This document shows positions 1 through 64,000 of a DNA stretch of 64,000 bases, in pieces; the first letter of the stretch is position 1; each line of letters opens with the position of its first letter. Below the pieces are notes generated by a model, which worked only from the letters and a program-made list of their open reading frames with translations, did no database searches and had not been told where the DNA came from. Source of the stretch: Scytolyngbya sp. HA4215-MV1 (lineage in GTDB: Bacteria > Cyanobacteriota > Cyanobacteriia > Leptolyngbyales > Leptolyngbyaceae). The position numbers and the translations under genes were made by a program. The stretch covers positions 62,001-126,000 of the forward strand of contig JAHHIA010000015.1 of NCBI GenBank assembly GCA_019359045.1, given 5' to 3'.

Positions 1-158
1 CTAAAAGCCCTAAAACTAACCATGCAATAATGTTCATTTTTTGTCTCCAAAATGCCTTGCTCTCGAACTATTAATCAGAATACAAACTTTAGGGAAAAAA
101 ACCTTCCACCTAAAGGGATATCTACCCATTTGTATCAACTGAAAAATTAATTATTTTA

Positions 159-187
159 TAAAAAAGAGTGCTCAAAAATGAACACTC
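159..187 (-). terminator. Rho-independent terminator of the holin-like gene
   Basis: Read on the minus strand, GAGTGTTC at 180-187 pairs with GAGCACTC at 166-173 (two G-T wobbles) around a six-base loop. A T-rich run at 159-165 follows. It lies about 50 bases beyond the stop of the gene at 238-612. Confidence 0.7.
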
Positions 188-237
188 AGCCTTTATAACT
201 ATTATTGAACTTCTCAAACCTAGTCGCATGAAATTGA

Positions 238-612
238 CTAGATTTCGGTTTTGGTATTGAAATCGTTTTTTCGAGCGACCAAATAGTTGCTCAAAAATGT
301 ATTAACAAATGACAGGATGACGGGCCCAACGATGATCGCCAACCATCCTTGAACCGTAAACCCAGGCACCACGACAGCGGCAAGCCAGAAGCAAATACCA
401 TTCACAATCAAAGAAAACAATCCTAAACTTAGAACGTTGAGTGGCAGGGAAAGAACTGACAAAATAGGTTTTACAGAAGCGTTCACCAGCCCTACAGAAA
501 ATGCTGCAATGATGGCTGCGGGGAAAGTGGCAATGTCAACTCCAGGCACCACTAAATCAACTACAAGTAAGCTTAATGCAGTTGCCAAAGTGGTAAAAAG
601 AATTCCCAACAT
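238..612 (-). CDS. Phage holin family 4-like small membrane protein
   Basis: This 124-residue protein is almost entirely hydrophobic, with about four predicted membrane segments (residues about 2-22, 28-50, 56-80 and 86-110) and a short charged C-terminus. The pattern of repeated VVPG and a central NxxVKPILxxLSLP stretch is that of the phage-holin-4-superfamily/DUF360-like proteins, which are common chromosomal genes in bacteria and need not be phage-derived. Its function is unknown. The ATG at 612 is preceded on the minus strand by AAGGAG at a good distance, which supports this start. A terminator follows the stop. No phage genes are nearby, so a lysis role is unlikely. Confidence 0.75.
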   Translation of the reverse strand: MLGILFTTLATALSLLVVDLVVPGVDIATFPAAIIAAFSVGLVNASVKPILSVLSLPLNVLSLGLFSLIVNGICFWLAAVVVPGFTVQGWLAIIVGPVILSFVNTFLSNYLVARKNDFNTKTEI

Positions 613-671
613 CTTATCTCCTTAGTAAAAGTAATAATTGGCAGTAGAGCAAATTATCTACAGTGACTGAA

Positions 672-1019
672 CTAAATCAGACCCGTTCCTTTGCCCCGGT
701 TATCTTCTTCAGCAGTCAATTTACCGGTCTCGTCAGTTTGGTTGATTTCTTGCAATTCCTGCTGTCTTTGGGCGACTTCAGCTTCTTTCTGAGCGCGGGC
801 ATCACCCGGCACTTCATAATACATTTCAGGTTCGACGGCAAAGTTATCAACTAAGCCTTCTTTATCGACCGTATAGCCACCAGTGGTGTCTACACTATCT
901 GGATCGGTGTTTTCAGGAATTTGCTTATAGCCTTCGCCTTCCCGTTCTTTACGGGCGGCAGTTTCGGCGGGAACAATTTCTCTATCGTAAGTGTCACTAG
1001 ACGCTTGTGGGTTAGTCAT
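672..1019 (-). CDS. Conserved hydrophilic hypothetical protein
   Basis: The gene encodes 115 residues rich in Glu, Asp, Gln and Thr with no membrane segment, signal peptide or cysteine. It is probably largely disordered, with a helical Gln/Glu-rich stretch around residues 75-95. I do not recognise a named family, although short acidic proteins like this occur next to stress genes in cyanobacteria. It lies between the holin-like gene and csbD, all on the minus strand, which hints at a general stress cluster (inference from context). The ATG at 1019 has no clear Shine-Dalgarno sequence. Confidence 0.6.
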   Translation of the reverse strand: MTNPQASSDTYDREIVPAETAARKEREGEGYKQIPENTDPDSVDTTGGYTVDKEGLVDNFAVEPEMYYEVPGDARAQKEAEVAQRQQELQEINQTDETGKLTAEEDNRGKGTGLI

Positions 1020-1179
1020 AGCGGTGTTCCAAACTCTTTAAGACTGCATTGACAGCATAGGAAAGTTTTAGAAAAAGAACTTCTATCTGGGGCATTGCAT
1101 TGCATTAAAATCGCTACGTCTATTTATAGAGGTTCTCTAAAATTTGGGGGATGGTGCTCTTCGGTTTTCTAAGAAAAGA

Positions 1180-1203
1180 AGGTCTAACAATTTTGTTAGA
1201 CCT
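1180..1203 (-). terminator. Perfect hairpin terminator after csbD
   Basis: AGGTCTAACA at 1180-1189 and TGTTAGACCT at 1194-1203 form a perfect 10-bp stem with a four-base loop. On the minus strand it is followed by a T-rich tract (TTCTTTTCTT), so it ends transcripts from the csbD-like gene. Confidence 0.75.
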
Positions 1204-1260
1204 GCCGTTTTACTTGACTCAACTTTACGGATCAGCTGATACAGATGAATGGAAGGCTGC

Positions 1261-1443
1261 CTAATCGAGATCTTTCTTCAATTCATCTTTAATGTTCTCA
1301 GTGGTATGACGAATATTGGCTTCAACTTGTTTAGCCTTGCCTTCGATTTTTTGCTGAGGATCGCCTGTTACCTCTCCTACAGTTTCTTGAACTTTGCCTT
1401 CCAGGTTTTTAGCCGTTGCTTTTACTCTATCTTCAATGCTCAT
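1261..1443 (-). CDS. CsbD family stress-response protein
   Basis: A small protein of about 60 residues with the CsbD pattern: an N-terminal MSIEDRVKATAKNLEGKVQE followed by a GEVTGDPQQKIEGKAKQ segment and a charged helical tail. CsbD proteins are abundant general-stress proteins of unknown molecular role, regulated by sigma-B in Bacillus. Two in-frame ATGs exist. AAGGAG is only two bases from the first (1449) and eight from the second (1443), so the second is the better start. It is followed by a strong terminator. Confidence 0.85.
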   Translation of the reverse strand: MSIEDRVKATAKNLEGKVQETVGEVTGDPQQKIEGKAKQVEANIRHTTENIKDELKKDLD

Positions 1444-1449
1444 TTTCAT

Positions 1450-1875
1450 GACTCCTTTTTAATTTCTAACGCTTTTATTATTGAATTTTTAGTGCCTGAC
1501 CGAGCGTGCATCCCAGTTTTGCAAATTTGCCTTTGCGATCTATTTCCTTCTCTCATAATGAGACAAGGCGAACCAGATCAAGGTCACTCTCTGCACTCGA
1601 AATACATAGGGTGAGAGCTATAAAAGTGAGAGAACCCCCTCAATGAAAGCTTAATCTGCCTTTTTGAAATCACACTATACCTATCATAGTTTTGAGCTAT
1701 GAGATAAACATCTCTCGAATGAGAGAATACATTAAACGAATAACGGACTCAACCTATATCAAAAGGAGGAAGATGCGATCGCAAGTCGATAATCTTATTT
1801 CTTGAGGTGGAGTGATTTTACGACTTAATTCATCACAATAAAATGTATCCGTCTAGATTGTATCAAAGTAGAACA
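1450..1875. other. Intergenic region without recognisable gene
   Basis: This stretch between divergent csbD and the YqaE-like gene must hold both promoters. An AAAAGGAGGAAG purine block at 1760-1771 looks like a ribosome binding site, but no sensible reading frame starts just after it. Nothing else was recognised. Confidence 0.4.
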
Positions 1876-2085
1876 ATGAAATTACTGCGATTGATTCTGG
1901 GTATTTTCTTACCGCCCGTTGGAGTATTTCTAACCTTTGGATTGGGTCCAACGTTAGTGATCAATATTCTGTTGACCTTGCTGGGTTGGGTTCCAGGCAG
2001 CATCCATGCGATTTGGGCGATCGTCAAACATGATGAAAAGCTAGCCCGCCAGGACGAAGCCGACCAAAACTATGGGCGGATTTAG
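1876..2085 (+). CDS. YqaE/Pmp3 family membrane protein
   Basis: About 69 residues with two hydrophobic segments (about 3-25 and 30-50) separated by a glycine/proline turn, ending in a short charged tail. The PPVGVFLTFG and LLTLLGWVPGSIHAIW motifs are those of the YqaE/Pmp3 (UPF0057) family, small plasma-membrane proteins linked to salt and cold stress and membrane potential. An upstream ATG at 1843 would add eleven residues that do not fit the family, so 1876 is preferred. Neither ATG has a clear Shine-Dalgarno sequence. Confidence 0.85.
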   Translation: MKLLRLILGIFLPPVGVFLTFGLGPTLVINILLTLLGWVPGSIHAIWAIVKHDEKLARQDEADQNYGRI

Positions 2086-2362
2086 AGTTCTATTGCGTTC
2101 CATAAGCCGATGATTGACAGGGTGAGTGTCCAGATCGAGGAACTTTTCTCATCCTGTCAGTCTGGCCCATTTAGTATCAGCATTTTCACAAGTGCGCCCT
2201 ATCTCAACGAATGAGGCGATCAGAAACGACCGCATGCCTAGCCGATTCCAACGACCCGTTAAAGATGAGAATCTGATCAAAACAAAACCTTAATCCCAAT
2301 CAGGTTCTATTTTGATCAATCTCAAAGTTTCAATTGTGTGGCTCTCAATCAGTTAACAAGCG

Positions 2363-3082
2363 TTAGCCAATTAAGCCAGAACGCAGGGCTAGCACTGCTG
2401 CCTGTGTGCGATCGTCGGCACAGAGCTTGTTGAGAATGTTCCGAACGTGAGTTTTAACCGTGCCGACTGTGATATAGAGCTTTTCTGCGATCGTGGCGTT
2501 ACTACAACCTGCCACAATCAATTCCAGTACTTCTAATTCCCGTTCAGTCAAAGGGGCGCTTTCGATTAACTGTTCATACTCAGGTTCAACCCCGCCAATT
2601 TCGACTTTTCTGGATTCATCCGCACTGCTAATCCCATTCGGCGAATTCTGCCGCATTTGCCGCAGAACAATACTAGCGATCGTGGGGTCAATCCAAGAAT
2701 TTCCCTCATAAGTGGCCCGCAACGCTTCTGCCAACTTATCGATGCTGACATCCTTCATGCAATAGGAATCCGCCCCAGCCGCAAATGCAGCCAAAACCGA
2801 ATCTTCACTATCGTGCATTGTAAGAATCAGAATTTTTGTAGGAGGTTCATCATCAGTTTGCGTTTGTCTAAACTGTCGCGTCAGTTCAATTCCATCCATA
2901 TCGGGCAAGCCGATATCCACAATTGCGACATTCGGTTTAGCCGATTCCAACAGCTTCTTCCCTTGAGCCGCGTTAGCTGCTTCGCCAATGACACAAATGC
3001 CTTCCTGTCGATGCAAAGCAGTTCTTAGCCCAACTCTTGTCAAATCATGATCTTCGATGAGGGCAACACTAATCTCACTCAT
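2363..3082 (-). CDS. NarL/FixJ-type response regulator
   Basis: This 239-residue two-component regulator has an N-terminal receiver domain (about 4-125) with the acidic pair near residues 10-11, phospho-acceptor Asp56 in IVDIGLPDMDG and a conserved Lys near 110. A LuxR/GerE helix-turn-helix follows at about 172-235 (LTERELEVLELIVAG, then GTVKTHVRNILNKL). It should bind DNA when phosphorylated. No kinase is adjacent on the same strand; the nearest is the CHASE3 kinase starting at 3861 on the other strand, 780 bases away, so its partner is uncertain. Start is the ATG at 3082. Confidence 0.92.
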   Translation of the reverse strand: MSEISVALIEDHDLTRVGLRTALHRQEGICVIGEAANAAQGKKLLESAKPNVAIVDIGLPDMDGIELTRQFRQTQTDDEPPTKILILTMHDSEDSVLAAFAAGADSYCMKDVSIDKLAEALRATYEGNSWIDPTIASIVLRQMRQNSPNGISSADESRKVEIGGVEPEYEQLIESAPLTERELEVLELIVAGCSNATIAEKLYITVGTVKTHVRNILNKLCADDRTQAAVLALRSGLIG

Positions 3083-3860
3083 TTCAATTACCTGCTTCTA
3101 GCATTCGTGGTCTCTAAGTCACTTAGCACTGTTCATGAATCAAGATGATTGAGCTTCTCCATTCTAGAACGTGTCAAATTGAGCATGGGGCAGAAATCTT
3201 TTGAGAGGATGCTTAAAAATTTGCGATCAGCCTCAAGCTTCTAATTTGACGAGATCGTGACTCCTTGCCTATCCTCATAGCGTTTTCCCACAAACAAAAA
3301 ATTAGATTAACCAGAATTATGAGCTTGAGGTTCATTCTGCACATCCATCCCCAGGGTGAAGAATTCCACAAAGCGAATGTCAAAAATCTAACTTTAGGTA
3401 TAGGTGTTGCCCTAGCTACCGAATTACACTCGCCTATATTGCGATCATTGTAAACACACCCTCGTCATCTTGGTGCAATTCCGAAGTAGATACAAACCAA
3501 GGTTGCCGAGTTAGTCTCTGATGCTGATAAGTAGGCATGTGCTTTTGGATGTGAGAAAGGCTTTTGCAGATGTCTTTCTATGGCTATTTTTTATCTCTCT
3601 AATAAGAAGGAAAGCTTCTGTATTGTTAGATGGATTTTAGACAATTAGTATAGACAGATAATGATCTTAAAGTGATGAACTGTACAGCAGTTGAGGCTCC
3701 AATCACCCATGTTTTCTGATCCGATCGTTGGAGATGATTTGGGGATATGTGCTTCAATCAAAGGGGCGAGATTGCTCTCAACTTGGTTGATGAAGATGAA
3801 GATCTATACTAAACCGAAAGAACTGGGTGGCGATAGAAGGGTTTGTTTAGGTTCACTTTT
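3083..3860. other. Long intergenic region between divergent signalling genes
   Basis: This gap separates the NarL-type regulator from the CHASE3 kinase. It presumably holds both promoters. I see no convincing small gene, hairpin or repeat. The short open frames here lack ribosome binding sites and family resemblance. Confidence 0.4.
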
Positions 3861-5684
3861 ATGCAACTGCCTGTATTAAGTTATTTTAATACCTTGTGGA
3901 CCCGATTATCCGTTCGTCGTAAGGGTGCGATCGTCATTGCAATTCCAGCATTTTGTTTGATGACTACTCTAGGTTCTTGGGTTTGGTCAAGGCAAGTTTT
4001 ACTCACAATTCGTCAGAAGATTGATAATACTCAAGAAATTTTGGTAGAAAGCAATGTTCTATTGCTTGAACTGCTCAATGCAGAGACAGGGGTTCGGGGC
4101 TACAGTATCACCCAAGACTCTCGCTATCTAGAGCCATACAATCATGCGGTGGCAGCCTTACCTGGTGCTTTATCTCGATTGAAAATTCAGATCAACGGTA
4201 GCTCTCAGCAGATGAATGATATTCAAGCTTTAGAGCAGTTGATTCAGCAAAATATGGCAACTTTGGCGTTGGCAATTCAAACCGTAAAGCGCCAAAGTGA
4301 ACTCGATCAAACTTCAACTTTGCCAATGGACATTGATCGTCTTTTGTATCTTGGCAAAGGCACGATGGATAAAACAAGGGAGGTGATTAGCTCTCTGCAA
4401 GCGCGCAATCGTCAATTGTATCTTGCCTACAACCAGCAGCAACAAGACAATACGCAATTTACTAGTGTTGCGCTTTGGTTCACCGGATGCATTAGCTTGT
4501 TAGGATCACTGGCTGCAATGTACTTATTCAGTAGTCTGGATCAAGAGTTAACCAGCCGTGAGCGCCTCCTGCTGGAGAGTAAGACGCTCATGTCTGCGAT
4601 CGTCTCTACTGTGGTTGATGGCGTCATCATCCTGGACGACGAAGGCAAAATCGAAATCTTTAACCCGACCGCAGTCAAGATGTTTGCCTACGAACCTGAA
4701 GAAGTCATCGGTCAGCAGCTTGATTTTTTGCTCGCGGAACCCCTGGTACAAAAAGTTAAAGGCACAGAAATTACAGCTTCCTTGCCACTGCGACCGGGGC
4801 GACCCTGGAAAACCAAAGGGGCACGAAAAATTGGCACACCTTTCCCGATTGAAATTTCGATTAGTGAAATGCATTTAGACAATCAAATGATTGTGATTGT
4901 TCGCGATATCAGCGCTTTTATAGAAGCAGAAGAGAAATTGCAGTCTCGCGCCAATGAGCTAGTCCGCTTAAGTTCTATCCTGGCAAGAACGAATGCTGCA
5001 CTAGAAGATCGCAACCAAGAATTGGAGCAGTTTGCTTACGTGACCTCCCATGATTTAAAGGCTCCTCTGCGTGCGATCGCCAATTTGTCGGAATGGATTG
5101 AGGAAGATTTAGAAGGATATCTAGGCGAAGAAAGCCAGCAACACATGCGACTTCTACGCGGACGCGTACACCGTATGGAAGCTTTGATTAATGGATTGTT
5201 GGAATATTCTCGGGTTGGTCGAACACAAGCCACGATCGAGCAGGTAGACGTTGCTGTACTCATTGAGGAAGTGATTGAGTCACTCGATCCGCCCAGTACG
5301 TTTACGATCGTGGTTGCTGAGCAGATGCCCACTCTGATGACGAAACAGCTATTACTGAGACAAGTGCTGTCTAACTTGCTGAGTAATGCGATCAAACATC
5401 ACGATCGCCCTGATGGACGAATTGAAATTACGGTTCAAGACCAGGAGAAGTTTTACGAGTTTGTGGTTAAAGATAATGGTCCTGGAATTGCCCCCGTATA
5501 TCACGACAAAATATTTGTTATTTTTCAAACTCTACAAGCACGTGATACAAAGGAAAATACCGGAGTTGGGTTGGCGATCGTCAAACGCATTGTGGAGGCA
5601 GAAGGTGGCAATATTTGGTTGGATTCACAAGAAGATAGAGGCGCTAGTTTTCATTTCACCTGGTTAAAGCATCCAATGCCATGA
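3861..5684 (+). CDS. CHASE3-PAS sensor histidine kinase
   Basis: A membrane kinase of about 607 residues. It shows a membrane segment near residues 22-44, a CHASE3 sensory domain with the ETGVRGYSITQD motif, a second membrane segment near 203-225, a PAS domain (about 243-355), a coiled coil, and a HisKA domain with phospho-acceptor His397 in the Cph1-like FAYVTSHDLKAPLRA. The ATPase domain carries SNAIKHH, DNGPGI and GVGLAIVKRIVE. The kinase core resembles that of the phytochrome Cph1, but no GAF or PHY domain is present, so the input is an unknown extracellular cue. A TTG at 3843 could extend it by six residues; the ATG at 3861 is preferred. A receiver gene follows 156 bases later. Confidence 0.93.
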   Translation: MQLPVLSYFNTLWTRLSVRRKGAIVIAIPAFCLMTTLGSWVWSRQVLLTIRQKIDNTQEILVESNVLLLELLNAETGVRGYSITQDSRYLEPYNHAVAALPGALSRLKIQINGSSQQMNDIQALEQLIQQNMATLALAIQTVKRQSELDQTSTLPMDIDRLLYLGKGTMDKTREVISSLQARNRQLYLAYNQQQQDNTQFTSVALWFTGCISLLGSLAAMYLFSSLDQELTSRERLLLESKTLMSAIVSTVVDGVIILDDEGKIEIFNPTAVKMFAYEPEEVIGQQLDFLLAEPLVQKVKGTEITASLPLRPGRPWKTKGARKIGTPFPIEISISEMHLDNQMIVIVRDISAFIEAEEKLQSRANELVRLSSILARTNAALEDRNQELEQFAYVTSHDLKAPLRAIANLSEWIEEDLEGYLGEESQQHMRLLRGRVHRMEALINGLLEYSRVGRTQATIEQVDVAVLIEEVIESLDPPSTFTIVVAEQMPTLMTKQLLLRQVLSNLLSNAIKHHDRPDGRIEITVQDQEKFYEFVVKDNGPGIAPVYHDKIFVIFQTLQARDTKENTGVGLAIVKRIVEAEGGNIWLDSQEDRGASFHFTWLKHPMP

Positions 5685-5840
5685 ACCGCTCAAATTTTGT
5701 TTGTGTAAAGACGGATCAGGAACTATAACCAGTGGATGAGGTTGCAGGTGAAACAAATCATATAAGATTTGCCTATATCTCAATGGAATTCTAACAAGAA
5801 TGGACTTTTGGCTTGAACGTGACTGGTTGATACTAAAACA

Positions 5841-6278
5841 ATGGAAGAAGTCGATAGAACAATTAACGTCCTACTGGTGGAAGATGATGAAGTCGATGTG
5901 ATGAATGTCAAACGGGCTTTCAAAAAAGGGAATATCACGAATCCCCTCTATGTGGCAGGGAACGGTTTGGAAGCCCTGATTATGCTGCGAGGGGGAGGCG
6001 ATCGTCTACCTGGCGTTCCTTCTCAACGTCGGTTGATCTTGCTAGATCTCAACATGCCCAAAATGGGAGGATTAGAATTTTTGAGTGCGTTGCGTTCAGA
6101 TCCGGCTTTAAAGACCATTCCAGTGGTTGTCCTGACCACCTCGAATCAAGATAAAGACCGAGTGGAAGCTTACAACTTTAATGTGGCGGGCTATATTCTG
6201 AAGCCTGTGACATTCGCCAATTTTACAGAAGTGATGACGACGCTTAATCGATACTGGTCTCTGAGTGAAATGCCATAG
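5841..6278 (+). CDS. Rcp1-type single-domain response regulator
   Basis: This 145-residue protein is a stand-alone receiver with no output domain. It has the VEDDEVDVMNVKRAFKK start typical of Rcp1 (the partner of phytochrome Cph1), an insert before the phospho-acceptor Asp69 in LILLDLNMPKMGG, a TTSN switch motif and the invariant Lys in the YILKPVTF segment. It probably receives phosphate from the CHASE3 kinase just upstream, either to signal by protein contact or to act as a phosphate sink. The order kinase-receiver-hybrid is seen in other cyanobacteria with Cph1/Rcp1-like modules (from memory). Confidence 0.92.
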   Translation: MEEVDRTINVLLVEDDEVDVMNVKRAFKKGNITNPLYVAGNGLEALIMLRGGGDRLPGVPSQRRLILLDLNMPKMGGLEFLSALRSDPALKTIPVVVLTTSNQDKDRVEAYNFNVAGYILKPVTFANFTEVMTTLNRYWSLSEMP

Positions 6279-6916
6279 GCTGACCATGGATTATTTGGAT
6301 TAAATTTATCCGGTTTGGCAAGGTGTTAGTCAATTGAGGTTAGCTAGGCTGATTGTGTGTATATCTTGCTCCCAACGCGGGCAAGAGATCTGTACTATCC
6401 TTGAACTTTCCTTGGACAACCCAGTCGGTTGAGTTCAACGGAGCCGATCGCGACCGAGTTGATTTCAGAGAGCCATTCGACTTCCATAAACCGCTTTTGT
6501 TCCGTCGGAGAAGGCTCTCGAATTGCAGAGTGAACCGATTAACCTGAAAACAAAGCTCTGGGCGTTACTGAAAAGCAGGATGATTTGGAACGAAGTTTCA
6601 AATCGTTCAGCATCATTATCATTTTCATCCCGTTGTTGAGCAACGCCAAGACCTGACACTAGCGCCCAGCCCACGGTACATCCTGCTTTAAAGCGTTGTC
6701 TAATACACGCCACACAATCAGGTTGTCAGCGAAAACCCTAATATGGCTATTTTTGTTACATTGTGAAGAAACTTGAGGAAACTTTTCCATAATTCCTCTG
6801 AATAGACACTTCTAGAGCTGCGACTGATTCAGAATCAATGCTGTGTTGCCTGATGCTTTCTGTCTGTCGATCGAGATCTTGATCGAACGATACCGCAGTT
6901 GTTTGGAACACTTTGT
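6279..6916. other. Unexplained gap inside the signalling cluster
   Basis: About 640 bases separate two co-oriented signalling genes. Open frames exist on both strands (for example minus 6465-6713), but none has a recognisable family, start signal or codon pattern that persuades me. It may hold the promoter of the hybrid kinase, or decayed coding DNA. Confidence 0.35.
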
Positions 6917-8053
6917 ATGGAAGAAGCACTCAGAATCTTAATTGTCGATGATGATGAGGTCGATCGCATGGTTGTGCGACGCGCCCTTAAAAGCACCACC
7001 TTGAAAATAGAATTGTCGGAAGCCGGAAGTTATGAGACCGCTCTGACTAAATTTCAACAGGTCAAGGCTGATTGTATTTTGGTAGATTACCGTCTACCAG
7101 GAAAAGATGGATTAGCGTTGGTTCAAGACTTGCGGGATCATGGGACAAAAATTCCGTTAATTGTGCTGACTGGGCAGGGCGACGAACAAATCGCTGTAGA
7201 GTTAATGAAAGCTGGTGCTTCAGATTATTTACCAAAGCATCGAATCTCTGCTCCAGTACTGGAACGAATTGTCCGTAATGCAATGCGTGTCTACCAAGCA
7301 GAAATACAGGTAGAACTGGCAAACCAGCAACGTGAGCAATTGGCTCGCCAACGAGAAGATTTCGTCTCACGTCTCACCCATGATTTACGTACGCCTCTGG
7401 TCGCAGCAGATCGAATGCTGACGCTGTTTCATGAAGGCGCCTTTGGTCAGGCTTCGTCAGAGATGCAGGATGCGATTTCTATTATGATTCGCAGTAATCA
7501 AAGCCTGTTGCAAATGGTAAATACATTATTAGAAGTTTACCGATATGATGCGGGGTGTAAGAGCATTGCCTTAGATGTTTGCAACATGCAAGGTATTGTT
7601 CAAGAAGTGATTCAGGAATTAGCTCCTCTGGCTCAGGAAAAGCATCTAGCCCTGCATACAGAGCTGGAGAGCCGCGAGATCACTGTTTGGGGCGATCGAC
7701 TAGAATTGCGCCGAGTCATTACCAACTTGCTTGGAAATGCGATTAAGTTTACTGATATAGGCTCAATTGTAGTGCGGTTGATTAGCGCCCCGGTTGGGAA
7801 AGCGATGGAGGCAAAAAGCCAGCCATCCAGTTGGGTCACAATTGAGGTAGGCGATACTGGAGCAGGAATCGATCCGCTTGACCAAGCAACCCTATTCGAT
7901 CGCTTTCGTCAGGGCGACCACAAGCGATCGGGCAGTGGATTGGGACTTTATCTCACCCGTCGGATTGTAGAAACCCATCAAGGTACAATCATGGTCAATT
8001 CTGAATTGGGTAAAGGCAGCCTCTTTACGGTACGATTGCCAGCCCACGCCTGA
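6917..8053 (+). CDS. Receiver-histidine kinase hybrid protein
   Basis: This 378-residue cytosolic protein begins with a receiver domain (about 5-120, acidic DDDE near 12-15, phospho-acceptor Asp57 in LVDYRLPGKDG). A coiled linker and a HisKA domain follow, with His155 in SRLTHDLRTPLVAA, then an ATPase domain (LLGNAIKFT, GDTGAGI, GSGLGLYLTRRIVE). The receiver-before-kinase order suggests that an upstream kinase controls this kinase, making it a relay step. No membrane or sensor domain is present. The ATG at 6917 is chosen over a TTG at 6899 because the family starts at this point. It probably works with the kinase and receiver upstream. Confidence 0.92.
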   Translation: MEEALRILIVDDDEVDRMVVRRALKSTTLKIELSEAGSYETALTKFQQVKADCILVDYRLPGKDGLALVQDLRDHGTKIPLIVLTGQGDEQIAVELMKAGASDYLPKHRISAPVLERIVRNAMRVYQAEIQVELANQQREQLARQREDFVSRLTHDLRTPLVAADRMLTLFHEGAFGQASSEMQDAISIMIRSNQSLLQMVNTLLEVYRYDAGCKSIALDVCNMQGIVQEVIQELAPLAQEKHLALHTELESREITVWGDRLELRRVITNLLGNAIKFTDIGSIVVRLISAPVGKAMEAKSQPSSWVTIEVGDTGAGIDPLDQATLFDRFRQGDHKRSGSGLGLYLTRRIVETHQGTIMVNSELGKGSLFTVRLPAHA

Positions 8054-8283
8054 TCCAGTAACTGGCTCATTCTTTGGGTATATCCTTTGCCCGCTCTGGC
8101 GAATGCTAACTTCCCTCTTCCGATTGATTCAAGTATTCGTTTCCCCACAGTATAAAAAAGAAGCATCGACTGTAGAAATCAATTTCACTGACGCTGCTTA
8201 ACCTGACGTTTTCGGAATCAGTGAATTTGCTATCAATTGATAGATTCAATCCGATAAAACGTAATAATTTGGAGGACAACTCT

Positions 8284-8643
8284 ATGAACTTTACTCAATT
8301 TCTATCTACCTGGCTTCGACCCGTACGGTTTCTGTTGGCGATCGCAGTTTGTGCCATGCTGTTAATTTCAAATGTCCAACCTGCTGCGGCATTTGGCATG
8401 CCAAAGAGTAGCCCTTCAGAGGGTGCCACGCAGTTCGATAAAGTATTGGATGAATCTGGGCGCTTTATTGAATCTGGACCGCCTTCTATGGAGGATGTGC
8501 AATCAGGTTCTCAAAAGGGCATCAATGAAGTACAAAAGGATGCTGATGCCGACAAGATGAAGAATGCTCAGAATTCTCAGCAAGCAACTTCTGTTGAAGA
8601 ACAAGTCAAGCATGCCCTTGAAAAGACCTCAACCAAGGGTTAA
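8284..8643 (+). CDS. Small exported protein, possibly low-temperature-induced family
   Basis: The protein has about 119 residues. A signal peptide (residues about 1-37, hydrophobic core LLAIAVCAMLLISNV, cleavage after AAA) precedes a hydrophilic Gln/Asp/Lys-rich mature part with the segment GINEVQKDADADKMKNAQ. This layout resembles small exported cyanobacterial proteins annotated as low-temperature-induced, a match from memory that I hold loosely. Its role is unknown. The ATG at 8284 has GGAGG eight to ten bases upstream. An earlier in-frame start at 8221 would spoil the signal peptide. A terminator follows the stop. Confidence 0.75.
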   Translation: MNFTQFLSTWLRPVRFLLAIAVCAMLLISNVQPAAAFGMPKSSPSEGATQFDKVLDESGRFIESGPPSMEDVQSGSQKGINEVQKDADADKMKNAQNSQQATSVEEQVKHALEKTSTKG

Positions 8644-8713
8644 AAATTCCTAATCATTATTTCATCACGATTTGTGTCTATTGCCCTTTCCCAATCTTCC
8701 ATTGTTAACAGAT

Positions 8714-8740
8714 AGGTAGTTCTCAGGAGCTACCTTTTTC
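8714..8740 (+). terminator. Rho-independent terminator
   Basis: AGGTAGTTCT pairs with GGAGCTACCT (two wobbles) around a short loop, followed by TTTTTCTTTTT. It ends the transcript of the small exported protein gene and lies just before the end of the convergent DUF3616 gene. Confidence 0.8.
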
Positions 8741-8743
8741 TTT

Positions 8744-9811
8744 TTAAGCACTTAACTGAAAAATATCTGCCAAAATACTGGCATTGTCTTGGAGTCGAGC
8801 TTGTGCTGGTGAATCATAAACAACCAGCAAGGCAGCTAGTTGAGTAATGCCCGAAAATAAAGTAATCCCTTCGGCATGATCTTTGCGATCGCCATAAGAA
8901 ATTTCCAAAACAGCCTTGGGTTGACTAAATGAGTGATCTGGCAGTTGCGAATATTGATTGAGTTGAAACACTTTCACAGGACCGTCTAAATCCATCGTAG
9001 GACCTGCAAGAATCAATAAATCTTCCCCATTAATTATTAAATCTCGAATGCCCAATCCTTGGAGATTGACAAAATGTTTTTTATAGCGCTCTTTTTGTTC
9101 GCCAATCTTTTTCAGTTCTAGATAAGGTGAATTTTTTTGCTTTACTTCTAATTCTAAAATAATTGCCCATCCTCTTAAGACTGGACCCCGCAATCCTAAA
9201 AAGATTCGATTTTTTAAGACAACAATTCCCTCAATGTCAAATCCATTATCTTTACCAGGAATTTTAGAATTTACAAAAATACCTAAATGGGGATCTGTTT
9301 GAAGAATTTGAGTTAATAAATCTCCTTGATTATTAATTGCTAAGCTAGCAGCGGTCAATTTTCTTTGAGGATCGTTGGGGTCAGTTCCTGAACGAACTAG
9401 TTGTCCATCAATGACAGGAATTCTTGCTAAGAGATGGCGATTTCTTTCCAGGATGACTGTTTGTAATCGCATTGAATTTTCTTGATCAGATAGCTCTAAT
9501 CTAGGGCACTTTCGTTTGCTGCTGTGAGAGCCAACTAGCCAGAGATAGGAATCTGAGTAGTCTAGCCCCTCAATGTCAACTTCTTGTTCGCTTGTATTAG
9601 GAAGCTCGACAAAATCTGCTACCTGAAATTGTTGGTGATTGGCAAACTGGTTATGTTCGATCAGGGAAAGACGCTCGATCGTTGCAGTTTCGTCTGAACC
9701 AAGCCATAGATAATTGCCATGCAGAAGAATTGCTGAGAGATCCTCACGACTGAAATGAAAATCTGTTTGAAATGTAAGGAGTACTTGACCCAATAAAGCA
9801 CTATTTCCCAT
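8744..9811 (-). CDS. DUF3616 domain-containing protein
   Basis: A 355-residue soluble protein with repeated beta-rich segments such as LSAILLHGNYLWLGSDE, VDIEGLDYSDSYLWLVGSH and GFDIEGIVVLKNRIFLGLRGP. These match the DUF3616 family, probably a beta-propeller-like fold of unknown function, found widely in cyanobacteria and proteobacteria. There is no signal peptide or membrane segment. The gene is monocistronic, convergent with the upstream exported protein and divergent from the SWIM remnant. Confidence 0.8.
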   Translation of the reverse strand: MGNSALLGQVLLTFQTDFHFSREDLSAILLHGNYLWLGSDETATIERLSLIEHNQFANHQQFQVADFVELPNTSEQEVDIEGLDYSDSYLWLVGSHSSKRKCPRLELSDQENSMRLQTVILERNRHLLARIPVIDGQLVRSGTDPNDPQRKLTAASLAINNQGDLLTQILQTDPHLGIFVNSKIPGKDNGFDIEGIVVLKNRIFLGLRGPVLRGWAIILELEVKQKNSPYLELKKIGEQKERYKKHFVNLQGLGIRDLIINGEDLLILAGPTMDLDGPVKVFQLNQYSQLPDHSFSQPKAVLEISYGDRKDHAEGITLFSGITQLAALLVVYDSPAQARLQDNASILADIFQLSA

Positions 9812-9859
9812 TAATCGTCACTCCAGCTTGGTTGATATCTTTCGATTGCTAGCCGATTT

Positions 9860-9879
9860 TATAGCAGTCCTCCATGATT
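9860..9879 (+). repeat. Fragment resembling a MITE terminus
   Basis: TATAGCAGTCCT at 9860-9871 is identical to twelve bases of the right terminus of the palindromic element at 55366-55466, read on its other strand. It lies immediately before the first recognisable codons of the SWIM remnant. Confidence 0.4.
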
Positions 9880-10448
9880 ATTGCCTCCAGAGCCAACTTG
9901 ATCTCCCGGTTGTTACTCAACGAAATTCCCGACAATATTGAAGCGTCTTTCCAAACCCTTGATTTGCATCTACTCCCCCATCGCAACAAGGACTTTCTAC
10001 CCACTGTTCCTGTTCAGATTGGGACAATCCCTGCAAGCATATTGCAGGCGTGTATTATCTGGTGGCTGCCGAACTCGATCGCGATCCCTTCTTGCCATTT
10101 GAACTGCGCGGTTTATCACGCGAAAATTTACTTAAAGAACTTGCCAAATCCCCCTTAGGGCAGGCACTTTCGGCAGAGTTGCAACTGGCAAAATGCGCGC
10201 CTCAAGTCGCTTCTTCTTACCATACGCGCCCTCAAACTCTGCCCGCTGAATCGATCGCCGAATTACACGACTTTTGGCATGGCAGCAAACGATTACCCCA
10301 AACCAATAGATGCGCTCCCCGAAACCCTAGTTGCCGGAATTCCATTCGCAAACAAGGCGACTTTCCCCCCTTCTGGCCGCGCGACAACTCCTTTCTCGAA
10401 GCCATGGAAACCCTCTATAACCAGGTTCGCGTTAAAGGGCAGCTTTAA
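9874..10448 (+). pseudogene. Frameshifted, N-terminally truncated SWIM zinc-finger protein
   Basis: Joining two reading frames recovers a SWIM zinc-finger protein. Frame one gives RANLISRLLLNEIPDNIEA from 9874. The next frame gives the metal-binding core CSCSDWDNPCKH at 10005-10040 and then YYLVAAELDRDPFLPFELRG. A short return to frame one gives PIDALPETLVAGI near 10300-10340, and the tail FPPFWPRDNSFLEAMETLY is back in the second frame, ending at an intact TAA. At least three frameshifts (near 9995, 10298 and 10345) and loss of the first half make it non-functional. Intact relatives usually sit beside an SNF2-type helicase (family knowledge); none is here. Confidence 0.8.
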
Positions 10449-11103
10449 TCGATTCATTTCCCAGAGATCGAACGAGTGGGAGTGGATTTGAGACCAGGTG
10501 AATACCCAATATCAAAAGACCCAACCCAAACAAAACGGCACCTATCTCTGTAATCAGATTGCCCAGCATCCCTTTACTGAAAAAGAGCGCACCGATCCAA
10601 AATAAGGGAGCACCAACCGCCAAACCCGCACCTGCCATCTTTGGTGCAATGCGCATCTGCATCACTGAAATGCCATAGAGCAGAAATCCTAGTGAAAATA
10701 TCAAAATGGTCAGAAAGACAATTATTCTGAAAATTAGTACCGGCGTTTCCATCGAAACTTCCTCAATTTGCAGAATAAAATCCGGTGCATGTTTTGCCAG
10801 ATAGGGGATCACAAATGAATCCCATACTGCGATGGGTAAAGAAAGAACAGTGCCTAAAAAGGACAACCAGTAACCCAACTTGGTAAATGCAGTCTGTGAG
10901 GCAATCAGGGATTGATACAGGAAGACAAAACTGCAAATGATCAATAAATAGGCAAAAAACCAGGCTATATGGACAGGCACCCAAATGGCTTCCAGTGCCC
11001 CCCGTGGCGTGTTGGCAGGATGAAAAAACATAAAGCTGCCGAACAGAATTCCGGCAAGGATCAGGAGAATTCCACTGACTCGATGGGTTGAAACGATCAT
11101 CAT
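10432..11103 (-). CDS. Multi-pass membrane protein of unknown function
   Basis: About 223 residues with six to seven hydrophobic segments. It opens with RVSGILLILAGILFG, and a conserved-looking HPANTPRGALEAIWVPVHIAWFF part follows. The pattern is that of small seven-helix bacterial membrane proteins of the DUF4386-like kind, but I cannot name the family with confidence. Consecutive ATGs at 11103 and 11100 are better starts than a TTG at 11124. The 3' end overlaps the end of the SWIM remnant by 17 bases, tail to tail, which fits the remnant being dispensable. Confidence 0.7.
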   Translation of the reverse strand: MMIVSTHRVSGILLILAGILFGSFMFFHPANTPRGALEAIWVPVHIAWFFAYLLIICSFVFLYQSLIASQTAFTKLGYWLSFLGTVLSLPIAVWDSFVIPYLAKHAPDFILQIEEVSMETPVLIFRIIVFLTILIFSLGFLLYGISVMQMRIAPKMAGAGLAVGAPLFWIGALFFSKGMLGNLITEIGAVLFGLGLLILGIHLVSNPLPLVRSLGNESIKAAL

Positions 11104-11241
11104 TCCTCGACAGTCTTTTGACAATGTAATTCACAAGAGTGACTACGCCAACTGACTCAAAATGGATTTCTCAACCGCCAATAGTTATCCAATGCAAAAT
11201 CATCACAAGCTTTCGGTGCTGGGTTCACGATCGCCTCAACT

Positions 11242-12204
11242 TCAGCCATCAACCGCCATCTCCAGCAAGACCTTTAAAACCCCGCGTTGTTGAGCATGGG
11301 CAAACGCTTGCAAACCCTCAGACAGAGGATACCGTGCTTGAATCAGTGGCTTAACATCAACCTGTCCGGTACTCAACAATTCTAAAGCAGGTGCAAATGG
11401 ACCACAGCGTGATCCTACCAGCGTGATTTCATCCACCACCAGTGCCGAAGCATCGATCGTCAACTTGCCCGCATAGGTACTTTTAAGAACTAGCGTGCCA
11501 CGAGGACGCAGCGCCCGACAAGCGGTGGCAAAGCCCTCCGGATTCCCCGTACACTCTACCGCTAGATCAAACGCACGATCGATCACCGCATCGGCAAAGC
11601 CAACTCGAATCCCACGCGCTTCCAGATTTGCCAACTTCTCAGGATGCCGACCGATCGTGAGCAAATCGCATCCGGTCAACGCTAACGTTTGTGCCACCAA
11701 TTGCCCCAGTTTGCCGTCTCCCACGACCATCACTTTGTCTGACTGACTGACTCGCACCTGTTGCTGAATCTCCAACGCTGCTGCCAGCGGTTCTGTGAAC
11801 GTTGCCACATCCGTTGAAATATTTTCTGGTACGGGATGCAAATTGGCGCTCGGCAGGGTCAAATACTCGGCAAACGCCCCGTTACGATTCACAATACCCA
11901 ATACTGTCCGATTCTCACAGTGAGTCCTATGCCCCTGCAAACAAAACCGACAGTTACCACAAACGGCATTGATTTCCCCGACCACTCGTTGCCCCAATAA
12001 GCGATCACACCCCTTCTCCACCATGCCAACAAACTCATGACCGGGAATCCCTTCATAAGGATAGTAGCCTCGTAATAGCTCCAGATCCGTGTTGCAAATT
12101 CCCGCTCGAAGGACTCGAATCAGCGCCTCACCTGGTGAAGGGGCGGGAATGGGCGTGTTCATTTGCAGTTGTAACTCGTTATTTTGCAACCAGAGTGATT
12201 TCAT
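11242..12204 (-). CDS. Zinc-type alcohol dehydrogenase-like (MDR) oxidoreductase
   Basis: This 320-residue medium-chain dehydrogenase has the catalytic-domain motif GHEFVGMVEKG and zinc ligands Cys in AGICNTDLELLRGYYP and His in PGHEFVG. It also has a four-cysteine structural zinc lobe (CGNCRFCLQGHRTHC). The nucleotide-binding motif is VMVVGDGKLGQLVAQ. It should oxidise an alcohol or polyol, or reduce the matching aldehyde or ketone, with NAD(P). It is slightly shorter than the usual 340-350 residues. The substrate cannot be told from sequence. The gene stands alone on the minus strand. Confidence 0.88.
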   Translation of the reverse strand: MKSLWLQNNELQLQMNTPIPAPSPGEALIRVLRAGICNTDLELLRGYYPYEGIPGHEFVGMVEKGCDRLLGQRVVGEINAVCGNCRFCLQGHRTHCENRTVLGIVNRNGAFAEYLTLPSANLHPVPENISTDVATFTEPLAAALEIQQQVRVSQSDKVMVVGDGKLGQLVAQTLALTGCDLLTIGRHPEKLANLEARGIRVGFADAVIDRAFDLAVECTGNPEGFATACRALRPRGTLVLKSTYAGKLTIDASALVVDEITLVGSRCGPFAPALELLSTGQVDVKPLIQARYPLSEGLQAFAHAQQRGVLKVLLEMAVDG

Positions 12205-12811
12205 GGAAAGGGCAAAAAAGGACAGTCCCTATCCTAACCTGTTGCTCAAACTGAGCCGCGATCGATCTCGATAGCAGCCCCAAAACATGAGCCAATCAGG
12301 GAATTGTGAGCATCATTTTTTTGGAGAAAAGGAACATTCTTACTCTAAAATCAGGCTCACTTTAGGTCTGAAGTTCACATTCTTGCCACAATTTGCAAGG
12401 AAGTTGTAAAGGTTGGGCTAAAACGGATGCCATTCTCTAGTCTTGCCCAGCAGTATAGGGAGAGTCAGTAGCTTACGGATTCTGGTCTACGCAATTTTCC
12501 GGATAAAAACTTAAAGCTTTGTACTTCTTTAGGTAAGTGTTACTGGCTTTTATTAGCACGCTTTAACTCAGTAGTTTAACGGGGAAACTTGCGTAATCTT
12601 TATCTCTGAAGTAAAAGATAAAAGCTTTACCCCATCAGTGGTTGAGTAAAGATTGCATCAAGAAAGACCTGAAGACTACCGACTCAAGAATGTTCTCCAA
12701 TAACATGGCGAAACAAGAGGGCGTAATTTCCCAAATCGATTGCACCTCTGTGTGCTCTACTTCCTCAAATTTTGAGGTCGCACCCAACACACATCTCTCA
12801 GGAAGGAATCT
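12205..12811. other. Long upstream region of the PEP-CTERM gene
   Basis: About 600 bases lie between the dehydrogenase start and the PEP-CTERM gene. A small imperfect stem (CTTTATCT 12598-12605 with AGATAAAAG 12616-12624) and two AAAGCTTT copies (12515, 12621) are visible. It probably contains a long leader or regulatory DNA. No known riboswitch consensus was recognised. Confidence 0.35.
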
Positions 12812-13498
12812 ATGAAGTCCAATTTCGTTACAGCCGGTCTTGGCTTGGCAGCAGGCGCTGCTATGGCTTTCTCAGCCGCTCCAGCTCACGCGCTGACCTT
12901 CGGTAACACAGGTACATTCAGCTTCGAATCGAATACGACTGTCGATTTCACCTTTGTACTCTCAAAAGGGATGTGGCAGTCTAGCTTTGGCGTTTATGAT
13001 GTGGCTGCCAACACCTTAACCAAGCTGTTAAATGAATTGAAGCCTGGATATGATCCTGGTAGCGGCGACAGCAAGACCAACCCATCGGATTGGTTAGGAA
13101 CTTGCGGTAAGACTGTGACGACCTGTTCTAACAGCTTCACATTCTTGGCAGGCAAAGCCTATCAGTTTTTCTTGACCGGTTCGCCTACTCAATATTCCAG
13201 TTCCTCGAACACCGTTTTCACCTATAACGGCGCATCTACAACCTTTAAGTCTTCTGGTCCGACTTACAACAAGTCCAATACCCCCATTTTGATGACGCTG
13301 ACTGCACCCAGCAATGGCGCATTGATTCGGATGAATGACGCCCATTCCATTGATGTGGATACCAACGATTTCATCGTGACTGCTGTGGCACACAATCAGC
13401 CTGTTCCCGAACCCACAACTTTGATGGGCTTGGGTGCAGTGGCGGGTAGCTTCTTGATGTCACGTCGTCGCAAAGTTTCTGAATCTACTGAAGCGTAG
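12812..13498 (+). CDS. PEP-CTERM sorting domain protein
   Basis: A 228-residue exported protein with an N-terminal signal peptide (cleavage near AHA, residues 26-28) and a beta-rich central domain with one cysteine pair (CGKTVTTC). The C-terminal sorting signal reads VPEPTTLMGLGAVAGSFLMS followed by RRRK. PEP-CTERM tails are processed by exosortases, and such proteins are tied to the cell surface or extracellular polysaccharide. The two glycosyltransferases downstream on the opposite strand fit a surface role by context only. AGGAAGG lies just upstream of the ATG, and a strong terminator follows the stop. Confidence 0.9.
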   Translation: MKSNFVTAGLGLAAGAAMAFSAAPAHALTFGNTGTFSFESNTTVDFTFVLSKGMWQSSFGVYDVAANTLTKLLNELKPGYDPGSGDSKTNPSDWLGTCGKTVTTCSNSFTFLAGKAYQFFLTGSPTQYSSSSNTVFTYNGASTTFKSSGPTYNKSNTPILMTLTAPSNGALIRMNDAHSIDVDTNDFIVTAVAHNQPVPEPTTLMGLGAVAGSFLMSRRRKVSESTEA

Positions 13499-13530
13499 AC
13501 GTTTGTAGGTTTAGTTTTGAAGCTTAACTT

Positions 13531-13565
13531 GGGCTAAGAGAAGACCAGACTCTTAGCCCTTTTTC
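13531..13565 (+). terminator. Strong Rho-independent terminator
   Basis: GGGCTAAGAG at 13531-13540 and CTCTTAGCCC at 13550-13559 form a perfect 10-bp stem, followed by TTTTT. It ends the PEP-CTERM transcript. Confidence 0.9.
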
Positions 13566-13601
13566 TATCCCTTGTTTCAAGGAATGTTCTGGGAAATTGC
13601 C

Positions 13602-14768
13602 TTAGCGCAAACCCGTATTCTCTAGTAATTTCTGAAGAATTTGGCAGAATTGGGCAAATTCAAAATGTGCGATCGCCTGTTGCCGTAGAGCTGTGGGTTG
13701 ATAGATCAAAGCGTTGGCATAGGTTCCTTGCAAAATCTGAATCAAGTTTTCAGCGATCGCGGCTTCATCTTCAGGATGAACCAGACAGCCTAACTTGCCA
13801 CCCACTAAAGGATCGATCGCCCCATCCTGATTGCCTGCTAAAACAGGTTTCCCACAGGCAAGCGCTTCCAGATACACAATACCGAACCCTTCATTCTTGC
13901 TGGGCATAGCAAATACATCACACAGGTTGTAGTGATCGCTCAATTCGGCATCGGGAATGAACCCTGCCAAAGTCACACAATCTTCTAACCCTAATTGCTG
14001 AATCAACGTTTTTACCCGTTGCAGATCGTCCCCTTTGCCTGCCAGTACATAGCGGACATTGGGAATTTGCTGTCGAATTGCAGGCAGCGCCCGCAGAATT
14101 CTGTCGTATCCCTTGTATTGAGAAAAGCGCTGAATCCGCGTCACGGTAAGAATGACAGGTTGTTCTGGTGAGAGACCGTAGCGCTTGAGTAAATAGTCGG
14201 GTTTGGGCTTGATCTGAAATTGATTGGCAGCGAAGGTGTTGGGTAAGACTGAGATTTTGTCGGCTTCTAAATAGCCTTCGCGGAGGATGCGATCGCGGGT
14301 GTAGTGGCTAACCGCAATCACGCGATCGGCAGCTTGCAATGCTGCTTTGTAAGTGGGATTTTTGAGATCCCATGCCTCCAAGCCATGCACCACAACCCAG
14401 TAAGGAATCCCCAGTAGGTGTTTGATCCACTGGCACAACACCAAATAATAGTTCAACTCAGTTAACACCAACAGCTGAGGGCGCTGCCTGAGTGCCGAAC
14501 TTAGAATTCTGATGCAAGAGCATGTAGTTTTAAGCCGCCGTCGCCAGGGCTGGGTATCATACACCTGTTCACCAAAGCAGTGAAATTGGGTTTGGGGCAA
14601 AAAAGATTGTTCTGTTGTGAATTGGGGAAGGCTGGGTTCGTATTTTAGAAATACGTCATAAGCCGCACTGGGATATTCTTTTTGCATTGCTTGGATCAAG
14701 AATGCCGAATAAACCTGAATGCCTCCCTTAAATCCAAAAAGATTCGGCACCAGGAAATAGAAATGCAT
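13602..14768 (-). CDS. Glycosyltransferase family 4
   Basis: This 388-residue GT-B fold enzyme has an N-terminal acceptor domain (starting MHFYFLVPNLFGFKGGIQVY) and a C-terminal GT4 domain from about residue 190. Visible are ILTVTRIQRFSQYKGYDRIL, VLAGKGDD and the donor-binding ExxxxxxxE motif in EGFGIVYLEALACGKPVL. It should transfer a sugar from a nucleotide donor with retention of configuration, probably in exopolysaccharide assembly. It lies 116 bases downstream of the HpsE-like gene on the same strand, so the two are likely co-transcribed. No signal peptide is present. Confidence 0.9.
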   Translation of the reverse strand: MHFYFLVPNLFGFKGGIQVYSAFLIQAMQKEYPSAAYDVFLKYEPSLPQFTTEQSFLPQTQFHCFGEQVYDTQPWRRRLKTTCSCIRILSSALRQRPQLLVLTELNYYLVLCQWIKHLLGIPYWVVVHGLEAWDLKNPTYKAALQAADRVIAVSHYTRDRILREGYLEADKISVLPNTFAANQFQIKPKPDYLLKRYGLSPEQPVILTVTRIQRFSQYKGYDRILRALPAIRQQIPNVRYVLAGKGDDLQRVKTLIQQLGLEDCVTLAGFIPDAELSDHYNLCDVFAMPSKNEGFGIVYLEALACGKPVLAGNQDGAIDPLVGGKLGCLVHPEDEAAIAENLIQILQGTYANALIYQPTALRQQAIAHFEFAQFCQILQKLLENTGLR

Positions 14769-14884
14769 AGCAAGTTGTTCTAGATGAAAAAAATACTAGA
14801 AGATATCGCAAATATTTTGGAGAATCGACTCTGTATCTCGCTTTCCGGCTGCCTTGTCCCGAACTTTAACAAAAACAGGATTGC

Positions 14885-15883
14885 CTAAATTGCCAAGTTT
14901 TCGGAGGTTGGTTCAGAAGGAGTGGGTGGGACAAGGGCTTGAGAAAAGTATTTCCCGCAAAGATAAAATGGACTGAGTAAAGTACTCCAGAGAAATTCCA
15001 TTTCGCAAGCTGCCGGAAGATTGCGCTCTAATTGTTCCCGATATCGCAAAAAATGCACCATTGCTTTACGTACATCATTTACCCAATAGAGTGGAAACAT
15101 GAGGGGACGTAACCAGGGAGTGAGCCGAATCATCCGGATATGGTGTCTTGCCAGACCAATGCCTCGCACCAAAGAAAGTAAATACTCTCGCTCCATCCGC
15201 CAATGAGGAATCTTATGATGGATTTCCATGGCTGGGTTATACCAGATTTGCCAACCTGCATTTTGAATATAAACCAGGGCTTCCAGATCTTCGCTGGTCA
15301 ACATTGACTTGGCTGTCCGTCCAGTTAAAAATGGGCGATTGGGGACACTCTCGCACCAGGCGTGCCGCCGCACTACCAGCCCCGCAGAAGGAGGCAGAAT
15401 CCGCTTTTTGCGTTCGTATAGGAAGGGTTCGTCCCCCCGCTCAATCACAGCTAGAAAAAAGGCAACTTGCTTCAACTCTTCTGACGGTTCAACTTCAAAG
15501 TCTCCATGAATCTGGCTACCGTAAGCTCCTGCCTGGGGGTGCACTTGGGCGAATGCACACGCTGCGGTAATCCAGTGGTTAGTGGGAACGGTATCATCAT
15601 CCAAAAAACCAATCAGGCTGCCATGGGCTTCTTTTGCGGCTCTTAGTCGGGCGTAAGCGGCTCCTTGCTCTGGCTCAAAAGCGTAGCGCAAGGGGCAATC
15701 AGCCAGCCATTGACTTTGGTAAGACTGAATGACCTGTCGGGTATCGTCAGTACTGTTGTTATCAACAATAATGACCTCCCAGGCAATGTTCTCTGTTCCT
15801 GTTTGCGATCTCAGCCCTTCTAGTACTTCGGGCAATCGTTTTGCACCGTTGTAAGTACAGATGGCAACAGTAAAATCAATCAT
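14885..15883 (-). CDS. hpsE: Glycosyltransferase family 2, HpsE-like
   Basis: A 332-residue GT2 enzyme with the N-terminal pattern FTVAICTYNGAKRLPEVLEG, nucleotide-sugar residues DNNSTDDT, a metal-binding GFLDDDTVP motif and EDLEALVYIQNAGW as the acceptor-site acidic motif. A hydrophobic stretch near 255-275 may anchor it to the membrane. The sequence fits HpsE, a glycosyltransferase for hormogonium polysaccharide, the slime needed for gliding in filamentous cyanobacteria (recognised from memory). The rest of the hps cluster is not in the window. It probably forms an operon with the GT4 gene downstream. Confidence 0.8.
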   Translation of the reverse strand: MIDFTVAICTYNGAKRLPEVLEGLRSQTGTENIAWEVIIVDNNSTDDTRQVIQSYQSQWLADCPLRYAFEPEQGAAYARLRAAKEAHGSLIGFLDDDTVPTNHWITAACAFAQVHPQAGAYGSQIHGDFEVEPSEELKQVAFFLAVIERGDEPFLYERKKRILPPSAGLVVRRHAWCESVPNRPFLTGRTAKSMLTSEDLEALVYIQNAGWQIWYNPAMEIHHKIPHWRMEREYLLSLVRGIGLARHHIRMIRLTPWLRPLMFPLYWVNDVRKAMVHFLRYREQLERNLPAACEMEFLWSTLLSPFYLCGKYFSQALVPPTPSEPTSENLAI

Positions 15884-16617
15884 CAGTTATGCCAGCCTTT
15901 GGTGAGCATTGTGGACAGAATTTTGAAGTCAATTTTCAAGTGATGACACCCATTCAACTTTTTTCTTGACTTAGGACTTGCGAGCCACAACTGTCCTCTC
16001 ACTGAGTATGCCCAATCACAACGGTTCGCCTGATGCCATTACTCAGAAAGTTTAAGAATTATCTACAAATACTTTGACATCGTGAAACTCCGATAAAAAA
16101 TGATTTCGATCACCTCAATCGATTCATTCCATCGAATTAAGTGTTGAAGACTTTTCTATCCTAAGGGATGAGCAGCGTGAATCACCCACGCAAAATTAAG
16201 CTATTTAGGTTTGCGGGAATAGAAATATCGCCAGCTACTTTTTGCGGCCGAGATGGAGGAGCCAATTAGATTCCCTAGAAAAGGAATTGGGTATTCTGCT
16301 AATGGGACTGAGACTCCTGATTTGAGATGGTTCACTGAAGGTATTCAGTTTCCTGCCTTTGCGCTGGCGTTTTGCTTTGGCTGAAAAGGCTTGTCCTTTA
16401 TGCGTTATAGCCCTTTTCAAGGATGTGAAGTACAGGAGGGTGCTTTGCACCCCTCTGGACTTCATACCTCTGTACTTCACTCAGGTGAAAACTGCTATAG
16501 AGTGCAGGTTGATGTAGATCGGAGGGAAACTTGATGATGCATTCCATTGATGCATTCAGTAACGTCATCTCTTGTCAGGATTGATCCCTAAATTTCAGAT
16601 GGACGGAGGAGATTGAG
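15884..16617. other. Intergenic region holding a MITE-like repeat
   Basis: The gap between hpsE and dprA contains the inverted-repeat element at 16406-16499. The one open frame of note (minus 16235-16480) runs through this repeat and is not believable as a gene. Confidence 0.5.
16406..16499. mobile_element. MITE-like element with 30-bp imperfect terminal inverted repeats
   Basis: The arms at 16406-16435 and 16470-16499 match at 23 of 30 positions: TATAGC, TTTTCA and GTGAAGTACAG are exact blocks. The centre holds a second small hairpin (GGTGC-TTT-GCACC). It has no coding capacity. The TATAGC ends are shared with the element at 55366-55466, which suggests related non-autonomous elements moved by the same kind of transposase. 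Confidence 0.6.
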
Positions 16618-17748
16618 TTGGTAGAAGAACGGGCATTTTGGCTTGCCTGGTCTGGGATGGCAGGGTTAGGGCCGGTTTTAATCAGGCGATTACATCGACA
16701 TTTTGGTTCGTTAGCGATCGCGTGGGAAGTAGATGCAGCAGAGCTGTTGGCGGTAGAGGGGTTAGGTATCCAGACTGCTACAACAATTGCGGTAGAACGA
16801 TCGCGCCTTTGTCCGGCAGAATTGCTGGAACAACATTTGCAGCACAACCCCGATTTTTGGACCCCTGCTGATGCTGACTATCCTCAATTGTTGTTAGAAA
16901 TTCCCGATCCGCCGCCTGTGTTGTATTACCGGGGTAGCGTCGAATTGCAGGAAAACCAAGGGATTATACCTGCGATCGCCATGGTTGGCACCCGTGATCC
17001 TTCAGAATATGGCAAACGCTGGACTCGACGGATTGCCACTGCGCTGGCACAAAACGGCTTCACAGTGGTCTCGGGTTTAGCGGATGGTGTAGATACGGAA
17101 GCGCATCAAAGCTCGATACATGCAGGGGGACGAACGATCGCTGTTTTGGGTACAGGGTTAAACCGGGTTTATCCTTGGTCGAATCGCAAACTTTACGAGC
17201 AGTTGCTAGAACAAGGATTGGCATTAAGCGAGTACCCCGCCGACACGCCACCCGATCGTACCCACTTCCCCCGGCGTAATCGAATTGTGGCAGGGCTGTG
17301 TCGGGCGGTGTTGGTGATGGAAGCGCCTAAAAAGTCGGGGGCGCTGATTACTGCCACGATCGCCAATGAATATGGACGGGATGTTTATGCCTTGCCAGGG
17401 TCCCTGGATAACGATCGCGCCTACGGTTGTTTAGAACTGGTGAATAAAGGGGCACAACTGATTTTGAGTGAGCATCAGTTGCTAGAAGCGTTGGGAACTT
17501 TACCTCAGTTTTTGCTTCCGCCTGCTCCCGTTGCACCTAAACGACAACCCATGCCAGAATTGGAACCCACTTTACAGCAGGTGTTACAGACTGTCACTGA
17601 CCTTGCCCAAGAGTCGCCTGAAGTTTCCTTTGATCGCATTGTTCAGTCCACTGAGTTAGTGGCTGGATCGGTTTCTAGTGCCCTGTTGCAATTGGAGTTG
17701 TTGGGTTTGGTGGCGCAATTGCCGGGAATGCGTTATCGAGCCAGTTAG
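16618..17748 (+). CDS. dprA: DNA-processing protein DprA
   Basis: A 376-residue DprA (Smf), which loads RecA onto incoming single-stranded DNA during natural transformation. An N-terminal helix-hairpin-helix/SAM-like part (about 10-75) precedes the Rossmann-like DprA domain (about 85-300) with VGTRDPSEYGKR, VSGLADGVDTEAHQ and RNRIVAGLCRAVLVMEAP. A small C-terminal winged-helix domain (about 315-376) follows. The start is a TTG at 16618 with GGAGGA eight bases upstream; no ATG fits. It is monocistronic and converges on phnE. Confidence 0.93.
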   Translation: MVEERAFWLAWSGMAGLGPVLIRRLHRHFGSLAIAWEVDAAELLAVEGLGIQTATTIAVERSRLCPAELLEQHLQHNPDFWTPADADYPQLLLEIPDPPPVLYYRGSVELQENQGIIPAIAMVGTRDPSEYGKRWTRRIATALAQNGFTVVSGLADGVDTEAHQSSIHAGGRTIAVLGTGLNRVYPWSNRKLYEQLLEQGLALSEYPADTPPDRTHFPRRNRIVAGLCRAVLVMEAPKKSGALITATIANEYGRDVYALPGSLDNDRAYGCLELVNKGAQLILSEHQLLEALGTLPQFLLPPAPVAPKRQPMPELEPTLQQVLQTVTDLAQESPEVSFDRIVQSTELVAGSVSSALLQLELLGLVAQLPGMRYRAS

Positions 17749-17749
17749 T

Positions 17750-19582
17750 TCAGCGGAGCGATCGTCGCATTTGGGCACTGATCCAATCGATTCCGAAGGT
17801 CAACACAATAAAGCCTCCCAACGTTATCACAAGGCTGCGATAGTCAAAGCTGCTGAGTTGTTCGGTCAGCACGCGCCCCAGCCCGCCCGCTCCCACCAAA
17901 CCTACAATCACAGTCTCGCGCATACAGACTTCCCAACGGTAGAGGTCGTAGGCAACAAAGCGCGGCAAGGTCATCGGTAACACCCCATAGAAAAAGACTA
18001 GCGAACTGGGCGCACCTTGAGTTTTTAAGGCCTCTAGCGGACGAAAATCCAGGTTTTCGATCACTTCTGCCTTCAACCGTCCTAAAATGCCGAGATTGTG
18101 AATGCCCAACGCGATCGCCCCCGGTAAAATGCCGGGAAACAGGACGAACAGGACGACTAGCGCCCAGATAGGAGCTGGAATTGCCCGACAAAACAATAAA
18201 AAAATTCGAACGAACAGCAGCATTGCCCAACTCAGGAGGGTTCTAATTTCCGTCTGTCTGCCGCGATTGAGTAATCCTCCTGGTAAGAAAAAGTTGTGAG
18301 CAGCCGGAAAAGATAGAACCATGCCCCCCAATCCTGCCAGGGCGATCGCCAACACAGCCATCGCCACTGTCTGTACCGAGAGCCAGGGCAACTGTGCTGC
18401 AATACTCCAATCGGGGGGAAAGGATGCTTGCACCACTTCTGTCAGCAATTGTCTGGTGCGAGGTGCCCAGAGCTTGCGGTAGTCGGCACGAACATACCAG
18501 AAACAGAAGGGCAGCAACAGCAAACTGATCCCAAGCAGAATTGCATGAGGAGAGATTTTGGATTTTAGAGTTTGAAGTAAAGCAAGGCAAGGGCTGAAGG
18601 TTGAAGGTTGAGGTTGAAATTCTTCCCCATCTGCCCTATTCCCCCCGTCTTTCCCATACTTGCGTCTCTTTGCCTGAGTCAGATTCAAATCCAGCCGACT
18701 GGCACACCCCAGTTTTTGTCGTAACCAGGCGCTACTAAAATCTACTGCGCCATTGAGCACAACCAGGGCATAGAAAAACGTCCAGAGTTGTTCGTATTGG
18801 AGGGATTGTAAGCTGAGAAAAATCTGATAACCCAAGCCACCTGCACCGATGATGCCCAGTACTGCTGCCGATCGAATCGAACACTCGAAGCGATAGAAAC
18901 TGTAAGACAGCAGATTCAAAAAGGCTTGGGGCAAGAGGCTATAGATAAATGCGATGGGTGGCGCAACGCCGCTGTTGAGTAGGTTCTGTAGAGGTTGTCG
19001 GGGTGTTTCATCCAGGATTTCAGAGAAGACTTTGGCGGTGATGGCACCAAAGGGAATCGCGATCGCCAGGACAGCAGTCAAAGGATCTAATCCCCACAGG
19101 TTGACGAAAAATAGCCCCCAAATCATTTCGTGGATGGCGCGAGGGACTGCTAGCAAGAATCTGATCGATAGCCACCACGGGGAAATCAGCGAATGCTTGG
19201 ATTGAGCAACTCCCGATCGCCACCAGACCTCCGAGGCAAAAATCCCCCCAATGATGCCCAAAAAAATCGTCAGAACTGTGCCACAGACTGCATAGGCGAG
19301 TGTGGTCAGGCTGGCATCCAGCGTCAGCCTCAGCAGTTCGGCACTCAGATCAGGATGGATACTTGCTCCGATAAATCGCCTGAATTGGTTCCACCCCCCA
19401 GGGTTGAGCAATTCCTGTTGAAATAGCCCTGATTGCCAAAGGGAAAGGGCGATCGCCCCCAAGATAACCCATCCCCATCCCCAAGCAGCAGAACGTTGGC
19501 TTTTGGATTTTGAGTTTTGGGTTTTGGATGGAGGTAGAGGGTGGGTGCTGTTCACCTGTCGATTTGCCCCTTCACGACTCAA
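17750..19582 (-). CDS. phnE: Phosphonate-type ABC transporter permease, two PhnE domains fused
   Basis: This 610-residue protein carries two complete binding-protein-dependent permease domains (about 60-300 and 370-610) instead of the usual single one of about 270 residues. Each ends in the PhnE-type VVGLVGAGGLG or LGIIGAGGLGYQ motif that contacts the ATPase. The parts between and before the domains are low-complexity and are encoded by heptanucleotide repeats (19499-19526 and 18554-18612). It probably makes a one-chain channel importing phosphonate, phosphite or phosphate esters. It overlaps phnC by 11 bases. No binding protein PhnD is adjacent. Confidence 0.88.
   Translation of the reverse strand: MSREGANRQVNSTHPLPPSKTQNSKSKSQRSAAWGWGWVILGAIALSLWQSGLFQQELLNPGGWNQFRRFIGASIHPDLSAELLRLTLDASLTTLAYAVCGTVLTIFLGIIGGIFASEVWWRSGVAQSKHSLISPWWLSIRFLLAVPRAIHEMIWGLFFVNLWGLDPLTAVLAIAIPFGAITAKVFSEILDETPRQPLQNLLNSGVAPPIAFIYSLLPQAFLNLLSYSFYRFECSIRSAAVLGIIGAGGLGYQIFLSLQSLQYEQLWTFFYALVVLNGAVDFSSAWLRQKLGCASRLDLNLTQAKRRKYGKDGGNRADGEEFQPQPSTFSPCLALLQTLKSKISPHAILLGISLLLLPFCFWYVRADYRKLWAPRTRQLLTEVVQASFPPDWSIAAQLPWLSVQTVAMAVLAIALAGLGGMVLSFPAAHNFFLPGGLLNRGRQTEIRTLLSWAMLLFVRIFLLFCRAIPAPIWALVVLFVLFPGILPGAIALGIHNLGILGRLKAEVIENLDFRPLEALKTQGAPSSLVFFYGVLPMTLPRFVAYDLYRWEVCMRETVIVGLVGAGGLGRVLTEQLSSFDYRSLVITLGGFIVLTFGIDWISAQMRRSLR
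18554..18612. repeat. Heptanucleotide repeats in the phnE linker
   Basis: Three heptads GATTTTG, GATTTTA, GAGTTTG run from 18554 to 18574, and three more, GGCTGAA, GGTTGAA, GGTTGAG, from 18592 to 18612. Short tandem heptanucleotides are a known feature of cyanobacterial intergenic DNA; here they encode the region around PhnE residues 324-343. Confidence 0.7.
19499..19526. repeat. Four heptanucleotide repeats at the phnE N-terminus
   Basis: GCTTTTG, GATTTTG, AGTTTTG and GGTTTTG occur in tandem. On the coding strand they are read as the Ser/Lys/Gln-rich stretch around residues 19-28 of PhnE, ahead of the first membrane segment. Confidence 0.7.
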
Positions 19583-20360
19583 GGCTACCGCGTGTCACAC
19601 CTTGAGTCTCCGAAAGCTCGAGGCTATATAATTCGGTAATCATTGTTGCAGAGACCTGCTCGGTGGGAGCATCAAATATGATCGTGCCCTGACGCAAGCC
19701 AATGATGCGCTGACAATGGCTCCGGGCAAAGTTGATATCGTGCAAGCTAACCACAAGAGTTCTGCCTGCTTGCTGACTTAGGTCACGCAATAAATCCATG
19801 ACTTCTCGGCTCAATTCAGGATCGAGGCTGGCGATCGGTTCGTCTGCCAGGATAGCGATCGGATCTTGTACCAAAACCCGCGCCAGGGCAACACGTTGTT
19901 GTTGTCCCCCGGATAGGCGATCTGTGCGGGTGTAGAGCTTTTCGGGAATACCGACTTGTGTCAGTGCGGCTTGAGCAGTGGACACTTCCTGCGGAATTAT
20001 GAGCGAGAGTAAGGCTTTGACAAGCGACCAGCGCCCCAAATGTCCAGCATTGACATTATGGATAACCGATAAGTTATCGACCAGATGAAATTGTTGATGG
20101 ATGGTGCCGATCTGCCGCTGCACCTGACGCAATTGGCGCGATCGTAGCTGGCTGAGGTTTCGTCCCAACGCCCAGACTTCTCCCTGCGTGGGTAAGATCG
20201 CACCATTCAGTAGCCGGAGTAAGGTGCTTTTACCTGCTCCGCTGGAGCCAACTAGGGCAACGCGATCGCCCGGATAAATTTGCAAGTTGATGTTTACCAA
20301 TGCCGGAAATTGACCGAACTGGTGCGCGACTTGCCTAAGTTCAAAAACTGGCTCTGGCAT
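19572..20360 (-). CDS. phnC: Phosphonate-type ABC transporter ATP-binding protein
   Basis: About 262 residues from the ATG at 20360. It shows Walker [10 protein letters not shown], a Q-loop around IGTIHQQF, signature [15 protein letters not shown], Walker [14 protein letters not shown] and the switch His in [10 protein letters not shown]. The order and fit match PhnC, the ATPase that powers phosphonate-family import at the cytoplasmic face. An upstream in-frame start (20450) would add a 30-residue tail not seen in the family. It is the first gene of the phnCE operon and its end overlaps phnE. Confidence 0.9.
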
Positions 20361-20733
20361 GGCACAAGGGTAGGCGCAAGTAACGCTCGTTCTCATAGCG
20401 GATGGTAAGGGAGGTAGAGCCGCGGGGATTCTCAGGCTTGATATAGGCACCCGTTACTTTTCCGGACTAGCCTGATCTCCTCCCCTATTCTTCATCCAGC
20501 CGAAAGTAAGAACTCCGCATAATCTGAGCTTTGCGAGTAGTCGAGATCGCGACACCACAGCTTGACCTATCCAGCCCTTCTCAAGCTTGATACATGCGGA
20601 CATCAGTATCGCAATCCTATCTCAATCGAGGCGCCAAATCGTGTCAGGTTGAGATATCTGATTGAGAATGACCACTTTAGCTCTAGATTTATTTAAAACG
20701 ACGAAACCCGCTCTTTGAGCAGGTTTCGGTTTA
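20361..20733. other. Intergenic region between tRNA-Pro and phnC
   Basis: It holds the terminator of tRNA-Pro and presumably the phnC promoter. No phosphate (Pho) box could be identified by eye with confidence, and no phnD-like gene is present here. Confidence 0.4.
20699..20728 (-). terminator. Terminator of tRNA-Pro
   Basis: On the minus strand, CGAAACCTGCTC (20717-20728) pairs with GAGCGGGTTTCG (20702-20713), one wobble, around a three-base loop, and is followed by a T-rich tract. Confidence 0.85.
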
Positions 20734-20807
20734 TCGGAGCGGCGGGATTCGAACCCACGACCCCTACTACCCCAAAGTAGTGCGCTACCAAGCTGCGCTA
20801 CGCCCCG
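20734..20807 (-). tRNA. tRNA-Pro (TGG)
   Basis: The 74-nt minus-strand sequence folds as a cloverleaf. The acceptor stem is CGGGGCG paired with CGCTCCG (one wobble), the D-arm carries AGCTTGGTAGC, the anticodon loop is TTTGGGG (anticodon TGG) and the T-arm is GTGGGTTCGAATCCC. CCA is not encoded. A Rho-independent terminator follows. Confidence 0.95.
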
Positions 20808-20887
20808 ATGTTTAGAAAATTGCGCCTAACAACTATAACACATCTGATTTCATCTTTTGGAATCGAATTTGATGGGCAGATCAAACC

Positions 20888-21274
20888 CTAAAATACACCA
20901 AGCATTTGGGCGGCTTGAATCAGTTCTGGCACTGCCGCTGCTGACCAAACCCCTTCCGCTTGCCGATCGCTCAATACAATGACCTGCAGGCCGTAGTGAT
21001 CGGGATACCCCTGGGCTTCTAGCCAGAGCAGATCACTTTCCACCTCACAGGCGATCGCTTCTTCATCCATCAACTCGGCTGCCACCTGGCGCATGGTGTC
21101 GCTCAACTGCACTACCAGGCGACAAAAATCGTTGAGTTCTGCTTCGGTGAGTTCGATCGCCCAATTCTCGCCGCCCACCAAGCCTTTGTACTTTGGTGCC
21201 GCCGGATTCCAGCCCAAGCGCCACCCTTGTCCCTGTTTGATGACACGAGCCGTAGAGGAGTGTAGATTTAGCAT
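20888..21274 (-). CDS. DUF1818 family protein
   Basis: This 128-residue soluble protein starts with VIKQGQGWRLGWNP and contains YKGLVGGENWAIELTEAELNDFCRL, the pattern of the DUF1818 family, which is nearly confined to cyanobacteria. Its function is unknown; the fold is probably alpha/beta with a conserved C-terminal helix. It lies downstream of the membrane protein gene at 21316-21954 with a 41-base gap, so the two may form an operon. Both are on the same strand as the tRNA. Confidence 0.82.
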   Translation of the reverse strand: MLNLHSSTARVIKQGQGWRLGWNPAAPKYKGLVGGENWAIELTEAELNDFCRLVVQLSDTMRQVAAELMDEEAIACEVESDLLWLEAQGYPDHYGLQVIVLSDRQAEGVWSAAAVPELIQAAQMLGVF

Positions 21275-21315
21275 TGCAGCTTTAGAGAATCGGGAGATCG
21301 TTGAGTGAGTCCCTT

Positions 21316-21954
21316 TTAAAGTTTGAGTAAATCTGCACCCCCCGGTTGAGGTCTGGTAGAGGGACGCGGCGGGCTAGAAGGGCGAGTTTTGGGTATGGGG
21401 ACAGGTCTGGCAGAACCTGGGTTAAAAAGATTCACCAGAGTTTGCACCAAGGCATGCCGTTGAGCAAGGCTGAGTTGCGCGATCGCAGCCTGATCGCCTT
21501 CTAGGGGGTTCTGCTTGAGTGTATCTGCACTGGGATATTCTGACTCGTCTATGAATTCATTGGCATCCAGATAGTCTGCCAGAGTCAGTTTCCAGTCAAA
21601 GCGATAGCCAACCGGACGACCTTTCACATAGATGTGATAGCGAACCATGCGACCGACCAATGTGTTGTCATCGGCAACTTTGCCCGTTTTGGCGACGTAT
21701 TGGTTCTCTAAAGGCAGGTCAGGGAGCATTCGGTAAACGCTACGCCAGACCTCGTCAGGACGAATGCGCTGGGCAACGATCGTGGCAGGAGCCAAATCGC
21801 TTGCAAACAGGGGAGCATCGTAGTTAGAGCCCCAAATTACCAAGCTCATGACTAGTAGGACGACTGTCCCAAATACCGCAGGGTTGAACCGCTTCAGCAG
21901 TTTAGTTATCTGGAAAGTTATGGTGTAGAGTCGGTTCAGCATAAACGAAGCCAT
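21316..21954 (-). CDS. Cyanobacterial protein with N-terminal membrane anchor
   Basis: The protein has about 212 residues. One membrane segment (about 24-45, VFGTVVLLVMSLVIWGS) precedes an extracytoplasmic domain with RPDEVWRSVYRMLPDLPLENQYV and RYHIYVKGRPVGYRFDWKLTLADYL. It ends in a Pro/Arg-rich tail. I do not recognise a named family, but the sequence has the look of a conserved cyanobacterial protein. The ATG at 21954 is preferred over a TTG at 21963. The adjacent DUF1818 gene is probably co-transcribed. Confidence 0.65.
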   Translation of the reverse strand: MASFMLNRLYTITFQITKLLKRFNPAVFGTVVLLVMSLVIWGSNYDAPLFASDLAPATIVAQRIRPDEVWRSVYRMLPDLPLENQYVAKTGKVADDNTLVGRMVRYHIYVKGRPVGYRFDWKLTLADYLDANEFIDESEYPSADTLKQNPLEGDQAAIAQLSLAQRHALVQTLVNLFNPGSARPVPIPKTRPSSPPRPSTRPQPGGADLLKL

Positions 21955-22059
21955 TGCAGGCAAGGTGCAGAAGAATTGAAAGGAAAAGACGCACGGTTGA
22001 TTAAAAAGTGCCTCAGAGATACTTTAGCGTTTCATTGGTAGGTCGGATACTGCATCCAG

Positions 22060-24435
22060 CTAGCGTCGCCCTGTAAGCCAATAAGTCTGCATGGTTCCTC
22101 TGCCTTTAATCGTGATTTCTCCACGTTCTTCTAACAGGTATTTATCTTTGAGATGCTCGTAGGTCGCAGTGGTAACCTGAATCCCACCAATGATGCCTTG
22201 TGATTCCATCCGACTGGCAACATTAACCGTATCGCCCCAAAGATCGTAAATGAACTTTTTGGTGCCAATGACTCCAGCGACAACGGGTCCCGTGTTGATG
22301 CCGATGCGGATGTTGAACGGGCTGCCATCATCGCGCTTGAATTGGCTGATTTCTTGCTGCATGTTCAGTGCCATTTCCGCGATCGCCTCAGCATGGTCTT
22401 CTCGGGGGGTCGGAATGCCTCCAACCACCATGTAGGCATCTCCGATCGTTTTAATTTTCTCTAGACCATATTGTTCCGCTAGACTATCAAACATTGAGAA
22501 AATCTGGTTCAACAACCGGACTAACTCAGTTGCAGATAGGCGCGAAGAGAGCGGTGTAAAGCCCACAATATCCGCGAACAAAATCGTTGCCTGTTCAATG
22601 GCATCGGCAATGGCGCTCTGATCTTCTTTCAGACGATCGGCAATTTGTTTCGGCAAAATATTTAGTAACAATTGCTCAGATTTTTCTTGTTCTAAGCGAA
22701 GGGCTTCTTCGGCTTGTTTACGATCGGTAATATCGCTCATCACATACAGCGCGCAAAGGGTTCCGCGCAAATTGATCACCTCTGCCGAAATCAAGCCGGT
22801 CTTGATGTCCCGGTTCTTGGTATAAAATTGACATTCCTGATTGCGGAATGCTCCATGTTGAAGTAACAAGGAAACCAACTCATTTCGCTGCTCCGAATTA
22901 ACCCATAGGTTAAGGTCTGAAGCGGTACGCCCCAACACCTCTTCAGGACGATATCCACCGATACTGAGAAAATTTTCGTTGACCTCAATAAATTTGCCGT
23001 CCGAAAGTCGTGTAATCGTAATTAAATTGGCACTGGAACGGAACGCCTTCGAGAACTTCTCTTCCGAAAGTTGCAGTGATTCTTCGGAATGTTTGCGTTC
23101 TGTAATATCCTGAGCCACCAAAACTACTGCATTGGCTGAAGTCGGAGCCAAACTGGCAGCAAACCAAATCTCCTGACCTTGAATGCTCAAGCTATACTCC
23201 ACTTGCGTCGTTTTTTGAGTGCTGAGCGCCTGTTGAATCGCATTCAGCAAGCGATCGGCGGTAGCAGAGGGAAACACGTCATACAAGGTTTTGCCAAGCA
23301 TGCGATTGGTGGGCTTATATAAAGGATTGGGATTTGTCGGGGCAATTTTGAGGTAGCGCCCTTCTGCATCCAAAACGACGATGACCTCAGCCATTGCAGC
23401 AAACAACGCCCGAAACTCGGTCGCTTGATCGGCAGCTTCGGTGGCAATCCGTTGCAGCGCTTGCTCAGATTCTTGTAAGGCAGTTGTGCGCTCTTCTACG
23501 CGCATTTCCAGTACTTCATTCGCTTGCTTCAGATTTGCTTCTGCACGTTCTCGTTCCAAAACTAGCGCACATAGCATTAAAGCAGTGATCGAGACGACCC
23601 CAATAAATGACTGCAAAAGTAAGAGAGATTCGGTCAGGGTAGGACGCACGAAAGAGCCAATCTCCCGCACCGTGCCAAAGATAGAAATGGCAGCAATGAC
23701 AACGATGAGCAGGGTAGTGCCATGGAGCTGAAAGCGGAAGGCTGCCCAGACCAGCAAAGGCAACAACATGTATTCCAACGCATACCCTCGCCAAAAGGCG
23801 ATGATACTGATAGTAATAAACAGCAACAGTAAGAGCAAAAATTCGGTACTGCGCTGCATCGACAGTCGATCGCGGCGAAGAGGAAACTTGCGCCAAACCA
23901 GCAGTAAGGGGGTAAAAATCAGGATGCCGACCGCGTTAGAAGTCCACCAGGTCCACCAGATGTTGCCATACAGGCTCCAGGGCGCCCGTTCGCTTAAGCA
24001 TAGACTCGTGACGCCAACCAATGCACTGATCAGGGGGGAGAGCATGGCTCCCAACACGACAAATCGAATTACGGTTTGAGAATGCTCTAGCAGAGGACGA
24101 CGATCGCCTAAGCGATTGAGGAAAAAGGTTGCCAGCACCGGAGCCAGAGCATTGCCCAAGCCAATACTGAGACCTGTCACCACAGTGGTGGGGCTAATGC
24201 CATGAAAGGTGATATGTAGTAAAAAACCACCAAAAAAAATGGCGAACCAAACTTCATAGCCCCACATCAGGGTGGCTGCTAGCGCAACGCCTGCTGAGGG
24301 CCACACAGGCGTGATGTAGGCTGGGGTCGATCCCAAAAATAAAGCAATTCTGCCCACACCAAAATAAACGAATACCAGGAGTCCTGCCTTGAGGAAAGTG
24401 TTCCAGTCAATCGATAATGGCTGTTCTTTCCTCAT
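22060..24435 (-). CDS. MASE1-PAS-PAS adenylate cyclase
   Basis: About 791 residues. An N-terminal MASE1 sensory domain of about eight membrane helices (residues 10-300) is followed by a coiled coil, two PAS domains (about 340-460 and 465-585) and a class III cyclase domain (about 615-785). Metal-binding Asp residues lie in ILFADIVGFTPLS and TIGDAYM. The Lys in EKIKTIGDAY and the Asp in FIYDLWGDTVNVASRM are the residues that select ATP over GTP, so it should make cAMP. MASE1 is usually found on diguanylate cyclases and kinases. Start is the ATG at 24435. Confidence 0.92.
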   Translation of the reverse strand: MRKEQPLSIDWNTFLKAGLLVFVYFGVGRIALFLGSTPAYITPVWPSAGVALAATLMWGYEVWFAIFFGGFLLHITFHGISPTTVVTGLSIGLGNALAPVLATFFLNRLGDRRPLLEHSQTVIRFVVLGAMLSPLISALVGVTSLCLSERAPWSLYGNIWWTWWTSNAVGILIFTPLLLVWRKFPLRRDRLSMQRSTEFLLLLLLFITISIIAFWRGYALEYMLLPLLVWAAFRFQLHGTTLLIVVIAAISIFGTVREIGSFVRPTLTESLLLLQSFIGVVSITALMLCALVLERERAEANLKQANEVLEMRVEERTTALQESEQALQRIATEAADQATEFRALFAAMAEVIVVLDAEGRYLKIAPTNPNPLYKPTNRMLGKTLYDVFPSATADRLLNAIQQALSTQKTTQVEYSLSIQGQEIWFAASLAPTSANAVVLVAQDITERKHSEESLQLSEEKFSKAFRSSANLITITRLSDGKFIEVNENFLSIGGYRPEEVLGRTASDLNLWVNSEQRNELVSLLLQHGAFRNQECQFYTKNRDIKTGLISAEVINLRGTLCALYVMSDITDRKQAEEALRLEQEKSEQLLLNILPKQIADRLKEDQSAIADAIEQATILFADIVGFTPLSSRLSATELVRLLNQIFSMFDSLAEQYGLEKIKTIGDAYMVVGGIPTPREDHAEAIAEMALNMQQEISQFKRDDGSPFNIRIGINTGPVVAGVIGTKKFIYDLWGDTVNVASRMESQGIIGGIQVTTATYEHLKDKYLLEERGEITIKGRGTMQTYWLTGRR

Positions 24436-24790
24436 AGACAAATCTTTCCTGATTCGGGAGTTGCAACAGAATCACGCGGTAGGAGTCAAGCAATGAAGGG
24501 GCAATCGACTGAATATCAATAAAGTTGGTTGCTTTTGATACACATCGAGACCTTGCGTTTTGTCCGCACCTGTCCATCTTCCGCCCGATTGCTCCCCCTT
24601 ACTATCACCCAAATTAAAACTACATTATTCAACGGGCTAGCGTTCATAAAACAATCAAGCGTACCCCCCTAGAAGGATACGCTTGATACCGGAATAATTG
24701 AAGTAACTTTTCGACTTTTACAGGATGCCCTGCCTAAAAATTCATTCTTAAGTAGGCGTCCTTAGTCTCAGGATGAGACTTCCGCGGTTG
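24436..24790. other. Intergenic region between the LTxxQ gene and the cyclase
   Basis: It contains the terminator at 24656-24685, a second short hairpin (AGTCTCA-GGA-TGAGACT, 24763-24779) near the end of the LTxxQ protein gene, and presumably the cyclase promoter. No gene seen. Confidence 0.45.
24656..24685 (-). terminator. Terminator-like hairpin after the LTxxQ protein gene
   Basis: CAAGCGTACC and GGATACGCTTG form a stem with one bulge; on the minus strand ATTGTTTTATG follows. It lies about 105 bases beyond the stop of the gene at 24791. Confidence 0.6.
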
Positions 24791-25243
24791 CTATTGAGGA
24801 GACATTTGTCCTTGTTGTCCTCGTTGTTGTTTGTGCTGTTGGCGTAGTTCGTCCAGCTTTTGTTTTTGTTCCGCGGTCAGCACTGCATCCATTCTCCGCT
24901 TTGCTTCTTCGCGGATGGTCTTCATCTGAGCTTTCTGGGCTTCAGTCAGGTTTAGATTAGGTTTGCGTCGCTCTTGTCTGGCACGCTGCATTTCGGCTTT
25001 TTGATCAGCAGTCAACACTGCATCCATTTTGGCACGGGTCTCTTCATGGATTTTCTTGAGTTGCGCCTTCTGTGCATCCGTCAGATTGAGTTGCTCCATA
25101 ATTTTGTCGTGGGAACCCCGTCCTTGTCCACGTTGCTGCATCGGAGCGTTAGGGTTTTGCTGTGCCGAAATCGGCAACATGGGAGCCAAGGAAAGTGCCA
25201 AAGCGATTGCGCCAGGAACCAATAGAGCGAATTTGTTATTCAT
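24791..25243 (-). CDS. Spy/CpxP-like periplasmic LTxxQ protein
   Basis: A 150-residue exported protein with a signal peptide (about 1-28, ending ISAQQ). The mature part is very rich in Gln, Lys and Arg and carries four LTxxQ motifs (LTDAQ, LTADQ, LTEAQ, LTAEQ). They are arranged as two tandem copies of a unit of about 40 residues, suggesting an internal duplication. LTxxQ proteins such as Spy and CpxP are ATP-independent periplasmic chaperones or envelope-stress and metal-stress factors. No two-component partner is adjacent. A terminator lies downstream. Confidence 0.82.
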   Translation of the reverse strand: MNNKFALLVPGAIALALSLAPMLPISAQQNPNAPMQQRGQGRGSHDKIMEQLNLTDAQKAQLKKIHEETRAKMDAVLTADQKAEMQRARQERRKPNLNLTEAQKAQMKTIREEAKRRMDAVLTAEQKQKLDELRQQHKQQRGQQGQMSPQ

Positions 25244-25556
25244 AGGTGTCCGTAAGTAGGTGTCCGTAAAGTGAGTTGAGACAACAGGTTACGATCGACA
25301 CTTTGGAAATCCGTAAATTCGACTAGAAGCTGTGTCAAAAATAGTTTCTAGGGTTACGGTGTAATTCCGTAGTGCAAATGCTGTGGTAACGAATGTATCG
25401 GTCTCACTACTTTAGACACTTCGATTCTGAAAACGGTTCAGCAAATCTCAGGATCTTTTTTGGGTGCTCAGTTCTATCCAATCAAACGCTAAGGTAATCT
25501 TCGTTGACCCAATCACTTGGGCGAACAGTTCAACATTCTTACAGGAGGATGAATGC

Positions 25557-25925
25557 ATGTTTGACCATATTGGCTTTGCGGTTGCCGATTTTGAAAAAAG
25601 TAAAGCATTTTATCTCAAAGCGCTTGCTCCTCTGGGAATTGGAGTGGTGATGGAAGGCGAAGGTTGGGCAATGTTAGGGAGAAATGGTAAGGGACAGTTT
25701 TGGTTGGGTGCCTATGGTAAGCCACCTGGTTCAATTCACCTAGCTTTTGCCACAGAGAATCGAGGGCAGGTAGACGCATTTTATGATGCGGCGATCTCAG
25801 CGGGGGGAAGAGATAATGGTGCTCCTGGCATTCGCGAGCAATACCATCCCAACTATTACGGTGCTTTTGTGTTTGATCCCGATGGACACAACGTTGAAGC
25901 CGTCTGCCATCAGGCAGAAACTTAA
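25557..25925 (+). CDS. VOC family (glyoxalase-like) protein
   Basis: This 122-residue protein is a single vicinal-oxygen-chelate domain. Metal ligands are suggested by His in MFDHIGFAVADFEKS, His in GSIHLAF and Glu in NVEAVCH near the C-terminus. The family includes glyoxalases, dioxygenases and resistance proteins, and the substrate here cannot be inferred. The ATG at 25557 has AGGAGG eight bases upstream. An earlier in-frame start would add 31 residues before the conserved first strand and is unlikely. It is monocistronic and converges on ileS. Confidence 0.88.
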   Translation: MFDHIGFAVADFEKSKAFYLKALAPLGIGVVMEGEGWAMLGRNGKGQFWLGAYGKPPGSIHLAFATENRGQVDAFYDAAISAGGRDNGAPGIREQYHPNYYGAFVFDPDGHNVEAVCHQAET

Positions 25926-25980
25926 GTGCGGAAAGTGGGAATCAGACAACTCTACATAACCTGCCAGTGCTGATTGCGTA

Positions 25981-28848
25981 CTAAAACTCTCCTGCTAAAG
26001 CAGGGATACATCGCTCACAGAGTAGTGGGTGTTCTTTGGACTCCCCTACGTGAGTGGAGTAGTTCCAGCAGCGATCGCACTTCTGTCCTTCTGCTTTTCC
26101 TACGTTAGAAACAAACCAAGAACCTGTTGATGGATTTTCTTGAGGTTGGTAGTGCAATTTAACTTGAGAAGTTAAAAACAGATAACGAAATTCGTCAACT
26201 CCATTGCTTTCACTTGAAGTAGAAGGATTGAAGCGGGACAATTTCTGGAAAAACTCATTATCAGTAGTTATCAAGAGAACCTGAGCTTCTAATGAAGAAC
26301 CAATTTCCTTAGCAGCACGCTTTTCCTCTAGTTGCCGATTGACTTCTGCTCGAATTTGACGCAAAATCGTCCAAAAATTAGATAGTCCAAAAGTCTTCCA
26401 CTGTTCATTCATCTGGAGCCAGCCTGACTCAAATACCGATTGGTAAGGCGTGGGATAGGGTAAAAATTGCCAGATATCTTCAGCAAGATGGGAAAGCACG
26501 GGGGCGATCGCCTTTGCCAGATTTTCCAATGCTACTGCTAGCACCGTCTGGCAACTGCGTCGCCGGGCTGCACTGGACGCACTGATATAGAGGCGATCTT
26601 TGGCAATATCCAAATAGAAGTTTGACAAATCCACCACGCAGAAGTTCTGAATGGTTTGGAAAAAGCGGAAGAATTGCAGGCTTTCAAACGCTTCATCAAC
26701 TTCGCCAAACACCTCAGTGATGCGATGCAGCATGTAGCGATCGAGTTCTGGCAGTTGCTCATAGGGCACTGCATCTTTGGCAGGGTCAAAATCGTGCAAG
26801 TTCCCCAGCAAAAATCGTGCTGTATTGCGGATCTTGCGATAGACATCCGATAGTTGCTTGAGGATGTTTTTGCCAATCAACACATCAGAGGAATAGTCCA
26901 CTGACGACACCCACAGCCGCAACACATCTGCCCCATAGGGCGGTTCCTGTTGCTGATTTTTGCCACCATTGATCACTACCATCGGGTCGAGCACATTGCC
27001 CAGGGATTTGCTCATCTTGCGCCCCTGTTCATCTAGGGCAAAGCCGTGGGTCAAAACCGCCTTATACGGGGAACAGCCATTGGCTGCCACACTGGTCAGC
27101 AAACTTGACTGGAACCAGCCCCGATGCTGATCAGACCCTTCCACATACATATCAGCGGGATAGCGTAATTCTGATCGCTGCTTCACTACCGCTGACCAGG
27201 AGGAGCCGGAGTCGAACCAGACATCCATGGTGTCGGTGCCTTTGCGGTAGGTGTGTCCGTTGTTGTGATAATTGGCTGGCAGCAACTCTTCGATCGCCAG
27301 TTCCCACCAGGCATCAGAGCCTTTTTCGGCAAAGATTTGCTGCACATGGGCGATCGTTTCCTCATTCAGCAACGGTTCTCCAGTAGCTTCGTCGTAGAAT
27401 ACGGGAATCGGCACGCCCCAACTGCGCTGACGAGAAATGCACCAGTCAGATCGCTCCGCTACCATCGGGGTAATCCGGTTTTCGGTTTGGGCTGGAATCC
27501 ATTGCGTTTCGGTAATTGCTTGTAATGCCGCATCCCGGAATCCTGCAACTGACGCAAACCACTGTTCAGTTGCCCGAAAAATTGTGGGCTTCTTGGTGCG
27601 CCAGTCATAGGGATATTTGTGAAGGTAGGGTTCCTCCTTAAGCAAAGCACCAGCGGCTTGCATGGCTTCCACCACTGCCCCATTACCCTCGCCTAGCACA
27701 TTCAAGCCAGCGAAAGGACCCGCTTCCTCAGTGAAATTGCCATCATCATCCACTGGCGAGAGAATAGGCAGCCCGTAGCGTTGTCCCACAATGTAGTCAT
27801 CCTGCCCATGCCCGGGGGCAGTGTGTACTAAGCCCGTACCGGATTCTGTCGTGACGTAATCGCCGCCAATGACGATTTCACTTTGGCGATCGAAGAGAGG
27901 ATGACGATAGGTGGTATGTTCCAGGGTTTTGCCCATTACCGATGCCTGGATGGTTAGAGTTGTCCCTAGCGTTCCCGACAGGAGATCGACCAGATCCTTC
28001 GCCACGATCAGGTACTTGAAACGACCAGGGGCATTCTCGCCCACCTCGACCACGGCATAGACCAGTTCTGGATTGACACTGACTGCCAGGTTCGCAGGCA
28101 ATGTCCAGGGTGTGGTGGTCCAGATGGCAACGCCCAATTCACCCAAGAAGGGATCAAGGGGCATAAGCAAGGCGGGCGGTAGGCTGGTCACTTCAAACGC
28201 GGCATAAAGACTGCGAGAGGTGTGTCCTTCGGGATACTCCAGTTCGGCTTCTGCCAGCGCTGTTTTGGAACTGGGACTCCAATGGACCGGCTTTAACCCC
28301 CGATAAATATGTCCTTTCAGCACCATTTGGCCAAACACCTCTACCTGAGCCGCTTCGTAGTCAGCGGTGAGGGTTAGGTAGGGATGATCCCAATCGCCCC
28401 AAACGCCAAAGCGCTTGAAGACACTGCGCTGGGCATCCACTGTTTTAAGGGCAAAGTCCCGGGCTTTGTGTCGCAGGGTGAGGGGAGTCAGTTCTTGGCG
28501 CTCGGCAGGTTTCAGCTCTTGCAAGACCTTGAGTTCGATCGGCAAGCCATGACAGTCCCAGCCGGGCACGTAGCGTACTTTTCGCCCCTTCAACATCTGA
28601 AACTTGTTGATGATGTCTTTCAGAATTTTGTTTTGAGCATGACCAATATGGGGCACCCCATTAGCATAGGGCGGGCCATCATGCAAGATAAATTGCTCAC
28701 CCGGATTGCTTTGCGACAGGTGCTCGTAGATCTGATGTTCTGCCCAAAAAGCCTGAAGTTCTGGTTCTCGCTGGGTGGCATTTGCCCGCATATCAAAACC
28801 AGTTTTAGGCAAGTTAACCGTGTTTTTGTAGCTTCCGGGTTCTGTCAC
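25981..28848 (-). CDS. ileS: Isoleucyl-tRNA synthetase
   Basis: A 955-residue class Ia synthetase that charges tRNA-Ile. Signatures are the HIGH motif in YANGVPHIGHAQNK (about residues 61-74), an editing domain with TTTPWTLPANLAV, KMSKS in GRKMSKSLGNVLDP, and a C-terminal zinc finger CDRCW...CERC. The length is usual for the bacterial form. The start is a GTG at 28848. No T-box-like leader was recognised. The gene appears monocistronic. Confidence 0.96.
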   Translation of the reverse strand: MTEPGSYKNTVNLPKTGFDMRANATQREPELQAFWAEHQIYEHLSQSNPGEQFILHDGPPYANGVPHIGHAQNKILKDIINKFQMLKGRKVRYVPGWDCHGLPIELKVLQELKPAERQELTPLTLRHKARDFALKTVDAQRSVFKRFGVWGDWDHPYLTLTADYEAAQVEVFGQMVLKGHIYRGLKPVHWSPSSKTALAEAELEYPEGHTSRSLYAAFEVTSLPPALLMPLDPFLGELGVAIWTTTPWTLPANLAVSVNPELVYAVVEVGENAPGRFKYLIVAKDLVDLLSGTLGTTLTIQASVMGKTLEHTTYRHPLFDRQSEIVIGGDYVTTESGTGLVHTAPGHGQDDYIVGQRYGLPILSPVDDDGNFTEEAGPFAGLNVLGEGNGAVVEAMQAAGALLKEEPYLHKYPYDWRTKKPTIFRATEQWFASVAGFRDAALQAITETQWIPAQTENRITPMVAERSDWCISRQRSWGVPIPVFYDEATGEPLLNEETIAHVQQIFAEKGSDAWWELAIEELLPANYHNNGHTYRKGTDTMDVWFDSGSSWSAVVKQRSELRYPADMYVEGSDQHRGWFQSSLLTSVAANGCSPYKAVLTHGFALDEQGRKMSKSLGNVLDPMVVINGGKNQQQEPPYGADVLRLWVSSVDYSSDVLIGKNILKQLSDVYRKIRNTARFLLGNLHDFDPAKDAVPYEQLPELDRYMLHRITEVFGEVDEAFESLQFFRFFQTIQNFCVVDLSNFYLDIAKDRLYISASSAARRRSCQTVLAVALENLAKAIAPVLSHLAEDIWQFLPYPTPYQSVFESGWLQMNEQWKTFGLSNFWTILRQIRAEVNRQLEEKRAAKEIGSSLEAQVLLITTDNEFFQKLSRFNPSTSSESNGVDEFRYLFLTSQVKLHYQPQENPSTGSWFVSNVGKAEGQKCDRCWNYSTHVGESKEHPLLCERCIPALAGEF

Positions 28849-29254
28849 GATGGGTTAGGAGAGAATAACGATGAATGATCTGTAATAAACCATTGTATTG
28901 ATACGCAGAGTGATCACGATCCGATTTGGGTCGTAAAAGGACTTTCCCGATTGGAAAAGTCCTTTCTACGAATTCCTGGGTGCACGAACATCCTGAGAAT
29001 CGCTACAGGGTTCAATGGAATAGCAAGGACTAAGGGCTGTCATCAATTCCAGCTAGAATCCTGACGATGGTGGAACTACAGCCCCTAGCTGTTTTTGGGA
29101 AGCGGGCGCGATCAGGCTGATGCTGCAAGCGTTTGACCGCTAATTAGATGACGCGCCCTAGCCATATTATGCCGAACCACTCACCATTAACCATTGACCA
29201 CAGAAGCTACCGTTTTTTCTTAAAGCCAACGATTGGCGACAAAAGACCTACACT
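28849..29254. other. Intergenic region between ycf66 and ileS with structured DNA
   Basis: It holds the hairpin terminator at 28936-28965 and, further right, a composite stem (GGGCTGT near 29035 with ACAGCCC near 29088, plus inner TTCCA/TGGAA). No gene was recognised. Confidence 0.45.
28936..28965 (-). terminator. Hairpin terminator downstream of ycf66
   Basis: AAAGGACTTTCC (28936-28947) pairs with GGAAAAGTCCTTT (28953-28965) with one bulged base. On the minus strand only a weak T stretch follows. It lies about 290 bases past the ycf66 stop, so it may instead end an unseen small transcript. Confidence 0.55.
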
Positions 29255-30532
29255 TCAGCCATCTTTAGCAGGTTCAGACGGGGTCTCAGGGTCACGACTG
29301 GCTTCAGCATCCTGGTCTGATACAAGGAGGTTGGGATCGAGTTCGATCGTCAGGGCTTCAAGCTCTAAATCGACCTCTGAGATCGCAGCAGATAAGTCAT
29401 CGGATTCTGCAAAGAGCACATCCAAATCATCTACTCCCGCTGGTTCACTGAGTCCACGCACCGCATCAGAAGGAATCTCGATTTTACCTTGATCGTCGAG
29501 CAAAAATTCTAGACTTGATTCCTCCACCAGAGACCCAGCAGTTTCGAGATCGACCTTGCTGCCGATCGTGGCTTCTAGCGTCTCCAGCGAAGGTTCCGGG
29601 GAAGGATTTTCTATCAGGGAGGCTTCAGATGCCTCTGTCAGTGGCAAATTTTCATCGGGGATGACGATCTCGTCGGTAACTGCGATCGACTCATCCGCCC
29701 AATCATCCCCTGCATCCTGCGCGATCGCCCCCTTTAAGCTTTCCTCGGCTTCATCGTCTGAACGAAATTGTTTTCTAACATAGGTGCTTTTATTTTTCGG
29801 TTGGTTAAAGGACTTGAACGCAGATTGAATGGTGGCCAAGAGCGTCCCAAATAGATTAGTTTTGGGCGCTTCGGCTACCGTTTTGGGAAGCACAGACGGA
29901 CTCAGTGACGCGGTTGCATCAGGGGGATCAGTCGTGCCCTCAACTGCATCCCCTGCATCGGACCAGGGATCGGTAGCAGACGGAACGACCTGAGCCGATT
30001 CGACGACAGGCAACTCTTCTAAAGAATCCTCTACTGGAACAGATTCTGCACTTTGAGTGGTCGCAAAGTCAGGTGGCGTGGTCGGTACGTAAGGCTGCAC
30101 CGAAGGAGGCGATTTTTCTTTGGGTTGGCTTAACGTGCTGGCGATCGCCTGAGTCCAGTCTTTGACATTATTCATCTGGCGACTTGCTTGTTCCGAAAGC
30201 TTAGACAATTGCTCAGAATTAACCAATGTACTCAGCTTTTCCTGCAGCTCAGCCTGGTTCACTTCAGTCTGTTGAGCTGTAGGCGTCAAACTGCGGCGCA
30301 AAGTCAGCGTTTGCCAGCCAAACCACCCCAACAGAGCGACGCCAGCAATCTGCCCTAGCAGGACTCCACCCGTAATCCGCCCAGCACAAACCCAAAGCAC
30401 AAGTGCATAAAACAAACCCACCCCACTCCAGATCAGGTCACCTTTTCGGTGCACTTCTGGAAAGAAAAAGGCAGCCATATAGAGGGCAAAACTGCCAAGA
30501 CCAACAACCAACGCGAGAACGTATGCGAGCAT
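29255..30532 (-). CDS. Ycf66 family protein
   Basis: A 425-residue protein. Residues about 1-85 hold three membrane segments with the Ycf66 pattern (MLAYVLALVVGLGSFALYMA, then PEVHRKGDLIWSGVGLFYALVLW and GRITGGVLLGQIAG). The remainder is a long acidic, low-complexity, presumably cytosolic or stromal-side tail rich in Glu, Asp, Ser and Pro. Ycf66 occurs in cyanobacteria and some plastid genomes; its function is unknown. The tail is much longer than in plastid forms. No operon partner is visible. Confidence 0.88.
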   Translation of the reverse strand: MLAYVLALVVGLGSFALYMAAFFFPEVHRKGDLIWSGVGLFYALVLWVCAGRITGGVLLGQIAGVALLGWFGWQTLTLRRSLTPTAQQTEVNQAELQEKLSTLVNSEQLSKLSEQASRQMNNVKDWTQAIASTLSQPKEKSPPSVQPYVPTTPPDFATTQSAESVPVEDSLEELPVVESAQVVPSATDPWSDAGDAVEGTTDPPDATASLSPSVLPKTVAEAPKTNLFGTLLATIQSAFKSFNQPKNKSTYVRKQFRSDDEAEESLKGAIAQDAGDDWADESIAVTDEIVIPDENLPLTEASEASLIENPSPEPSLETLEATIGSKVDLETAGSLVEESSLEFLLDDQGKIEIPSDAVRGLSEPAGVDDLDVLFAESDDLSAAISEVDLELEALTIELDPNLLVSDQDAEASRDPETPSEPAKDG

Positions 30533-31127
30533 AATGCTGCTCCTGCCTGAAGACTACATGTTCTATGAAGATTGGGGTGCTCGAGACTTTTGGAAGAAGA
30601 TCCAAGACTCAAAGATCTTTCTAAAATTCAGATCCCGGTAATTTGAAGCACCCTCCAATCCATCCTGACAAATCACTTATAACTCTAAGCTTTAAGCGGC
30701 AGCTTTTTTGACGCAAAAAACAACAGAACTGAGTGATGAATAGGTAATTCTTACAGCAAAAAGCGGAGAATTCTCAATACGTTTATTCTGACTTAACCCC
30801 TGCTTTGTACAGAAATGTTATCTTGCCTCTCCAGGTCGAGTAACGCTGTATGCCTTGCTGTAATTTGATTACAACTGTTTTGCTCGAATCAGGTAAGTTA
30901 CAAAACCTTGCAAAGTGATTGCGGAATTTTGCAGAATCGCTGAAGTTCGTAAATTTTAATCTCTTTGCTCAGCGCGCCTGAAAGCGGTCTGCTAGCCTGC
31001 TAAATAAGGATGGTTTGTCTTGACTCCAATGGGGGTCGATTTTTGCGTAGCAAAAGCCGACCCTTCACGCAATTTTTAGCCCAACGTTAATCATTCATTA
31101 AGGACTTTGATTTTGAAAACCAGGAAT
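30533..31127. other. Intergenic region with a strong hairpin
   Basis: Between divergent ycf66 and the small gene at 31128. A hairpin at 31033-31063 (GGGTCG/CGACCC plus TTTTGC/GCAAAA around a three-base loop) is the only clear structure. It lies about 65 bases before the next gene and could be a leader element. No gene recognised. Confidence 0.4.
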
Positions 31128-31445
31128 ATGAACCACTATTGCGATCAATGGATTCAAGACTGGTGCGATGAGAATGGATGGACAGATTGGTTTCGAGAAC
31201 AGCGCCAATATTGGGCGTTTCCCCCCAACGCGGTGATTCCACTCCCCATTCCTTCAGATGCGCTTTATTTAATCAAGCAACAGAATGGGTTAAGTGCCGA
31301 TGAGCAGGCATGGTGTTTTGTTGCACTGTTCACCGCTGTTTTAGCGGGAGTTTCGAGCTATGTTCTGAGTTCTCCGCTCCCGTTGGTTATGGCATTTGCT
31401 TTCTGTGCAGTGGTCGCAGCGCGCCTGGAAGTTGAAGAAGCCTGA
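31128..31445 (+). CDS. Small conserved-looking membrane-associated protein
   Basis: About 105 residues. The N-terminal half is Trp/Gln-rich and soluble (CDQWIQDWCDENGWTDWF), followed by a Pro-rich stretch. The C-terminal half has two hydrophobic segments (about 57-75 and 78-95). I do not recognise a family. The ATG at 31128 follows a weak purine stretch; a TTG at 31107 would add seven residues. It is followed by the long inverted repeat at 31515-31569 that separates it from hisC. Confidence 0.6.
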   Translation: MNHYCDQWIQDWCDENGWTDWFREQRQYWAFPPNAVIPLPIPSDALYLIKQQNGLSADEQAWCFVALFTAVLAGVSSYVLSSPLPLVMAFAFCAVVAARLEVEEA

Positions 31446-31514
31446 ACTGTTATTTCGATATTCGTGCGTTAAAAAAAACTTGAGGGTTTAGCCGTTCGGT
31501 AGTGTTTCAAATGT

Positions 31515-31569
31515 GTTTTTGGTATTTTTGAAAGCTTTGCTCAGCAAAGCTTTCAAAAATACCAAAAAC
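31515..31569. terminator. Perfect 26-bp inverted repeat, bidirectional terminator
   Basis: Arms 31515-31540 and 31544-31569 are perfectly complementary over 26 bases with a three-base loop. The outer stem is AC-TTTTT on both strands, so it can terminate the convergent transcripts of the small gene and of hisC. Confidence 0.8.
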
Positions 31570-31627
31570 TGGTCAAGAACATAACCCAACCGTTCACGGT
31601 TGTTGACTAATAGGCTGGCTTACAGTT

Positions 31628-32797
31628 TTAGGACTGAGCGTAGAGCAAGGTTGCGGCTTTCAGTCTTTCTAGTAGGCGATCGTTTTCTTCCGGTGTACCT
31701 ATGGTAAGGCGCAATCCATCGCTGGTATGCCGGATCAGTGTACCCTCTGCTTTCAAATTTTGACAGATTGCTTGCAGCACTGTATTGGCATCCAAGTTAT
31801 CTGATTGCAATCGTACATAGATAAAGTTGGCACTGCTTGCCCAAACTTGCAACGCAGGCATTTGTCGCAAACTTTCAGCAAGGCGTGTTCGTTCTGCCAA
31901 AATTTGGGGAATCGCAGATAATAGCTCTTGCCGATGAAACAAGGCACTGAGCGTTGCAGCCTGGGAAAAACTCGGTAGGTTATAGGGTAAGCGTACTTTT
32001 TCTAGCGCCGTGATGAAATTGGGGTGAGCGATCGCATACCCCACCCGATGAGCCGCCAACCGAAAGGCTTTGGAAAAGGTTCGCATCACCATCCAGTTCG
32101 GACGTTGTAGCAACTCGCTCACCACAGTCGTTTGGCTAAACTCAAAATAGGCTTCGTCAATCACTACCAAAATCTGTTCAGGTAAATTGCGGAGCCAATT
32201 CAATTCAGCGTTAGTCAGAGCATTGCCCGTAGGTGAGTTGGGATGCACCATAAACACAACTCGAATTGAGGGTGTTTGCGGTTGCTCAATGGAGCTTGAC
32301 TCAACCAGAGACCGTGCCGCAACTAAATCGATCTCAAAGTTGGATAGCGATCGTCCCACGCGAAACACTGGAATTCCCAATGTTGCTGCTAAGATGCCAT
32401 ACATGGAAAAAGTTGGCTCTGCCACCAACACCGCGCCTTCTCCTCGCAAACAAGTCGCAATCAGCACTGATCGAATCAATTCATCGGAGCCATTGCCCAC
32501 CGAAATATAGTCTGAATTGAAGGAATTTTCAGCGAGGTTGGCAGACTCATTCACATAGTCTGCGATCGCCTGTTTGAGCAGCAGGTGTCCCCCATCTGGA
32601 TAGCGATTTGACAAAATCTCCTGTTGATATGTCCAGGCAAGTTTTTGCTTGAGTTCCTCAGGCATATCCCAGGGACATTCATTAGTATCCAGATGGTCAA
32701 TCGTGCCATGGCTTTGAGCATCCGACTCCGACACACCACTGGGATGAGGAGTATAGGCTGTAAACTCCGCTAGATCCGATCGGATAAATTGCAGCAT
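31628..32797 (-). CDS. hisC: Histidinol-phosphate aminotransferase
   Basis: About 389 residues. This PLP enzyme converts imidazole-acetol phosphate and glutamate to histidinol phosphate in histidine synthesis. It shows the class I/II aminotransferase fold with [33 protein letters not shown] and the PLP-binding Lys in [18 protein letters not shown]. The N-terminal [17 protein letters not shown] is typical of cyanobacterial HisC. The ATG at 32797 gives that start; an alternative at 32827 adds ten unconserved residues. It is monocistronic and ends at the shared terminator. Confidence 0.92.
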
Positions 32798-32972
32798 CTC
32801 CACGCCAACCCTTTTACAGAACGACAAATGCTCTATTTATCCTAGCTCTAAGTGGGAAATGGGACAGAGGGATAGCAGCCGAGGGATAGATGAACACAGC
32901 GCTTCTACCCTCTCAGGTACTAGCGCATCGCTATGCAAACGCAAATCCAAAATCCAAATACGCTCTATCGCA

Positions 32973-33824
32973 TCAGTGGTTGCCGATCGCAGCAGCGATT
33001 TGGGGTCTTAACACATCCATATAGCTCGACCAGCCGACCAAAATGGGTTGCTTATGGGCAAGAGTATCGGGATCAATCGCATCAGGGAGAAAGCTCAAGG
33101 GTTGTCCTGCCAAATCGCAACAGACAAGACCCGCCTCTTGTGCTAGTGCCAGCGGTCCCGTCGTATCCCACAATTTCACTCGTCGGTTGAGATAAACGTA
33201 GAGTCCGGCGCGACCCAAAATCAATTCGATGACTTTCAACCCAAAACTGCCTAAGGAGTAAAACTGGATTTCTGGAATCTGTTGCGCAATTACCTGACCA
33301 AAATTTGCCCGATCGCGATCGCCCAAAATGACAGGACAACAGGTCGCTGTCAGCGGTGGTGGCTCAATGGGTTTCAAAGCTTCTGGAGAGGAGTCCGCGA
33401 TCGTTTGGAATAAGCCCCAACCAGGTCCTCCATAAAACATGCGATCTTGAGCAGGCGCATAAATCCAACCTGCCGTGGGCTGAGCCTGCTCTAGGCTCCC
33501 CACCATCACTGCGAACCCCGCTCGACCATGGATAAAATCCTCTGTTCCATCCAGCGGATCAATAAACCATATACGAGAATAATTTTTGTAAAACGCTTGG
33601 CGTGATTGGGCATTTTCTTCCGTAACAATGCCATCTTGAGCAAACATCTCACCAAACGCCATCGATAATTGGGCATCTAGCGCGCGATCGACACTGGTCA
33701 CATAATCTTCGGGGCCCTTTTCTGAAACTTGAAACGACTGCTTTGACAAAGTTTGTGCCTGCTGCCCACAGGCACGAATCGTCTGTCTAATCTTGACATC
33801 GAGATCTGAAGAAAAGGGTGACAT
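32973..33824 (-). CDS. Inositol monophosphatase family, CysQ-like phosphatase
   Basis: A 283-residue Mg-dependent phosphatase. Metal-binding motifs are TEENAQS (Glu), WFIDPLDGTEDFIHG and the C-terminal LWDTTGPLALAQEAG. The family comprises inositol monophosphatase, fructose-1,6-bisphosphatase-like enzymes and CysQ, which removes phosphate from 3'-phosphoadenosine 5'-phosphate during sulfate assimilation. The fit to CysQ-type proteins is good but substrate is not proven. Three palindromes follow upstream of its start (33877-33990), between it and ycf35. Confidence 0.85.
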   Translation of the reverse strand: MSPFSSDLDVKIRQTIRACGQQAQTLSKQSFQVSEKGPEDYVTSVDRALDAQLSMAFGEMFAQDGIVTEENAQSRQAFYKNYSRIWFIDPLDGTEDFIHGRAGFAVMVGSLEQAQPTAGWIYAPAQDRMFYGGPGWGLFQTIADSSPEALKPIEPPPLTATCCPVILGDRDRANFGQVIAQQIPEIQFYSLGSFGLKVIELILGRAGLYVYLNRRVKLWDTTGPLALAQEAGLVCCDLAGQPLSFLPDAIDPDTLAHKQPILVGWSSYMDVLRPQIAAAIGNH

Positions 33825-33876
33825 ACGAGTTCTACTGACGGATCAGACAGCAAATTGGGGACTCCTCATTCTAAGA

Positions 33877-33911
33877 CGATGGACTCTAGATCAATGATCT
33901 AGAGTCCATCG
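33877..33911. repeat. Perfect 17-bp palindrome
   Basis: CGATGGACTCTAGATCA at 33877-33893 is exactly complementary to 33895-33911, with a single central base. It lies just upstream of the CysQ-like gene. No T-tract follows on either strand, so it may be an operator or RNA structure rather than a terminator. Confidence 0.7.
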
Positions 33912-33960
33912 CATACATGGCGCTAACCAGCGCCATTGGAATTCGTTCCCCAATATTGTC

Positions 33961-33990
33961 AAAAAAAACGGGTTAACTCCAGTTAACCCG
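33961..33990 (-). terminator. Terminator of ycf35
   Basis: CGGGTTAACT and AGTTAACCCG form a perfect 10-bp stem with a two-base centre, followed on the minus strand by eight T residues. It lies 24 bases past the ycf35 stop. Confidence 0.92.
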
Positions 33991-34014
33991 CCAGCTTGGG
34001 AACGCGCAGAGAAA

Positions 34015-34365
34015 TTAATGCACCACGAGATTAACGTGAGCGCTCTGCAAACCGGGACGTCTGACTTCTGCCAGAGTCTTGTTCACTGCATACTTTTGGT
34101 TAATCGAGTTAATTAACTCAGTTTGGTTATGCTTCTTAGCAACGCCCCAGAGGTCGGCGATCAGATCAAAGGAGCCATCAGAGTTACGGGACCAGCCCAG
34201 ATCATATTCACCTTCCAGAACGGCAACGATGTCTGAGCGAACACGCTGACCATTGTAACCGCGCACATCAGCATCAGTTTTAACGGAAATGCCTAGGTCG
34301 CGCAAAGAAGCCTTCAGGATTTCAGCATCAGTGATCTTGGTACGCAGGGTGCTAAAGTGAGACAT
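34015..34365 (-). CDS. ycf35: DUF1257 family protein, Ycf35 homologue
   Basis: This 116-residue soluble protein begins MSHFSTLRTKITDAEILKAS and contains VRGYNGQRVRSDIVAVLEG and YDLGWSRNSDGSFDLIADLWG, the DUF1257/Ycf35 pattern found in cyanobacteria and red-algal plastids. Its role is unknown. The ATG has AGGAGG five bases upstream on the minus strand, which predicts strong translation. It lies downstream of the ycf46-type ATPase with a 160-base gap containing small hairpins, and is closed by a perfect terminator. Confidence 0.92.
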   Translation of the reverse strand: MSHFSTLRTKITDAEILKASLRDLGISVKTDADVRGYNGQRVRSDIVAVLEGEYDLGWSRNSDGSFDLIADLWGVAKKHNQTELINSINQKYAVNKTLAEVRRPGLQSAHVNLVVH

Positions 34366-34524
34366 TGGATTTCCTCCTGTGGGGATTTGAGAACAACAAC
34401 GTTTTTCAATTTGCTCTTAGCGCGTGGCGTTCAGGAATGGCTGATTACCTGCGGCTAATTGCTGGTCTGTCAAACTGCTAGCGTTTGCTAGCCTTTCCTC
34501 CTGTTGGGAAGCAGGAGAAAGCTT

Positions 34525-36117
34525 TTAGAACTCCAGTCGCTTGTACTCTTCAACTCTCATCCTTTCTTCAGCGACTGAAGTTGCGGCAGGTCGGGCACGC
34601 TGCTCGGCCCATTTTCTAAGTCCAATTACCTGCTCAATCATAGTTCTGGAAAGCGGTAGGGTAGACTTCACCGCAGCAATGATATCGAGTTGAGTAAATT
34701 CGCGATCTTGGGCGAATGCCTCATACATTGCTGCAATAACTGCCTGCTCAATCTCTGCACCAGAGAAACTACAAACCACCTCTTCCTCTTTCACAGAGCC
34801 GTTCTCACCAGGAACGGCCATAAAAACTTTTGTTTCTGTCATCTTTGCGAGTTGATCGAGATCAAATCGACCAATATCCTTACGCCGCTTCGACAGGTGA
34901 ATTCTGAAAATTTCTTTCCGTTCTTCACAGGTTGGCAAATCAACAAAGAAGATTTCATCGAAACGCCCTTTCCGGAGGAACTCACCTGGTAGACGATCGA
35001 CCCGATTCGCGGTTGCCATCACAAAGACTGGTGAAGTCTTTTCCTGCATCCAGGTCAGAAAGGAACCAAAGATCCGGCTAGAGGTGCCACCATCCGAGTC
35101 AGCCGAACCAGCTCCACCCGCAAATGCCTTATCCAACTCATCAATGAATAGAATCGCTGGCGAGATTGATTCAGCCGTTTTGAGTGCATTACGGAGATTT
35201 GCTTCCGATCGCCCCACCATAGAGCCATCGTAAACCCGTCCCATATCCAACCTCAGTAAGGGCAATCCCCACAAGCGGGATGTTGTCTTAGCAATCAAAG
35301 ACTTACCGCAACCCGGCACCCCCAAAATTAGCATTCCTTTCGGCTGAGGCAAACCGTATTCTCTAGCCCGCTCAGTAAACGCATTCGATCGCTGTCTGAG
35401 CCAATGCTTGAGTTCTTCCAGCCCACCCACCGAATCCAGCGTTTCATCTTCCTCAATGTATTCCAGAATACCGTTCCGACGAATTAGCTGCTTTTTCTCA
35501 GAGAGAACAATATCAACTTCTTCCTCAGTCAAGCGTCCCGAAGTAACATGAGCTTTTCGATAAACTTTTTCTGCCTCATCCCGAGTCAGACCAAGAGCAG
35601 CCTTCAGAAGCTTCTCGCGCACCTCAGTACTAGGACGACGATTGCGGGTCTGTTCCAATTGCTGAGACAAAACCTGATTCAGCTCCGACATGGTTGGTAG
35701 GGGATAGTCTAACACCACGACTTCCTTTTCCAACTCAATAGGAACATCCTGTACCGGAGACATCAGAACAATGCTCCGATGAGTCCCCTTAAAGCTTGCG
35801 ACTGCATCTCGCAGCCAGCGCGTCACCGCTGGAGAACCAGTGAAAGGATGTAAATCTTTGAAAACAAAAAGGCTCGGTTCACGTTGGCGAATCACCCATT
35901 CTATCGCGGCTTCAGGGGAAACCGTGTTATGTTGGGTCGTGGTACGGGGCTGCCCGTACTCCACAATTCCGTGAGTAACCGTCCAAATAAACACCCGTCT
36001 CTGAGGCTTACCCTGAGCAATGGTTGCGATCGTCTGCTCAGCCCGCTCTTCTTCAGAGGTCACCAGGTAGATCAGAGGATACTGAGCCTGAATTAAGATA
36101 CTAAGCTCTTCTTGCAT
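34525..36117 (-). CDS. ycf46: AAA ATPase, Ycf46 family
   Basis: A 530-residue AAA protein. The N-terminal domain (about 1-220) lacks ATPase motifs and resembles a degenerate P-loop fold. The AAA module (about 225-480) has Walker A LGVPGCGKSLIAKT, Walker B ILFIDELDKAF, sensor 1 VMATANRVDRLP and arginine-finger region LRKGRFDEIFF. Ycf46 proteins occur in cyanobacteria and some plastids and are linked to inorganic carbon use in Synechocystis (from memory). It lies upstream of ycf35 and downstream of the RHH gene, all on the minus strand. Confidence 0.92.
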   Translation of the reverse strand: MQEELSILIQAQYPLIYLVTSEEERAEQTIATIAQGKPQRRVFIWTVTHGIVEYGQPRTTTQHNTVSPEAAIEWVIRQREPSLFVFKDLHPFTGSPAVTRWLRDAVASFKGTHRSIVLMSPVQDVPIELEKEVVVLDYPLPTMSELNQVLSQQLEQTRNRRPSTEVREKLLKAALGLTRDEAEKVYRKAHVTSGRLTEEEVDIVLSEKKQLIRRNGILEYIEEDETLDSVGGLEELKHWLRQRSNAFTERAREYGLPQPKGMLILGVPGCGKSLIAKTTSRLWGLPLLRLDMGRVYDGSMVGRSEANLRNALKTAESISPAILFIDELDKAFAGGAGSADSDGGTSSRIFGSFLTWMQEKTSPVFVMATANRVDRLPGEFLRKGRFDEIFFVDLPTCEERKEIFRIHLSKRRKDIGRFDLDQLAKMTETKVFMAVPGENGSVKEEEVVCSFSGAEIEQAVIAAMYEAFAQDREFTQLDIIAAVKSTLPLSRTMIEQVIGLRKWAEQRARPAATSVAEERMRVEEYKRLEF

Positions 36118-36256
36118 AACTACCGACCTAACTTACAGATAGCAACGGACATCGACTAGACTCCAGCCATGCTCAAAGGCACTCAAACAACAGCTTTACA
36201 ATATCTGCCAGTTTTCCAATACTTGTGAGCAATTAAACCGCAAGTCTAATACAGAG

Positions 36257-36598
36257 CTAACAAGGAACCAACTCTTGCTCACCCTGTTGGTCGGGTGGAT
36301 CAACGCTCTTTACTTTTTCCATGAGAAGGCTCTCATCCAAAACGCCAGGCTGCTTACCTAGCGCGACCATCTCACCTGACTGCAACACAACGGGGGCTGT
36401 ACATTCGGGGCAACTATAAACCCTGTGACTCCGACCATGCGACTCAGCTTCTTCGACCACGTCAGGGTGAGACAGATAAAAGACGAGTGCCCGCTGAGCA
36501 ATTTCAGACATCGGTTCAGAATCGACTGCTGCCCGAATTTTAAGTTGACGATGCAGCTCAGGAGGGAGATAAATTGTAACTTTTTGCTTATCTTGCAT
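36257..36598 (-). CDS. Ribbon-helix-helix protein with C-terminal zinc-knuckle-like pair
   Basis: The gene encodes 113 residues. Residues about 5-50 form a ribbon-helix-helix DNA-binding fold (KVTIYLPPELHRQLKIRAAV then MSEIAQRALVFYL). The second half carries a CPEC motif (YSCPECTAPVVL) and ends in a single Cys. Most small RHH proteins are antitoxins or repressors about 50-90 residues long; no toxin gene is adjacent here. By position, 139 bases upstream of ycf46 on the same strand, it may regulate that operon (inference). Confidence 0.78.
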   Translation of the reverse strand: MQDKQKVTIYLPPELHRQLKIRAAVDSEPMSEIAQRALVFYLSHPDVVEEAESHGRSHRVYSCPECTAPVVLQSGEMVALGKQPGVLDESLLMEKVKSVDPPDQQGEQELVPC

Positions 36599-36798
36599 AG
36601 GACTCTCAGTCTGGTCACCCGGGTATGTCTGCCAGAATATCGACTACAAATCCAGCTGTCAAGCCATCAAGCTGTCATGACGTCAATATTGTTACATTGC
36701 TTAATATATTCGAATATAGAGTTTCCGGATTTGTTGTGCAAAGGGTGGTCTAGGAGGTTTAAGGTGCAAAAGCAATGAATCACTCAAGTAAGAGGCGC

Positions 36799-37299
36799 TC
36801 AGGCAATATCTGGTGGCAGATGTAAGTTTGAACCGAAGCCAGAGGGCTTCTGTGGCTGTGAAGTTGCTTGAATCTGGATTTGTACTAAGTTTTGCAAATC
36901 TTGACGACGAATTTCGGTACCTGTGGCTGTATTGCCAGGCGTCTCGAAGAATATGGTGCTGTCTACCCTCTCCATTGCCAACATCTGAAACAAAATGTGG
37001 GTAACAGGGGTGGGTAGCGCGATGAGTTGCGGATCTTGTAAAGGGCTGGGTCCTATCGTGACGTCTTTTAACGTCGGAAAAGCATAAATAATGTTTTTCT
37101 GAACATCGGGCTGAGTACGATTGCTAAGGGTCGTTAACACCCAGTTCTGATCAAGGGTTTGTAACACATAATACTGAGAGTGGCGTAGTTGTTGGGCGAG
37201 TTGCTTCAGTACGGGCGCGATCGTCCTAACCAGTTGAGGCGTTACATCATCTTGAGGGGCATCATCGATGAGGACTTGAATTTGTTGGTCGAGATTCAT
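36799..37299 (-). CDS. Conserved-looking protein divergent from the hetZ-like gene
   Basis: This 166-residue soluble protein has alternating helix and strand, with IRTIAPVLKQLAQQLRHSQYYVLQT and KNIIYAFPTLKDV segments. There are no cysteines, membrane segments or signal peptide. I do not recognise a named family. It starts 176 bases from the HetZ-like gene in the opposite direction and may share control with it. Codon use and length suggest a real gene. Confidence 0.62.
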   Translation of the reverse strand: MNLDQQIQVLIDDAPQDDVTPQLVRTIAPVLKQLAQQLRHSQYYVLQTLDQNWVLTTLSNRTQPDVQKNIIYAFPTLKDVTIGPSPLQDPQLIALPTPVTHILFQMLAMERVDSTIFFETPGNTATGTEIRRQDLQNLVQIQIQATSQPQKPSGFGSNLHLPPDIA

Positions 37300-37475
37300 T
37301 TTTTTTGTTTTTCTTTTGCGTATTTTTTTCTTAAAGATTGACCTCTTTCAGAGCAGGGGATTCTTAAAGAGTTCCTACATACCATTCTGATTCAGGACTC
37401 GTTAGATATTTTTTTGAAATTCATGTGTTAGGGTTTTGTTAACGAATCATTATCTAGGGGGAGATCTGCCGAGAC

Positions 37476-38618
37476 GTGGAGGCAATCTTTCAGCTCTTAT
37501 TCAGCGAGCTTGAGCTGTCAACAAATGCTTCTGAGCGGAATTGTCGGGATGTCGCTGAACGGTTAGCGAAAGAAGTGTCCCGAATCTGCTTTGAAAGTAA
37601 ACGTATTCAAGCCTCAGGAGAGGTTGAAAGTTGGTCTATTGCTCTTGCTCGTCACCGCCTCAAGCAATGCTTGCACTATTACGAATTAGGATCTCGTCGA
37701 GGTCGTATTGAATTACACAGTACCCTGAGCGCAGTTATTTATCGTTACATTAGTCCAGCTCAGGTGCAATCAAGCTACCAGGCACGATTGACCTTGATTG
37801 AAGATTTTTTGCAAGGGTTTTATATGGAAGCGCTGAATGCGTTCCGTCGGGAAGCGCAGTTACCGCCCACCTATCGCCCGAAAACTTTGCTGGAATTGTC
37901 GGAGTATATGGCGTTTACCGAGCGGTATGGCAAACGTCGAATTCCACTGCCAGGGCACCGGAGCCAGCAGCTCATTATTTTGAGAGCGCAGACGTTTTCG
38001 CAGCAACAACCCCTGGAAACGCTGGTTGACATTGAACGAGCGGCTGAGGGCACCACTCAGGAATCGGATCATGCCTGGGGGGCAGCTTCGATGCAACAGG
38101 TGCGCGAACAGATGGTTGCTCAGGAGCCAGAACCTGCCGAAGATACCCTGCGAAGCAAGGTGATTGCTGAGTTGATTGCTTATTTAGAAGAACGTAAGCA
38201 AAATGACTGTGCGGACTATTTCACTTTGCGCTTGCAAGATTTGCCCGCAAGCGAGATTGAGTCAATTTTGGGACTCACCCCACGGCAACGAGATTATCTT
38301 CAGCAAAGGTTTAAATACCATTTGATTCGCTTTGCGCTGTCTCATCGGTGGGAACTGGTACACCAGTGGTTAGAGGCAGATTTGGAAAGAAATCTGGGGC
38401 TAACTCCACACCAGTGGGAGACTTTTCAAGCACAAATTGAACCCCAACAGGTTAAGCTGCTTGAGTTGAAACAAAAGCGTTTGTCGGATTCTGCGATCGC
38501 CCAATCCCTCGGCTGCTCAGTTACCCAAGTGCAAAAGCAATGGTTCAAACTCTTGGAGCAAGCCTGGAGTATTCGGAATTGTGTAGTATCCGGAGCAAGT
38601 AGATCTGGGGATGAATAG
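37476..38618 (+). CDS. hetZ: HetZ-like regulator with sigma-like helix-turn-helix
   Basis: A 380-residue soluble protein. The N-terminal part is helical, with RHRLKQCLHYYELGSRRGRIELHSTLSAVIYRYI and LLELSEYMAFTERYGKRRIPLPG. The C-terminal third has two sigma-factor-like HTH stretches: ESILGLTPRQRDYLQQRFKY, and SDSAIAQSLGCSVTQVQKQW near 330-355. The match to HetZ, a regulator of heterocyst differentiation in Anabaena that is also conserved in other filamentous cyanobacteria, is from memory and is supported by the PatU-like gene directly downstream. The start is a GTG with GGGGGAG upstream. If non-heterocystous, its role must differ. Confidence 0.65.
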   Translation: MEAIFQLLFSELELSTNASERNCRDVAERLAKEVSRICFESKRIQASGEVESWSIALARHRLKQCLHYYELGSRRGRIELHSTLSAVIYRYISPAQVQSSYQARLTLIEDFLQGFYMEALNAFRREAQLPPTYRPKTLLELSEYMAFTERYGKRRIPLPGHRSQQLIILRAQTFSQQQPLETLVDIERAAEGTTQESDHAWGAASMQQVREQMVAQEPEPAEDTLRSKVIAELIAYLEERKQNDCADYFTLRLQDLPASEIESILGLTPRQRDYLQQRFKYHLIRFALSHRWELVHQWLEADLERNLGLTPHQWETFQAQIEPQQVKLLELKQKRLSDSAIAQSLGCSVTQVQKQWFKLLEQAWSIRNCVVSGASRSGDE

Positions 38619-38629
38619 AGGTTCATATC

Positions 38630-39733
38630 ATGAATGAAGACTCAGACGCAATGCAACAAAGCTTCATCAGGCTCTTACAAGACCTGGCTTTGACGGATGT
38701 ACCCCCAGGTACGGGGCAACCTGCTCCAGCTCAGAATATTGACGGAGTGTATCGAGACGATCCGGCTGTCGCAGCCTGGGATACTCTCGATTCTGAGGAG
38801 TTTGGTGTCTTTGCGAGTCAGATGGGACTGCATAACCTTCCCTTTCAGAGGGAACCACTACTTCAACCGGGAGAATTACCTGCTGTGCAAGACCGTTTTC
38901 ACGCACTGTTGAAGCGTCGATTACAAACCGAAATTCAACGACATCCACCCCTGTTCCCATGGGAAACAGAAATTACTGATTATGAAACCGAAAGCTTGGG
39001 TGTCTTGCAGATGGCTGACATGACTGAGCCTAGCCCTGTGCCCGTTGGAGCCTCGGCAAACCGTCAGCGACCTGTGTGGCTGACTCAGCTACAAAATTTG
39101 AATTTACCTGTCTCTTTACCAGAAACCGTTTTGGTGCAACTGCTAGAGCGTTGTCAAGAAGCGGTACAGTCTTCTTTGCGAGAAGGCGCGAAGTTGGTTC
39201 GGGTAGTCGAGTCACTCTTCCCAGATCAATCTCAAAGTCTGAACCAATTGGCAGGACTGGTGATGGTTTCTCCTGCCAGATCGGGAGGCGCACTAGCCAG
39301 TACCGCTTTCCAGGGATCGGACTTTCCAACGAGTTACGAAGCAGCGGTTCCTGCTCAACAAATGGTGCTTTCATTGTTGGCAGCCCGAGAAATTATCGGC
39401 TCGTTGACGCTGTCTTTGTCGGCAAGTGCCCCAACGCTAGAGCGGCAATGGCTGACTGCCGCTGGCGTGCTCACCTTGCAAGCTGGGTATACCTTTGGAC
39501 AGACTCCAGGACGTCTACAGATTCAGGGTACGCTGCCTTGTGGAGGACGTCTTAGCCTGAAAGCAGGTGAGGCTCATGCTTCTACACAGCGGACATCGCC
39601 AGGTGGCCTGAGTCTTGAGTTATTAGATTTGCCGACTAGCCAGACCTATTCGCTAGAAGTTGAGTTGCAGATTCCAGATCAAAATCCCCTCGTTTTTGCG
39701 ATCGGGTTGGTGGATGAGCCGTCTCTAGCGTAA
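38630..39733 (+). CDS. patU: PatU-like protein downstream of hetZ
   Basis: This 367-residue protein starts 11 bases after the HetZ-like stop, so the pair is surely one operon. The N-terminal half is acidic and probably disordered. A central helical segment has LNLPVSLPETVLVQLLERCQEAV. The C-terminal half is beta-rich (VLTLQAGYTFGQTPGRLQ, SLELLDLPTSQTYSLEVEL). In Anabaena, hetZ is followed by patU, split there into patU5 and patU3; synteny is the main basis for this call. Molecular function is unknown. It ends close to a 500-base gap without genes. Confidence 0.55.
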   Translation: MNEDSDAMQQSFIRLLQDLALTDVPPGTGQPAPAQNIDGVYRDDPAVAAWDTLDSEEFGVFASQMGLHNLPFQREPLLQPGELPAVQDRFHALLKRRLQTEIQRHPPLFPWETEITDYETESLGVLQMADMTEPSPVPVGASANRQRPVWLTQLQNLNLPVSLPETVLVQLLERCQEAVQSSLREGAKLVRVVESLFPDQSQSLNQLAGLVMVSPARSGGALASTAFQGSDFPTSYEAAVPAQQMVLSLLAAREIIGSLTLSLSASAPTLERQWLTAAGVLTLQAGYTFGQTPGRLQIQGTLPCGGRLSLKAGEAHASTQRTSPGGLSLELLDLPTSQTYSLEVELQIPDQNPLVFAIGLVDEPSLA

Positions 39734-40245
39734 GCTGATGCGATCGCGATCCCATCAGCTTTTCAGTTACAGATTGGATCGATGGATAGTTTTTGCCCAA
39801 GATTGCTTTTGACATAGAAGGCACTGGCTAATTTGAGTGCCAGTCTTCGTGAATTGCATTACTGCAACCCATGTATCCGGATGACCATAAAACCGGAAAT
39901 CTACTTGGGGGGCATTTGTGTTTTTTACAATCCCGATCGCGGCACTCATTCTATAACGGTCGCTAAGTCGCTGAGAATATCGGCATCCAAGGGGTGGTGA
40001 CTGATCAATCAGGAGATCCACCCCTCCACTCCGTCCTAATTCCACGGGTTATGGCGATATTTTTGATACCGAGCAGATGAGAATGACCAGGAGAGTTCGC
40101 ATGAGCTAAAACAGTAGAGTGGGCAGAAGTGCCCTCCGACTTAATCGCCCATCAAAAAATAGGGGTTACGCTGGATCGTCTCGAAACCTGAGCGTCCGGC
40201 TCTTTTCTGCCAACTCGTATTATTCCTCTGAAACTCCTTGGTGAT
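39734..40245. other. Intergenic region with a doubtful small ORF
   Basis: A minus-strand frame at 39767-39949 could encode 60 residues (start MSAAIGIVKN, with a CLLC pair), but it has no ribosome binding site and no family I know. No terminator or repeat was recognised. Confidence 0.3.
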
Positions 40246-42516
40246 ATGTCAAAATCCTCCGGAACTCGGCAGTTGCAAAATTCGGATCTTTTAGGGCAAC
40301 TCCGACAGCGGATTGCAGCAATGCCGATACCAGAATCGGAGGATTCCATTCCTTTAAGGGTTTTAACCCAAGCCCTGGTTATTGTGGGGATCGTTGCAAC
40401 CGATATGGTTGCTTCTACCCAAAACAGCTTTTGGGCGATCCCTGCTAGTGTTCTCGGTGCTGTCTGGAGTTGGTATCAACGGCGACAGCGCAATATGCCG
40501 ACCAAGTTTTGTCTGGCGATTGGGATGTTGCTCACGTTGGCAGCATTTTTACTACGGCTGACTGGCGAGCTGAACGATACCCGTCTGGCACTGGCGGAAC
40601 TCCTGATTCAGCTCCAGGTCTTGCATAGCTTTGATCTACCCCGTCGCAAAGATTTGGGCTATTCCATGGTGATCGGGCTAATTTTGTTGGGGGTTGCAGG
40701 AACGCTGAGCCAGACTTTATCGTTTGGGTTATTGTTGCTTTTGTTTTTGGCGATCGCTTTACCTGTTTTGGTGCTCGATTATCGCTCCCGTTTAGGACTA
40801 ATCCCTCGCAATCTCAGGCTCAAAGGTTTGGGAGTTTCACCAAAACAGTTCAGTATATTTTTGCTGGTGATTTTGGCAATGGGGTTGACGATTTTTGCCT
40901 TGCTTCCCCGATTTCCAGGATATCAGCTGCGAACCTTTCCAGTTAGTGCCCCGATCGAACTTCAGGATAAGTTTGACAATCGGCAAATTGTGAATCCGGG
41001 TTATGTCAACCCCGGTGGCACGGGGGCAGGTGGGGGGGGGACTGCGGTTGGGCAAAGGCAGGGCAAAGGAGCCGGAAAGCTAGATGACACGTTCTACTAC
41101 GGGTTCAATAGCCAAATTAATCAAAACTTGCGGGGCAAGCTCAAACCCCAGATTGTTATGCGAGTTCGCTCTCAAGCAGAAGGTTTTTGGCGAGTTCTGG
41201 CATTCGATCACTACACTGGTCAGGGTTGGGAATTTTCTCGGAACGATCAAGCTCAAAATTTGACCCGTTCTCGTTGGAGCTATCAATTTTTCTTACCCAG
41301 ACCCGTCACGCTTAACAAAACTCGTGAAGTGGTTCAGACATACACAGTCGTTGCTGATTTGCCCAATCTGCTCCCAGCCCTGGCGACGGCAAAGGAATTG
41401 TATTACCCCACCCAGGAGGTGGCGATCGATCCGGAAGGGGGACTGCGATCGCCAGTGCAACTGGTAGATGGGTTGACTTACACGGTTGTTTCTGAAGTTC
41501 CCTACCGCAATCGATCGATTCTTCGTACAGCGCCCACCCTTTATTCCGCCTCAATTCGCAAGTTTTATTTATCCGTTCCGCCAGAAATCGCGACAAAGGT
41601 TCGGCAGCAAACTGAGGAAATTTTGGCAAAATCACCGAAACCCATTACTTCACCCTATGAACAGGCATTGTTTCTGACCCAGGTCTTGAAGCAACGGTAT
41701 AGCCTCCAGGAAGAGGTTCCTTTTCTTGCTGACAATGAGGATTTGGTCGAAGCCTTTTTGTTTAAGCAACGAGGAGGGTACGCCGATCATTTTTCAACTG
41801 TTTTGACTATCATGTTGCGTTCGATTGGTATTCCTGCACGGTTGGCGGTGGGTTTTGCCCCAGGCGATTTCAATCCCTTTACTGGGCTGTATGTGGTGCG
41901 TAACACAGATGCCTACGCTCTTACGGAAGTGTACTTTCCTAAATATGGTTGGTTCGCATTTGATCCAATTCCGGGTCATCCCCTCTTTCCACCTTCGATT
42001 GAGGAAGATCAGACCTTCACGGTATTGCGTAAGTTTTGGCAGTGGGTTGCTGGTTGGTTACCCTCCCCAGTGACAAGTGCGCTGGGCAGAGTCATCGATT
42101 TTGTCCTAAGTTGGGCAATTCGGGCGATTGGTGGAATCATTGCCCTGTTCTCTTGGGGATGGATCGGGCTGTTTACCGGCTTGTTGGGGGGGATTGGTTT
42201 TGCGTTTGCATCCTGGCTCAGTTGGCAGGGGTGGCAACAATGGCGACACTATCGCCGCCTAGCAAAATTGCCAGCGATGGAACGTCTTTATCAACAGATG
42301 TTGGAGCGTTTAGTGAGTTGGGGATTTCGCAAACATCCCAGCCAAACGCCTCTAGAGTATGCTCGACAGATGCAGAATCATCAGATTCCAGCCCATGCTG
42401 CCATTATTGATGAAATTTCGCGCGCCTATGTTCGCTGGCGCTATGGTGGCGAGCAACCCCTGGTCGATCGGCTACAAAAACGACTCCAAGAGCTGAAAAA
42501 GCAACCTCATCGCTAA
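40246..42516 (+). CDS. TgpA-like membrane protein with inactive transglutaminase domain
   Basis: A 756-residue protein with DUF3488-like membrane helices (about 45-225), an extracytoplasmic transglutaminase-like domain (about 450-585), one or two membrane segments near 620-665 and a C-terminal DUF4129-like tail with RKHPSQTPLEYARQM. In active relatives the motif is GYCEHF, with His in DAHAWVEV and Asp in DPT. Here these read GYADHF (Ala513), DAYALTEV (Tyr557) and FDPIPG (Asp573). Two of three catalytic residues are therefore missing, and it is probably a binding or structural protein. Confidence 0.88.
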   Translation: MSKSSGTRQLQNSDLLGQLRQRIAAMPIPESEDSIPLRVLTQALVIVGIVATDMVASTQNSFWAIPASVLGAVWSWYQRRQRNMPTKFCLAIGMLLTLAAFLLRLTGELNDTRLALAELLIQLQVLHSFDLPRRKDLGYSMVIGLILLGVAGTLSQTLSFGLLLLLFLAIALPVLVLDYRSRLGLIPRNLRLKGLGVSPKQFSIFLLVILAMGLTIFALLPRFPGYQLRTFPVSAPIELQDKFDNRQIVNPGYVNPGGTGAGGGGTAVGQRQGKGAGKLDDTFYYGFNSQINQNLRGKLKPQIVMRVRSQAEGFWRVLAFDHYTGQGWEFSRNDQAQNLTRSRWSYQFFLPRPVTLNKTREVVQTYTVVADLPNLLPALATAKELYYPTQEVAIDPEGGLRSPVQLVDGLTYTVVSEVPYRNRSILRTAPTLYSASIRKFYLSVPPEIATKVRQQTEEILAKSPKPITSPYEQALFLTQVLKQRYSLQEEVPFLADNEDLVEAFLFKQRGGYADHFSTVLTIMLRSIGIPARLAVGFAPGDFNPFTGLYVVRNTDAYALTEVYFPKYGWFAFDPIPGHPLFPPSIEEDQTFTVLRKFWQWVAGWLPSPVTSALGRVIDFVLSWAIRAIGGIIALFSWGWIGLFTGLLGGIGFAFASWLSWQGWQQWRHYRRLAKLPAMERLYQQMLERLVSWGFRKHPSQTPLEYARQMQNHQIPAHAAIIDEISRAYVRWRYGGEQPLVDRLQKRLQELKKQPHR

Positions 42517-42704
42517 GAGACCGTTCAACGGCTGTTGATTATAGCGGTGAGTTACCAACTATTTCACTAATTCGGGTGATGCGCGGGCTGTTGGAGCCAA
42601 ACTCCGTCAATATGTAGATTCCGCGAAGTTGTCTAAATTCCTATACACAGCGTTGTTTCACTCGATTAGGATTGAAACTTAGCCCAGGGTATTTGTGCCA
42701 GTTC

Positions 42705-43322
42705 ATGCCAGTATCTACACACTCCCCCCGTACAATTGCTGATCGGCAAGCTCCTGCATCGCTGATCAAAGGTAGCTTGGACATGCTGTTCAGCTCTCGT
42801 CAACTTTTGGCGGTTAGTGAACACAGACGGAGTGGGCTGATTCTCTGTAAAGAACACCATGCCGAGTTTGCTGGACCTGGGGCAGCGGTAGGGAGCGAGG
42901 TTGAGCAAGACTATCAGGCTATCATTGCGATCGGCTCACCCAGTTTAGTCCCTGTCACCAATCATACTGATCGTCAGCGCGCTTATAGCCGTCGGATTCA
43001 GTGGGGCAGATGGCTCCATAAAATTGTGGATAATCCGGACCCGATTCAGCGAGTAGAACGGCTCTTCTATAGCTTTGAAGAATTTTTTGGGTTTCAAGTG
43101 GCTGCCAATTTGCCCAATGCTGTACTAGCAAATTTGGTCGGTGTGTTGCCGCAAACCATCCAAATGCTGAGACAGCAATATCGTCTTACTGAACCTTCAG
43201 CTTTAGAGTACCGTGCAGGTGGTTTAGTCGGCTCTCGGAGTGAAACAGTCACTTTTCAATGCCAGGATGCAGCCATTTTGGCAGATCTTTGCCATTTGAC
43301 GGAGTCTTCCAGATCGATTTAA
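42705..43322 (+). CDS. Unrecognised soluble protein with possible HTH
   Basis: About 205 residues. The middle part has RRIQWGRWLHKIVDNPDPIQRVERLFYSFEEFFGF. The sequence NAVLANLVGVLPQTIQMLRQQY near 140-165 reads like a helix-turn-helix with a recognition helix, suggesting a regulator (inference). I do not know the family. An ATG at 42705 is preferred over a TTG at 42672. It ends 53 bases before rnc on the same strand and may be co-transcribed with it. Confidence 0.6.
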   Translation: MPVSTHSPRTIADRQAPASLIKGSLDMLFSSRQLLAVSEHRRSGLILCKEHHAEFAGPGAAVGSEVEQDYQAIIAIGSPSLVPVTNHTDRQRAYSRRIQWGRWLHKIVDNPDPIQRVERLFYSFEEFFGFQVAANLPNAVLANLVGVLPQTIQMLRQQYRLTEPSALEYRAGGLVGSRSETVTFQCQDAAILADLCHLTESSRSI

Positions 43323-43375
43323 CAACTGCAGCGTTTAGGATTGAGAGACGTTATGGTGATCGACAGTCTAAGACC

Positions 43376-44116
43376 ATGTCATCTCTCAGCTATCCCCCCC
43401 GTCAGCAGCAACTTCATCGACTTGTGCAAAAGTTGGGTGTCAGCGAAACGGCTTTGGTTCAGTGGACGCTGGTTGATCTGGCTTTAATTCATCCTTCTTT
43501 TTCGGCTGAAGGGAACTATGAGCAGCTAGAGTTTATCGGAGATGCGGTTCTGCGAGTGCTGGTTGCTGAATTTTTGTTTGAAACTTATCCTGAACTATCG
43601 GTTGGTGAATTTGCAGCAATCCGTTCTATCTTGGTGAGCGATCGCACCCTGGCACAGCTAGCAGAAGGCTATAGACTCGATCACTACTTACTGATGTCTG
43701 AGAGTGCTTTAGCCGATCAGACAGGTAAACAAAGCCGTCTTGCCGATGCATTTGAAGCGCTAGTTGGGGCACTTTACCTGAGCACCCATACCTTGGCATT
43801 GATTCGCCCCTGGCTAGACTCACACTTACAACGGTTGACCACAGAAATTCGGACTGATCCAGCGAGAAAAAATTACAAAGCAGCGTTGCAAGAATGGACT
43901 CAGGCACATTTCAAAAGTTTGCCAGAATACCGTGTGCAAGAAACTGGACAAATACACGGCGATGCCCATCGCTTTACTGCCGAAGTTTGGTTTCAAGAGA
44001 AATGCTTAGGGCAGGGAACGGGACGATCGATTAAGTTAGCTGAGCAAGCGGCGGCGCAATTCGCATTTCTCGCAATTCGGGAACAAGCATCTGCACATAG
44101 TCGTGAACAATCGTAA
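43376..44116 (+). CDS. rnc: Ribonuclease III
   Basis: This 246-residue double-strand-specific endoribonuclease processes rRNA and other structured RNAs. The catalytic domain (about 10-150) has the signature NYEQLEFIGDAVL and the second acidic site DAFEALVGALYL. A C-terminal double-stranded-RNA-binding domain (about 165-235) follows (NYKAALQEWTQAHFKSLPEY, then IKLAEQAAAQFAF). An in-frame start at 43259 would add 39 unconserved residues, so ATG 43376 is used. The next gene begins 22 bases later. Confidence 0.93.
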   Translation: MSSLSYPPRQQQLHRLVQKLGVSETALVQWTLVDLALIHPSFSAEGNYEQLEFIGDAVLRVLVAEFLFETYPELSVGEFAAIRSILVSDRTLAQLAEGYRLDHYLLMSESALADQTGKQSRLADAFEALVGALYLSTHTLALIRPWLDSHLQRLTTEIRTDPARKNYKAALQEWTQAHFKSLPEYRVQETGQIHGDAHRFTAEVWFQEKCLGQGTGRSIKLAEQAAAQFAFLAIREQASAHSREQS

Positions 44117-44138
44117 ACAAATTGAAGGTCGTATACCG

Positions 44139-45200
44139 ATGCCTACTCCCACTGGAATTGCTGTGTTTGGTGTTGGACGCTGGGGAGTCAATTTGTTACG
44201 GAATTTTTTGGCCCATCCGCAGGCAGAGGTATTGGCGGTTGTTGATCCTTGTGCAGAACGCTTGACTGACGCAGCCGATCGCTTTGGGTTGAGCGATCTC
44301 GTCGTTTTAGACACCCATTGGCAAGTTGCACTCACCACACCCGGTGTGGAAGCCGTGGCGATCGCCACCCCTGCGCAGACCCACTATGCGCTGATTCGGG
44401 CAGCACTCCAGCAAGGCTTACATGTCTTGTCAGAAAAGCCGCTTACGCTTACGGTGGCAGAGTCACTGGAACTTTGTCACTTGGCACAACAACAACAGCG
44501 GCAACTGGTCGTGGATCATACTTATCTATTTCATTCAGCCGTTGAGCAAGGGCGGGAAGTCGTGCAGCAAGGCAAGTTGGGGAGACTTCGGTATGGCTAT
44601 GCAGCGCGAACTCATCTGGGTCCTGTCCGCCAGGATGTTGATGCGCTCTGGGATTTAGCAATTCATGATATTGCCATTTTTAGCGCTTGGTTAGGACAAA
44701 TTCCTTGTCAAGTGGCAGCGAGCGGCAAAACCTGGCTGCAACCGATGCAATCTGATCCCGTGCGATTCCTCGCTTCACCGACAGCAGGTCTTGCCGATTT
44801 GGTTTGGCTTAGCCTGACTTATCCCAATGGCTTTCAAGCAGCGATTCATCTGTGTTGGGCAAATCCCGATAAGCAACGACGGCTTTGTTTAGTGGGCGAT
44901 CGGGCAACCCTGGTGTTTGATGAACTTGCCAGCCATCCCCTGGTACTTCGGCAGGGGCAATTTCAGCAAGTTGGGCAACAGTTCACGCCAATCGACCAAT
45001 CTGACACAGCTTTCAACATTCCCCCCGCTGAACCGTTGAAAGCCGTTTGTGACCACTTCCTCACCTGCGTCCAGCACAATTCGCCATCTGCCATATCTTC
45101 GGGCTGGCTAGGAACTCAGTTTGTTCATGTTTTGTGTGCCTTAACTGCATCCCTTCAGCAAGGAGGAATTCCTGTTGAGGTGCAACCTCTAAGGTTCTGA
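44139..45200 (+). CDS. Gfo/Idh/MocA family oxidoreductase
   Basis: This 353-residue NAD(P)-dependent dehydrogenase has a Rossmann domain with GVGRWGVNLLRNF and the EKPL motif (HVLSEKPLTLTVAES) with its catalytic-site Lys. The C-terminal alpha/beta domain has GRLRYGYAARTHLGPVRQDVDALWDLAIHDIAIF. The family oxidises or epimerises sugars and cyclitols; the nearest look is to nucleotide-sugar dehydrogenases used in surface glycans, but the substrate is open. It follows rnc closely and converges with the Cache kinase, overlapping its end by 12 bases. Confidence 0.88.
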   Translation: MPTPTGIAVFGVGRWGVNLLRNFLAHPQAEVLAVVDPCAERLTDAADRFGLSDLVVLDTHWQVALTTPGVEAVAIATPAQTHYALIRAALQQGLHVLSEKPLTLTVAESLELCHLAQQQQRQLVVDHTYLFHSAVEQGREVVQQGKLGRLRYGYAARTHLGPVRQDVDALWDLAIHDIAIFSAWLGQIPCQVAASGKTWLQPMQSDPVRFLASPTAGLADLVWLSLTYPNGFQAAIHLCWANPDKQRRLCLVGDRATLVFDELASHPLVLRQGQFQQVGQQFTPIDQSDTAFNIPPAEPLKAVCDHFLTCVQHNSPSAISSGWLGTQFVHVLCALTASLQQGGIPVEVQPLRF

Positions 45201-47342
45201 GGGAGGCTGCAGCGATCGCTCATGCGCTGCCAATTCAACCACTTGCGAGGCATTACTGACAAATTCAGAACTTTTGGGTAGCATTGTCTCTTTGCCCAAA
45301 GGGTTGCCAGAAGAAGAGCTTGAGCCAATTTCCGCACTTTTGGCAATATCAGCAGGGGAATTTTTTGCCTCCTGCCAGGGCAACCAAATCCGAAAGATAC
45401 TACCTTGCTTGTGAACTGAACGAAAGGAGGTTGTGCCTCCATGTAACTCAGCAAGACGTTTGGTCAAAGCCAATCCCAGTCCCGTACCTTCGTGTTTACG
45501 GCTCCAGGTGCCATCCGCTTGTTGAAAAGGTCGAAACAACAGATGCCAGCGATCTTCGGGAATGCCGATGCCGGAGTCGGCAACTTCCAAACAGAGATAC
45601 GGCGTGGTGGGATTGATCGGGCTATTGTCCGGGCGATTATCTTGGATGAGTTGCTCTCCGTATGCCAACCGACTACTGAGTTTGACCTCTCCCCCTTCTG
45701 GGGTAAATTTGACCGCGTTGGACAGCAAATTAATCACCATTTGACGAACTCGACGTTCATCTAAAGGGACCCAATCGAGTTGGTGATCTAATTCAAGCGC
45801 AACACTCAGTTGTTTTTTCTCTGCCCCTGGCTGAATCATCTTAAGGCATTGCTGGCAGAGTTCTTTAATTGAAACCGGTTGCAAGTTTAGCTCAACTTTA
45901 CCTGCTTCAATTTTAGAAATATCGAGCAAATCATTAATGATTTTGAGCAGGTGCATAGCTGCATCATTTGCCTGGAGCAAAAACTCCATTTCTTCTTCAC
46001 GATCGTCACAGCAGCCATCTCTGACTAACTGAATACACCCAATAATGGCATTAAGCGGTGTTCTCAATTCATGAGAAGTGGTAGCTAAAAACTCACTTTT
46101 CAGTTGATTGGCAGCCTGAGCTTCTTGCCAGGCTGCTTCCAATTCTTCAGCCCGTTCTTGCAAGCGATGAACCATGGTGTCCAGGGCTTCAGCTAATTGG
46201 TTCAACTCTCGAACTTTAAAGTTTTTGGGAATGCGATCGGAGGGCAGATGTTGATGAATCCGGAGGGCATAATCTCCCAACTGCTCCAGCGGGCGCGCCA
46301 TATCCCTTGCCAGATAAATAGTTGCCAGCACATTGGTTGTAATAAGTCCGAGCGTCAAAATTATCAGGACTTGCTTAATTTCTTCTAGCCCGTAGAGCGC
46401 ATTACTCAGCGGCGTTACTGCCAAAACAACCCAGGTGTAATTTTGCTGCATCGAAACGGGCAAGGTGATGGCACTATAGCCCGCGATCCATTCTGCTCCA
46501 TTTTTCTCAAACGAAAAAAGGTGTAAGGCATCTTGCCGACCTGCCAGAGCATTTCTAACAATATTGTCCAGACGTACCGCGTCTGATTCTTGCTGAATAT
46601 TGTGTCCAATCCGATTGGGGTTGGGATGTGCCAAAATCGTGCCATCTTGATTAATGACAACAGTCGAGCCAGACAGTGATCCCGGTTGTTCTCGCTTTTG
46701 CTCGTAGAGGGTTGCCTGGGCGACCAAGGCATAACGAAGCAGCCCCACTGGGTTGGATACGATAGGGGAAATTCTCTTCTCTCCAGTTGTCTGGGTCGTA
46801 GTCAAATCGCCTTTTAAGTAAACAGGTGCACTTAATACCAAACTGAGTTGACTATGCTCAGGATGTTTTGGTAGGTTTGCCTGCTTAGTAGAGAGAAAGC
46901 GAATGTTTGAGCGATCGGGAATTAGAGACGGTTGAGTTTGCGACCATAACCCGACGGGCACAGTTGCGATCGGCTGTTTTCCACAAGTGCTGGATTCAAC
47001 CTGGTGGGTCTGCAAATTGATCAGTTGAATACACTGAATCTTTTCGGGTAACAATTGAGACAAATCAAGTAAAAAATTTTCGAGGGCTTGGGAAGGACCT
47101 GCCTGGACGATCGCGGTGGTAGTGGCAGTCGATAAACTTGCTCGCAATGCCTCAATTGAATTTTGAATCCCTTCCCCTTTTTCGATCGCACTCGTCGTTA
47201 AGTTATAGCGAGCTGTATCCAACATGCCAGAACGAGCTTTCCGGTAAGCTACCGTTTCTCCTACCAGCAAAACTGGAATACTCAGGAGCAGAATCCGGGA
47301 TAGCAAGATGCGACGGAAAGAAGATTGACCTGGCTTAGCCAT
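45189..47342 (-). CDS. Double-Cache sensor histidine kinase
   Basis: About 717 residues. A membrane segment (about 9-30) is followed by a large extracytoplasmic Cache-type domain (about 35-310) with STVVINQDGTILAHPNPNRIG, then a second membrane segment (about 318-345) and a HAMP domain. The HisKA domain has its phospho-acceptor His in FLATTSHELRTPLNAIIG; the ATPase domain has LLSNAVKFT, DSGIGIP and GTGLGLALTKRL. It senses an unknown small molecule outside the membrane. No response regulator is adjacent, so its partner lies elsewhere. ATG 47342 is preferred over a GTG at 47354. Confidence 0.92.
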   Translation of the reverse strand: MAKPGQSSFRRILLSRILLLSIPVLLVGETVAYRKARSGMLDTARYNLTTSAIEKGEGIQNSIEALRASLSTATTTAIVQAGPSQALENFLLDLSQLLPEKIQCIQLINLQTHQVESSTCGKQPIATVPVGLWSQTQPSLIPDRSNIRFLSTKQANLPKHPEHSQLSLVLSAPVYLKGDLTTTQTTGEKRISPIVSNPVGLLRYALVAQATLYEQKREQPGSLSGSTVVINQDGTILAHPNPNRIGHNIQQESDAVRLDNIVRNALAGRQDALHLFSFEKNGAEWIAGYSAITLPVSMQQNYTWVVLAVTPLSNALYGLEEIKQVLIILTLGLITTNVLATIYLARDMARPLEQLGDYALRIHQHLPSDRIPKNFKVRELNQLAEALDTMVHRLQERAEELEAAWQEAQAANQLKSEFLATTSHELRTPLNAIIGCIQLVRDGCCDDREEEMEFLLQANDAAMHLLKIINDLLDISKIEAGKVELNLQPVSIKELCQQCLKMIQPGAEKKQLSVALELDHQLDWVPLDERRVRQMVINLLSNAVKFTPEGGEVKLSSRLAYGEQLIQDNRPDNSPINPTTPYLCLEVADSGIGIPEDRWHLLFRPFQQADGTWSRKHEGTGLGLALTKRLAELHGGTTSFRSVHKQGSIFRIWLPWQEAKNSPADIAKSAEIGSSSSSGNPLGKETMLPKSSEFVSNASQVVELAAHERSLQPPSEP

Positions 47343-47618
47343 AGGAATAGTCACTGAAGGTGTGAGACCCGACGTTAAGCAGAAAGAAGAAAAAGAATAA
47401 CAATATTTTTAGTTAGTTGAGAATTTTGTTTAGCGCATCGCTCACAATCTGGGATCGACCCATCACAATGTCCCCTGAACGGTGGGCACCAGCACTCATC
47501 ACTACTACGATAAGAGATTGAATCCAATATTGTAGGGTGAACCCGATCGGAAAACCAGTTTTGCCAACGGAGTTTACAAACCAGCCAACAGCTTTTGGGG
47601 TATGACAAGGAGGGGAGT

Positions 47619-48311
47619 GTGCCCAAAAAACGAACCGAATTTCCTCATACCACGGTTGTTTTAGCAATGAGTGCAGATGGGAAAATTGCAGATATCCACC
47701 GCACTGCTGCCCGATTTGGTTCGCCGGTTGATAGAGCACACCTGGAAACCCTGATCGCTCAAAGTGATGGGGTTTTGTTTGGAGCAGGAACCCTGAGAGC
47801 CTATGGGACGACTCTCCCCGTTTTGCAATCTGATCTCTTGCGATCTCGACAGCAACAGAAAAAAACAGACCAACCTGTGCAAATTGTAGCCTCGCGATCG
47901 GCTGTTCTTGATCCGGATTACCGTTTTTTTCGGCAACCTGTGCCTCGCTGGCTGATCACAACTCATGCTGGGTCTCAGCTCTGGCAAGGAAAGCCCGCGT
48001 TTGACAAGATTTTTACCCTCGAAACCGCCCAGGGAGAAATTGACTGGGAAACTTTTTTTCAAGAATTACGGGTATTGGGGATCGATCGCTTACTCATTCT
48101 GGGAGGAGGGGAATTAGTCGCATCCCTTCTCGCAGTTAATTTGATCCATGAACTCTGGCTGACAATTTGTCCTTTGTTATTAGGAGGTTCAGCGGCACCG
48201 ACGCCCGTTGCAGGAGCAGGTTTCTTGGCCAATTTTGCCCCTCGACTGGAATTGTTAACGGTGCAAACGATCGAGCAAGAAGTCTTTTTGCATTACCAGC
48301 TCAGAGCATGA
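47619..48311 (+). CDS. RibD C-terminal domain reductase
   Basis: About 230 residues with the dihydrofolate-reductase-like fold of the RibD reductase domain. Visible motifs are VVLAMSADGKIAD, SDGVLFGAGTLRAYGTTLPV, IDRLLILGGGELVASLLAVNLIHELWLTICPLLLGG. The deaminase half of RibD is absent. It should reduce the ribosyl side chain of a pyrimidine in riboflavin synthesis or a related pterin or pyrimidine compound with NADPH. The GTG at 47619 has AAGGAGG upstream; a TTG eight codons earlier is less likely. Confidence 0.85.
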   Translation: MPKKRTEFPHTTVVLAMSADGKIADIHRTAARFGSPVDRAHLETLIAQSDGVLFGAGTLRAYGTTLPVLQSDLLRSRQQQKKTDQPVQIVASRSAVLDPDYRFFRQPVPRWLITTHAGSQLWQGKPAFDKIFTLETAQGEIDWETFFQELRVLGIDRLLILGGGELVASLLAVNLIHELWLTICPLLLGGSAAPTPVAGAGFLANFAPRLELLTVQTIEQEVFLHYQLRA

Positions 48312-48387
48312 GACAACGACAGAACACGCTACGATGATGGCAAGAAAAATCTGTATCTTTTTAACTATTGCGCTACCCGTTTCCCAG

Positions 48388-48603
48388 ATGAACCTTCTGC
48401 TTTTGATCGCTGCCGTTGTTGTGACAATCCTCGTCTTCACCTGGTTGATTAAGGTCGTGAAAGCAACTATTACAACAGCCATCTTGATCGCAGCCCTGGT
48501 ATTGGTTTTGCAATTAGTATTTGGCATCGGTCCTGGTCAACTTTGGCAGCAAGTTTCGCAAATTCCCCAACTGCTCTGGAATCTGGCAACCGGACATCGC
48601 TAG
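48388..48603 (+). CDS. Small membrane protein of unknown function
   Basis: About 71 residues. Two hydrophobic segments (about 1-20 and 26-48) are followed by a short amphipathic tail with LWQQVSQIPQLLWNLATGH. No family recognised. It follows the RibD-type gene by 76 bases and precedes the hydrolase by 86 bases on the same strand. An alternative in-frame ATG at 48334 would add 18 residues with a third hydrophobic segment. Confidence 0.55.
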   Translation: MNLLLLIAAVVVTILVFTWLIKVVKATITTAILIAALVLVLQLVFGIGPGQLWQQVSQIPQLLWNLATGHR

Positions 48604-48689
48604 GAGCCCTTACCACTCTTCCCATGCCACACGCCTCATCTCTTTCACCGACTCGCTGATTCAGCGAAACTTCAGGCTAGGATAGAGAT

Positions 48690-49760
48690 ATGGCGATCAT
48701 TCATGTCCTGGGAGTTCCACATACTTACGAGTTGACAGCCCCGACGGAAAACCCTTGCGTTCTGGTTTTCATTCATGGCTGGCTTTTGAGTCGCGGATAC
48801 TGGCAGCCTTTGATTGAGCGGTTATCTCCTTTTTATCAATGCTTGTCTTACGACTTGCGGGGCTTTGGAGATTCCAACTGGCAGTTAGGCAAGCAACTTC
48901 AGCACTCAACCTCTGAGGCAACTGCTGACTTAGAAACCGTCGGTTCGTCAGTTGCCACAAAGCCGTTTAGAGCCACATCACAAGTTGATACAGCAATACA
49001 AGATCAGCCTGATTCGATCAGTCCGACTGCGGTATCTACCATTCAAGGGCACAGCAGTCCTTTACCCCAATCGCGCTATAGCCCAGCTGCTTATGCCCAC
49101 GATTTAACTGTGCTTTTGCAAACCTTGAATATTCAGCAAGCCTGGTTAGTAGGACATTCTCTGGGAGGCAGTATTGCCCTTTGGGGGGCTGACCAGATGT
49201 TGCATCAGGTCAAAGGGGTCATTTGTCTCAATTCTGGCGGCGGTATTTACCTTAAGGAAGAATTTGAGCGGTTTCGCGCAGCTGGGCAACAATTGCTCAA
49301 GTTACGCCCGCGCTGGCTCTGTCATTTTCCTCTGCTTGACTTATTGTTTGCCCGGGCGAGTGTAGTGCAGACGATCGATCGGGCTTGGGGACGACAGCGT
49401 GTGATTGATTTTGTTATGGCACATCCCGAAGCCGCCCTAGGCACACTGATGGACTCCACCACTGAAGAAGAAGTGCATTACTTGCCTCAGGTGGTTTCCC
49501 GCTTACAGCAGCCGGTCTATTTTTTAGCAGGGGCACAAGATCCGATCATGGAACCCAAGTATGTGCGCCATCTGGCAAGTTTTCATGCACTGTTTCGCTG
49601 CTGCGGTGATAATGTCTTCGAGATCCCCAACTGTGGGCACATGGCAATGCTAGAACAGCCCGATTGGGTCGCCACGCAAATGCAAGTCATTTTGTCAAAA
49701 CATGAAAAAGGCTGGAAGGGAAGCGAGGAATTGACGATGCAAAATTGGGATGCCAGTTAA
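48690..49760 (+). CDS. Alpha/beta hydrolase with low-complexity insert
   Basis: A 356-residue hydrolase with oxyanion-hole motif HGWLLSRGYW, nucleophile Ser157 in GHSLGG, an acid in AGAQDPIMEPKY and the base His in IPNCGHMAML. Between strand beta-4 (YDLRGFGDS) and the YSPAAYAHDL helix, residues about 64-130 are a Ser/Thr/Gln-rich insert that the family normally lacks. Substrate unknown. An AT-only terminator (49757-49779) overlaps the stop codon. Confidence 0.88.
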   Translation: MAIIHVLGVPHTYELTAPTENPCVLVFIHGWLLSRGYWQPLIERLSPFYQCLSYDLRGFGDSNWQLGKQLQHSTSEATADLETVGSSVATKPFRATSQVDTAIQDQPDSISPTAVSTIQGHSSPLPQSRYSPAAYAHDLTVLLQTLNIQQAWLVGHSLGGSIALWGADQMLHQVKGVICLNSGGGIYLKEEFERFRAAGQQLLKLRPRWLCHFPLLDLLFARASVVQTIDRAWGRQRVIDFVMAHPEAALGTLMDSTTEEEVHYLPQVVSRLQQPVYFLAGAQDPIMEPKYVRHLASFHALFRCCGDNVFEIPNCGHMAMLEQPDWVATQMQVILSKHEKGWKGSEELTMQNWDAS

Positions 49761-49779
49761 TTTGCCGAATTAATTTTTT
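49757..49779 (+). terminator. Weak terminator overlapping the hydrolase stop
   Basis: TTAATT, five-base loop, AATTAA, then six T residues. The stem is all A-T, so it may be inefficient. Confidence 0.5.
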
Positions 49780-49803
49780 CTAACTTTAATATTATTTGCT
49801 GCT

Positions 49804-50844
49804 TCAGGCATAGAGTCGCATGACATCCGAGATTGCCAGGCGCGACTGTGCGCCCAGAATCAGGGGTGAGGCATGTCCCCGATCGAAATGTTCGGCAGCG
49901 GCGCAAGCGATCATGGCGGCGTTATCAGTACAAAATTTGAGAGGCGGAAAGATCACCCGCAGATGATGGGGAATGGCAGCGGCTTGCAGATGCTCACGTA
50001 AACCACTATTGGCAGCAACCCCCCCTCCGACGGCGATCGTAGTCAGTCCATAGTCCAGGGCACAGGCGATCGCTCGTTTAGTCAAGGCCCGTGCCACGGT
50101 GGCTTGAAAGCTAGCAGCAATATCAGCAATCGGCAGGATGGGGGAATCTTGCTGGAGTTTTTGGATCAGTCGCAGGACGGCAGTTTTTAGACCGCTGAAA
50201 CTGGAATCGTAGGGATGATACCCTCCGGCGGGCAGGGAAATTTGTCCTTCTGGCAAGAAGAAAGTTTTGGGGTTACCTTGTTGCGCCAGGCGATCGATCA
50301 CAGGTCCCCCAGGATAGTCCAGCTTGAGCAATCGAGCTACCTTGTCAAAGGCCTCTCCCGCTGCATCGTCCCGCGTCTGTCCTAAGGTTTCATAGTAGCC
50401 ACAGTCTTTGACATAGATCAGGCTGGTATGCCCGCCTGAAACCAGTAAACACAGAAACGGTGGCTGCAAATCGGGGGTACTCAGGTAGGAGGCATAGATA
50501 TGCCCTTCCAGATGATGCACCCCCAAAAATGGCTTCTGGTGAAGCATTGCCAGGGTTTTGGCAGCAGTCAAGCCAACCAGCAACGCACCGACCAATCCGG
50601 GAGCACAGGTCGCCGCAATACCGTCAATGTCTGCCCAGGTGCAATGTGCTGCTTCCAGGGCTTGAGCGATCGCCCAGTTGACTTTCTCGACATGCTGTCG
50701 AGCTGCCACTTCGGGCACCACTCCCCCGTATTTTTGATGAATTGCAATTTGAGAGGAAACAATGTTACTCAGAATTTGACGATTTTTAACGATCGCCACC
50801 GCTGTTTCGTCACAACTTGTTTCAATTGCTAAAACCGTTGCCAT
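49804..50844 (-). CDS. tsaD: tRNA threonylcarbamoyladenosine transferase TsaD
   Basis: A 346-residue TsaD (Gcp/Kae1), which transfers threonylcarbamoyl to A37 of ANN-decoding tRNAs with TsaB and TsaE. The actin-like ATPase fold starts at [16 protein letters not shown]. The iron-binding His pair is in [10 protein letters not shown], and the nucleotide-binding Gly-rich [14 protein letters not shown] and [10 protein letters not shown] segments follow. The ATG at 50844 fits the family start; an earlier frame start adds 23 residues. It is divergent from psaF, an arrangement found in many cyanobacteria (from memory). Confidence 0.95.
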
Positions 50845-51006
50845 TTGCTGGTAATTTTTTGAAGGAATAGCTACTTTCAGTAGCTTGAATATTTGCCAGG
50901 TTGATTTCAACAACCTGTTCTGTCTAGTCTAACTAGCTGACCTCTACGAAAAGCTACTCTTTTTGTACAGCAAACTTTTCAATTTGTAATAAAGGGAAAC
51001 AATTCC

Positions 51007-51492
51007 ATGCGACGATTGTTTGCTCTGCTGCTCGTCATTTCTCTTTGGTTTGGTTTTATTCCGCCCTCTCCGGCTCATGCCTATAACCTAACCCCTTGTA
51101 GTGAATCGGCTGCCTTTGCAGCACGAGCTAAAGCCTCCACTAGCGCAACGGCACCTCGTCGATTTGCAGCTTATGCCAATTCCAACCTCTTGTGTGGTGA
51201 AGATGGCTTGCCCCACCTGATCGTGGATGGAAATCTTACCCACATGGGTGAATTTCTGATTCCTAGCGTTCTGTTCCTGTTCATTGCAGGATGGATCGGT
51301 TGGGTTGGTCGGGCTTATCTACAGGCAATCAAAAAAGGCGGCTCTCCCGAAGAGAAGGAAATCATCATTGATGTGCCTTTGGCAATTCAGTGCATGTTGA
51401 CGGGCTTTACCTGGCCCCTACTGGCACTGAAAGAATTCACCACGGGTGAATTAACTGCCAAAGAGAGCGAAATTCCTGTTTCACCACGTTAA
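51007..51492 (+). CDS. psaF: Photosystem I subunit III (PsaF)
   Basis: A 161-residue precursor. The first 25 residues are a signal peptide ending AHA, followed by [18 protein letters not shown], the lumenal start of mature PsaF. A conserved Cys pair (Cys in TPCSES and LLCGEDG), a membrane helix near 85-105 ([16 protein letters not shown]) and a C-terminal reentrant region complete it. PsaF lies on the lumenal side of photosystem I and, in algae, helps dock plastocyanin or cytochrome c6. AAAGGGAAA lies upstream of the ATG. It is co-transcribed with psaJ. Confidence 0.97.
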
Positions 51493-51527
51493 TTTCTTTC
51501 CTTTTCCGATTTGCTTGGAGAAAACTC

Positions 51528-51650
51528 ATGCAGTACTTTGTCAAATATCTTTCGACAGCTCCTGTTCTAGCAGCCATCTGGTTCACAATTACCGCGGGAA
51601 TTCTGATTGAATTCAATCGGTTCTATCCAGACTTGCTCTTCCATCCCTAA
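51528..51650 (+). CDS. psaJ: Photosystem I subunit IX (PsaJ)
   Basis: A 40-residue single-helix membrane protein starting [18 protein letters not shown] and ending in FYPDLLFHP, the standard PsaJ pattern. It sits next to PsaF in photosystem I and stabilises it. It begins 35 bases after psaF, with GGAG nine bases before the ATG, so both form one operon. A repeat element lies just downstream and may act as the transcript end. Confidence 0.96.
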
Positions 51651-51678
51651 AGCAACCTGCTTTTTCATAAACCCCTAA

Positions 51679-51752
51679 AGTAGGGGCGAAACATTTGTTA
51701 TCAGCTCCAGGCATTTGCTAGGAGATTTTTAAAGCAATGTTTCGTCCCTACT
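51679..51752. repeat. Inverted repeat of the TAGGGGCGAAACATT type
   Basis: AGTAGGGGCGAAACATTTG at 51679-51697 pairs with 51734-51752 at 17 of 19 positions. Short elements bounded by this kind of GGGGCGAA sequence are widely dispersed in cyanobacteria (from memory). It lies directly after psaJ and could form a transcript-end hairpin. Confidence 0.6.
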
Positions 51753-51907
51753 CGTTTTTGGAACAATTAATGCCTTGCTTTGGGACAGGCACTCACAGCC
51801 AGTGAGTTGCTTAGCACAGCAAATAGGGTTACCAGCGTACCCCATGCTAAAGTTAGGCAACTCCATAGGAAGCCAGCTACTCACTTCAACCCATGCGCAC
51901 CAGGGAC

Positions 51908-52471
51908 TTAACAGTTGACTGGACTTAATAGAGCGGCTTCGACGTGACGAAGGGCTTTTTCCAAATCATCATTGACAATTTGGATATCAAACTCGTTGGC
52001 TGCATCAATCTCGGCTTGAGCACGCTGAAGGCGACGAACGATCGCCGTGTCCGAATCCTGCCCACGGCTACGCAGACGATGCTCCAGTTCTGCCATTGAG
52101 GGCGGTAAAATAAAAATTCTAAGCGCTGAGGGAAAGGTGCGCCGAATCTGCCGTGCGCCTTCCAACTCAATTTCTAGCAGGACGCACCGCCCCTGTTGAA
52201 TTTGTTGCTCAACTGATAACCGAGGTGTACCGTAGTAGTTTCCGGCAAATTCTGCCCATTCCAGTAATTCGCCATTGGCAACCATGCGTTCAAACTGCGA
52301 TCGGTTGACAAAATAATAGTTTTTCCCATCCAGTTCACCCACGCGAGGAGCACGAGTAGTCACTGAAACCGAAAGATATAAATCAGGGTGATGCTGAAGT
52401 AATGCTTTGACGATGGTTCCTTTACCGACCCCACTGGGACCGGTCAACACAATCAGTCTGCCTTTTGCCAT
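51908..52471 (-). CDS. gmk: Guanylate kinase
   Basis: This 187-residue enzyme phosphorylates GMP to GDP with ATP. P-loop [11 protein letters not shown], the GMP-binding [22 protein letters not shown] and [13 protein letters not shown], and the lid region [19 protein letters not shown] are all present. Length is typical. It lies about 125 bases downstream of the remA-type gene on the same strand, the usual remA-gmk order in many bacteria. Confidence 0.95.
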
Positions 52472-52596
52472 GACCGCTTCACCCGCTCCAGAAATGATTT
52501 TGGATAATGTTCCCTAAATCTTGCGGTTATTAACAATTACATTACAACCAACAAAAGACTGAAGGAATCAGAATTTTACACCTTTTTCCTCATTTC

Positions 52597-52863
52597 TTAA
52601 TCTTCTCCGGTATGACCTTCTTTGCTAACGACAAAGCGATTTGCTACGGTTTCTGGCTGAATCGCAGAAAGCACAATGTGCCCGTTATCGGTGATGATGA
52701 CTGCGCGGGTTCGACGACCATAGGTTGCATCAATCAATTGCCCTCGCTCTTTGGCATCGGTAATGATGCGCTTAATAGGAGCCGACTCTGGGCTAACGAT
52801 CGCAATAACTCGGTTAGCAGACACAATATTGCCAAACCCGATATTAATCAGCTTAATATCCAT
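52597..52863 (-). CDS. remA: DUF370/RemA family regulatory protein
   Basis: About 88 residues: [32 protein letters not shown], ending in a Gly/Glu-rich tail. This is the RemA/DUF370 family. RemA in Bacillus is a DNA-binding activator of matrix genes; the cyanobacterial role is not established. The ATG at 52863 matches the family start; a frame start at 52884 adds seven residues. It is followed by gmk. Confidence 0.9.
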
Positions 52864-53265
52864 GATGAACCGATGGCTGAGCAAGTGAGATGCTTATCAT
52901 TGCCTAATTTTAATGCGATTGACAAAAAAACTGCCAGCGAGACAAGATCTGCCTCCAATCTAGTGTCTAGTAAAAATGATTGGCAACTCAAGACACCACT
53001 CTTAATACCCACATATCCCCCACGATAGCCCTTTTTAGATAAGACTGCTGCCTCCAAGGTGGTGCCTGGATGAAATCCCCATCATTGAACTTTAGACAAT
53101 TGATGCGAAACAATGGAGAGAAGTCTGCTCTATCAAAAACACGCATTCATCGAATCGCAAATTTATCCACCGTTAAGGACGCAAATTCTAGCGTTCCTCC
53201 AGAAAAGAATTTGGGTTATTAATTTTTTGTTCCTAAGATAACCAGTCCTCTTTGCTTTACTAATC
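52864..53265. other. Intergenic region between divergent remA and NFACT genes
   Basis: Both promoters presumably lie here. No repeat, hairpin or small gene was recognised. Confidence 0.4.
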
Positions 53266-55023
53266 TTGCAACCTTTTGATTTCACTACATTGACGGCTGT
53301 CTGTGCCGAATTGCGGGCAGATTGGTTACCAGCTCGGCTAGAGCAGGTTTACCAGCGCGATCGTTTTACTTTATCGCTGGCACTTCGCACACTCCAACAG
53401 CGAGCTTGGTTAACGCTCTCCTGGCACCCCCAAGCAGCGAGAATCTGCCTGGATTCGCCCCCGCCCCGGACACCTGACACCTTTACCTTTAGCCAACAAC
53501 TTTTGCATCAATTGAATGGATTGGCACTAGTTGCGATTGCCCCGATCGCTTCCTGGGAAAGAGTGATGGATCTGCAATTTGCCCGCCGTCCTGGTGATCC
53601 CGTACTCTGGCACCTGTACGTAGAAATCATGGGCAAATATAGCAACGTCATTCTTGCCAATGCCGAAAATCTGATCGTCACCGCTGCTCATCAAGTCAGT
53701 GCCCAACAGTCGAGTGTGCGCCCCATTCAAACTGGGCAACTTTACGAAAAGCCCCCCGGACTAACCGATCCCGCGCCGAACCTGGAGGAATCTCAGGCGC
53801 GCTGGCAAGAAAGAGTCTGTCTGATCCCCGGTGCTTTACGGCGCAATTTACTGAAAAATTATCGGGGACTGAGTTCTGCGCTTGTCCTCTCGATGCTGCA
53901 AGCCGCAGAACTTAACCCGGAACAGTCTACTGAGGAATTGAGCGATGCCGACTGGCATCGGCTCTTTGAGCACTGGCAAGAATGGCTTAAAAATCTTGTT
54001 GAGGAGAAGTTTTATCCTGGTTGGATGCAACAAGGTTATACCGTGATGGGATGGGGCATTATGACCCCTGCCGAAAATGTGCAAGAACTGGTGCGACGGT
54101 ATTACGGAGAGCACAACGATCGACAAGAATTTGACCAGCTACGCCAGCAATTACAGCAAAAGCTCAAAACGCTGATTGAGAGACTCCGAACCAAAGCTCA
54201 AGTTTTTCAAGCTCGATTGCAACAATCTGATCAAGCTGAGACTTATCGTCAGCAGGCAGACTTGTTGATGGCGTATTTACAAGATTGGCAACCAGGAATG
54301 CAGGCGATCGTCCTATGCGACTTTGAAACAGGTCATCCGATCACCATTCCCCTCAATCCCGAAAAGAACGCTGTTCAAAATGCCCAGAGCCTTTATAAAT
54401 TGAATCAAAAGCTCAAACGTGCTCGCAATGCTATCGATCCGTTGCTAGCAGAAGTGCAAACAGAACTTGGCTACCTGGAACAAGTGGAAGCTGTACTGCT
54501 GCAACTGACTGAATACCAGCATCCTGCCGACCTGCAAGCCCTCACTGAAATTCGTGACGAATTGGTCCAGCAAAATTACTTGGAAGCCAGTCGATATCGC
54601 AATTCAAGCAATGTAACCAACCAAGACATCGGCAGCCAGCCCTACCGCTACCGGACCCCCAATGGGTTTGAATTGTTAGTCGGGCGCAATAATCGCCAGA
54701 ATGATCAGCTGACATTTCGCCTTGCTGGAGACTATGATCTTTGGTTTCATACACAGGAGATACCCGGTAGCCATGTTTTATTAAGATTAGCTCCGGGGAG
54801 TGTGGCAGAAGATGCCGATCTGGCATTTGCTGCGGATATTGCAGCTTACTATAGTCGTGCTCGCCACAGCGAACAGGTTCCTGTGGTTTATACGCAGCCT
54901 AAGTATGTGTTCAAGCCCAAAGGAGTAAAACCAGGCATGGTGGTCTATAAGCAAGAGCGCATTCTATGGGGACAACCGCAACAAGGGAGCCGTTGGGTTA
55001 CTCAGATAAGCCAAGTAAATTAA
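53266..55023 (+). CDS. NFACT family protein, RqcH/Rqc2 homologue
   Basis: A 585-residue protein with an N-terminal NFACT-N domain (about 1-240, LQQRAWLTLSWHPQAARICL), two helix-hairpin-helix and coiled-coil regions (about 275-430), and a C-terminal NFACT-R domain (FELLVGRNNRQNDQLTFRL then DLWFHTQEIPGSHVLLRL). RqcH proteins bind stalled large ribosomal subunits and add alanine tails for quality control; older names are FbpA or fibronectin-binding protein. The start is a TTG at 53266 because no ATG or GTG fits the conserved MQPFDFTTLTAV start. Confidence 0.88.
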   Translation: MQPFDFTTLTAVCAELRADWLPARLEQVYQRDRFTLSLALRTLQQRAWLTLSWHPQAARICLDSPPPRTPDTFTFSQQLLHQLNGLALVAIAPIASWERVMDLQFARRPGDPVLWHLYVEIMGKYSNVILANAENLIVTAAHQVSAQQSSVRPIQTGQLYEKPPGLTDPAPNLEESQARWQERVCLIPGALRRNLLKNYRGLSSALVLSMLQAAELNPEQSTEELSDADWHRLFEHWQEWLKNLVEEKFYPGWMQQGYTVMGWGIMTPAENVQELVRRYYGEHNDRQEFDQLRQQLQQKLKTLIERLRTKAQVFQARLQQSDQAETYRQQADLLMAYLQDWQPGMQAIVLCDFETGHPITIPLNPEKNAVQNAQSLYKLNQKLKRARNAIDPLLAEVQTELGYLEQVEAVLLQLTEYQHPADLQALTEIRDELVQQNYLEASRYRNSSNVTNQDIGSQPYRYRTPNGFELLVGRNNRQNDQLTFRLAGDYDLWFHTQEIPGSHVLLRLAPGSVAEDADLAFAADIAAYYSRARHSEQVPVVYTQPKYVFKPKGVKPGMVVYKQERILWGQPQQGSRWVTQISQVN

Positions 55024-55116
55024 CCAAAATGTTGTGTTTCTACATCTTCCATTAGAAAGAGTAATCGAATTAACGGTAAATTTTCATAACAAAATGTCTG
55101 TGTTGCTTGTTACAAT

Positions 55117-55250
55117 ACTTTTATAGAAGGGGTTGAATGTCCCCGGTTACCCGCTGCACGTTTGGGAACGCGCTAGTTGGGTTTCCTCAAATGTCTGAGA
55201 ACAACGTTATTACTTTTTGAAGCCAGCCTAAAAATAGGCTGGCTTTTTTT
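55117..55250 (+). ncRNA. Candidate small RNA with its own promoter and terminator
   Basis: An extended -10 element (TGT-TACAAT, 55108-55116) lies about 130 bases before a strong terminator: AGCCAGCCTA (55221-55230) and TAGGCTGGCT (55235-55244) form a perfect 10-bp stem followed by T residues. The stretch between contains no open frame of use. It starts about 90 bases after the NFACT stop, so the terminator could alternatively end that gene. I cannot match it to a known family such as Yfr1 or 6S. Confidence 0.45.
55221..55250 (+). terminator. Strong Rho-independent terminator
   Basis: Perfect 10-bp stem with a four-base A loop and a run of at least seven T residues. It ends either the candidate small RNA or the NFACT transcript. 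Confidence 0.9.
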
Positions 55251-55365
55251 CCAAAAGTCAAAATAGGGGTTTGTCAAATCCCTTTTAAGGAGTAAAATTC
55301 TTCAAAACATCCCCTAAAAATGAGTTTTGTAGATTTGAGCGGTCACTCAAGTCTTTCCTGAGAAA

Positions 55366-55466
55366 TAGCTATAGCGATCCTATCTGGATTGTGAAAAAGA
55401 GTTCCACAGGAACTCTTTTTCACACAGCCTTTCTCATTCACAAATGATTTAGGACTGCTATAGCTA
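55366..55466. mobile_element. Palindromic MITE flanked by TA
   Basis: The element starts and ends with GCTATAGC (55368-55375 and 55457-55464). Both flanks are TA, the target duplication made by IS630/Tc1-type transposases. The next bases of the arms also pair (TCCTA near both ends). The centre is a perfect 15-bp stem, GTGAAAAAGAGTTCC with its complement around ACA. It is about 100 bases long with no coding capacity. Confidence 0.75.
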
Positions 55467-55609
55467 GCAATTTTTAAAGAAAAAATTGGCGATCGAGGCT
55501 TCTTTGCCAGAGCATTCAGGCAGGTAGAGAGGGATATCCGCTTGCACTGACTTGTCAGTGGAGAAATTTCATCCCGATCAAAATTACTATCGGTCATGTT
55601 TTAAAACTG

Positions 55610-55649
55610 AAGTTCCTGAAAGTTCTCATCAATGAGCTTTCAGGAACTT
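55610..55649 (-). terminator. Terminator of clpC
   Basis: AAGTTCCTGAAAG and CTTTCAGGAACTT form a perfect 13-bp stem; the loop holds an inner CTCAT/ATGAG stem. On the minus strand CAGTTTTAAAA follows. It lies about 105 bases after the clpC stop. Confidence 0.75.
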
Positions 55650-55754
55650 TAGTCATGATTGGATGGGCGACTTCAGCCTCGTGGTTCACGATCGAGCAAC
55701 CTTTCAGTCCACGATCTCAAGTTTCCTGTCCTCAAGTCATCTAGCATTAGGACT

Positions 55755-58274
55755 TCAGCCAACCGCTTGGAGCACAGGCGGATAGCTATCTTCAGTTGCA
55801 AAAACCTGCACCTCTCCATCGGCATCCAGATCAATCAGGGCTGTGTCTCCTGGCTGAATCTTACCTGCCAACATGGCTTCTGCCAGTGAGTCTTCCAGCA
55901 GACGCATAATTGCGCGGCGCAGGGGACGTGCCCCATAGCTCGGATCGTAGCCATCGGTAATAATCCGCTGTTTGATGCGATCGCTCACTTCTAGACCAAT
56001 TTCCTGTGCTTGCAAACGAACCGTCACTTCTTTTAATAGGAGATCCGCAATTTGAGACACCTCCTCTCTAGTCAACTGGCGGAAGACGATGATCTCATCC
56101 AGACGATTGAGAAACTCTGGACGGAAATGTTGTTTGAGTTCTTCATTCACCAGGCTACGAACCCGATTGTATTGAGCTTCAACCTGTCCAACAGCAGAAA
56201 ACTCGAACCCAAGTCCACCACCGCCTTTTTCGATCACTTTGGAACCAATGTTAGAGGTCATAATGATCAGGGTGTTTTTGAAGCTGACCGTGCGTCCATG
56301 GGCATCGGTCAGACGACCGTCTTCCAGGATTTGTAAGAGCAAATTAAACACATCCGGATGGGCTTTTTCGATTTCATCGAACAGCACCACCGTATAAGGT
56401 TTGCGCCGTACAGCTTCAGTCAGTTGTCCGCCTTCGTCGTAACCGATGTAACCGGGAGGAGAGCCAATGAGTTTGGATAGGGTATGCCGCTCCATGAATT
56501 CCGACATGTCGAGCCTGATCATGGCATCTTCTGATCCAAAGAAGTAGGCAGCAAGGGCTTTGGTCAGCTCGGTTTTGCCCACTCCGGTGGGACCCGAGAA
56601 GATAAAACTGGCGATCGGTCGGTCTGGATCCTTTAACCCAACGCGCGCCCGTCGAATCGCCCGCGAAACGGCAGCAACGGCTTCTTCCTGCCCAATCAAG
56701 CGCTGGTGCAAGGTATCTTCCAGATGCAACAGCAACTCAGATTCAGACTCGGTCAGTTTAGTAACCGGGACTCCACTCCAAGTCGCTACGATATGAGCAA
56801 TATCCTCTTCAGTCACAGTTAAAGGACGCGGTGCAGTCACAACGGGCTGAATAGAACCGATGGATTCACCCAACGGGCTATTACCTTGCGCTTTGATCTC
56901 TGCCAACTGGGCTTCAATGGCTAATTCCCGATCGCGCAGCTTACCCGCTTTGTCAAAATCCTGAGTTTGTACCGCTTCTGTTTTGTCTTGAAGAAGTTGG
57001 CGAAATTCGCGCTTAAGCGCCTGGGCTTCAGATGGCATTCTACCTGCCATCACGCGAGCGCGGGAACCAGCTTCATCAATCAGGTCGATTGCTTTGTCGG
57101 GGAGGTAACGATCGGCAATGTAGCGATCGGACAACTTTGCAGCCGCTTCCAGCGCTTCATTCGTAATGTGAACTTTGTGATGTTGTTCGTAGCGATCGCG
57201 GAGACCGTAGAGAATCTCGATTGTTTCTTGCACGGTTGGTTCACCCACATTCACTGGCTGAAAGCGCCGTTCTAATGCTGCATCCCGCTCAATATGCTGG
57301 CGATACTCATCCAGGGTTGTCGCACCCAAGCATTGCAATTCCCCGCGCGCCAGTGCAGGTTTCAACATATTGGCAGCGTCCATGCCCCCTTCAGCAGAGC
57401 CTGCACCCACCAACGTGTGAATTTCATCGATCACCAGAATGACGTTTCCGGCAGTCTGGATCTCTTGCACAATTTTCTTCAAGCGCTCTTCAAATTCTCC
57501 TCGAAACCGAGTGCCTGCCAGCAGCGACCCCATATCCAGGCTAATCACCTGTTTATCTAGGAGCAAATCGGGCACATCCCCATTAATAATGCGCTGGGCT
57601 AATCCTTCAGCGATCGCGGTTTTACCAACACCCGGTTCTCCTAACAAGACTGGGTTGTTTTTAGTGCGCCGCCCCAAAATTTGTACCACACGCTCAATCT
57701 CTTTTTGCCGACCCACAACGGGATCAAGCTTGCCTTTACTCGCCAGCTGAGTCAGGTTCGTACTAAACTCATCTAGCGTCACTGTTCTGCTACTGCCTCG
57801 ACCCGTACCGCCCGCTGCCACAGAGGGAGAATGACCAACCGAGTCACCCATGGAACGAATAATTTGGGTGCGTAAGTTTGCCAGGTCAACTTCCAAATTT
57901 TCCAACACTCTGGAGGCAACCCCTTCCCCATCTCGTGCCAATGCCAACAGCAAATGCTCTGGAGAAATATAGTTTTGACCCAATTGACGGGCTTCTAGTA
58001 AAGCGTGCTCAAATACGCGCTTCACTCGAGGGGTAAAGGGGATTTCCACGGGGACAAAACCACTGCCCCGTCCAATAATTTTTTGGACTTCGATGCGTGC
58101 ATCTTCTAGCTGAATCCCCAGGTCGGACAGGACTTTGGTAGCCGCACTCGTTTTTTCACTTAACACTCCCAGTAAGATCTGTTCAGTGCCAACCAGGTTA
58201 TGTCCCATGCGACGGGCTTCTTCCTGAGCCAACATGACAGCTTTGATCGCTTTTTCGGTAAAAAGTTCAAACAT
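55755..58274 (-). CDS. clpC: ATP-dependent Clp protease ATPase subunit ClpC
   Basis: An 839-residue HSP100 unfoldase that feeds proteins to ClpP. An N-terminal double Clp-N domain (about 1-145) is followed by the first AAA domain (Walker [13 protein letters not shown]), a UVR/linker region (about 425-470), and the second AAA domain (Walker [21 protein letters not shown]) with a C-terminal D2-small domain. Essential in cyanobacteria and conserved in chloroplasts. The ATG at 58274 gives the family start [19 protein letters not shown]; an earlier frame start adds twelve residues. A hairpin terminator follows. Confidence 0.96.
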
Positions 58275-58445
58275 TTCACTTCTCCTAATTGCCCGATTGT
58301 TGCGGGGCAAAATGACTCATACGTAACGAAGAGACGATGTGGACGATCGCAAATGGATGGACTGATTGAACGATCGTAAAAGTCTAACTGGTCACCCTGG
58401 CTATCTGAATGGCTCGGTTCAATGCATTGACCAAAGCCAGGCAAC

Positions 58446-58553
58446 TCATTGGCAAGAGTAGGATACGACGTGCTTTGCTAAGAAGTTGGCATGGGTTCCC
58501 AGCATGGCAACACCAACCGAACTTAGCCTCAGCAGGATAGCGGGAATCAACAT
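58446..58553 (-). CDS. Candidate 35-residue small protein
   Basis: A minus-strand ATG at 58553 follows GAAGGAGG with ideal spacing and opens a 35-codon frame ending in TGA. The product has a hydrophobic N-terminal half (MLIPAILLRLSSVGVAML) and a short polar tail with one Cys. It resembles no protein I know. It lies upstream of clpC on the same strand, so it could be a leader peptide or a small membrane protein. The strong ribosome binding site is the main evidence. Confidence 0.35.
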   Translation of the reverse strand: MLIPAILLRLSSVGVAMLGTHANFLAKHVVSYSCQ

Positions 58554-58767
58554 GGCAACCTCCTTCTCGTGAATTTTTGTAACCCTCTTGATACTGTATC
58601 GCTCAAAGTCTCATTTCAGCAGTGGGGAGAACCGTAATAAGGCTCGACGTCGTCACCCGAAGTTCTGATGGTATAAAATTTGGACAATTTTTTAGAATGT
58701 GCGATTGAAGGAGGAGAAGCTGTACACAGTAAGCAGTACAAATAGGAATGTACACTTCAGCGTTAAC

Positions 58768-58788
58768 ATTCACCTTTGGTGAATTTTT
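58768..58788 (+). promoter_or_regulatory. Terminator-like hairpin abutting the permease start codon
   Basis: ATTCACC (58768-58774), a three-base loop and GGTGAAT (58778-58784) form a perfect 7-bp stem. TTTT and then the ATG at 58789 follow. The structure has the form of an intrinsic terminator placed where the ribosome binding site should be. It suggests attenuation or translational control of the permease. Confidence 0.5.
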
Positions 58789-60642
58789 ATGATGCTCACC
58801 CGTCTTAAGCAAGTCTTTCTGGGTAGAACGTTACCCACCAGTGCCCATGCCGAAGAACGGCTCACCAAGGCAGCAGCTTTAGCAATTCTCTCTTCAGATG
58901 CGCTTTCTTCGGTCGCGTATGCGACCCAAGAGACCTTGTTGGTGTTGGTAGCAGCTGGCACGAGTGGGCATATTTTGGGATGGTCTGTGCCGATCGCGGT
59001 TGCGATTTCGGTGCTTCTCGCGATCGTGATTTTGTCTTATCGCCAAACAATTCGGGCATACCCCAAAGGGGGGGGGTCCTATGTCGTCGCACGCGGCAAT
59101 CTGGGATTATATCCAGGGCTGATTGCTGGTGGGTCCTTGATGATTGACTACATTCTCACAGTTGCGGTCAGCATTTCTGCGGGAATTGAGAACCTAACTT
59201 CAGCAGTTCCTATCTTACGCCCCTACACCATTGACCTTTGTCTGCTGTTTATTTTCTTTTTGATGTTAGCCAATCTGCGAGGGGTCAAAGAATCTGGGCG
59301 AATTTTTATGATCCCCACCTACGCTTTCATTGCCAGTATCTTTATTCTGATTACAACCGGGATCTTTAACCAACTCACCGGGCATCTTGTTACCGTACCC
59401 CTCTCTACCATGGCTCTACCAAAAAACACTGAGCCACTGAGCGTGTTCCTGATTTTGAGGGCTTTTGCGGCTGGGTGCACTGCTTTAACCGGAGTTGAGG
59501 CAATTTCCGATGGGGTACTGGCATTTAAACCTCCAGAATGGAAAAATGCTCGTCAAACGTTGATCTTGTTAGGGGTCATTCTAGGGTGCATGTTTTTGGG
59601 CATTACTTACCTGGCACATTTCTATCAGGTGGTGCCGATCGGAAAAGAGACAGTGCTTTCAATCCTCAGCCGCCAAATTTTTGGCACCAGTCCGTTCTAT
59701 TACTTCCTGATTTTGTTTGCCACACCTGCCATCTTGCTTTTGGCAGCCAACACCAGCTATGCCGATTTTCCTCGATTGTGCTATTTCTTAGCGCGTGATG
59801 GCTTTTTACCCCGACAATTGGCATTGCTCGGCGATCGCCTGGTCTATTCCAACGGAATTTTGTTATTGAGTCTCTGTGCCGTTTTTCTGATTATTTTCTT
59901 TCAGGGAAATACCAATGCTATTATTCCCCTCTATGCGGTGGGAGTATTTACGTCTTTTACGCTCTCGCAAGCGGGCATGGTGCGCCATTGGTTTAAATAC
60001 AAAGGCAAAGGTTGGCAAACCAGTGCAGGAATTAATGCTTTAGGCACAGTTGCTACGGCGGTCGTTCTAGCAGTCGTTATCTGGACAAAGTTCATGTTGG
60101 GGGCGTGGGTTGTCGTCGTCAGCATTCCGCTGATTGTGTGGCTCTTTTTGAGCATCCGCCGCCATTACGAGCATGTCGCAGATCGTCTCAGTATTCAAGG
60201 GCTAGCCCCCAGAAGCTACATCCCTCGCCCCAAAGGAGAGATAGTCACCCATCCAGCGATCGTCATTGTTGGGCAATTGCATCGGGGGACTGTGGAAGCG
60301 CTGGACTATGCACGTAGCATTGCTGATGAAGTCATGGCAGTCCACGTAGACATTGGGGGCGAAAATCGGGAGGGCTTACAAAAGCGCTGGCAAGAACTGG
60401 AAGCTGATATTCCTTTGATTATTTTGGATTCTCCCTATCGTTCAGTGGTGTCCCCGATCGTCGAATTTGTTAGCCAATATGAGGCTCAACATCCTGGCGT
60501 GTTTTCGACCATCATCATTCCCGCTTTTGTTACACGGCACTGGTGGGAGAATTTGTTACATAATCAAACAACCTTGTTTCTGAAAGCCATTTTGCGAACG
60601 AAAAAAAGTCGTGTCGTGACAACCGTTCGATATTATCTGTAG
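58789..60642 (+). CDS. APC family amino acid/cation permease
   Basis: This 617-residue transporter has about twelve membrane helices (residues 25-480) of the APC superfamily, with LSSDALSSVAYATQETLLVL in helix 1 and a Gly-rich YPKGGGSYVVARGNLG loop. A cytosolic C-terminal domain of about 130 residues begins near PKGEIVTHPAIVIVGQLHRG and resembles a universal-stress-type fold. Related proteins with this layout include putative amino acid and KUP-like potassium permeases; the substrate is open. The ATG has no Shine-Dalgarno sequence and is preceded by a terminator-like hairpin; a second ATG follows at once. Confidence 0.85.
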   Translation: MMLTRLKQVFLGRTLPTSAHAEERLTKAAALAILSSDALSSVAYATQETLLVLVAAGTSGHILGWSVPIAVAISVLLAIVILSYRQTIRAYPKGGGSYVVARGNLGLYPGLIAGGSLMIDYILTVAVSISAGIENLTSAVPILRPYTIDLCLLFIFFLMLANLRGVKESGRIFMIPTYAFIASIFILITTGIFNQLTGHLVTVPLSTMALPKNTEPLSVFLILRAFAAGCTALTGVEAISDGVLAFKPPEWKNARQTLILLGVILGCMFLGITYLAHFYQVVPIGKETVLSILSRQIFGTSPFYYFLILFATPAILLLAANTSYADFPRLCYFLARDGFLPRQLALLGDRLVYSNGILLLSLCAVFLIIFFQGNTNAIIPLYAVGVFTSFTLSQAGMVRHWFKYKGKGWQTSAGINALGTVATAVVLAVVIWTKFMLGAWVVVVSIPLIVWLFLSIRRHYEHVADRLSIQGLAPRSYIPRPKGEIVTHPAIVIVGQLHRGTVEALDYARSIADEVMAVHVDIGGENREGLQKRWQELEADIPLIILDSPYRSVVSPIVEFVSQYEAQHPGVFSTIIIPAFVTRHWWENLLHNQTTLFLKAILRTKKSRVVTTVRYYL

Positions 60643-60915
60643 AAATCCCCTCGGTAACGATGAAATGTGAACCGGTTACCGACGGAACAGATAAGACGAT
60701 GGATCTTCGCAGGGCTGCTGTGGTTTGAAATCGGTCGAATCGATGGGCAACTCGCTGTCATGAAAACGGAATCTAGGAAGCGACGATCGCGCTAAGGGAC
60801 TTGCATGAAAATAAAATACCAACGGTTTGGATTTCGGCTATGCTCAATCCGCGACGACTGAAGGTTGAGCGCAGTCGAAACCTGACTGCTGGGTACACTA
60901 TTAATCCGCAGATTC

Positions 60916-61485
60916 CTAATCACTCAATACAATGTAGTCAACAGGGCAGTCGGGGGGCTCACCGGACGTGCTCCCCAGCATTGTCTGAGTGCCATCTGGT
61001 CCTCCCAATTGATGCGCTTTTGCCCCTTCACACATTCGTGCCAGCGTCACTGCACCATCCCCCAAAGAACTGGCAGTTATCTTGACTCCTCCAATATAAG
61101 CTTTAAGGGGAGAAGGCGTTTGCACAACCTGCGCCTGATTTGTCGCAACAGCACCAGCCCCCCCATCTCCACTCATATTGATGGTGATGGCGTATCGATA
61201 GTTAATTGTTTGATTGGGAATGCCCAATCCCAAATCCTGGAGCTGTACTGCAAATGCATCTTTTTCCAGGTAATAGGCTTGCTGAGCACGATTCATGGTA
61301 CCTACGTAGGTTTTTGCCTCGACCTGTTTTGCCTTATTGGCTTGCTTCAAAAAAGCAGGTAAGGCAATGGCAGACAGGATGCCAATGATGATAATCGTTA
61401 CCAGCAGCTCGATCAAGGTAAAGCCTGAATGCTTTGTTTTGGGGATGAGGTATCGCAACGACCTCCATTGACTCGAGATAGACAT
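60916..61485 (-). CDS. Type IV pilin-like protein
   Basis: A 189-residue prepilin. The leader ends in HSG, followed by FTLIELLVTIIIIGILSAIALPAF, split here as FTLIELL and the hydrophobic helix, the class III cleavage and assembly signal with Glu5. The C-terminal domain is beta-rich with a Cys pair (CEGAKAHQ, PPDCPVDY) bounding the D-region. It may be a major pilin (PilA) or a minor pilin used in motility, adhesion or DNA uptake. It stands alone; no pilus assembly genes are nearby. Confidence 0.9.
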   Translation of the reverse strand: MSISSQWRSLRYLIPKTKHSGFTLIELLVTIIIIGILSAIALPAFLKQANKAKQVEAKTYVGTMNRAQQAYYLEKDAFAVQLQDLGLGIPNQTINYRYAITINMSGDGGAGAVATNQAQVVQTPSPLKAYIGGVKITASSLGDGAVTLARMCEGAKAHQLGGPDGTQTMLGSTSGEPPDCPVDYIVLSD

Positions 61486-61630
61486 GAGTGGATTCTAGGC
61501 GGCGAGGTGTATTTGTATACACTTATCGACCCCCGGAAACTGCCTCAGCCAAAATCCAGGTGAATTTACCAAAAAAACATCTGGAAACCCAATATTTAGA
61601 AACCCTAAAACTTGAAGCCAAAATTTAATA

Positions 61631-61702
61631 TGGGTCGCCCGGGATTCGAACCCGGGACCAATCGGTTAAAAGCCGAGTGCTCTACCGCTGAGCTAGCGAC
61701 CC
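61631..61702 (-). tRNA. tRNA-Lys (TTT)
   Basis: The 72-nt minus-strand sequence forms a cloverleaf: acceptor GGGTCGC with GCGACCC, D-arm AGCTCAGCGGTAGAGC, anticodon loop CTTTTAA (anticodon TTT), T-arm CCGGGTTCGAATCCCGG, discriminator A. CCA is not encoded. Confidence 0.96.
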
Positions 61703-61793
61703 TTGCTTCGGTTGCGTTTCCCGCATCGAATCTTACGGTAGCACAGGTTAGAACACATTGTACCTAGAAACATGAAATTCCCCTAACCATTTG

Positions 61794-62675
61794 CTAAAAG
61801 GCACTGACCCTCAGGTCAAATGTGATTTCAAAACTGGCTCCAGGGCTAACGGAAAGGAGGCGATCGCCACTATTCAACGCATTGCGAGGTGCCGTCCAAG
61901 GCTCCAGACAATAAAACTCCTTGCCTTTGAGCGTCCAAAATACCAAGGTTGAAAAGACATCGCTATAGGTGAGTGTCAACCGGGTTGCTTGACTCAGATC
62001 CAGGACACTGGCAAAGGGTCCGGTCGTGCTTCGAAACGCCACATCAATTTCGTCCTGGTCGAAGTCAAATTCTCCAGAGAAAGGGAGAATGGCTAAAGTT
62101 TTGTGGTTTTGCATTTCGGTAGCGGGAATCTCAAACCGCAGCTGGGTCTTATCCGTTACGCCAAAGTAGGGATGGAATCCAGCAGAAAATGGCATGGGAT
62201 CACGAGAGTGATTGGCATAGTGCTGATGAATGCGGAGCGTATTGCCTTGCAGGGTATAGGTAAAGGTGAGTTGAAACTTGAAGGGGTACAGAGCCAGGGT
62301 TTGCTCATTGCTGGTGAGAACCAAAGTGAGACAAACACCGTTTTGGGTACTCTGATCAGTCACTTGCCAGGGCAGGTCACGGGCAAAGCCGTGTTGCTTG
62401 AGGGTGTAGTTTTGCCCCTGGTAGGTGTAGGTATTGTCTGGAAGATTACCGCAAATGGGAAATAGGATGGGAATACCACCCCGAACGGTTAATTCAGGGT
62501 TTGCGAAGCGATCGTGATCCAGATACAGAATATTCCGCCCCTCCACTTGCCATTGGGTGATGATGCCCCCACGTTCGGGAACCACTTCCAGGCGCGATCT
62601 CCCATCTGAAAGGACGTAGGTGGTGTATTGTCCTGTCTGGACCGAGATTTCCCGCTGTAACGCTTGCTCTGACAC
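61794..62675 (-). CDS. Aldose 1-epimerase (galactose mutarotase-like) protein
   Basis: This 293-residue beta-sandwich protein of the aldose 1-epimerase family shows RSRLEVVPERGGIITQWQVEG, FPICGNLPDNTYTYQGQNYTLKQHGFARDLPW (with the catalytic-site His) and MPFSAGFHPYFGV. It should interconvert sugar anomers; cyanobacterial members of this subfamily (YeaD-like glucose-6-phosphate epimerases) also exist, so the substrate is open. The start is a GTG at 62675. It is monocistronic near tRNA-Lys. Confidence 0.87.
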   Translation of the reverse strand: MSEQALQREISVQTGQYTTYVLSDGRSRLEVVPERGGIITQWQVEGRNILYLDHDRFANPELTVRGGIPILFPICGNLPDNTYTYQGQNYTLKQHGFARDLPWQVTDQSTQNGVCLTLVLTSNEQTLALYPFKFQLTFTYTLQGNTLRIHQHYANHSRDPMPFSAGFHPYFGVTDKTQLRFEIPATEMQNHKTLAILPFSGEFDFDQDEIDVAFRSTTGPFASVLDLSQATRLTLTYSDVFSTLVFWTLKGKEFYCLEPWTAPRNALNSGDRLLSVSPGASFEITFDLRVSAF

Positions 62676-62780
62676 GGGTTCATCTACCTCTTCTAGTTGA
62701 ACTTTGACGATCGATTCGAGACGTTAGCTCACGCACCCTAGCCAGAATTTGGCATTAGAGTCCCATTGACATTTTCTCAA

Positions 62781-64000
62781 TTACATTCCCGAAAATGCCC
62801 AGGGAGCACTTTCTAGAATGCTTTCTGGTTCGTATTTCGTCTGATTGGGTTCATCTGTTTTTTGGGCATAGCACCGACGCAACGGATCGCCCAAACTTTG
62901 GGCAGGAGCATCCGCACTACAGTTCTTGAGGGCAGGTCGATTAGGTAATTGCTCCCCCTCATCCTGACCCACCCGGTGAGTTGTAGGAGCCACTGGAGCC
63001 TGCTCCAAATTGACAGGTTGATGTTGCCCGGTGTTTGTTCCAGAGCCGATAACCGTGGGCAGGACAGGCAACTGAATAGAACTCACACGGGCGGGCGGCA
63101 GATTGGCAGATTGCAGTGTCTGGTTCGGAGAGGGACGTGAAGAGGTAGACGGTGGGGTAGATTCCGGCGTGGGAATATTGGTAGGGGGAACCGTTTCAGC
63201 TGGAGCCGCACTGCTAGGAGCCGTCTCTGGGGTCGGAGAGACCGCTGGCTCGGGCTTGAAATCATCGATCGCAGTGGAACTGGGAGCCTGAATGAAAGGC
63301 TGGGGCGAGGCTTTTGGCCCAGCTGTCGTAGATTTGGTAGTAGCGGCTGTCGGCGCAGGGAGCGATCGCGGATTCAGGATCATTGAGGCTTGCATCGGCT
63401 GATCAAAAATGTCCGAAATCTGTTGGACATGATCGAGAATTGCTTTGCCACGCTCGCCCGTCAACACATGCGGCTGATACTTTTTCACGGCAATGGGCAA
63501 GAGTTCTACCTTCATCTGTTTATCTCGCAACGAGACTTTTAACGCAGCCGTGTCATAGTCACTACGCGAGTTGCCACCAAAGATAAAATTTCCTAAAGAA
63601 TAAACGATCGGTTTTCCTTTATAGATTTCTGTGCCCTGTAAAACATGGGGGTGATGCCCCACTACTAGATCTGCGCCCTGGTCGATCGTGAAATGTGCCA
63701 GCTCCATTTGCCAATCGCCCGGGTAGTCTGCCAGCTCTTCGCCCCAGTGATAGTTGACAATCACCCAATCTACTTGATTGCGAATTGCCTTGATGTCTTC
63801 TGCAACTCGCTGATTGTGTCGGGGGTTCGTGCCGGCAACTCCTTCGCCCGCTGCATGAAGATCGGCATCGTAGTAACCCAGGTAAGCGATGCGCTGCCCT
63901 TTGACTTCTAAAATTTCTGGACGACGCGCTTCCTTGATATCCCGTCCTGCGCCAATGTGGTGAATGCCTGCCCGATCGAGCGTTGCCATGGTTTCCTCCA
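62781..64000 (-). CDS. CapA family protein, N-terminus beyond the window
   Basis: At least 402 residues are present; the frame runs past the right edge, so the true start is not seen. The visible part of the CapA metallophosphatase-like domain has ATLDRAGIHHIGAGRDIKEARRPEI, VDWVIVNYHWGEEL, DLVVGHHPHVLQGTEIYKGKPIVYSLGNFIFGG. A Pro/Thr/Ser-rich tail of about 200 residues follows. CapA/PgsA relatives serve poly-gamma-glutamate or capsule synthesis, but many cyanobacterial members have no known role. The HHPH and HWGE motifs suggest metal binding. Confidence 0.87.
   Translation of the reverse strand, partial: EETMATLDRAGIHHIGAGRDIKEARRPEILEVKGQRIAYLGYYDADLHAAGEGVAGTNPRHNQRVAEDIKAIRNQVDWVIVNYHWGEELADYPGDWQMELAHFTIDQGADLVVGHHPHVLQGTEIYKGKPIVYSLGNFIFGGNSRSDYDTAALKVSLRDKQMKVELLPIAVKKYQPHVLTGERGKAILDHVQQISDIFDQPMQASMILNPRSLPAPTAATTKSTTAGPKASPQPFIQAPSSTAIDDFKPEPAVSPTPETAPSSAAPAETVPPTNIPTPESTPPSTSSRPSPNQTLQSANLPPARVSSIQLPVLPTVIGSGTNTGQHQPVNLEQAPVAPTTHRVGQDEGEQLPNRPALKNCSADAPAQSLGDPLRRCYAQKTDEPNQTKYEPESILESAPWAFSGM

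Follow-up and report, generated by a model that had tools for sequence, protein, structure and literature searches.

TgpA of Pseudomonas aeruginosa (PA2873; structures 6g49 and 6g4h) consists of a TgpA_N region followed by a transglutaminase domain with a Cys-His-Asp triad. Passages of PMC3507681 describe an assay of its transglutaminase activity and call it critical for viability. Transglutaminase genes also occur in operons with genes for a MoxR ATPase and a DUF58 protein (in the MoxR proper subfamily and in the bifidobacterial PFNA cluster), as parts of PMC12067865 report; the same source describes MoxR ATPases as chaperone-like proteins that have vWA partners, with DUF58 genes as well in one subfamily. 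Dead transglutaminase folds that are used for binding are already known, in protein 4.2 and in XPC/Rad4. Erythrocyte protein 4.2 (EPB42; 8cs9_X, 7uzs) is an animal protein with a dead transglutaminase fold and a scaffold role. It is described as catalytically inactive, and the transglutaminase-like domain of the DNA repair protein XPC/Rad4 as inactive and kept for binding, in sections of PMC10318531. Searching the open-licence literature, we found nothing on TgpA transglutaminases in cyanobacteria or on MoxR together with DUF58 in cyanobacteria, and among open-licence papers on inactive or pseudoenzyme transglutaminases none was, by its title, about a bacterial TgpA pseudoenzyme.

Here we describe a TgpA gene in a 64,000-nucleotide stretch of the genome of the cyanobacterium Scytolyngbya sp. 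HA4215-MV1 (hereafter the window). Its product has the same domain order and the same periplasmic fold as P. aeruginosa TgpA but lacks the Cys and the His of the triad, and we call it pseudo-TgpA. The genome also encodes the other two kinds of protein known from the MoxR-DUF58-transglutaminase operons, but the cyanobacterial genes lie apart from one another, and the transglutaminase among them is dead. We found neither a clade-wide dead TgpA nor a dispersed, co-inherited MoxR-DUF58-TgpA set of cyanobacteria in the open-licence literature that we searched. Our preferred reading, to which we assign a probability of roughly 0.6, is that pseudo-TgpA is a non-enzymatic periplasmic binding or scaffold subunit of a dispersed, co-inherited MoxR-DUF58-TgpA envelope system in which thiol catalysis was lost once. 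Cyanobacteria then provide a natural experiment in which the chemistry has gone while the protein, its fold and two partner genes have stayed, which bears on whether the core job of MoxR-DUF58-TgpA is catalysis or coupling.

Table 1. Features of the pseudo-TgpA locus (window positions) and partner genes elsewhere in the same genome
Feature	Location	Strand	Remarks
166-aa gene	36799-37299	-	no family hit; divergent from hetZ, conserved with hetZ
hetZ	37476..38618	+	upstream neighbour; NCBIfam heterocyst_HetZ 671.5 bits, cut-off 550
patU-like gene	38630..39733	+	named from its place after hetZ; no family hit
pseudo-TgpA gene	40246..42516	+	open ORF, 756 aa
TgpA_N (PF11992), residues 44-421	40375..41508	+	E 3.3e-22
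Transglut_core (PF01841), residues 466-574	41641..41967	+	E 1.4e-19; best-conserved region
Ala513 codon GCC	41782..41784	+	catalytic Cys position; start of model helix 513-526
Tyr557 codon TAC	41914..41916	+	catalytic His position
Asp573 codon GAT	41962..41964	+	third triad residue, kept
DUF4129 (PF13559), residues 681-748	42286..42489	+	E 5.4e-15
DUF58b gene, 403 aa	contig 11		pseudo-TgpA gene on contig 8
MoxR1 gene, 302 aa	contig 13		pseudo-TgpA gene on contig 8

A TgpA protein without its catalytic cysteine and histidine

The window protein (Table 1) has the domain content of the TgpA family: a TgpA_N match of 79.3 bits is followed by a Transglut_core match of 70.8 bits, both above the curated cut-offs, and its DUF4129 match is likewise above the Pfam cut-off. 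Hydropathy peaks and long helices in the predicted model mark N-terminal membrane helices and a C-terminal membrane segment. Pfam, hydropathy and the model together give the order N-terminal membrane helices, periplasmic pseudo-transglutaminase domain, C-terminal membrane segment and cytoplasmic DUF4129 region, with the words periplasmic and cytoplasmic denoting a putative topology taken by analogy from P. aeruginosa TgpA. A phmmer alignment with the crystal sequence 6g49 puts the catalytic Cys at Ala513, the His at Tyr557 and the Asp at Asp573, and the codons, read directly, encode these residues. The protein therefore has Ala-Tyr-Asp where a transglutaminase enzyme has Cys-His-Asp, exactly the two replacements and one retained residue that the original prediction had called from the DNA sequence alone. 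Its sole Cys, Cys89, lies in a predicted membrane helix. By way of internal control, the other five of the six Transglut_core matches in this genome carry the motif Cys (read by eye).

Modelled with AlphaFold2 together with 73 relatives, the protein had a mean pLDDT of 79.7, and the blocks of the transglutaminase core scored 88-97, with a dip to 79 at residues 541-550. The predicted model aligned to 6g4h in VIA-align with a Z-score of 24.0 (rmsd 3.1, 259 residues aligned, 22% identity), so the TgpA periplasmic fold is kept, again as predicted. Next in the fold list came a putative cysteine protease (Z 13.1), animal transglutaminases (about 10) and human protein 4.2 (9.2), which has no TgpA_N and is a distant relative by fold only; XPC/Rad4 followed at about 7, a level of doubtful meaning, and comes from an unrelated context. 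The Foldseek TM-score to 6g4h was modest (0.65 by target), the query being the whole model. Position 513 starts a helix in the model, the usual seat of a papain-like Cys; a Pro there would suit the geometry and could not act as a nucleophile.

The cysteine is missing from a whole clade

We found a match to the protein in 157 of 386 genomes of the phylum. Removing ORFs under 500 aa and identical sequences from the 243 ORF hits left 210 rows for the alignment, a few of them truncated copies of another row (for example L146 and L148). Cys513 is absent from 168 of them, and the remaining 42 are all Cys-His-Asp. Residue 513 in the 168 is Pro in 134, Glu in 21, Ala in 8, Gly in 2, and Arg, Val and Ile in one each; at residue 557 Tyr is the commonest (109), followed by Gln (22), His (19), Phe (15), Ile (2) and Met (1); and Asp573 has become Asn in 15. 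The idea that the replacements characterize a whole clade was borne out, but the Ala on which it was based is an uncommon form. That Pro is the typical residue went beyond the original prediction, as did the co-inheritance of DUF58 and MoxR genes and the adjoining hetZ and patU-like genes described below. Sequencing or assembly error was rejected as an explanation, since the loss of Cys is common to 168 rows.

Because His557 persists in 19 of the 168 rows and Asp573 has changed to Asn in 15, the loss of Cys is the shared event. We made a quick tree from 107 of the 210 rows, thinned by identity and with the three triad columns left out. Cys changes once on this tree, His 12 times and Asp 6 times, counts that cannot tell loss of His from its regain. 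The branch that sets the group without Cys apart has an SH-aLRT of 99, and the group shares a weakly supported part of the tree (77) with intact TgpA of other classes in the phylum; the long branches of which the tree software warned belong to the distant intact forms, above all L119. The simplest story from these sequences would be that the nucleophile was lost first and the other two positions drifted later. The closest intact relatives are the TgpA proteins of those other classes (L101-L116), with 29-32% identity to the window protein; unlike it, all 16 are Cys-His-Asp. Families f17 and f25 also have Cys-His-Asp TgpA, which clusters with the other intact forms at a weak support of 77.

A domain that has lost Cys513 might still be an enzyme if another Cys, or another kind of residue, had taken over. 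A shifted or alternative Cys, which the original prediction had named as the observation that would count against it, was looked for and rejected: the periplasmic part has none in the window protein and none in 163 of the 168 rows, and of the five exceptions two have theirs near residue 531, the other three in an insertion that precedes residue 510. Catalysis through Ser, Thr or the conserved His515 could appeal to the retention of His515 in 157 of the 168 rows and of Asp573 in 91%. His515 is, however, not specific to the clade, being present in 13 of the 16 intact other-class relatives and in 26 of the 42 Cys-His-Asp rows; residue 517 is Ser in just 114 of the 168; and Trp559, found in all 16 intact other-class relatives, has gone, as have all periplasmic Cys residues in most rows. 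We consider an enzyme of this kind very improbable. Cysteine catalysis would not be expected from the sequences, and the clade-wide replacements together with the kept fold favour the non-enzymatic role that had been proposed.

Several other TgpA genes were met in the survey. Loci L139-L152 and L158 (family f19) and L119 (f10) encode a different TgpA with an intact triad, and no pseudo-TgpA was found in those families; in one of these genomes, G174, a MoxR gene is on the same contig as this intact TgpA gene, about 1 kb away. The intact Cys-His-Asp TgpA genes L117, L118, L120 and L121 (f17 and f25) lie in fetched stretches that have no MoxR or DUF58 gene. We rejected family f26 as a Gloeobacter holder of the Glu/Gln form: the named loci with this form are mostly Pseudanabaena, and there was no named Gloeobacter locus among the 80 loci kept.

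The pseudo-domain is under purifying selection

On average, identity to the window protein is highest in the transglutaminase core (0.694), followed by the N-terminal membrane part (0.642), the other periplasmic regions (0.565) and the C-terminal parts (0.48). Pooled dN/dS, from 40 pairs in which each sequence was used once, is 0.076 for residues 441-600 compared with 0.096, 0.124 and 0.138 elsewhere. The domain that lost its chemistry is the slowest-changing part of the protein. Its low dN/dS led us to reject the possibility that the gene is a pseudogene. A clearly broken copy is present in only 2 of the 116 Cyanobacteriia genomes with a long match (G119 and G383); in G005 there is one stop codon (TAG) in a pseudo-TgpA copy that is split over two contigs.

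What has been lost is the neighbourhood of the active site, namely Cys513, His557 and Trp559. Residues belonging to the fold have remained, and nine of them do not vary at all across 85 rows that include both dead and intact forms: Arg525, Arg532, Gly536, Gly540, Thr546, Gly547, Glu561, Gly568 and Trp569. A further set is fixed in the clade: Q479, K482, Q483, F545, N553, W598 and W600 reach 95% fixation or more in it and vary in the 16 intact other-class relatives. F591 and P608 are likewise fixed in the clade and variable in those 16. The contrast is weakened by the small number of these relatives and by their greater divergence among themselves. F591, W598, W600 and P608 are membrane-adjacent. 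A rival reading is that the pseudo-domain is only a structural spacer, one that serves the folding and stability of the membrane protein and binds nothing itself. The free drift of residue 513 (P/E/A/G/V/I/R) and residue 557 (Y/Q/H/F/M/I), which implies no ligand in the cleft, is what such a spacer would show, but the domain is also the most constrained region of the protein and contains the clade-fixed residues, and we think the spacer unlikely. If pseudo-TgpA is instead a binding or scaffold subunit, as we prefer, then the free variation at 513 and 557 leads us to expect the binding surface outside the old cleft; the variable floor of the former active site argues against use of exactly that cleft, also for the peptide or peptidoglycan binding that the original prediction had offered as a conjecture. 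The nine clade-fixed columns, F591 and P608 included, are candidate sites for this surface.

Pseudo-TgpA is inherited together with DUF58b and MoxR1

Orthologs of all three components occur in the same genome, and they come and go together. An ortholog of DUF58b is present in all 114 genomes whose pseudo-TgpA is not clearly broken, and MoxR1 of at least 66% identity is present in 111 of them. The other 272 of the 386 genomes have neither DUF58b nor MoxR1 intact at ortholog grade, and, G383's broken copy aside, the 114 are exactly the genomes with a DUF58b hit below 1e-80. These genomes are related to one another, so they represent far fewer than 114 independent cases. MoxR1 had no match in G129 and G358 and fell below ortholog grade in G372, all three of them drafts. 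Other imperfections within the 114 are a pseudo-TgpA in pieces on two contigs (G005 and G372), a truncated fused copy (G022), a DUF58b copy interrupted by one TGA, next to another copy that is partial (G019), and a partial MoxR1 of 82% (G153).

The losses follow the same pattern. Both genomes with a clearly broken pseudo-TgpA have stops in DUF58b as well, and MoxR1 is absent from G119 (best E-value 9.5e-4) and broken in G383, whereas three congeners of G119 (G054, G324 and G366) carry all three genes. All three are missing from G145 and G181, and only weak scraps (DUF58 7.5e-7; MoxR 54 aa) are left in G266; the congener G141 has the full set. G051, G231 and G085 have only MoxR paralogues of 46-49% and another type of DUF58, with a weak TgpA match (2.2e-12) in G085, and G157 and G068 have none of the three. 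These cases amount to perhaps five to seven independent losses of the set, a count not placed on a species tree. G383, which we take to be possibly a pseudogene-rich plant symbiont, is by itself weak evidence of joint loss.

The three genes are not neighbours. DUF58b is beside none of 145 pseudo-TgpA loci (not all from different genomes), most of which span about 4-5 kb on each side and some less, and MoxR1 is near just one of them: in L092 (G149) it lies on the same strand at a distance of about 4.6 kb (contig 38, 78735-79634). The arrangement differs in the sister classes, where MoxR and DUF58 genes often accompany the intact TgpA gene: the best MoxR match (53-58% identity) is 1-1.4 kb from it in 8 of 18 genomes (G001, G007, G013, G021, G026, G029, G041 and G044). 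The 18 are those other-class genomes in which the TgpA match is strong; in another three it reaches just 1e-3 to 1e-5. Dispersal is not tied to the loss of catalysis, because MoxR and DUF58 are not next door to the intact TgpA of families f32, f36 and f37 either, which are the top-scoring Cys-His-Asp matches to the window protein.

Another possibility is that pseudo-TgpA serves as a decoy by which a cell regulates an active paralogue of TgpA that it also has. Five genomes (G030, G072, G229, G253 and G326) do have a Cys-His-Asp TgpA beside DUF58 as well, three more (G097, G125 and G155) have a second match, and the window genome encodes five other transglutaminase-fold proteins with Cys. But no second TgpA_N match was reported in the window genome, and only 8 of the 114 genomes, with at most two candidates scored per genome, have a second match other than a fragment of the same gene; with so few, the partner cannot in general be a TgpA paralogue, and we give the decoy very little credence.

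We return to a binding or scaffold subunit as the best account, and propose the following mechanism. Thiol catalysis would have been lost once, in the ancestor of most of the Cyanobacteriia families where the gene was found here, and the pseudo-domain would have been kept since then as a non-catalytic module for binding or scaffolding in the periplasm. The window protein would provide the membrane component of a MoxR-DUF58-TgpA system; the genes for its three components, though dispersed, are inherited and lost together, and their products may form a physical complex. The periplasmic pseudo-domain would contact a partner in the cell envelope, and the cytoplasmic DUF4129 tail would couple this contact to DUF58b and to the AAA+ ATPase MoxR1.

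Three further observations concern these gene families. At loci L123-L127, in five genomes that have the pseudo form, a second, intact TgpA gene (HCEYF type) lies beside DUF58 and MoxR genes, the MoxR gene of L123 being just outside the fetched stretch. The window genome (G000) has a second MoxR-DUF58 pair, of another type, on contig 31 (444645-446694). Its DUF58b (L173-L176, L167) aligns to the DUF58 profile (216 positions) just at positions 2-56, and may be a divergent form.

Pseudo-TgpA adjoins hetZ and a patU-like gene

The genes upstream of pseudo-TgpA in the window recur at other loci: hetZ and the patU-like gene precede pseudo-TgpA on the same strand at 67 of the 145 loci. At 69 of the 145, neither these two genes nor the small divergent gene was found nearby; the upstream sequence is shorter than 3.5 kb at 14 of the 145. 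According to passages of the respective sources, patU sits downstream of hetZ (PMC7377430), and PatU3 limits cell division at the level of septal peptidoglycan synthesis and binds ZipS (PMC12288457). The hetZ-patU neighbourhood suggests a role for pseudo-TgpA in the envelope or in division, and the process served may be one of the envelope or of septal peptidoglycan.

A broader interpretation, which we offer tentatively and hold to be possible rather than probable, is that the MoxR-DUF58-TgpA system is wholly non-catalytic in most cyanobacteria that have it. Cross-linking would then be an optional extra, the core function of TgpA everywhere would be to serve as a receptor or scaffold in the periplasm to which an AAA+ ATPase is coupled, and in filamentous species the gene would have come to adjoin the HetZ-PatU switch that links division and differentiation.

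The 166-aa gene adjoins pseudo-TgpA at five loci where hetZ-patU was not found. In the truncated copy of G022 (L093), residues 1-344 of hetZ are fused in frame to residues 204-752 of pseudo-TgpA, and most of the N-terminal membrane helices are missing.
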